From a virus, in the IMG/VR virus record IMGVR_UViG_3300025732_000279, positions 1 to 22,979 of that record: a stretch of DNA of 22,979 nt; one strand, 5' to 3'. Of the stretch, positions 1 through 22,979 are shown piece by piece. Numbering within the stretch: position 1 is the first letter of the stretch; each line of letters opens with the position of its first letter. The notes beneath the pieces are model-generated. The model was not told where the DNA came from. It did no database searches and saw only the letters and a program-made list of their open reading frames with translations. Made by a program: the position numbers and the translations under genes.

Positions 1-627
1 TTTCAGCGACCGCACCGCCTGTGGGAAGTCGCAGAGAACGCGCTGCAATCCTCGCCCAACGTGGTCGTGTATTTCGTGGTCGAAGCCGACGACGCAGGCA
101 CGATGGAGATGATTCCCAGCAACCCGTTCAGGAACGTGAACTTCATCTACAACGAACGCAGTCGCAACTATGCGGGGGCAATCAACACGGGCATTCACCG
201 CACGACTGAACCGCTGGTATTCGCTGGGGCTGACGATCTGAACTTTCACGCAGGCTGGCTTGAGATAGCCACCGCCCAGATGGTTGACCCGATCAAGGTG
301 GTCGGCACAAACGATCTAGCGAACCCTGACGTTCTGGCAGGTAGCCATGCCACCCACTATCTCGTTGCCCGTGACTACGCCACGAACGGGGTCGTAGACG
401 AACCCGGGCTGATGCTGCACGAGGGCTACAACCACAACTGGACTGATACCGAATTCATCGCCACCGCCCGTCATCGTGGCGCGTTCACCCCTTGCCTTGC
501 TTCGGTCGTTGAACACAACCATTGGTGCTGGGGTAAAGCCAGCATTGACGAGACGTACAACAAGGGCAGTCGTACTGAACCCGCCGATCGTGTTCGGTTC
601 CTAGAAAGGCAACACTTGTGGACATAG
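1..627 (+). CDS. Glycosyltransferase, GT-A (family 2-like), 5' end cut off by the window
   Basis: The reading frame is open from base 1 (FQRPHRLWEVAENAL...), so the real start lies left of the window and the ATG or GTG codons near 61 are internal. The visible 208 residues resemble the nucleotide-sugar binding half of a GT-A enzyme: a hydrophobic strand (VVVYFVVEADD), a segment NYAGAINTGIHRTTEP like the 'N.g.a.a.N.G...a.g' region of family 2 transferases, then VFAGADDLNF, where the DD is a candidate metal-binding DxD-type motif. It should transfer a sugar from a nucleotide sugar to an unknown acceptor. It overlaps the following GDP-sugar epimerase gene by 10 bases, so the two are probably co-translated and may act on one pathway. 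The family call is good; donor and acceptor are unknown. Confidence 0.75.
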   Translation, partial: FQRPHRLWEVAENALQSSPNVVVYFVVEADDAGTMEMIPSNPFRNVNFIYNERSRNYAGAINTGIHRTTEPLVFAGADDLNFHAGWLEIATAQMVDPIKVVGTNDLANPDVLAGSHATHYLVARDYATNGVVDEPGLMLHEGYNHNWTDTEFIATARHRGAFTPCLASVVEHNHWCWGKASIDETYNKGSRTEPADRVRFLERQHLWT

Positions 628-1559
628 CAATTACTGGGGCCGCAGGCTTCATCGGATCAAACATGGCGAAGTACCTGATCGAAGAGGGTCACCGGGTTCA
701 CGCCATTGACCACGCAGAACCCACCGACCAGTTCAGGCTTGGCATCTGGAATGAGTGCCATAACAAATCTGTTATAGACCTGACCACGACCGAACCCGTG
801 ATCCCGACCGCTGACATGGTGATCCACCTCGCCGCCAACATGGGTGGCGTTGGTTTCTTCCACAAGCACGACTACCAGCCCTACATCGACAACAGCCGCA
901 TCACGTTCAACGTGCTGTCGGCAATCGCACGGTGGGAAATTCCCACAAGTTTTGTCGCGTCGTCTGCCTGCATCTACCCGACGCACCTTCAGATGGATGA
1001 ACGCCACCCGGCGTTGCTGCATGAGGACTTGATTGAATTCGGCTGGCCTGACCAGATGTACGGTCGGGAAAAGTTGATGATGCTTCGACTTGCGGAACGC
1101 CACGAACAGGATGTGCGCGTAGGCATCTTGCACACCGTCTACGGCATCGGGCAGGAATGCGAGGGTGAGCGCATGAAGTTCCCGACCGCTGCTGCGACGA
1201 AGGCATTGAAGGCGCGTGACACGGGATTCGTCAAGATGTGGGGCAACGGGGAACAGAAGCGTTCGTATCTCTACATTGACGATGCCGTGAACAAGATTTG
1301 GGCGATCCTCAACGAGGATTATGACGGCCCGGTGAACGTGGGCTACGAAGGCGCGATTTCGTGCAACGAAGTGCAGACCCTGTGCCTGCAACTAGCAGGC
1401 GTTCCCGAAGCCAAGATTTACTACGACGAAACCGAACCGTCTGGGGTGTTGGGTCGGGACTGCGACAACACGAAGTTCAATGACCTATACGGGGATTTGT
1501 GTCTTGTGAATTATGCTGAAGGCTTTGAGCGTCTCATCAACTGGCTAGGAACACGATGA
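618..1559 (+). CDS. NAD-dependent sugar epimerase, GDP-mannose 3,5-epimerase-like (extended SDR)
   Basis: A 313-aa extended short-chain dehydrogenase starting at GTG 618. The N-terminal Rossmann motif TGAAGFIGS (residues 6-14) binds NAD. SSACIYP (residues 115-121) holds a cysteine (C118) at the position of the catalytic Cys of GDP-mannose 3,5-epimerase. Y148 and K152 form the YxxxK pair, and the later stretch FVKMWGNGEQKRSYLYIDD matches the 'MWGdG.Q.RSf.yIDd' block of the same family. The expected reaction is GDP-D-mannose to GDP-L-galactose or GDP-L-gulose; a GDP-fucose synthase-like activity is the main alternative. The gene lies between a glycosyltransferase (10-base overlap) and the head-tail adaptor (ATGA overlap), so it is embedded in the structural operon. 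The sugar probably ends up on a virion or host-surface glycan, which is inference. Confidence 0.85.
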   Translation: MDIAITGAAGFIGSNMAKYLIEEGHRVHAIDHAEPTDQFRLGIWNECHNKSVIDLTTTEPVIPTADMVIHLAANMGGVGFFHKHDYQPYIDNSRITFNVLSAIARWEIPTSFVASSACIYPTHLQMDERHPALLHEDLIEFGWPDQMYGREKLMMLRLAERHEQDVRVGILHTVYGIGQECEGERMKFPTAAATKALKARDTGFVKMWGNGEQKRSYLYIDDAVNKIWAILNEDYDGPVNVGYEGAISCNEVQTLCLQLAGVPEAKIYYDETEPSGVLGRDCDNTKFNDLYGDLCLVNYAEGFERLINWLGTR

Positions 1560-2161
1560 CGATAACGAACGGCTATACAACTCTGAACGATGTGAAGGCT
1601 GCGTTACGCATTGTCGATGCGGTCGATGACGGCCTGATCGAACTGGCTATCGAAACTTCGTCGCGGGAAATTGACGGGTACTGCAACCGCATCTTCTACA
1701 ACGCTGGCACAGCGGCACGATACTTCGCCGCGCAGAACGAACTTGTTTGCGACGTTGACGACCTCGCCGGGACAGCGATCACGCTGCAAACCGACCAGAA
1801 CGCTGACGGCAACTTTGCTCTGACTTGGACACCATCGAACTACCAGTTAGAACCGTTGAACGGGTACAGCAACGGTCAGGTCTGGCCCTACACGCGCATC
1901 CGCGCCAGCCTGAACTACCTGTTTCCGAACACTAACGATCTGGCTTTGGTGAAGGTGACCGGGGTTTGGGGTTGGCCTTCCGTGCCTACCGCGATCAAGT
2001 ACGCCTGCACGATTCAGGCGCAGCGGCTCTACAAGCGATACGACTCCCCGCTTGGCATTATCGGATTCGGTGACATGGGCGGCATCCGTGTCGGCAGCAG
2101 GCTTGACCCAGACGTTGCCATGTCGATTGACCCCTACCGAAAGATGGATGGCATAGCGTGA
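1556..2161 (+). CDS. Head-tail connector (adaptor) protein, gp6-like
   Basis: A 201-aa protein starting at ATG 1556 (ATGA overlap with the epimerase). The N-terminus (TTLNDVKAALRI, then DDGLIELAIETSSREIDGYCNR) is the helical pattern of phage head-tail connectors: a short helix, then a long amphipathic helix ending in 'I..yc.R.F'. The middle carries predicted beta strands (LVKVTGVWGWPSVPTAIKYA), where 'v.G.wG.p.vP..i..A' is the usual last block before the C-terminal helix. The protein would form a ring under the portal to which the tail is joined. The position right before a tail-terminator-like gene and the tail tube gene supports the role. No separate stopper protein is evident next to it. 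Confidence 0.8.
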   Translation: MTITNGYTTLNDVKAALRIVDAVDDGLIELAIETSSREIDGYCNRIFYNAGTAARYFAAQNELVCDVDDLAGTAITLQTDQNADGNFALTWTPSNYQLEPLNGYSNGQVWPYTRIRASLNYLFPNTNDLALVKVTGVWGWPSVPTAIKYACTIQAQRLYKRYDSPLGIIGFGDMGGIRVGSRLDPDVAMSIDPYRKMDGIA

Positions 2162-2568
2162 CCGCCACGATCAGCGAGGTGAAAGCGGGTCTGGCTGCTC
2201 GTCTGGCGACGATTACTGGGCTTCGCACCTACGCCTACCAGCCTGACCAGATGAACGCGCCAATGGCGTACCCGAACATTGAGCAAGTTTTGTACCACCG
2301 CACGATGCGGTCGGGGCTGACCGAATTCGTTTGCACCGTCAGCGTCTTTGTGGCGCGACCCACAGAACGACCAGCCGAAGCCAGCCTTGACGCATACGCA
2401 TCGCCCACGGGTAGCGCGTCGATCAAGGCCGCTATCGAAGGTGACCGCACGTTGGGTGGCAAAGTGGATGACTGTCAGGTTGAACAGGTGTCCGGGATCA
2501 GTTCGATCACCGCGAACGAAACTGAATACCTGTCAATGGATTTCACCGTGCGCGTGTATTCTTCGTGA
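2158..2568 (+). CDS. Tail terminator / neck protein candidate
   Basis: A 136-aa protein with GTG start at 2158, overlapping the adaptor stop as GTGA. It begins with a helix (ISEVKAGLAARLATITGLRTYAYQPD) followed by beta-rich sequence (EFVCTVSVFVARPTERPAEASLDAY) and ends with a strand (YLSMDFTVRVYSS). This 'helix, then a four-strand sheet ending in a strand with an aromatic' layout is typical of tail terminators or tail completion proteins that cap the tail tube at the head end. The order adaptor - this gene - tail tube agrees. Sequence identity within the family is usually very low, so the call rests on layout and position. Confidence 0.6.
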   Translation: MTATISEVKAGLAARLATITGLRTYAYQPDQMNAPMAYPNIEQVLYHRTMRSGLTEFVCTVSVFVARPTERPAEASLDAYASPTGSASIKAAIEGDRTLGGKVDDCQVEQVSGISSITANETEYLSMDFTVRVYSS

Positions 2569-2747
2569 GCATGAAGTTCAAGATCGTTGGCCCGTGTGCC
2601 GTGCATGACAACCTGCCGGGGGAAGTGGTTGAAGCAACCCCCGCATGGGATGTAGATTTCTTGCTGGCAACGGGTCACATTGAGCCTGCCGAAGTTCCTG
2701 CGCCGAACAAATCAAAACCTGAACCCGTTGGAACGGAGAACGAATAA
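2565..2747 (+). CDS. Small protein of the neck/tail operon, function unknown
   Basis: A 60-aa protein, start GTG 2565 in a GTGA overlap; an ATG two codons later (2571) is equally possible. The pattern 'KFKIVGPCAVHDNLPGEVVE ... LLATGHIEPAE' followed by a Pro/Lys/Glu-rich tail recurs in small proteins between neck and tail genes of actinophages, where 'G.V......eA..Li..GhvEP' is the recognisable part. The role is not known. It could be a minor structural or assembly protein. It overlaps the tail tube start by one base (TAATG), so it is co-translated with it. Confidence 0.65.
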   Translation: MSMKFKIVGPCAVHDNLPGEVVEATPAWDVDFLLATGHIEPAEVPAPNKSKPEPVGTENE

Positions 2748-3157
2748 TGGCAAAGCAAGTTGCAACCGCAGTCGTCGTCAAGGTCGGTGGCGTTGATCTT
2801 TCTTCATACGTCGCATCGGTCAACCTGACCAGCAACGTCGCAGAAGTTGGAACGACCACGTTCGCATCGGGTGGCAACACAGAGCGCGTCGGTGGTCTGA
2901 AGGACAATTCGCTTCAGATTTCGTTCATGCAGGATTTTGCTGCTGCCGCTGTTGAAGCCACGGTGTACCCGCTCATCGGTGGCACGGCTGCGTTTGAGGT
3001 TCTCCCGAACGGTACTGGCGTTTCTTCGACCAACCCGAAATACACGGGTACGGTTCTGGTTACGTCGTGGTCGCCTGTCGCTGGTGCTGTTGGCGAACTG
3101 CTGACCGCTGATGTGACTTGGCCCATCACGGGCGCAGTCACGAAGGCCACCGCCTAA
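2747..3157 (+). CDS. Major tail (tube) protein
   Basis: A 136-aa protein with ATG 2747 and an upstream GGAG. It is beta-rich and nearly free of Cys/Trp, with 'GVDLSSYVASVNLTSN' at the N-terminus and 'TTTFASGG..ERVGGLKDNSL' at about residues 36-58; the latter resembles the 'd.T.fg......glk....l.v.f.qd' block of siphophage tail tube proteins. The C-terminus (GELLTADVTWPITGAV) matches the closing strand of that fold. It would polymerise around the tape measure protein into the tail tube. It lies between the terminator candidate and the frameshifted chaperone, the usual siphovirus order. It is short, with no added Ig-like domain. Confidence 0.8.
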   Translation: MAKQVATAVVVKVGGVDLSSYVASVNLTSNVAEVGTTTFASGGNTERVGGLKDNSLQISFMQDFAAAAVEATVYPLIGGTAAFEVLPNGTGVSSTNPKYTGTVLVTSWSPVAGAVGELLTADVTWPITGAVTKATA

Positions 3158-3188
3158 TTCATTCACTACCTACCTGCGAGGTTTCTAA

Positions 3189-3494
3189 ATGAGACAAGCA
3201 CTTGAAGTGCTGTTCCAAGATGGCACGGTTGAAAAGGTCATCGCGTTCTACCCGGACTATGTGAAGTTTGAGGAACGCTTTGACCGCAACCCCATCGTGG
3301 TTACGTTCGATGATTTCCGTCTGACTAATCAAGGCTTCCTTGCGTGGGCTGCGTTGACCCGCGAGAAACGCACCGCGTTGCCGTGGGAAGAATGGATCAA
3401 CACGGTGGAGAACGTGAAGGCGTTAGATGACGAGGTTGAGCATCCCCCTTTGGAGAGCAGTCAGCCCATTGGTTCATTGCCCGACTCGCAGTAG
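3189..3494 (+). CDS. Tail assembly chaperone, short (zero-frame, gpG-like) product
   Basis: A 101-aa protein starting at ATG 3189 with GAGG upstream. It is acidic and mostly helical (FYPDYVKFEERFDRNP ... GFLAWAALTREKRT), which is usual for the short product of the tail chaperone locus that binds the tape measure protein during tail assembly. The final 13 residues (ESSQPIGSLPDSQ), read after the slippery site, look unstructured and unlike a conserved end. That agrees with the functional long form being made by a frameshift before this point. Confidence 0.8.
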   Translation: MRQALEVLFQDGTVEKVIAFYPDYVKFEERFDRNPIVVTFDDFRLTNQGFLAWAALTREKRTALPWEEWINTVENVKALDDEVEHPPLESSQPIGSLPDSQ

Positions 3495-3595
3495 AAACGG
3501 GCATTGCACCTTCGGTGCTGATGCAAGAATCATCTAGGATGCTCTACACAATGAATGCCTACCTGCGGTGGCGAAGGATCAAGGAAGGCAGGTAA
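3189..3595 (+). CDS. Tail assembly chaperone, -1 frameshift fusion (gpGT-like)
   Basis: Reading 3189-3452 and then slipping back one base to continue at 3452 gives a 135-aa fusion that ends with TAA at 3593-3595. The -1 frame is open from 3440, after a TGA at 3437-3439. The added 47 residues read GEQSAHWFIARLAVETGI, then a segment APSVLMQESSRML, then AYLRWRRIKEGR. This is the classic second half of actinophage tail chaperones ('a...a..tGi.p..l.......m......l..r'). Without the frameshift, the 108 bases between 3494 and 3602 would have no function. The long form is normally made at a small fraction of the short form and bridges the tape measure and tail tube. The frameshift itself is inferred from sequence. 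Confidence 0.85.
3446..3452 (+). promoter_or_regulatory. -1 ribosomal slippery site C_CCT_TTG
   Basis: In the zero frame the codons are CCT (Pro) and TTG (Leu), preceded by a C. The heptamer fits X_XXY_YYZ, so both tRNAs can re-pair on CCC and TTT after a one-base backward slip. It lies 9 bases after the last stop codon in the -1 frame and 40 bases before the zero-frame stop, the expected window. I did not identify a clear downstream pseudoknot. Confidence 0.8.
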
Positions 3596-3601
3596 GCACA
3601 G

Positions 3602-4279
3602 ATGCCCGGTACACGGTCGGTGACTGATCTTGCCGTACTCATTGAACGTGCTGGGCAGGCTGCGCTTGAATCTCAGAAGGAAGGCGTATTCAAGGCTGCG
3701 CTGATGCTGAAGAACAGCATCGAAGGCGAGCGCACGAAAGCCTTGAAAGGCAAAGACCACTTCTCGCGCATGAAACAAAAGAAACAGCGCAGCGGTTCGT
3801 TCACGGGTATCAGACCCGAAACGCACAAGTTGAAGATTTGGTTCGACATGAAAGGGACATACAACCCGACCGCCCTGCTGGTGGCGCGTGGCCCGTGGGG
3901 ACTCATTGAGTACGGTTCGCCTGAACACGAAATCACCGCTGCGCTTGGCAAGGTGCAGTACGAGAAGGGCAAGAAAGGCGCACGGGCGTATGCGTTGCGT
4001 CAGCGTTCGCTAGACATTGCCTACGGTGGGGCAGGGCTGTTCAGCGGTGCAACCCCGTTGCGTACACCAGAGGGGCCGCGATACAGGGTAAGAAAGCACC
4101 CGGGCTTCAAGGGCAAGCAGCCTTTCAAGAAAGGTTTGGAAGCCAAGAAAGATGATGCCGCACGAGTGGCTACCGCGCTGGTGCAGTCGCGTGTTGTCGA
4201 TGTGTGGCGCATGGGTCGGGAAACCACCATCACGGTTCGTGGCGATAAGCGCACCTTCGGGCAGGGGCTGGTCGGCTGA
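3602..4279 (+). CDS. HK97 gp10-like tail completion/minor structural protein
   Basis: A 225-aa basic protein, ATG 3602, seven bases after the chaperone fusion stop. An N-terminal helix (ALESQKEGVFKAALML), a central GPWGLIEYGSPEHEI (residues about 100-114) and a C-terminal HPGFKGKQPFKKGLEA match the HK97 gp10 fold, whose hallmark is '..vE.G......h.i.p' followed by a '...P.l..a......' end. The family normally sits in the neck gene block before the tail tube gene. Here it lies between the tail chaperone and the tape measure, an unusual place. It may be a neck protein moved by rearrangement, or a tail-completion protein adapted to the tail tip. The tape measure start overlaps its stop (TGATG). 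Confidence 0.7.
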   Translation: MPGTRSVTDLAVLIERAGQAALESQKEGVFKAALMLKNSIEGERTKALKGKDHFSRMKQKKQRSGSFTGIRPETHKLKIWFDMKGTYNPTALLVARGPWGLIEYGSPEHEITAALGKVQYEKGKKGARAYALRQRSLDIAYGGAGLFSGATPLRTPEGPRYRVRKHPGFKGKQPFKKGLEAKKDDAARVATALVQSRVVDVWRMGRETTITVRGDKRTFGQGLVG

Positions 4280-6876
4280 TGGCGACGATCACGCAGCGTC
4301 TCGCGTTTCTTATCTCCGCTAACGCGGATCAAGCAATCAAGGCATTCGAGAAAACGTCTGGTTCGGCTGAACGTGAAATGCGTAAAGCGGAAAGCAGTCT
4401 TGCGAAGGCTGGCGCGAGCCTTACGAAGTTCGGTGCTGCCGGACTTGCAGCGGCAGGCACGTTGGGTGGTGGTCTGTTCAAGTTGGCGCAGGGCGCGATT
4501 GACGACCAGAAGGCACAGGCGTTGCTGGCTGAACAGTTGCGTAACTCAACTGGCGCAACCCAGAGACAGATCGACGCTGTAGAAGATTTGATCGACAAGA
4601 CTGCCCGGGCGACGGGCGTTGCTGACGATCAGTTGCGACCCGCGTTGGGCAACCTCGTTCGCGCCTTCGGTGATACCGACAAGGCAACGAAGGTACTGAA
4701 TACAGCCCTTGACATAAGCGCGGCGACGGGGCGCGACTTGGAAACCGTCACGATTGCATTGGGTCGCGCGGCATCGGGCAATGTCGGTTCGTTGTCGCGG
4801 CTGGGGATTCCGCTTGACGAGAACGTAAAGAAGTCAAAGGACTTCAACGCTGCGCTTCAGGCATTGAATGAGCAGTTCGGTGGGGCGGCTGCTGCACGGG
4901 CTGAAACCTATGCAGGCAAGTTGGATCGTGCGCGGGTGGCGATCAGCGAGGCTGGCGAATCTATCGGTTCAGCCTTTATCCCGGTGGTAGAGAAATCTGC
5001 TACAGCGATTGCTGGCACGGTCAACAAACTGGGGGAAATCAACAATGCGACGGGCGGTGCTATCGGCAAGTTCGCAGCCTTCGGGACTGTGGGACTAGGC
5101 GTGGTTTCGACCCTCTCGCTGATGGCGGGGCAGGCGATCAAACTGCGTGACAGGTTCACGACGCTTGGCGATGACGGTGAACGGTCGCTGACGAAACTTG
5201 GCAGCGCAGCCAAGTACGCAGGTCTGGCTATTTCAGCAATCGGACTTAGCGAAGCCGTGTTTGGCGTAATGAATGAAATCAGCGATGCGTCAGGCAAAAC
5301 TGAACGAGCGTTGCAGGATTTGACCATTGCGCTGAACGCTGTTGATTCACGAAAGATTGTTGAACAGTTCCGCAATCTCGTCAAAGAGCAAGACGGTTTC
5401 CGCGCACTATCAAACATCTGGACTGACTTTGGCAAGGAAGTCAAGATTGTTGGTGGCGAAGCATCGCGTGACATTGAAGAGATTGACAAAGCCTTCAACA
5501 AGTTGCTGAAGCAGTCTGGCCCTAAGGCGGCACAGGCTTTGCTTGATGCGTGGTCGGCGCAGAACGCCACGCTGGGTCAAGCCAGCGGTCAATACAAAGA
5601 CAATACGATGCTCATTGAGCGTTACCAGTCGCGGGTCGATTCGCTGACTGGTTCGCAGAAGGCGTTGAACCAGATCAACGCTGAAGGCGTAACCGGGCTG
5701 ACTGACCTGAAGAAAACCTACGAGGACTACTCACGGGCGATTCTGCGTAACGAGGAACGCCAGCAGCAGTTGGACATTGACAAGGCGATTGCCGCGACCC
5801 GTGAACGTCAGAGCGCAGCCGACAAGAAAGCGGCAGAGGCTGCTGCCAAGTTCAAGTCAGAAGTTGAAGCCCTGGCGCAGGCACTTGAAACAAAACTGGC
5901 TAAGGCTCTGTCTGACGCTGAACAGAACGCGGAGAAGGCGAACACGGCTTACAAGAACTACCGCGACAGCATCGGTGGTTCTGTCTCCGGCGTGGTCAAT
6001 TTTGCGAACGCGCAGAAGATCGCTGAAGATAACGTCAAGGCTTTGGCTGATGCGACGACGAAGCGCACCGAAGCACAGCAGAAACTTGATGACCTGCTGA
6101 AGGACAAAGACGCTACGCCTGAAGCGGTGGCTGAAGCGCGACGCGAGTTGGCTGACGCGACGAAGGAAGTTACCGACGCAGAGAAACTGCCGATGACATT
6201 TGACGCTGCCCTGAAGGGGCAGGTCGGTTCGGCAGAGACGTTCAAGACACAGTTGCAAACCCTGCTGGATTTGGGTGCGGATCAGGCGTTGATCGACCAG
6301 TTGACTTCGGCTGGTGCTGACGCTGGCGGCTCGATCATCAAGGGCATTTTGGCTTCGGCTGATCCGAAAGCCCGGGTGGAAGAACTTGACGCAACCCTTG
6401 CTTCGGTGTCCACTCTGGCTGACACCATCGGCAAGAGCGCAGCCGATTCCTTCTTTGGGGCTGGCGTGAAACTGGCAACCGACCTGCTGGCTGGTGTGAA
6501 AGACACCGTTGACAGCATTGACGTTGAGAAACTCAAGACTGGCAAGAACCCGAAGCGAGCATTGAAGCGCAAGACCGCTGCCGTTGATGCGTCGTTCGGC
6601 GCGTTGTTTGGGCTGGCTGGTTTGGACATTCCTGAACTGGCTGACGGTGGCATTGTCAAGGCTTCGGCTGGTGGCACGTTGGTTCGTGTGGGCGAGGGCG
6701 GTCGTGATGAAGCGATCCTGCCCCTGCCGTCTCCGATGCAGCAGCCAACTATCATCAACGTCACGGTCAATGCCGGGATGGGTGCGGATGGTACGCAGGT
6801 CGGTAAGCAGATCGTGGATGAACTTGTTGCGTATCAGCGTCGGGTTGGTGCGCTACCGATAAAGGTGAGTGGATAA
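4279..6876 (+). CDS. Tape measure protein
   Basis: At 865 aa this is the longest gene in the window. The N-terminus (ATITQRLAFLISANADQA.KAFE) is typical of tape measure proteins. Three hydrophobic segments at about residues 48-70, 260-285 and 312-335 could insert into the host membrane during DNA ejection. A Lys/Ala/Glu-rich coiled coil spans about residues 500-565. The C-terminus has the usual ADGGIVKASAGGTLVRVGEGGRDEA-like signature, shown here by 'GGIV', 'VGEGGRDEAILPL' and a final beta segment (IINVTVNAGMG). At about 1.5 angstrom per residue it would set a tail near 130 nm. I see no lysozyme or peptidase insert. It is preceded by the chaperone locus and followed by tail-tip genes. Confidence 0.93.
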   Translation: MATITQRLAFLISANADQAIKAFEKTSGSAEREMRKAESSLAKAGASLTKFGAAGLAAAGTLGGGLFKLAQGAIDDQKAQALLAEQLRNSTGATQRQIDAVEDLIDKTARATGVADDQLRPALGNLVRAFGDTDKATKVLNTALDISAATGRDLETVTIALGRAASGNVGSLSRLGIPLDENVKKSKDFNAALQALNEQFGGAAAARAETYAGKLDRARVAISEAGESIGSAFIPVVEKSATAIAGTVNKLGEINNATGGAIGKFAAFGTVGLGVVSTLSLMAGQAIKLRDRFTTLGDDGERSLTKLGSAAKYAGLAISAIGLSEAVFGVMNEISDASGKTERALQDLTIALNAVDSRKIVEQFRNLVKEQDGFRALSNIWTDFGKEVKIVGGEASRDIEEIDKAFNKLLKQSGPKAAQALLDAWSAQNATLGQASGQYKDNTMLIERYQSRVDSLTGSQKALNQINAEGVTGLTDLKKTYEDYSRAILRNEERQQQLDIDKAIAATRERQSAADKKAAEAAAKFKSEVEALAQALETKLAKALSDAEQNAEKANTAYKNYRDSIGGSVSGVVNFANAQKIAEDNVKALADATTKRTEAQQKLDDLLKDKDATPEAVAEARRELADATKEVTDAEKLPMTFDAALKGQVGSAETFKTQLQTLLDLGADQALIDQLTSAGADAGGSIIKGILASADPKARVEELDATLASVSTLADTIGKSAADSFFGAGVKLATDLLAGVKDTVDSIDVEKLKTGKNPKRALKRKTAAVDASFGALFGLAGLDIPELADGGIVKASAGGTLVRVGEGGRDEAILPLPSPMQQPTIINVTVNAGMGADGTQVGKQIVDELVAYQRRVGALPIKVSG

Positions 6877-7467
6877 ATGGCTTCAGGGTTTCCGGGTTCG
6901 ATTGACAGTTTCACTAATCCGCTGACGACTTCACCGTTGAACAGCCCTAGCCACGCGGGGCAGCATCAAGATTTGAATGATGCGGTGAACAAAATCGAAA
7001 CCTACATGGGGCTAGTGAAGGTGACCGCTCAGGCCATTACCGCGGCTTCCACTTTAACCATTTCCAATTGTTTCAGCAGTCTTTACGACAACTACAGAAT
7101 CGTAGTTAGCGGTTTACAGTCACCGACGCAACAGTTCGTAAACTGCACTCTTTCGTCTGGCAGCGCGTATACGAGTTGTATCGACTACAAAAAATACGAC
7201 GGAACAGGTGCTGGATCAAACATTTCGACGAGCAACATTCAGTTAGGTTTGTCCGGCGCGAATGCTGGTAACTGCATCATTTTCGACGTTACTGCGCCGT
7301 TTTTGTCTATCCCTACGACCTTCTCAGGAATGAACGAAGGCGGAAACTATTTCGGAGTATTCCACGGCAGACAAACATCTAACACGAGTTCTACTGGCCT
7401 CGTTATGGACTGGCGAGACACCGTAACCGCTACCGGTTATGTCCGCGTGTACGGCTACCGCAACTAG
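6877..7467 (+). CDS. Tail-tip / receptor-binding protein candidate, paralogue A
   Basis: A 196-aa protein directly after the tape measure stop (TAA then ATG 6877), with AGGTGAG upstream. The N-terminus (FPGSIDSFTNPL, then SPSHAGQHQDLNDAV) is a recurrent phage tail-fibre attachment motif. The rest is a Ser/Thr/Asn-rich beta domain holding 'CFSSLYDNYRIVVSGL' and ending 'GYVRVYGYRN'. The same domain, with the same ending, recurs in the protein at 9534-10112, so the two genes are paralogues on either side of the hub gene. The coding sequence uses more A/T-ending codons than its neighbours, a sign of separate recombination history. Receptor or glycan binding is inference. Confidence 0.65.
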   Translation: MASGFPGSIDSFTNPLTTSPLNSPSHAGQHQDLNDAVNKIETYMGLVKVTAQAITAASTLTISNCFSSLYDNYRIVVSGLQSPTQQFVNCTLSSGSAYTSCIDYKKYDGTGAGSNISTSNIQLGLSGANAGNCIIFDVTAPFLSIPTTFSGMNEGGNYFGVFHGRQTSNTSSTGLVMDWRDTVTATGYVRVYGYRN

Positions 7468-7470
7468 ACC

Positions 7471-9534
7471 ATGCCTATCTCGTCTGGTCTGTACGACACA
7501 TCGACGCTGACATACGACACGGCTTCACGTTCGTATGACGGCTACGACGCACCGCTGGCAAACCTGCCTTCGGTCGGTGTGTTCATCGCATGGACTGACA
7601 CGCCCTACACAGTCTCGCCAGCATGGACAGAAATAAGCCAGTACGTCAGGCAGATCAGTATCCGTCGCGGTAGGCAAGACGACCTGCAACAGTTCGGCCC
7701 GGGTACAGCCTCGCTGGTACTGGACAACCGTGACAGGTTGTTCGACCCCTTCAACAGTTCGGGTGCGAACTACGCCAACCTGAAGCCACGCAAGCAAGTG
7801 AAGATCGTGGCGAACTGGAACGGTACAGAGTACCCGTTGTACCGGGGTTACGTCTCTGGCTGGCCTGTGGAATATACAGACGGTGGACTTGATTCCACGG
7901 TGACCATTGAATGTATTGACTTGATGGCGTTGATGGCGCGTGAAGTCTCTGCAAGTTCGTACTGTGAGGACTACACGCTGTCCCTAAATCCGACCGTGTT
8001 TATTCGCATGGCGCAACTGTCTGGCACATACAAGGATTCAACAGTCGGCACTTACACTCGTCGCTACTACGGGCTTGACACGGTAGTCAACAATTCCAAG
8101 TGGCAACCCAACCCGGCGGTAAGTAGCGGAACGACAAAATTGGATGCGTTTGTTATGTCGGTGATGATCAACGACAGCACCTCTGGCGCACAGGTCGGTT
8201 CGGTATCGCAGGTCAATTCAACCGCAGACGGTATTCTTACGCCTGCTCTGCAAGTGAGCGCGAACGCTGGTGTTGCTAATGCGCTTGGCGATCCGACCGC
8301 AACCGTTGCTGGTGGCTCGTTCACGTTCTCTTGTTTCGCGTCAATCTCTGGCACGTTCACAACGTCTGTCGGCATTCTGAACTGGGCCCCATCGCTCGCA
8401 CCGAAGATTTACGTTTATTCACCTACGAACACAACTGTTGCTGGGAAGATCGAAGTGTATTCGTACACGACCGCTGGCGTATTCTGGGGCGTACCTACAA
8501 CGAAGCGCATGATGGATGAAGCGGTACACCATTACTGCTTCGTCGTTGATGCTTCAGCATCGGTGCAATACATGTATCTGGATGGCGAACTGATCGGTTC
8601 GCAGGCGTACACAGGTACGTTGGCAACGTCGAACTTCACACAGTTGGGTGGCGGTAGTGTCGGCGCGGCTGGCAACATCACCTTTCAACACATGGCATGG
8701 TGGGAAGGTCGTGCGCTATCGGCAACTGAAGTGGCGACTATCTCGCGTTTCGGGCTGAACTACTACGACCAGCCTGCTGCTGACCGCGCACAGTTCTACT
8801 TGAACCAGACAACCGTACCGTCTGGGCTATACAACATTGACAGCCAAATGTCGTCGCGTGTCGCGGAATACCAGTTGAACGCCCAACCGATCCTGCCAGA
8901 ACTGCAACGCCTGACCGCAGGCGATGACGGTGAAATGTACGTTGACCGTGCAGGTATTCTGCAACTGGTTGACGGTAACCAATACTTCAATTCGTCACGC
9001 TCTAATACTTCGCAGATGACGTTCACCGATTCTGGTACTGGGATCGGCTACGACGCTGACGGTATCCGTCTCACATTGACTGCCGATCAGGTGCGTAACA
9101 CGGTGGTTGTTACCGGGTCGCGTGACTTCCAAGCGACCACATCTGATGCGACTTCAATCGCCACCTACGCTGACGCTGCCGAAAACATCGAAACCCGTCT
9201 GGCGACTGCGACGGATTGCAGCACTTTGGCGAGCAGGGTTCTGTCCATCTACAAGAACCCGAAGATGCAGATAGAACCGTTCATGTCGAAAGGTCAGGCG
9301 AACCCGTCTTACAACTGGCCTCGCCTGCTTGCGCTGGAACTGCTTGACCGTGTGACGTTCAAGAGGACACCTAGCGTCGGGTCTGCGATACAGAAGGATT
9401 TGTTGGTGCAAAGTATTGAACACAGGATTACGCCGGGGGAGTGGCAGACTGTGGTGAATGGTTCGACCCGTTACACGGGCTGGTTTATTATTGGCGTTTC
9501 GCTGATCGGTTCAAGTGAGGATGTGCTTTTGTAA
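7471..9534 (+). CDS. Minor tail protein / tail hub with LamG-like domain
   Basis: A 687-aa protein starting at ATG 7471. The N-terminal part (about residues 30-170) has the hub/distal-tail signature of actinophage minor tail proteins: 'W.eIs.yVR.I.I.RGR.D.L..F..G.a.l.LDNRDr.FDP' followed by 'p.r.vki.a.w.g..y.LyrGyv'. Residues about 283-430 form an inserted beta sandwich of the concanavalin/LamG type ('HHYCFVVDASASVQYMYLDG', then 'MAWWEGRALSATEVATI'), usually carbohydrate-binding. The rest (LQRLTAGDDGEMYVDRAG and onward) is the second hub half. It probably closes the tail tip and contacts the cell surface. Its stop overlaps the next gene by one base (TAATG). Confidence 0.8.
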   Translation: MPISSGLYDTSTLTYDTASRSYDGYDAPLANLPSVGVFIAWTDTPYTVSPAWTEISQYVRQISIRRGRQDDLQQFGPGTASLVLDNRDRLFDPFNSSGANYANLKPRKQVKIVANWNGTEYPLYRGYVSGWPVEYTDGGLDSTVTIECIDLMALMAREVSASSYCEDYTLSLNPTVFIRMAQLSGTYKDSTVGTYTRRYYGLDTVVNNSKWQPNPAVSSGTTKLDAFVMSVMINDSTSGAQVGSVSQVNSTADGILTPALQVSANAGVANALGDPTATVAGGSFTFSCFASISGTFTTSVGILNWAPSLAPKIYVYSPTNTTVAGKIEVYSYTTAGVFWGVPTTKRMMDEAVHHYCFVVDASASVQYMYLDGELIGSQAYTGTLATSNFTQLGGGSVGAAGNITFQHMAWWEGRALSATEVATISRFGLNYYDQPAADRAQFYLNQTTVPSGLYNIDSQMSSRVAEYQLNAQPILPELQRLTAGDDGEMYVDRAGILQLVDGNQYFNSSRSNTSQMTFTDSGTGIGYDADGIRLTLTADQVRNTVVVTGSRDFQATTSDATSIATYADAAENIETRLATATDCSTLASRVLSIYKNPKMQIEPFMSKGQANPSYNWPRLLALELLDRVTFKRTPSVGSAIQKDLLVQSIEHRITPGEWQTVVNGSTRYTGWFIIGVSLIGSSEDVLL

Positions 9535-10112
9535 TGGCTGTCAAGACGTTCACCGATAACACGGCTCTTCCTGCAAGTGACATAAACACCTATTTGGCGA
9601 ACAGCGGTTTGGTATTTGTCAAGCAAGTCACGGTCGGTTCAGCCGTGTCATCAGTTGATGTCACCTCATGCTTCAATAGCAGTTTTTCGTCCTATCGCAT
9701 AGTGCTAGATCAAATTTCTGCTAGTGCGACGCTAAACCTCGGCGCACGAATGTTGTCTGGCACAACCCCAGCCACCACCGCGTATTACGGGCTTTTGACT
9801 TACGCGAGCGTCACAGTTTCAGGGGCGTACGCCAGCGCAACAGACAACAACGCGTCTGCGTATTCGTTCGTGTGTTCGTTGGGAAATGGAAATTACATTT
9901 CTGCGGCGTTTGACCTGCTCAACCCTTACGACACCCGCGAAACGCGTCTTGGGCCATCGGCGTTCATCAAAACAATCGGTGCGACGGACATTGGAACATA
10001 CGTCGGAACGCTGTTCAACTCAACTTCGTATGACGGTATTCGTTTTTTGCCCAATGCCGCGCAAACCCTTACGGGTGGCACAATCACGGTGTACGGCTAC
10101 AGGGAGGGCTAA
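9534..10112 (+). CDS. Tail-tip / receptor-binding protein candidate, paralogue B
   Basis: A 192-aa protein, ATG 9534. The N-terminus (KTFTDNTALPASDINTYLAN) is a common tail-fibre leader ('F.ag..L.AsdlN..l') that differs from that of paralogue A. The remainder is a beta-rich Ser/Thr domain with 'CFNSSFSSYRIVLDQI' and the ending 'GTITVYGYREG', homologous by eye to 'CFSSLYDNYRIVVSGL' and 'GYVRVYGYRN' in the gene at 6877-7467. The two proteins thus appear to share one C-terminal domain on two attachment leaders. Likely a tail-tip component that contacts the host; this is inference from position and composition. Confidence 0.65.
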   Translation: MAVKTFTDNTALPASDINTYLANSGLVFVKQVTVGSAVSSVDVTSCFNSSFSSYRIVLDQISASATLNLGARMLSGTTPATTAYYGLLTYASVTVSGAYASATDNNASAYSFVCSLGNGNYISAAFDLLNPYDTRETRLGPSAFIKTIGATDIGTYVGTLFNSTSYDGIRFLPNAAQTLTGGTITVYGYREG

Positions 10113-10291
10113 TGCCACGCGTACAAATTGACGATCAAATTATTGAATTGACCGACGACGAAGCAGAAAACGGTGGATACACGGCAACTGGGATGAGCAA
10201 CTACCAGAGCCAAACAACCATTGTAGAAGAACCTGTTACGGAAGTACCTGCGCCTGTTGAAGAGGCGCAAACATCAACCGACGCTGGCTGA
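10112..10291 (+). CDS. Small acidic protein, function unknown
   Basis: A 59-aa ORF from ATG 10112 (TAATG overlap with the previous gene) to TGA 10289-10291. The sequence opens MPRVQIDDQIIELTDDEAE and has an acidic, Pro/Val/Glu-rich C-terminal half (VEEPVTEVPAPVEEA). Short acidic ORFs of this type often follow tail-fibre genes, and some act as assembly chaperones; nothing in this sequence proves that. It overlaps the signal-peptide region of the following surface protein by 19 bases if that protein starts at 10273. Confidence 0.6.
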   Translation: MPRVQIDDQIIELTDDEAENGGYTATGMSNYQSQTTIVEEPVTEVPAPVEEAQTSTDAG

Positions 10292-11412
10292 TCGCAGTCC
10301 CCGCGCTGCTACTCGCTTTCGCATCGACTGCGAACGCTGACAACCCGCGCATCACAGGAACACCCGCCGATTACTGGTTCACGTTCGATGAGCAACAGCA
10401 GTTCGTTGCCCGAACCTACGCGGCACAAGGCTACGGGTCTGATCCGATGCTGTGGCTTTACACGCAGGCAGGTGAACTGGTCGCACAGAACGACGACTGG
10501 TACGGGCTGCAATCCAACCTTGATCTGCTGGTAGCCCCCGGCACTTACCGTCTACGGGCAGGGTTCTGCTGCGGTGATCCTGACGCGACACGCCCCGGGC
10601 AGGTCTACGACTTAGGGACTTCCGCAGCCCCGGTCACTCCCAATGCCGATCCGACGACGACCTATCCGCAATCCACGACCACCAGCGTCGAATCGTCAAC
10701 AACAACGCAACCACCAGAAACGACTTCGACCACCGACGCACCGACCACAACCCTTCCCGAAACGACAACTTCTGTAGCGGAAACAATACCGACCACACAG
10801 CCCGTGGTGACTGACGCGCCAACCACCACGGGCGAGCCTGTACCGCAAACGGATCAGGTGGGTACAACCATCGTAGATGTGTCCACAACCGAAGAGATAC
10901 CAACCACAACGACGACTACCACGATTGCGGATGTTGCGACCAGTAGCGCAGAACCCCAACCAACTGTAGTGACCACGATCTTGCCCACGATCCTGCCCAC
11001 CTCTAGCCGACCGTTGCCAGAGCCACGCCCGACAGCCACCATTCCCCCGACAACCGCCCTAGAAGCGACGACAATTACGGAACCGCCTACGACTAGCACC
11101 ACCGAACTTTTAGTAACCACGACCCTTGTAGAGGCTGAACCGATCAGCCCCGAACCGATCACCGAACTGCCAGCCGACATACAAAACTTGACGGAGACAG
11201 AGAAGGCGCAACTAGTTGAGCAACTGAACGATGCCCCGGTGGAACTGAAACGCCAATTTGAGCAGACCGTGAACGTCTTTGGCGGTGGCTTCGATGACTA
11301 TGTGCCAGCAGACCAGCGCGTACCCGTAGGCACACGCAGAACACTCATCGCAGTCACGGGTGCGCTGGTAACTTTGTCGTCAACTGCGCCAGCCCGAAGG
11401 AACAGACGATGA
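10273..11412 (+). CDS. Secreted Thr/Pro-rich (mucin-like) surface protein with PPC-like domain, probable ATC start
   Basis: The frame is open from 10261 to 11412, but the first ATG (10447) lies well inside a conserved domain. Starting at ATC 10273, which follows GAAGAGG by 7 bases, gives 379 aa with a textbook Sec signal peptide: MNRRW, a hydrophobic core AVPALLLAFAS, and a cleavage site TANA|DN. Residues about 30-115 form a PPC-like beta sandwich (DPMLWLYTQAGELVAQNDDW, then LLVAPGTYRLRAGF). About 190 residues of Thr/Pro-rich linker follow. The C-terminal module has 'LTETEKAQLVEQL', 'VFGGGFDDYVPADQRVPV' and a short hydrophobic segment (TLIAVTGALVTLSS) between arginines, a possible membrane anchor. 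It lies between tail and lysis genes. Role unknown: surface exclusion, adhesion or a decorated virion protein are options. Confidence 0.7.
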   Translation: MNRRWLIAVPALLLAFASTANADNPRITGTPADYWFTFDEQQQFVARTYAAQGYGSDPMLWLYTQAGELVAQNDDWYGLQSNLDLLVAPGTYRLRAGFCCGDPDATRPGQVYDLGTSAAPVTPNADPTTTYPQSTTTSVESSTTTQPPETTSTTDAPTTTLPETTTSVAETIPTTQPVVTDAPTTTGEPVPQTDQVGTTIVDVSTTEEIPTTTTTTTIADVATSSAEPQPTVVTTILPTILPTSSRPLPEPRPTATIPPTTALEATTITEPPTTSTTELLVTTTLVEAEPISPEPITELPADIQNLTETEKAQLVEQLNDAPVELKRQFEQTVNVFGGGFDDYVPADQRVPVGTRRTLIAVTGALVTLSSTAPARRNRR

Positions 11413-11573
11413 AAGTTTGGCGCGAAATCACAGCACTAGCCTTCACCCTGCTTGCTTCGGTCATCACGATCCTGACCCTTTCAGGGAGACTGCAAACGTG
11501 GGCGTTGTGGCTGACGTTCGGCGCACTTGGCTTGCATCTTCTGGGGGTCGTCACAGACAAGGAAGATGAATGA
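11409..11573 (+). CDS. Small membrane protein of the lysis cassette, two TM segments
   Basis: A 54-aa ORF, ATG 11409 (ATGA overlap) to TGA 11573. It begins MKVWREITALAF and has two hydrophobic stretches (residues about 7-25 and 31-47), separated by SGRLQTW, then a short acidic tail (TDKEDE). Two-TM proteins of this size next to an endolysin are often holins or holin partners. Because the next gene is the better holin candidate, this one may be an antiholin or accessory lysis protein. It overlaps the next gene as ATGA. Confidence 0.6.
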   Translation: MKVWREITALAFTLLASVITILTLSGRLQTWALWLTFGALGLHLLGVVTDKEDE

Positions 11574-11794
11574 AAACTGTTGCCCTTCGGGTACTTGCCG
11601 TGTTCGGGTATTCCTCGCTTGCCGCTGTCGCAGGTGGGGCCATCGTCAATGTCGAACTGTGGAAGTCGGCGTTCATCGCTGGCGCGGTAGCCGCGTCGAA
11701 CGTAGTCGGGAAACTGCTTCAGGCGTATGCCAACGATGGCAAGATCGACCGTGACGAACTGAACGATGCGTTTGGTGGGAAGGCGAAGCGATGA
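11570..11794 (+). CDS. Holin
   Basis: A 74-aa protein, ATG 11570. The first hydrophobic segment is ALRVLAVFGYSSLAAVAGGAIV and the second is WKSAFIAGAVAASNVVGKLL. The C-terminal tail YANDGKIDRDELNDAFGG looks like the short acidic 'DGKi..dEin.aF' tail of actinophage holins. It should form holes in the cytoplasmic membrane that release the signal-less endolysin encoded directly downstream (ATGA overlap). No other function fits as well. Confidence 0.8.
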   Translation: MKTVALRVLAVFGYSSLAAVAGGAIVNVELWKSAFIAGAVAASNVVGKLLQAYANDGKIDRDELNDAFGGKAKR

Positions 11795-12291
11795 AATACA
11801 CAGGTTCAACCGACGCGCCCGGGCAGACGAAAGCCCGACCCGGCACAGAGAAACTGATTGACATTCTGAACAGCCGATGGGGGTTCAGCAATCTGGGCAT
11901 CTATGCGAACCGCCCGATGCGTGGCAGCAACCTTCTGTCAGTCCACGCGACGGGTCGTGCGGTCGATGCTGGTCTGCCGAAGAACAAGCAGGCAGATCAA
12001 GCGTGGGTATCGCAGGTGTTCGACTGGCTAGTTGCCAACCATGTTGCGCTTGGCATCGAAGAGGTACACCAATACTGGTTCAAGGACTGGGGCAGGGGAT
12101 TCCGCTGCGAGCGTAAGGAACTGGGTGGCAAGCCCGGGGTCAAAGTCTGGACTGCGACCGACAATGGCGGTACGCCCGGTGGCAAGTGGCTGCACATCGA
12201 ACTGTCACCAGCGATGGCAGACAACCCCAACGATTTTGTCAAGGCTTGGAAGTCGGTGAGCGCGACCGCACCCGCGCCAAACAAACCATGA
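11791..12291 (+). CDS. Endolysin, M15-type peptidase (VanY/L-Ala-D-Glu peptidase-like)
   Basis: A 166-aa protein without signal peptide, ATG 11791. The zinc-site motif SxHxxGxAxD is present as SVHATGRAVD, giving H52 and D59 as metal ligands. The third ligand is probably H135 in KWLHIELS near the C-terminus, where M15 enzymes have 'WH.E'. E137 or an upstream acidic residue would act as the general base. The enzyme should cut peptide cross-links or stem peptides in the host peptidoglycan after holin action. I see no cell-wall binding domain; the short tail after residue 150 is Ala/Pro-rich. It is coupled to the holin upstream and to a mini membrane protein downstream through ATGA overlaps. Confidence 0.88.
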   Translation: MKYTGSTDAPGQTKARPGTEKLIDILNSRWGFSNLGIYANRPMRGSNLLSVHATGRAVDAGLPKNKQADQAWVSQVFDWLVANHVALGIEEVHQYWFKDWGRGFRCERKELGGKPGVKVWTATDNGGTPGGKWLHIELSPAMADNPNDFVKAWKSVSATAPAPNKP

Positions 12292-12380
12292 TCGCGTTCG
12301 TCGTCTTTCTGGCGTTTGTCGGGCTGACGATCTGGGCTGTCAACACTCTGCTGAATGCGCTGCGTGATTTCGATGACTGA
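12288..12380 (+). CDS. Mini membrane protein (30 aa)
   Basis: Starts at ATG 12288, overlapping the endolysin stop as ATGA, and ends at TGA 12378-12380. One TM segment (IAFVVFLAFVGLTIWAV) is followed by a short charged end (LRDFDD). It overlaps the next gene by 8 bases. Small size, TM segment and strict coupling within the lysis cassette argue that it is translated. Accessory lysis function is inference. Confidence 0.55.
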   Translation: MIAFVVFLAFVGLTIWAVNTLLNALRDFDD

Positions 12381-12549
12381 AGCAATCATCGTTGCCATCA
12401 TCACGGGCGGGTTCGCTGTCGTCGTAGCGGTGCTACAAACTTTCCGCAAAGAGAACCGCGAGGATCACAACTTCGTTGTAACCTCGTTGAACAGGATTGA
12501 ACACAAGATCGACGACCACGTTAGGGATCACGCCACCGGGGAACTGTGA
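12373..12549 (+). CDS. Single-TM lysis-cassette protein with charged tail
   Basis: A 58-aa protein, ATG 12373 (overlap ATGACTGA). The N-terminal TM segment is AIIVAIITGGFAVVVAVLQ, followed by a basic/acidic helix (RKENREDHNFVVTSLNRIEHKIDDHV) and an end HATGEL. The arrangement of one TM helix plus a cytoplasmic helix with 'rIe.kiDdHv.dH' resembles small membrane proteins found after endolysin genes in actinophages, such as the DUF2746-like group. Possibly an antiholin or spanin-like accessory. An in-frame ATG further upstream (12355) would only add residues that overlap the previous gene. Confidence 0.6.
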   Translation: MTEAIIVAIITGGFAVVVAVLQTFRKENREDHNFVVTSLNRIEHKIDDHVRDHATGEL

Positions 12550-12565
12550 GAGGGGCCGAAGGGGT

Positions 12566-12799
12566 ATGGGAATCAGAGACGAACTAGAAGCCGAACTGAC
12601 GGTGGGGCTGACCCGCTGCAAGGTCGGTCGCTTCCTTGACACGCTGCCACCCGACGACGCTGCCGAAATTGGGCGCATCTTCAGCGAAGGCAAGTACCCG
12701 GTCGAAGCGATCCGCAGGGTTCTACTGAAGAGGGGCTTCGACGGTGGGATAACTGTGATGCACCGCCACGCAAGCAAGGACTGTTGCTGTGTCAATTGA
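12566..12799 (+). CDS. Small HTH-like protein with C-terminal Cys cluster
   Basis: A 77-aa protein. ATG 12566 has GAAGGGG just upstream and is preferred to the in-frame ATG at 12497, which lies inside the previous gene. The sequence KVGRFLDTLPPDDAAEIGRIF, then YPVEAIRRVLLKRGF, then VMHRHASKDCCC, is the pattern 'l..L......l...l......a..I...L...g......v.rH..g.C.C' seen in small phage DNA-binding proteins of the terminase-small-subunit or HTH type. DNA binding is inference. It overlaps the metallophosphoesterase by 11 bases. Confidence 0.55.
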   Translation: MGIRDELEAELTVGLTRCKVGRFLDTLPPDDAAEIGRIFSEGKYPVEAIRRVLLKRGFDGGITVMHRHASKDCCCVN

Positions 12800-13844
12800 A
12801 GAGGAATTGAACGCCATCGGCAACGACCGCATCGAATCGTTGCGGTACAAACGGCAACGCGACGACCTACAGAACCAGTTGAATCTGACGGTTGCCGAAC
12901 TGGAACAGACCCGCACCGCGCTCAAGTTCATTGAGTCCACGCAGGCTGCGACGATCCAACCGCCCCGCTGGTTGTCGCCAGAAAAACCGAAGCAGTCAGC
13001 CGCGACCCTTGCCCTACTGCTGTCCGATACGCACTTTGATGAGGTAGTGAACCCCGACGAGATACACGGGTTGAACGCCTACAACCGCGAGATAGCCACG
13101 ATGCGTCTGCACAAGTGGGGAACGAACGTGGTGAAATTGGCACGGCACTACCTAGCCGGGATCAAGTATGACGGCGTGGTGCTGATGCTGGGTGGTGATA
13201 CGTTCAGCGGTGACATTCACGAGGAACTGTCAGAGACGAACGAAGATTCGATGCTTGGCAGTTTGCTCTACTGGTCAGAACAGATCGCCGCGAGCATCGA
13301 CCTACTGCACGGGGAATTCGGCAAGGTTCATGTCGTCGCAGTACCGGGCAACCACGGGCGTACGACCCGTAAGCCACGGGCGAAGATGCGAGCCAAGACG
13401 AACTTCGACTGGCTGCTGGCGAAGATGGTCGAACGGCATTTTGCAGGCAACAAGGCGGTGACGTTTCAAGTCCCTGAATCTGCTGACTGCCTGTTCACGG
13501 TCTACGGGCGCGGTCATCTTTTGACCCACGGCGATCAGGCGCGGGGCGGTGGTGGCATCGGTGGCATCTGGCCCCCCATCATGCGACTTCGCGCACAGAA
13601 GATGCAGCGGTACATGGCGACTGGTGGGCAGTTCTCTACTTTGTGGATGGGCCATTGGCATCAACTGATCCAGACACCCGGAATGGTTGTGAACGGGTCG
13701 ATGAAGGGTGCTGACGAATACTCAATCGTCATGGGCTTCGGGTATGAGGAACCGCAGCAGGCGTTTAGCGTCATCGCGCCAGAGAAAGGTATTGTCTGGC
13801 AAGCCCCGGTGTTCTGTATGGATCGGGCTAAAGAAAAATGGTGA
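12789..13844 (+). CDS. Calcineurin-like metallophosphoesterase
   Basis: A 351-aa protein with GTG start 12789. The N-terminal 50 residues form a coiled coil (KRQRDDLQNQLNLTVAELEQ). All metallophosphoesterase blocks are present: LSDTHF (D80, H82), GGDTFSG at about 134-140, GNHGR at about 186-190, THGD at about 245-248 and GHWH at about 287-290. These residues coordinate a two-metal centre that hydrolyses phosphodiesters or phosphomonoesters. Similar phage proteins are often annotated as DNA-repair exonuclease-like, but the substrate is not known. It lies at the end of the late module, between a small HTH-like gene and a small conserved gene (overlap of 7 bases). Confidence 0.88.
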   Translation: MSIEEELNAIGNDRIESLRYKRQRDDLQNQLNLTVAELEQTRTALKFIESTQAATIQPPRWLSPEKPKQSAATLALLLSDTHFDEVVNPDEIHGLNAYNREIATMRLHKWGTNVVKLARHYLAGIKYDGVVLMLGGDTFSGDIHEELSETNEDSMLGSLLYWSEQIAASIDLLHGEFGKVHVVAVPGNHGRTTRKPRAKMRAKTNFDWLLAKMVERHFAGNKAVTFQVPESADCLFTVYGRGHLLTHGDQARGGGGIGGIWPPIMRLRAQKMQRYMATGGQFSTLWMGHWHQLIQTPGMVVNGSMKGADEYSIVMGFGYEEPQQAFSVIAPEKGIVWQAPVFCMDRAKEKW

Positions 13845-14077
13845 CGTACGATCTGGTGCTGGTCGTCTGGCATGACGCGCACAGCCTGAATCACGGTTGG
13901 CTGACCGTCGAAGAGATTGACGACGAACCGTGCGAGGTGCGAACGGTCGGGTATCTGATCCCTGACAGCAAGACGGGTCACGTTGTTGTTGCACAGTCTG
14001 TGAACACGAACGATGGCATTGACTCTGTGATGGCGATACCTGTTGCTATGGTTCAGCGTTTGACGATTCTTTCCTAG
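13838..14077 (+). CDS. Small conserved phage protein, unknown function
   Basis: A 79-aa protein, ATG 13838; GTG 13841 is also possible. The opening VTYDLVLVVWHDAHS, the middle CEVRTVGYLIPD and the end MAIPVAMVQRLTIL match a compact beta-rich protein seen in many phages: 'v.v.W.Da.......w........p..v..vGwl......v.......d......m.IP..mI..i..L'. No function is established that I know of. It is the last gene before the bidirectional terminator at 14131-14166. Confidence 0.65.
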   Translation: MVTYDLVLVVWHDAHSLNHGWLTVEEIDDEPCEVRTVGYLIPDSKTGHVVVAQSVNTNDGIDSVMAIPVAMVQRLTILS

Positions 14078-14130
14078 TCTCGCGGGGGGTCGGGTATTCC
14101 CCTTCCCCGATCCCCCGCACCCCCAAATGC

Positions 14131-14166
14131 AAAAGCCCCCCGCGAGTCATGGCGCAGGGGGCTTTT
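14131..14166. terminator. Bidirectional Rho-independent terminator
   Basis: AAAAGCCCCC at 14131-14140 pairs with GGGGGCTTTT at 14157-14166 around a 16-base loop. The A-tract on one side and T-tract on the other make it work on both strands. It lies between the convergent ends of the late operon (stop 14077) and the minus-strand pair (stop 14181), exactly where both need to end. Confidence 0.9.
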
Positions 14167-14180
14167 GTGTTCTGTCGTGT

Positions 14181-14426
14181 TTAGTCGGTGATGGGAACCA
14201 GTCGTTGTCCGAATCCCCATCCAAGACGCTTGTGCGTGTGTTCTGCAAAGTGTTGGTCGCACATGAACGCCCACAAACCGCTGATCGTCTGCGCGTCGTA
14301 GTGTGCTTTCTCTTTGCAGTAATCGCACGAGTACCCGTAATCGGGTGCAGTCGTGCCATCGGCTGACAAACCTTGTTCTTCACGCATCATTTGTTGCAGT
14401 TCATCTAGTTTGTCTTTTGCAGTCAT
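14181..14426 (-). CDS. Small zinc-binding protein (CxxC...CxxH)
   Basis: An 81-aa protein on the minus strand. The start ATG (14426-14424) has AAGGGGAA upstream, the phage's own strong SD; a longer in-frame start at 14468 would overlap the previous gene. An N-terminal helix (KDKLDELQQMMREEQ) is followed by YGYSCDYCKEKAHYD and FMCDQHFAEH, so C34, C37, C56 and H59 can bind zinc. It is second in a two-gene minus-strand operon and ends at the bidirectional terminator. It may be a DNA- or protein-binding regulator; no family assigned. Confidence 0.65.
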   Translation of the reverse strand: MTAKDKLDELQQMMREEQGLSADGTTAPDYGYSCDYCKEKAHYDAQTISGLWAFMCDQHFAEHTHKRLGWGFGQRLVPITD

Positions 14427-14455
14427 TTCATTCCCCTTCTGTTTGTGTTGTTGTT

Positions 14456-14653
14456 TCAGGATTCCCACTCAAGAATGTCCACGCGCATCGCATCGGTTGC
14501 TGAACCGCTGATGCGCGTGATTTCCCATGCTGTTTTGCAGGTCTTGCAGACACGCGAATACCGCTGACGAGGAACCGCAGGGATGCAATCCAAGTGAACG
14601 ATCTGCTGATGGCAGGGCATCGGGGCGGTAAGTCGCAGGCTGTCTGTGTCCAT
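14456..14653 (-). CDS. Small Cys-rich protein, probably from a leaderless transcript
   Basis: A 65-aa minus-strand protein starting MDTDSLRLTAPMPC. The ATG (14653-14651) lies 7 bases after a TACACT -10 box, so the transcript is likely leaderless; no SD is seen for this or the next in-frame ATG (14620). C14, C23 and the C36-x-x-C39 pair (RVCKTCKTAWEI) suggest a zinc ribbon. It is the first gene of the only minus-strand operon in the window and may be regulatory. The longer open frame up to 14701 runs through the promoter and is not used here. Confidence 0.6.
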   Translation of the reverse strand: MDTDSLRLTAPMPCHQQIVHLDCIPAVPRQRYSRVCKTCKTAWEITRISGSATDAMRVDILEWES

Positions 14654-14690
14654 GAACAGAAGTGTACCCCTAAAGAACAGAAGTGTGCAA
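14651..14690 (-). promoter_or_regulatory. Promoter of the minus-strand pair, with duplicated TTCTGTTC element
   Basis: On the minus strand: TTGCAC (14690-14685), an 18-base spacer, TACACT (14666-14661), 7 bases, then ATG. The octamer TTCTGTTC occurs twice, 21 bases (two helical turns) apart: once in the spacer and once between the -10 box and ATG, a layout that suits an operator. The -10-to-ATG block is nearly the same as at 21486-21501. Confidence 0.75.
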
Positions 14691-14733
14691 GTACCCGCCA
14701 AACCCCTATGAAATGGGGCTTTCAGCAGGGTTC

Positions 14734-14763
14734 TTGCATCGTGCTACACCCATCGGGCATGAT
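14734..14763 (+). promoter_or_regulatory. Candidate promoter for the recombination/early operon
   Basis: TTGCAT (14734-14739), an 18-base spacer and CATGAT (14758-14763) precede the exonuclease gene. The -35 box is good and the -10 box is moderate. With this start, the 5' leader would be about 37 bases and begin next to the hairpin at 14771-14788. Confidence 0.5.
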
Positions 14764-14770
14764 TCTCAGC

Positions 14771-14788
14771 GTGGGCAAATCAGCCCAC
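14771..14788 (+). other. 5'-leader hairpin before the exonuclease gene
   Basis: GTGGGC (14771-14776), loop AAATCA, GCCCAC (14783-14788): a perfect 6-bp stem at or near the predicted 5' end of the early transcript. It has no T-tract, so it is not a terminator; a role in mRNA stability or regulation is possible. Confidence 0.5.
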
Positions 14789-14806
14789 CACAAGCAAGGG
14801 GAAAAC

Positions 14807-15742
14807 ATGAAACGGATACCTAAACCCGTTCACGGGTCTGTCGAATGGCGCAACCTGCGCCACCGGGACACAAACGGCAACTGCATCTTCGGTGCGTCAG
14901 AAGCGGGTGCGCTGATGGGCGCGAGCGAATTTACGACACGCGCAGAACTGTTCGCGTCAAAGATGAGTGAACCCGTGATCACGCCACCAACCGCAGCGAT
15001 GCTGAAGGGCATCTACTTTGAGTCGGGGCTAGGTCGGTTCGCAGCGAGCGAACTTGGCATGAACCTGCATGAGCCAACAGAAATGTTCGCGCGTGGTCGT
15101 TGGGTGGCAACGCTGGACTTCGCCAGCGATGACTACGCAACCGTCGTGGAATGCAAGGTAACGAACGCAAGAGTGATTCGTGACGAATCCGACCTGATGC
15201 CTGCGTGGGTTCTGCAAGGCCACGTTCAGCACTACTGCACAGGGGCGCAGATTTACTTCAGCGTGTTCGACCGTCAACAGCAGTTGTCGCTGATCCCAAT
15301 GCAGATTCAGCCCGGTGTCATCGACCAACTGAACGAGATGGCAGAACTGCTGGGTAGCGCGGTTGACGAAGAGACGATCCCGGGCTGGTTGGAAGATGAA
15401 ATGACCGCTGACTTGATTCAACAGTTGATCCCTGTTGAGGAAGGCAAAGGCATCGAAGCCGACGAGCATCTGGTCAATTGGATCACCGACCTTGAAACGT
15501 CAAAGAAGATGAAGAAAGACGCTGAAGAGGCTGAACAGTACGCACGGGATCAGATCGCCAAGCGCATGGGCGATGCCGAATTCGTGGTGGCTGACGGGCG
15601 CACGATCCTTTCGTGGAAGCGTCAGAAGGGTCGCGCAAGATTCGATCTCGAAGCATTCAAGACAGCGCACCCGGAACTTGCCAAGCAGTACATGACGGAA
15701 GGCGCGCCCATTCGGGTCATGCGCTTCGGAAGGGGAAAGTGA
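14807..15742 (+). CDS. YqaJ-type viral recombinase exonuclease (PD-(D/E)XK)
   Basis: A 311-aa protein. ATG 14807 has AAGGGG six bases upstream and is chosen over the in-frame ATG at 14594, which lies across the minus-strand gene. The N-terminal block (SVEWRNLRHRD, then GASEAGALMGASEFTT) is the usual YqaJ opening ('W...R...i.aSe.aal.G.s.y.t'). The catalytic centre is TLDFAS with D104 and VECKV with E115 and K117. Next comes PAWVLQGHVQHYCTGAQ, where 'Q.q.Q..l.tg' is typical. A C-terminal helical part (KKMKKDAEEAEQYARDQI) precedes a lysine/arginine-rich end. It should digest one strand of double-stranded DNA ends, feeding the ERF annealing protein encoded one base downstream. Confidence 0.85.
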   Translation: MKRIPKPVHGSVEWRNLRHRDTNGNCIFGASEAGALMGASEFTTRAELFASKMSEPVITPPTAAMLKGIYFESGLGRFAASELGMNLHEPTEMFARGRWVATLDFASDDYATVVECKVTNARVIRDESDLMPAWVLQGHVQHYCTGAQIYFSVFDRQQQLSLIPMQIQPGVIDQLNEMAELLGSAVDEETIPGWLEDEMTADLIQQLIPVEEGKGIEADEHLVNWITDLETSKKMKKDAEEAEQYARDQIAKRMGDAEFVVADGRTILSWKRQKGRARFDLEAFKTAHPELAKQYMTEGAPIRVMRFGRGK

Positions 15743-15743
15743 A

Positions 15744-16469
15744 ATGAAACCAGATACAACACCGTTCAACCCGGGCATCGTCGCAGCGTTGTCGCGGGTC
15801 ATGGAAGAGGTCGGCGCGGTACGAAAGGGCGACCGCAACACCCACCAAAACTTCAACTTTCGTGGCATTGACGCGGTGGTGAACGCTGTGTCACCAGCGC
15901 TGCGGAAGCACGGCATCGTCGTCACGCCACAAGTGTTGGATTACCAGTACGAAACGGTGCAGGTAGGCACTCCGTCGAAGAATATGGCGAGCGTTCGCGT
16001 GATGGTGCGCTATACGTTCCACGCCAGCGACGGCTCAAGCATTGAAACCACGGTGCCAGCGGAATCCTTCGACTCAGGTGACAAGGCAACAGCAAAGGCG
16101 ATGAGTGTCGCGTTTCGCACCGCGCTGTTGCAAACCCTCTGCTTGCCAACTGACGAAACCGACCCCGATGCGCAGTCCTACGAACGGGCGAACCATCCGA
16201 CAAACCACACGCCAGCCCCACGCAGGCCATCGGCACCCGTCAAGGAACCCGGTGAAGCGGCCCCTGTGATCCCGATTGGTGACGGGCAGATCACAGAACC
16301 GCAGATCGGCACGATCAAGAAACTGGTTCGGGAATGCAACCTTGAATCAGCAAAGGATGTGGCAAGCAACGTCACGGGGCGCACGATCACGAGCGCAAAA
16401 GACCTGACCAAAGCGGAAGCGTCAGCGGTCATCAAACAACTGCTGGAAATGAAAGAGGCGCTTTCGTGA
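15744..16469 (+). CDS. ERF-family single-strand annealing protein
   Basis: A 241-aa protein, ATG 15744, with AAGGGGAA upstream. The N-terminal ERF domain shows IVAALSRVMEEVGAVRKG, then FNFRGIDAVVNAVSPALR, and the core SFDSGDKATAKAMSVAFR, then LLQTLCLPT at about residues 109-136, the family signature. After a Pro-rich linker (about 150-175) a small C-terminal domain (ITEPQIGTIKKLVRE, then LTKAEASAVIKQLLE) follows; it resembles the helical tail found on several phage annealing proteins. It coats and anneals single strands made by the exonuclease next door, forming a recombination pair used in replication and genome end repair. Confidence 0.88.
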   Translation: MKPDTTPFNPGIVAALSRVMEEVGAVRKGDRNTHQNFNFRGIDAVVNAVSPALRKHGIVVTPQVLDYQYETVQVGTPSKNMASVRVMVRYTFHASDGSSIETTVPAESFDSGDKATAKAMSVAFRTALLQTLCLPTDETDPDAQSYERANHPTNHTPAPRRPSAPVKEPGEAAPVIPIGDGQITEPQIGTIKKLVRECNLESAKDVASNVTGRTITSAKDLTKAEASAVIKQLLEMKEALS

Positions 16470-16669
16470 GCATTCGACCTGTTCATGGTTACAAACTTGG
16501 ACAACAACTGTGCGAACTGTTTGGTTTAGAAGCGGAACGGATTGAGCAAATCACCATCACTTGCAACGTGAACGATGTTGTCAAAGTTGAGGTTTTTTAC
16601 GTTGACCTTGATTGTGAAGCGCAAGAGTTTGTTGACGAATTTGCGCGATACAGATTGGTGGAAGAATGA
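16466..16669 (+). CDS. Small acidic protein, function unknown
   Basis: A 67-aa protein, GTG 16466 in a GTGA overlap with the ERF stop. It has one helix (YKLGQQLCELFGLEAERI), a beta hairpin (ITITCNVNDVVKVEVFYVD) and an acidic C-terminal helix (AQEFVDEFARYRLVEE). It ends in an ATGA overlap with the next gene. The compact alpha-beta layout and tight coupling support it as real. I do not recognise the family. Confidence 0.6.
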   Translation: MSIRPVHGYKLGQQLCELFGLEAERIEQITITCNVNDVVKVEVFYVDLDCEAQEFVDEFARYRLVEE

Positions 16670-16896
16670 AACACGGTCGTTCGGCATACATGCGGAAGGT
16701 GTGCAGATGCGAAATCTGTGCGCAAGCAAACAAGGACTATCTCAAGGCGTACCGCAACACACCGTTCGGGAAACGGAAGCATCAGATCAACGCGCAGAAG
16801 AAAGCCAAGCGGGATTCGATGTGCCGTGAATGGGTCAAAGCCAACCGACCTGATGTGTTCAAACGGATTTGGAATGCGGTGGAAAGTGGAAGTTGA
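16666..16896 (+). CDS. Small basic zinc-finger-like protein, HGxxxYxxxCxCxxC type
   Basis: A 76-aa protein, ATG 16666. The N-terminal motif KHGRSAYMRKVCRCEICAQA is the pattern H-G-x3-Y-x3-C-x-C-x2-C found in small phage and actinobacterial proteins. A long basic region follows (FGKRKHQINAQKKAKRD). Its partner at 17218-17493 starts with the same motif. The Cys/His cluster probably binds zinc, and the basic part probably nucleic acid. The exact function is unknown. Confidence 0.6.
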   Translation: MKHGRSAYMRKVCRCEICAQANKDYLKAYRNTPFGKRKHQINAQKKAKRDSMCREWVKANRPDVFKRIWNAVESGS

Positions 16897-17221
16897 ACGA
16901 CTGAACAACGCGCTAATACTGATGCGCGGGGCGAACGAGAATCTGCGTAGGCAGGGCGACGATGCCGGGTTGGGGGAAGCCTTGTGCGACCTGATCGAAG
17001 AGGCCCGTGACTACATTGAACAGTTGCGCACCACCATCGCAGGCTTCGTGGAAGCAGACGGAACCGGGTACTTCCCGTTTGTGGCTGACGACTTCTGCGG
17101 CATCGGGCAGGTGCTGGTGCAAATCTTCCGCGAGGATGACGGCACGATGACCTGCGCTTTGGCGCACCGGGCAGACCAATGGGAAACATGGTCACCACCG
17201 GCGAAGGCGGTACCGGGATGA
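16874..17221 (+). CDS. Hypothetical protein with N-terminal coiled coil
   Basis: A 115-aa reading from ATG 16874, overlapping the previous gene by 23 bases; GTG 16886 is an equally good start and would cut the overlap to 11. An upstream ATG (16718) is rejected because it lies deep inside the previous gene. The first half is helical (VEVERLNNALILMRGANENLR, cut at residue 23, then EALCDLIEEARDYIEQLRTT). The second half (YFPFVADDFCGIGQVLVQIF) is mixed. It ends in an ATGA overlap with the next gene. No family recognised. Confidence 0.55.
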   Translation: MRWKVEVERLNNALILMRGANENLRRQGDDAGLGEALCDLIEEARDYIEQLRTTIAGFVEADGTGYFPFVADDFCGIGQVLVQIFREDDGTMTCALAHRADQWETWSPPAKAVPG

Positions 17222-17493
17222 TTCACGGCACCTATTCGGGCTACAAGCACGGTTGTCGTTGCACCGACTGCAAGAACAAGGGCCGGGAAGTGAACCGCAA
17301 CAGGGGCCAACGAACGCAAAAACGGTTCAGCGTTGAACCGATCTTGGCGTTGATCCCGACAGCCAGAAAGACCCAATACAAGTCGCTATTCCGTTCAGGG
17401 CGCACCATCCGCAGATACGACGCAGACAGGTTCTGCGTCAAGGAACTTGGGTTGCATCCGTTCTTCGTGTACGGGGATGAATGGTATGAATGA
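17218..17493 (+). CDS. Second HGxxxYxxxCxCxxC zinc-finger-like protein
   Basis: A 91-aa protein. ATG 17218 forms an ATGA overlap with the previous stop and puts the motif IHGTYSGYKHGCRCTDCKN at the N-terminus, just as in the relative at 16666; the upstream in-frame ATG at 17179 would add 13 residues of unlike sequence. After a basic stretch (REVNRNRGQRTQKR) comes a helical domain (PTARKTQYKSLFRSGRTIRR, then FCVKELGLHPFFVYGDEW), which may be an HTH. The pair flanks the gene at 16874, suggesting duplication. Nucleic-acid binding is inference. Confidence 0.6.
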   Translation: MIHGTYSGYKHGCRCTDCKNKGREVNRNRGQRTQKRFSVEPILALIPTARKTQYKSLFRSGRTIRRYDADRFCVKELGLHPFFVYGDEWYE

Positions 17494-17926
17494 CATTGTT
17501 CAACATCTGAACGACCTGAAGTACCTTGCTTTGCATGATCGACTGTCAGAAGTTGATCCGAAAGTGGTTGCGGCGATCTGCTCGCTTGCGGTCAAAGCGA
17601 TCCAGCCGACTGTCCCTGTGCGTCCCAACGCGCCCACGACCACCCGCAAGGCTGCGCAATCCGTAGCCCCGCGAGCAGGGTCACAACGGCATCGACTACT
17701 GGAACAGTATTGGCTGAACGGTGAACTGACCGACGAAGAGGCAGGCGAAGCATCCGGGCTGAGAACGCCCGGGTGCGCCTACTGGATGCGGTGCAGCGAA
17801 CTACGCCAGCAAGGTTTTATTGAATCCACAGGGCGTACACGCTTGTCGATGGCAGGCGAACAGCAGAATGTATGCCGTATCACCGACGAAGGCAGGCGGG
17901 TCTTTGAGTATTCAACTGTGGCGTGA
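17486..17926 (+). CDS. Winged-helix DNA-binding protein
   Basis: A 146-aa protein. ATG 17486 overlaps the previous gene by 8 bases and has GGGGA at a suitable distance; ATG 17477 is possible. The N-terminal part is helical (IVQHLNDLKYLALHDRLSE). A Pro/Thr linker leads to a C-terminal winged helix: QRHRLLEQYWLNGELTDEEA, then EASGL, WMRCSELRQQGFIE, and the wing and end ('gRTRLSM.Ge...vcrIT.eGrrvF'). Phage proteins with this 'lTdeEA...sgl....a..R.seLr..G.i' layout are usually transcription regulators or replication accessories. It overlaps the WhiB gene by 23 bases, so the two regulators are made together. Confidence 0.7.
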   Translation: MNDIVQHLNDLKYLALHDRLSEVDPKVVAAICSLAVKAIQPTVPVRPNAPTTTRKAAQSVAPRAGSQRHRLLEQYWLNGELTDEEAGEASGLRTPGCAYWMRCSELRQQGFIESTGRTRLSMAGEQQNVCRITDEGRRVFEYSTVA

Positions 17927-18215
17927 ACGGGCTGCGTGTCGCGGCCTTGACCAGCGTGAAAACATACGCATCTTTTTCCCTTCAGGGCATGGGGTTCGGA
18001 AAGATCGTTGGGATGCAGCGTGGTCGTTCTGTCGAAGGTGCGAGGTGCATCGTGAGTGTTTGGCGATGATCATGGAAGTTGATGCGATTGACGACAAAAT
18101 CGGGATGTTCGGCGGGTTGACTCCGAATGAGCGTCTGCAACTTCGCCGGGGGCGCATCTACTTTGACAAAGACTTTGATGACGGGTTCCGATACAGAACT
18201 AATCTGAAACTATGA
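17904..18215 (+). CDS. whiB-like: WhiB-family transcriptional regulator
   Basis: A 103-aa protein starting at TTG 17904, with AGGCGGG just upstream; no ATG or GTG lies between there and the first cysteine. The four cluster cysteines are C12 (RAACRG), C43, C46 (FCRRC) and C52 (HRECL), with the WhiB spacing C-x2-C-x5-C. They are followed by the beta-turn GMFGGLTPNERLQLRRGR, the family's G-[VIM]-[WF]-G-G loop plus basic tail. WhiB proteins carry a [4Fe-4S] cluster and bind the principal sigma factor. Phage copies can change host transcription or block host WhiB2-type division control. The family is restricted to Actinomycetota and their phages, which is the best host clue in the window. Confidence 0.9.
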   Translation: MSIQLWRERAACRGLDQRENIRIFFPSGHGVRKDRWDAAWSFCRRCEVHRECLAMIMEVDAIDDKIGMFGGLTPNERLQLRRGRIYFDKDFDDGFRYRTNLKL

Positions 18216-18634
18216 CCGACTATCTGAAACCGAAAGCGGATTGTGTCTGCGGGTGCGGCCTCTTCGGTACGCCACTCAAGCGGCCCGAAGGCCACATACG
18301 CGGCTGCAAGTGTCCCCGGTGCATGGGCAAACGCAACCGTGCGAAAGGCGACGCGAAGGCGCGTAAGGCTCGCAAGGCTCTAGGTATCACCGGGGTCAAT
18401 TCGCGGCACGAGGAAGTTTGGGGCGGTCATGTGCGTGTCGAAGTCAAAGCAGGCGCACAAATCAAACCAGTCGTCACCGCCTTTCTGCGTTGCGAGATAC
18501 AAAGTGAACAACACAGACCCATCGGGGATACAAGACCGTTCATGCTGGTTGCGATGCCCGATGGTTCGACTGACGGGCTGATCGTTATGCGTTTGAAGGA
18601 TTATGTGAAGCATCACGGCATTCAGCCCGTGTAG
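18212..18634 (+). CDS. Putative nuclease (EVK core) with Cys-rich N-terminal zinc cluster
   Basis: A 140-aa protein, ATG 18212 (ATGA overlap with whiB). The N-terminus is Cys-rich: C11, C13, C15, C32, C34 and C37 (DCVCGCGLFG, GCKCPRCMGK). A very basic linker (RNRAKGDAKARKARKA) precedes a core with RHEEVWGGHVRVEVKAGAQ (E67/E68, then E77 and K79), CEIQSEQHRPIGDTRPF and DGLIVMRLKDY. The E...ExK arrangement with a later Q fits PD-(D/E)XK or Hjr-like resolvases, and related phage proteins share 'E.WGG..R.EvKaGaQ...v......e.QS......GD.RPF'. The position after recombination genes fits Holliday-junction or branch processing. Activity is inferred. Confidence 0.6.
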   Translation: MTDYLKPKADCVCGCGLFGTPLKRPEGHIRGCKCPRCMGKRNRAKGDAKARKARKALGITGVNSRHEEVWGGHVRVEVKAGAQIKPVVTAFLRCEIQSEQHRPIGDTRPFMLVAMPDGSTDGLIVMRLKDYVKHHGIQPV

Positions 18635-18654
18635 AATTGCCAGACAAATTGAAA

Positions 18655-18683
18655 GCCCCCGCACAGCGCAAACTGTCGGGGGC
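18655..18683. terminator. Strong GC hairpin, terminator or attenuator
   Basis: GCCCCCG (18655-18661) pairs with CGGGGGC (18677-18683). After a one-base bulge an inner ACAG/CTGT stem encloses CGCAAA. On the + strand the hairpin is followed by ATGACC rather than a T-tract, so termination may be partial or act as a pause. On the - strand it is followed by TTTCAATTT, a weak T-tract. It separates the nuclease gene from the replication genes. Confidence 0.65.
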
Positions 18684-18688
18684 ATGAC

Positions 18689-18707
18689 CTAAGAAAGAGG
18701 CTCTTAG
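18689..18707 (+). promoter_or_regulatory. Hairpin presenting the Shine-Dalgarno of a leader ORF
   Basis: CTAAGA (18689-18694) and TCTTAG (18702-18707) are fully complementary and enclose AAGAGGC, which contains the SD (AAGAGG). ATG 18708 follows the stem directly and is 7 bases from the SD. It comes 5 bases after the GC hairpin, so the two may form one leader structure that sets translation of the downstream replication genes. Confidence 0.55.
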
Positions 18708-18758
18708 ATGAAGCAAATTGTAATACGCATTTACCTTCGCAGGCAGGTGCAGCGATGA
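18708..18758 (+). CDS. 16-aa basic leader ORF coupled to the replication gene
   Basis: ATG 18708 to TGA 18756-18758 encodes MKQIVIRIYLRRQVQR. Its stop overlaps the next start as ATGA (18755), like nearly all real gene junctions here, and it has a well-placed SD in a hairpin loop. It is too short for a usual domain, so it more likely serves translational coupling or attenuation than as a working protein. Confidence 0.5.
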   Translation: MKQIVIRIYLRRQVQR

Positions 18759-19498
18759 TCATTCGCGCAGCCAGACCCGAAGCAAACTTCGTCATGGTAC
18801 GGAATGCCGTAGCCCGTGATGAACGGCTGTCATTCCGCGCTAGGGGGGTTCTGGTGGCAATCCTGTCGCGGCCTGATGATTGGTCGATCAGCGCGGAGAA
18901 CCTCGCCCGTGAAGGAAGCGAATCGGTCGGTGTGATCTACAAGACCCTGAAGGAACTGGAAGAGGCTGGCTACGTCAAACGTCGCCGGGTCAGGAACGAA
19001 CTAGGGCAGGTGCGAACTGAAACACTTGTGTTCGATGAACCGACTAGCGAAAAACCGTCAGACGGTGAACCGAAGAACGGTAAAACCGATAGTCGGTTTT
19101 TAGCAAGTGATACAAAGACAGAATTACAAAAACAGAATACAAATACTGAACACAAAGTTTTCCGTTCGCCTAACAGCGAACAGGCTCGTGGCATTTCGCA
19201 GGCATGGTGGGAAAAGCAAGACCGCCCCACAGGAAGTTTCATCGGCTTAGTCAAAATCGTTGAGCGCGCATTGAATGCCGGGTGGGAACCCGAAGTTGTT
19301 TCTCGGGCGTTATCCACTTTTGATGTGATTCCAAAGTTGCCTACATTGGAACTTCAGATGAAGGGCAAGCGCGGTCTGCAAACGAAGTACGACAGGAACC
19401 GTCAGGTTCTTGAACAGACTCTGCAACAGCAGAAGAACGACGCGATACGTCTCGCGTTCGACGCACTAGAAAAGGGGAACGAAAGTGAATCTGACTGA
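18755..19498 (+). CDS. Replication initiator-like protein (winged-helix N-terminus)
   Basis: A 247-aa protein, ATG 18755. The first 90 residues carry a winged helix: FVMVRNAVARDERLSFRARG, then VLVAILSRPDDWSISAENLA, then the recognition helix region ESVGVIYKTLKELEEAGY and the wing VKRRRVRNELGQ. This 'n.a..d..LS..arGll..lls.pd.W......la...' opening is shared by phage replication initiator/replisome organiser proteins. A low-complexity linker (about 95-145) leads to a helical C-terminal domain. The middle DNA (about 19060-19150) is A-rich compared with its surroundings and might hold the replication origin within the gene, as in lambda O; that is inference. The helicase loader candidate follows with a 14-base overlap. 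Confidence 0.7.
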   Translation: MIIRAARPEANFVMVRNAVARDERLSFRARGVLVAILSRPDDWSISAENLAREGSESVGVIYKTLKELEEAGYVKRRRVRNELGQVRTETLVFDEPTSEKPSDGEPKNGKTDSRFLASDTKTELQKQNTNTEHKVFRSPNSEQARGISQAWWEKQDRPTGSFIGLVKIVERALNAGWEPEVVSRALSTFDVIPKLPTLELQMKGKRGLQTKYDRNRQVLEQTLQQQKNDAIRLAFDALEKGNESESD

Positions 19499-19979
19499 AG
19501 TGACCGGGCTGCTCGCCATGATCAACGAGTACGACCAGCGCATGACGATCACCGAACACACAGCAGGCGCGTGGCTCAAAGCACTAGACCCGTCGATGTC
19601 ACTCGCCTACGCATCGGATCAAGTGATCAGGTACTACGCCAAAGAGAACTTTCGCCCCTGCTCTATTTCGTGGCTTAACCAGATGTGGCGCGACGAAAAA
19701 CGGATGCACAAGATCGCACCCGGTCTGCCCGAATTCACAGGGCCGAACAAAGAACTGTCACGCTGGATGTGTATGTACGGCATTCTGGAAGGCGTAGAGG
19801 ACTTGAACCTGTGTCGATCCCGCGACCCCCACGTTGCCCACGTTCTGCGCCAACGAGACGAGTACCAGCAACGCACAGGGATACCGATGCCAGAACTGGA
19901 TGCGCGAAAACTGTTCCGTCACCTTGACTGGAACTGGTTTGATCAACATCGTGACGAGTACGCGAATCGGGTAAGGTGA
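19485..19979 (+). CDS. Helicase loader candidate (G39P-like)
   Basis: A 164-aa protein. GTG 19485 has AAGGGGAA upstream. The N-terminal helices LTEVTGLLAMINEYDQRM, then EHTAGAWLKALDPSMSLAYA and SDQVIRYYAKENFRPCSISW, match the 'a..W...L......a..Av..yya......isv..l' pattern of G39P-like replicative helicase loaders/inhibitors and similar phage proteins. The second half is not recognised. Its position behind a replication initiator-like gene supports the role. No helicase, primase or polymerase lies in this window, so the phage may recruit host enzymes or carry them elsewhere. Confidence 0.55.
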   Translation: MNLTEVTGLLAMINEYDQRMTITEHTAGAWLKALDPSMSLAYASDQVIRYYAKENFRPCSISWLNQMWRDEKRMHKIAPGLPEFTGPNKELSRWMCMYGILEGVEDLNLCRSRDPHVAHVLRQRDEYQQRTGIPMPELDARKLFRHLDWNWFDQHRDEYANRVR

Positions 19980-19992
19980 CCCCATAACTTCA

Positions 19993-20064
19993 GGCGTGTC
20001 GGGAAAGGAAACTTCCTGCACTATGTCGGGTTCGACGCGCCGCAACTGAATCGCCCTGCGGGGC
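19993..20064 (+). promoter_or_regulatory. Candidate structured RNA leader before the exported lysozyme
   Basis: GGCGTGT (19993-19999) can pair with ACGCGCC (20035-20041) in a 7-bp stem with one G-U. Inside, GGGAA can pair with TTCCT and GTCG with CGAC (the latter competes for two bases). GCCC/GGGC with loop TGCG follows at 20053-20064. The 103-base gap 19980-20082 holds no gene. I matched no known riboswitch class. Chance folding in GC-rich DNA is possible. Confidence 0.3.
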
Positions 20065-20082
20065 TTGATCGAAGGAAGTCTG

Positions 20083-20511
20083 ATGAAACGTCTTATCGCT
20101 GTTCTATTTGCCGTATCTGCTTTGACCGCTACACCTGTGGGGGCTGCTGATGCGCCTGCGTGGGTGGTCAAGAAATACAACGAGGGTTCACGCTGCAAAA
20201 AGTGGGAACCGCTGTTCAAGCAACACGGTCTGCCCGTCGTGCTGTTCTCGTACATTTCGTTTCGGGAATCACGGTGCCGACCGGGTGCGGTGAATGCCAA
20301 GTGGCGTGACGGCAAGATCGTCTGGACTCTCAACAAGAACGGGACATACGACAGCGGCATTTTGCAGATCAACTCATCGTGGCGAACGGTCACCCGCAAC
20401 GTTTGTGGCGGTGGGCTGGATCGCCTGTTTGACCCGGTATGCAACGTCAAGGTGGCTGCGTTCCTGTACCATGACAGCGGGGCAGGCCATTGGGGATTCA
20501 AGGGGTACTAA
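20083..20511 (+). CDS. Sec-exported lysozyme/transglycosylase-like protein
   Basis: A 142-aa protein, ATG 20083, with GAAGGAAG upstream. The signal peptide is MKRLIAVLFAVSALTATPVG with cleavage after A21 (VGA|AD) likely. The mature part has the lysozyme-like fold pattern: LFSYISFRESRCRPGAVN with E62 as the candidate catalytic acid, then YDSGILQINSSWR (residues 89-101), the block that lines the active cleft, and HWGFKG at the end. Four cysteines (38, 65, 108, 120) fit disulfides outside the membrane. It should cut glycan strands of host peptidoglycan from the outer side. It lies in the early region, 8 kb from the endolysin, so it may not be the main lysis enzyme. Confidence 0.8.
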   Translation: MKRLIAVLFAVSALTATPVGAADAPAWVVKKYNEGSRCKKWEPLFKQHGLPVVLFSYISFRESRCRPGAVNAKWRDGKIVWTLNKNGTYDSGILQINSSWRTVTRNVCGGGLDRLFDPVCNVKVAAFLYHDSGAGHWGFKGY

Positions 20512-21344
20512 TGAAGGGGCAACTCACCGTTGGCAGTTTGTTCAGCGGTATCGGCGGTCTTGATCTAGGTCTAGAACGCGCAGGGATGAAAGTGATTTGG
20601 CAATCTGAAATTGACCCGTATGCGTGTCGCGTATTGGCAAAGCATTGGCCTGAAGTGGAGAATCATGGAAACATCAAACACATTCAATGGGGAAACGTTG
20701 TTCGACCTGACATTATTTGTGGGGGATACCCCTGCCAGCCCTTCAGCACCGCAGGCAAGCGAGCAGGCGAAGCAGATGAACGGCACCTTTGGCCCTACGT
20801 CAGAGATGCCATTAGCCACCTTCGACCCCGATACGCGATCTTGGAAAATGTGCGGGGCCATCTCTCTTTGGGAGGAACAACAGTTATTGGAGAACTTGCC
20901 GCCATCGGGTATGACGCGGAATGGCGTGTTATTTCCGCAGCCAGCGTGGGTGCCAACCACCGACGCGACCGAATCTTCATTGTGGCCTACCCCAACGGTG
21001 GACGACTCAAAGAACGTTTACCCGAAGCCGAATCGGATTCGCGGCCTTGTAGCAGCGGTCAACGATTCGGTAGCGATGTGGCCGACACCACGGGCAGGGT
21101 CGATGTGCGGTGGGACAGGCTCGGCGGGGAAGATCGAAGACAGGTATTTGGATGGGACAATTACGAGCGAGGAACGTCAGGCCATGCGGTCGGGGAATGG
21201 TGGCAAGTTGAACCCCGAATGGGTCGGGTGGCTGATGGGGTTTCCGCCCGGGTGGACAGACTTAGAGGACTAGGGAACGCGGTGGTTCCGCAGGTCGCTG
21301 AAACGGTCGGCAGGCTGGTTGTAGCCCATTGGGAAGGCTTGTAG
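20511..21344 (+). CDS. dcm-like: DNA (cytosine-5-)-methyltransferase
   Basis: A 277-aa protein, ATG 20511 (TAATG overlap with the lysozyme stop, AAGGGG upstream). The motifs in order are: I, SLFSGIGGLDLGLERAG (9-25); IV, GGYPCQPFS with catalytic C75; VI, LENVRG with E112; VIII, HRRDRIFIVAYP with R152 and R154; X, GLGNAVVPQVAE at the C-terminus. The target-recognition part between VIII and X is short (about 85 residues). It moves a methyl group from S-adenosylmethionine to C5 of cytosine. No restriction enzyme lies nearby, so it probably protects phage DNA from host restriction. About 600 bases of this gene also encode another protein in the +1 frame (20665-21273). Confidence 0.93.
   Translation: MKGQLTVGSLFSGIGGLDLGLERAGMKVIWQSEIDPYACRVLAKHWPEVENHGNIKHIQWGNVVRPDIICGGYPCQPFSTAGKRAGEADERHLWPYVRDAISHLRPRYAILENVRGHLSLGGTTVIGELAAIGYDAEWRVISAASVGANHRRDRIFIVAYPNGGRLKERLPEAESDSRPCSSGQRFGSDVADTTGRVDVRWDRLGGEDRRQVFGWDNYERGTSGHAVGEWWQVEPRMGRVADGVSARVDRLRGLGNAVVPQVAETVGRLVVAHWEGL
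20665..21273 (+). CDS. Protein fully overlapped by the methyltransferase gene (+1 frame)
   Basis: A 202-aa frame beginning METSNTFNGETLFDL at ATG 20665, with GGAG four bases upstream. It is open through to 21273. Recognisable blocks are GDTPASPSAPQASEQAK, SEMPLATFDPDTRSW, SGMTRNGVLFPQPAWVP, ESSLWPTPTVDD and LNPEWVGWLMGFPPGWTD. From memory, the same blocks occur in independent proteins encoded near phage methyltransferase genes ('SG..r.G...p...pPt...ES..WPTPt...g...LNP.WVEWLMGFP.GWTdL'). They are the alternate-frame reading of methyltransferase motifs IV, VI-VIII and the pre-X region. Function unknown; a modification-linked role is inference. The frame could also be a by-product of methyltransferase conservation. 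Confidence 0.5.
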   Translation: METSNTFNGETLFDLTLFVGDTPASPSAPQASEQAKQMNGTFGPTSEMPLATFDPDTRSWKMCGAISLWEEQQLLENLPPSGMTRNGVLFPQPAWVPTTDATESSLWPTPTVDDSKNVYPKPNRIRGLVAAVNDSVAMWPTPRAGSMCGGTGSAGKIEDRYLDGTITSEERQAMRSGNGGKLNPEWVGWLMGFPPGWTDLED

Positions 21345-21361
21345 GGGCGTTTATTTGCCCC
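21344..21361. terminator. Hairpin at the methyltransferase stop codon
   Basis: GGGGC (21344-21348) and GCCCC (21357-21361) pair around GTTTATTT, starting on the last base of the TAG stop. There is no T-tract after it, so it may be a weak terminator or an mRNA 3' end stabiliser. Confidence 0.4.
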
Positions 21362-21417
21362 GTAAGCCCCGGTAGGCCGTAGATCGACCATCGGTAGCCC
21401 GTACTGCTCGTAGGCCC
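21361..21417. repeat. Four imperfect copies of (C/G)GTARGCCC
   Basis: CGTAAGCCCC (21361), GGTAGGCC (21371), GGTAGCCC (21393) and CGTAGGCCC (21409) lie in a 57-base non-coding segment between the methyltransferase and the next promoter. Unequal spacing (about 10, 22 and 16 bases) argues against a simple array; protein binding sites are possible. The rest of the 150-base gap holds the promoter and nothing else recognised. Confidence 0.4.
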
Positions 21418-21460
21418 ATTTGGGTTGGCTGTGTAACAATTCTGTGACAATGAACAAAAC

Positions 21461-21491
21461 TTGCCACAACCACCCAAAAGGTGTGTATAGT
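21461..21491 (+). promoter_or_regulatory. Promoter of the distal early operon
   Basis: TTGCCA (21461-21466) and TATAGT (21486-21491) are 19 bases apart; TGTATA at 21484 gives a 17-base spacer instead. The block TATAGTTCTGTTCATGGA repeats the minus-strand promoter (TACACTTCTGTTCATGGA) with two changes. The start point would be near 21499, giving a leader of about 24 bases with the SD AAGGGGAA. Confidence 0.7.
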
Positions 21492-21522
21492 TCTGTTCAT
21501 GGAAACAACGAAGGGGAACACA

Positions 21523-21774
21523 ATGGAAACCACTAACCGCTACTTCCGTCACGGGCGCATCATGTTCGCTCTGCCAATGGCAATCGGTGACAAGGCAGTT
21601 GCAAACAAAGACCTGTCGCCCACTAAGACCACGATCAAGAACATCACGAAGGTTCAGTCTGGCGACATGATCAAGGGTTACCGTGGTGTGTATACATTTC
21701 CGAACGGTTACGCCTACGTTTTGGAATTGTCCACAGGTACGACGACGATCTATGTGGGCGACGAAATCGCATGA
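21523..21774 (+). CDS. Small early protein, function unknown
   Basis: An 83-aa protein. ATG 21523 is preferred because AAGGGGAA lies five bases upstream; ATG 21499, in the same frame, sits at the predicted transcription start and would give a 91-aa leaderless form with the duplicated start METTKGNTMETT. The sequence is beta-rich: IMFALPMAIGDKAVANKD, then TTIKNITKVQSGDMIKG, then FPNGYAYVLELSTGTTTI. It looks like a small SH3-like or OB-like barrel, but I recognise no family. It is the first gene of the distal early operon, so strongly expressed. Confidence 0.65.
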   Translation: METTNRYFRHGRIMFALPMAIGDKAVANKDLSPTKTTIKNITKVQSGDMIKGYRGVYTFPNGYAYVLELSTGTTTIYVGDEIA

Positions 21775-22145
21775 GCAACTGGATGCACAAGCCCGAACTG
21801 TGGCGAGCGCAAGCCTGCCAACGCACATCGCCCCACATGACCATCAGCGAACTAGTCGCCCACTACGCGATTGACCGCAAGGTTGCTGAAGAACTGTGGG
21901 GACACGACGCGCAACCAACCGTCAAGGCGAGGAAGGTCAAACCAGCCGATGCCCTGATGACCTACGCACGAACAAACCTGTTCGCACACATCACCAGCAA
22001 GCAGGTCTGCGAGATGTGCGAATGCTCGCTACCCACCGCATTACGCTTACTGGAAGCACGACCAGATGTGTTCCGCAAGTTGAAGCGTGGCCTATGGGAG
22101 ATACGCGACCCGCAAGCAGATCGACAAGCAGAGAAGGGGAAATGA
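21771..22145 (+). CDS. HTH-like small protein, function unknown
   Basis: A 124-aa basic protein, ATG 21771 (ATGA overlap). Two possible HTH segments are visible: MTISELVAHYAIDRKVAEEL (residues about 23-42) and SKQVCEMCECSLPTALRLLE (about 75-94), the latter followed by a wing-like 'VFRKLKRGLWEIRDP'. The composition and the double HTH suggest a DNA-binding regulator; no family is assigned. It ends with the SD (AAGGGGAA) of the next gene. Confidence 0.6.
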   Translation: MSNWMHKPELWRAQACQRTSPHMTISELVAHYAIDRKVAEELWGHDAQPTVKARKVKPADALMTYARTNLFAHITSKQVCEMCECSLPTALRLLEARPDVFRKLKRGLWEIRDPQADRQAEKGK

Positions 22146-22146
22146 A

Positions 22147-22434
22147 ATGAGCGCAACAAAAGAATTCATCCACGAGATGATGCAACGCATCGAAGATCAG
22201 ACCGCTGAACACCTACCCGGGCGAGTCGTCAACGCAGTCGCATGGGACATGGGCGATTCGGGAACTGATCTAAACGTGAGCGTGTACGGGGACTTCTGCT
22301 GCAACGTGGCGATGAACCCCTACACCGTGACCTACACGGTCGCTACACGACAATTCACTTCAACCTTCACGGGCGAAGATGCACACCTAGCCGCTGCACA
22401 GATCGTGTCGTGGCTGATCACAGAGGGAGAATAA
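22147..22434 (+). CDS. Small protein, function unknown
   Basis: A 95-aa protein, ATG 22147, with AAGGGGAA upstream; the in-frame ATG at 22087 lies inside the previous gene and is not used. An N-terminal helix (TKEFIHEMMQRIEDQTAEHL) is followed by a beta sheet (VNAVAWDMGDSGTDLNVSVY, then YTVTYTVATRQFTSTFTG) and a C-terminal helix (AHLAAAQIVSWLITEGE). The alpha-beta-alpha layout seems orderly and real. I recognise no family. Confidence 0.65.
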   Translation: MSATKEFIHEMMQRIEDQTAEHLPGRVVNAVAWDMGDSGTDLNVSVYGDFCCNVAMNPYTVTYTVATRQFTSTFTGEDAHLAAAQIVSWLITEGE

Positions 22435-22437
22435 GAA

Positions 22438-22626
22438 ATGGGAATTATCAGAGCATTCGACGTTGCCTGCGACAAATGCGGTCACCAGCACGGTCACGCA
22501 TGGCCTTCGGCAACTTACCTGCGAGAAGTCCTCAAGACCAATGGCTGGACTATCTCCGGCAACAAGTTCACCTGCGGCAACTGCAACGGCAACTGGAAGC
22601 CCCAACCCGAAGGTGACGCGGCATGA
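22438..22626 (+). CDS. Zinc-ribbon small protein
   Basis: A 62-aa protein, ATG 22438, with GGGAGAA upstream. C11 and C14 (ACDKCGHQHGHAW) plus C46 and C49 (TCGNCNGNW) form a CxxC...CxxC ribbon with a helix between (ATYLREVLKTNGW). Proteins of this kind in phages may bind DNA, RNA or a host protein. It overlaps the next gene by 4 bases (ATGATG over TGA). Confidence 0.65.
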   Translation: MGIIRAFDVACDKCGHQHGHAWPSATYLREVLKTNGWTISGNKFTCGNCNGNWKPQPEGDAA

Positions 22627-22817
22627 TGCGAGTCACGAACCGCGCCCGCTGGAACCGCACAAAAGGCTGGACAGCGTTCGCCTGCTTCATCACCGCCATC
22701 GTCGCGGTCGGTGGACTGGAAGATCCTGACGCAACACGCCCGTCGAACTACCCGCTGGGGATCATCATGCTGGCTTGCTGCGCGTACATCATGTCCACGA
22801 TCTACCGCAGACGCTGA
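22623..22817 (+). CDS. Small membrane protein, two TM segments
   Basis: A 64-aa protein, ATG 22623 (a second ATG follows at once). The basic N-terminus RVTNRARWNRTKGW is followed by TM1 (TAFACFITAIVAVGGL), a polar loop (EDPDATRPSNYP) and TM2 (LGIIMLACCAYIMSTIY), ending RRR. Positive charges at both ends put both termini in the cytoplasm. A role in superinfection exclusion or membrane modification is possible but not shown. It is the last gene before the terminator at 22838. Confidence 0.65.
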   Translation: MMRVTNRARWNRTKGWTAFACFITAIVAVGGLEDPDATRPSNYPLGIIMLACCAYIMSTIYRRR

Positions 22818-22837
22818 ACACAACCTGACACGCGACT

Positions 22838-22860
22838 GCCCCCGTTTCGGCGGGGGCTTT
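22838..22860 (+). terminator. Rho-independent terminator of the early operon
   Basis: GCCCCCG (22838-22844), loop TTTCGG, CGGGGGC (22851-22857) and TTT: a strong 7-bp GC stem with a short T run. It lies 20 bases after the last stop codon of the operon (22817). Confidence 0.85.
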
Positions 22861-22879
22861 CGTGTATCTTGGCGCACCT

Positions 22880-22979
22880 ATGAAGCGTCAAACCCTGCTG
22901 AACGCAATCCACTTCCTGCAACGAGTCGTAGTCCGGGGCGACGACGAACAACTGCTGGTGCAGACCGTCGAAGAACTAC
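22880..22979 (+). CDS. Unknown protein, cut off by the right window edge
   Basis: ATG 22880 opens a frame that runs to the end: MKRQTLLNAIHFLQRVVVRG, then DDEQLLVQTVEEL. It has no SD; a TATCTT box at 22865-22870 lies 9 bases before the ATG, so a leaderless transcript starting after the terminator is possible. The first 33 residues are helical with no known motif. Confidence 0.55.
   Translation, partial: MKRQTLLNAIHFLQRVVVRGDDEQLLVQTVEEL

Follow-up and report, generated by a model that had tools for sequence, protein, structure and literature searches.

A putative two-subunit C5-cytosine DNA methyltransferase of the M.EcoHK31I type, very probably made from two overlapping frames of one phage gene

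The small subunit of the C5-cytosine DNA methyltransferase M.EcoHK31I is reportedly read from an alternative frame inside the gene of the large subunit, as described by Lee, Kam and Shaw in 1995. M.EcoHK31I (recognition sequence YGGCCR; isoschizomer M.EaeI) consists of two polypeptides, of which the large one carries motifs I-VIII and X and the small one carries motif IX (PMC3404938). M.AquI (CYCGRG) is also built from two polypeptides, with IX and X together in the small one (PMC3404938). Here, we describe a phage locus that we consider very likely to encode a heterodimeric methyltransferase of the M.EcoHK31I type from two overlapping frames of one mRNA, named alpha (frame 0) and beta (+1 frame), with assembly and separate initiation of the two chains being the putative parts of this reading.

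The window, meaning the whole stretch of 22,979 bases analysed from an IMG/VR virus record, is a fragment of a tailed phage, with genes for tape measure, head-tail and replication initiation proteins as well as RecE and Erf. At its left end, beside the head-tail genes, positions 61-1559 show a weak glycosyltransferase-like match and a match to an NAD-dependent sugar epimerase (PF01370), and positions 7471-9534 encode a candidate receptor-binding protein, large and of structural appearance, in which a concanavalin A-like lectin domain is matched (PF13385, E=2e-6). Directly upstream of alpha, a small gene (20083-20508) has a signal-like N-terminus and matches the transglycosylase SLT domain (PF01464, E=4e-5); its product is probably a phage lysis or entry enzyme. 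The features of the alpha chain are the following, with motifs I to VIII placed by alignment to M.HhaI:

20500..20505, plus strand: probable ribosome-binding site of alpha (AAGGGG), read from the sequence, 5 nt upstream of the ATG at 20511
20511..21344, plus strand: alpha subunit, a C5-cytosine DNA methyltransferase chain of 277 aa starting at ATG 20511, with motifs I, IV, VI, VIII and X present and motif IX absent
20535..20570, plus strand: alpha motif I (SLFSGIGGLDLG), outside the overlap
20721..20747, plus strand: alpha motif IV (GGYPCQPFS, with the catalytic Cys), whose +1 reading is DTPASPS of beta; alpha is the leading frame here
20844..20852, plus strand: alpha motif VI (ENV)
20949..20990, plus strand: alpha motif VIII (GANHRRDRIFIVAY)
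21267..21302, plus strand: alpha motif X (GLGNAVVPQVAE), with a helix (residues 260-276) predicted with high confidence; contains the beta stop at 21271-21273

The original prediction had assigned the zero frame to a C5-methyltransferase, and this assignment is borne out by matches to Pfam PF00145 (E=1.3e-43), phrog_363 (4e-82) and M.HhaI (4.9e-18), with motifs I, IV (PCQ), VI (ENV), VIII and X lying on an AdoMet-dependent fold. The predicted structure of alpha is confident for residues 1-164 and for the motif X helix, and disordered for residues 165-245 (pLDDT about 45). Compared with the fold of M.HhaI, the large domain of the model is matched at 1.7 A over 164 aligned columns of the 327-residue chain, that is, about half of it. 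A recognition domain and motif IX between VIII and X in a single chain were not found in alpha, as residues 165-245 are predicted to be disordered and IX lies in the +1 frame. According to this model, alpha is a chain lacking the small domain (recognition segment plus motif IX). In the +1 frame, the features are as follows:

20657..20660, plus strand: GGAG, Shine-Dalgarno-like, 4 nt upstream of the beta ATG
20665..21273, plus strand: putative beta subunit of 202 aa in the +1 frame, nested in alpha, with ATG at 20665 and stop at 21271-21273; matches phrog_1008 'DNA methyltransferase' (E=3.9e-32)
20665..20967, plus strand: beta N-half, overlapping alpha motifs IV-VIII, with the predicted hairpin TFDPDTRSWKM and SGMTRNGVLF; alpha leads
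20968..21207, plus strand: beta middle, the presumed target-recognition segment with WPTP blocks; beta leads, and the alpha reading is a spacer predicted to be disordered
21208..21261, plus strand: beta motif IX (LNPEWVGWLMGFPPGWTD), read as VEPRMGRVADGVSARVDR in alpha; in frame with motif X in some relatives

A 202-codon +1 open reading frame (ORF) with its own ATG and GGAG, as described in the original prediction, is thus present, within a frame that stays open for 225 codons from stop to stop. The PHROG 1008 profile match covers residues 12-160 of the product. The beta sequence itself found no match in Pfam, NCBIfam or the PDB; Pfam hits of beta and of its relatives were weak and inconsistent, and a PDB profile search with beta returned only low-complexity apolipoprotein matches, which were taken as noise. 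Predicted alone, beta folds poorly (pLDDT 64, pTM 0.26), and such a low-confidence model might be expected for a subunit that folds on its partner.

The original prediction had left two outcomes for this ORF, either an overprinted gene conserved as a real protein or a whole database family that is a frame echo, in which the resemblance in +1 merely mirrors a conserved methyltransferase read out of frame, without any beta being made. Loci were collected twice, starting from beta and then from alpha alone, since the first collection selects on beta. In the beta-started set, all 170 classified loci carry beta in the +1 frame of a methyltransferase. In the alpha-started set, the +1 frame, for which stop codons in relatives had been named as a refuting sign, stays open in 80 of 80 loci, each time with a match to beta, and the +2 frame mostly shows runs of around 50 codons. 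We then compared the real sequences with shuffles in which the alpha protein and its codon usage were fixed and synonymous codons were permuted. In the window, 200 shuffles gave a mean of 4.0 stops over the 225 codons and none was stop-free; at the level of loci, about 4 stops per locus are expected in the overlap under shuffled codons, where the real +1 frame has none.

Profile scores were compared in the same way. The +1 product of the window reached 246 bits against a profile built without close relatives, with a mean of 105 and a maximum of 140 for the shuffles. For the scoring of loci, the beta profiles omitted relatives at 45% identity or more, and in 159 of 159 loci real beta scored higher than any of the 60 shuffles, with a median of 219 vs 86 bits. 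The 86 bits retained by the shuffles are a genuine frame echo, which by itself supplies some 40% of the match score (about 90 of 220 bits), and the concern about an echo in the original prediction was thus a reasonable one. One relative, L277, shows what echo looks like by itself: its 320-codon +1 ORF over the methyltransferase (1306-2265) is equalled in score by 77 of 200 shuffles, a pure frame echo in GC-rich DNA.

As controls, the alpha part before beta shows no signal in the shuffle test (9/108), and the +2 frame is not depleted of stops (13.65 vs 12.67). The +2 score also exceeds the shuffles, and for this reason the score alone does not prove a coding frame, whereas stops and codon positions do. 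An excess in a non-coding frame is expected for any double constraint on DNA, including one that acts on the DNA or RNA itself (RNA structure or a binding site) and not through a second protein; we regard this explanation as extremely improbable, given that stop depletion is restricted to the +1 frame and that the substitutions within the motif IX block track the codon positions of beta.

The original prediction had also proposed a check of synonymous-site constraint. In pairs of alpha proteins that are 50-80% identical, we compared fourfold codons for the same residue; their identity was 0.34 before beta, 0.53 in the first half of the overlap, 0.88 in the second half and 0.31 after the beta stop. 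Synonymous sites are therefore strongly constrained inside the overlap, and both frames are under protein-level selection. Echo exists, as the shuffled translations and L277 demonstrate, but as the sole cause it is ruled out for the family by the synonymous shuffles, the stop counts, the codon positions and the synonymous constraint, together with the lead that beta takes between VIII and X (see below), and its probability as an explanation of the locus is negligible. The same evidence upholds the first outcome, an overprinted gene conserved as a real protein, and overturns the second for the family as a whole; the precedent of M.EcoHK31I had been missing from the original prediction.

To establish which frame leads along the gene, one frame was fixed and the other was scored in bits per residue above echo. 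Over motifs IV-VIII, alpha scores 1.06 and beta 0.40, although the beta N-half still exceeds echo in 119 of 120 loci; over the VIII-X spacer the order is inverted, with 0.76 for beta and 0.20 for alpha. In the LNPEWVGWLMGFPPGWTD block, for which the position table is reliable (that for the VIII-IX region rests on an uncertain alignment), the most variable base is the third position of beta (0.33, vs 0.17 at the third position of alpha), and just past the beta stop the third position of alpha is again the most variable (0.63). The lead is thus held by alpha through motif VIII, by beta through the recognition block and motif IX, and by alpha again for X. As the variable base of the block lies at the beta third position and beta leads the spacer, the alpha reading VEPRMGRVADGVSARVDR is mostly echo and LNPEWVGWLMGFPPGWTD is no out-of-frame reading of a conserved enzyme motif. 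The original proposal that the conserved +1 blocks are shifted enzyme motifs therefore holds for GGYPCQPFS, read as DTPASPS, and for GYDAEWRVIS, read as SGMTRNGVLF, and fails for LNPEWVGWLMGFPPGWTD, which is a methyltransferase motif IX in its own right.

We next considered how beta and alpha are arranged in relatives. Among 439 loci, a number that exceeds the independent cases as the same contigs recur between fetches, 402 are nested as in the window. In about 16, beta is present and alpha lacks motif X (some of these are truncated at contig ends), and in 11, motif IX lies in alpha and the +1 frame retains the beta N-half. These loci include at least 346 distinct alpha proteins from many phyla and from phages, and in a tree of 54 representatives the nested loci are spread over many phyla, with other designs arising several times among them. 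Beta without a methyltransferase was found in 0 of the 439 loci, and it scored apart from alpha in one only (L256, Mycobacterium phage Llama, where alpha itself is split between two ORFs), contrary to the earlier expectation of blocks typical of free-standing proteins found beside methyltransferases; the search for free-standing homologues that had been suggested came back empty over this set. The Llama methyltransferase (1041-1956) is spread over two ORFs that differ in frame, each of them annotated as a DNA methylase, and is either a decayed gene or a real split.

The position of the motif IX block differs between these designs. In L251, L244 and L248, the block LNPDWVEWLMGYPISWTD stands in frame 0 directly before motif X (with 1-2 differences in L244 and L248). 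In L105, L158, L257, L258 and L261, alpha stops just after VIII and the +1 chain comprises the recognition segment (TRD), IX and X, an arrangement seen in Mycobacterium phages Dylan and Phonnegut and in Arthrobacter phage Eesa. As the same block occurs directly before X in frame 0, or with X in +1 chains, the end block of beta falls at the position of motif IX, and the beta C-terminus, as read from these sequences, is motif IX. The beta middle, judged by its position, is probably the recognition segment; single-chain enzymes of the Gordonia phage Lennon type have a frame 0 counterpart of the WPTP beta middle between VIII and X. One locus with motifs I-VI and the beta C-half in one ORF (L082) has the look of a frameshift in the contig and was not counted among natural fusions.

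The loci in which IX and X follow alpha in one +1 chain would also suit programmed ribosomal frameshifting, in which ribosomes slip from alpha to +1 after motif VIII and produce a fused chain with TRD and IX, as a single slip would there yield a complete enzyme. In the window, ribosomes would have to slip twice, in opposite directions, to come back to motif X; moreover, the ATG of beta is conserved and has a Shine-Dalgarno-like site, and the part of beta over IV-VIII, upstream of any useful slip site, is the N-half conserved above echo in nearly all loci. Because of this conservation and of the two slips required, we judge frameshifting to be unlikely.

Single-chain loci bear on a different alternative, namely that the overlapping beta protein is no subunit but has another task, for example inhibiting host restriction or regulating the methyltransferase. 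A short +1 ORF exceeds echo in 7 of 8 of these loci, L277 being the exception, and single-chain methyltransferases with a short +1 beta N-half (SGMTRNG block) above echo are found in L259 (1537-1836), L270 (1360-1758), L272 (1405-1677) and L295 (1794-2195). The N-half thus survives where TRD and IX have moved into alpha and may have a function of its own, which the two-subunit model alone does not explain. As an account of the whole of beta, a separate job is nevertheless improbable, given that motif IX is in beta and absent from alpha, that beta never occurs without alpha in the loci collected, and that known two-polypeptide methyltransferases divide their motifs in the same manner (PMC3404938).

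We therefore prefer the two-subunit enzyme. In this proposed mechanism, alpha would provide the AdoMet-binding catalytic large domain (motifs I-VIII and X), which would bind the flipped cytosine, and beta would contribute the small domain missing from alpha, with motif IX and, probably, the recognition segment. Beta would be translated from its own ATG and Shine-Dalgarno-like site within the alpha coding sequence; a separate start is probable, since the aligned ATG is closely preceded by GAGG in most close relatives. The two chains would then assemble into one enzyme, both being needed for activity, and the assembled enzyme may methylate phage DNA, most plausibly protecting it against host restriction.

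At the level of the family, we lean towards viewing nested beta as an old design, frequent among the C5-methyltransferases of phages and bacteria and mostly absent from annotations, in which the recognition/IX block moved repeatedly between frames (nested in beta, in beta with X, or back in alpha) and in which the beta N-half, kept in +1 beside otherwise complete single-chain enzymes, has its own function. What looks new is the breadth, with about 346 distinct alpha proteins, and the repeated moves of the IX block between frames; a literature search on nested or internal methyltransferase genes found no description of either, a weak negative as most subscription papers lay outside the search.

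In this way, an oddity known from biochemistry would become a gene design of wide distribution. It is rare for gene pairs on the same strand to be fully nested and conserved across phyla, and here one enzyme appears to be split over two frames, with the lead switching along the gene. Several records annotate alpha only, in which case cloning from the annotation, or recoding, would abolish beta and probably leave the enzyme inactive, and studies of phage methylomes and anti-restriction could be misled. In Salmonella phage W5_chr3 (L254, 1183-2112), the annotation is the reverse: the +1 beta ORF is listed, as a 'putative Mte8-like protein', and the catalytic alpha chain has no annotation at all. 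The locus also serves as an example for telling an overprinted gene from a frame echo, the echo here being strong enough for a significant profile match.

Comparison with known systems places the locus as follows. PHROG 1008, which beta of the window matches, is labelled DNA methyltransferase, a label that conceals its being the +1 product and not the catalytic chain. In Paenibacillus phage Shelly, gp56 ('g55 internal gene') is an annotated nested ORF at the same place inside a methyltransferase, called hypothetical and given no function. M.AquI resembles these loci as a split C5-methyltransferase, among them relatives such as Dylan and L105, whose alphas end after VIII and whose second chain carries IX and X; the five loci of the L105 arrangement share with it a small chain holding both IX and X, whereas the window has its motif X in alpha and a beta that lies entirely within alpha. 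The likeness to M.EcoHK31I consists in I-VIII and X in the large chain and IX in a second chain. The gene for the small chain of the window sits inside that for the large chain, in another frame, as is reportedly that of M.EcoHK31I, the two being likened by motif layout. They differ in that M.EcoHK31I has its recognition domain in the large subunit (PMC3404938), whereas the alpha spacer of the window is predicted to be disordered and the recognition block is apparently in beta. The window gene also lies in a phage, and no restriction enzyme was noticed beside it. In conclusion, by analogy of motif layout, the locus most likely belongs to the M.EcoHK31I kind, which has been known since 1995.
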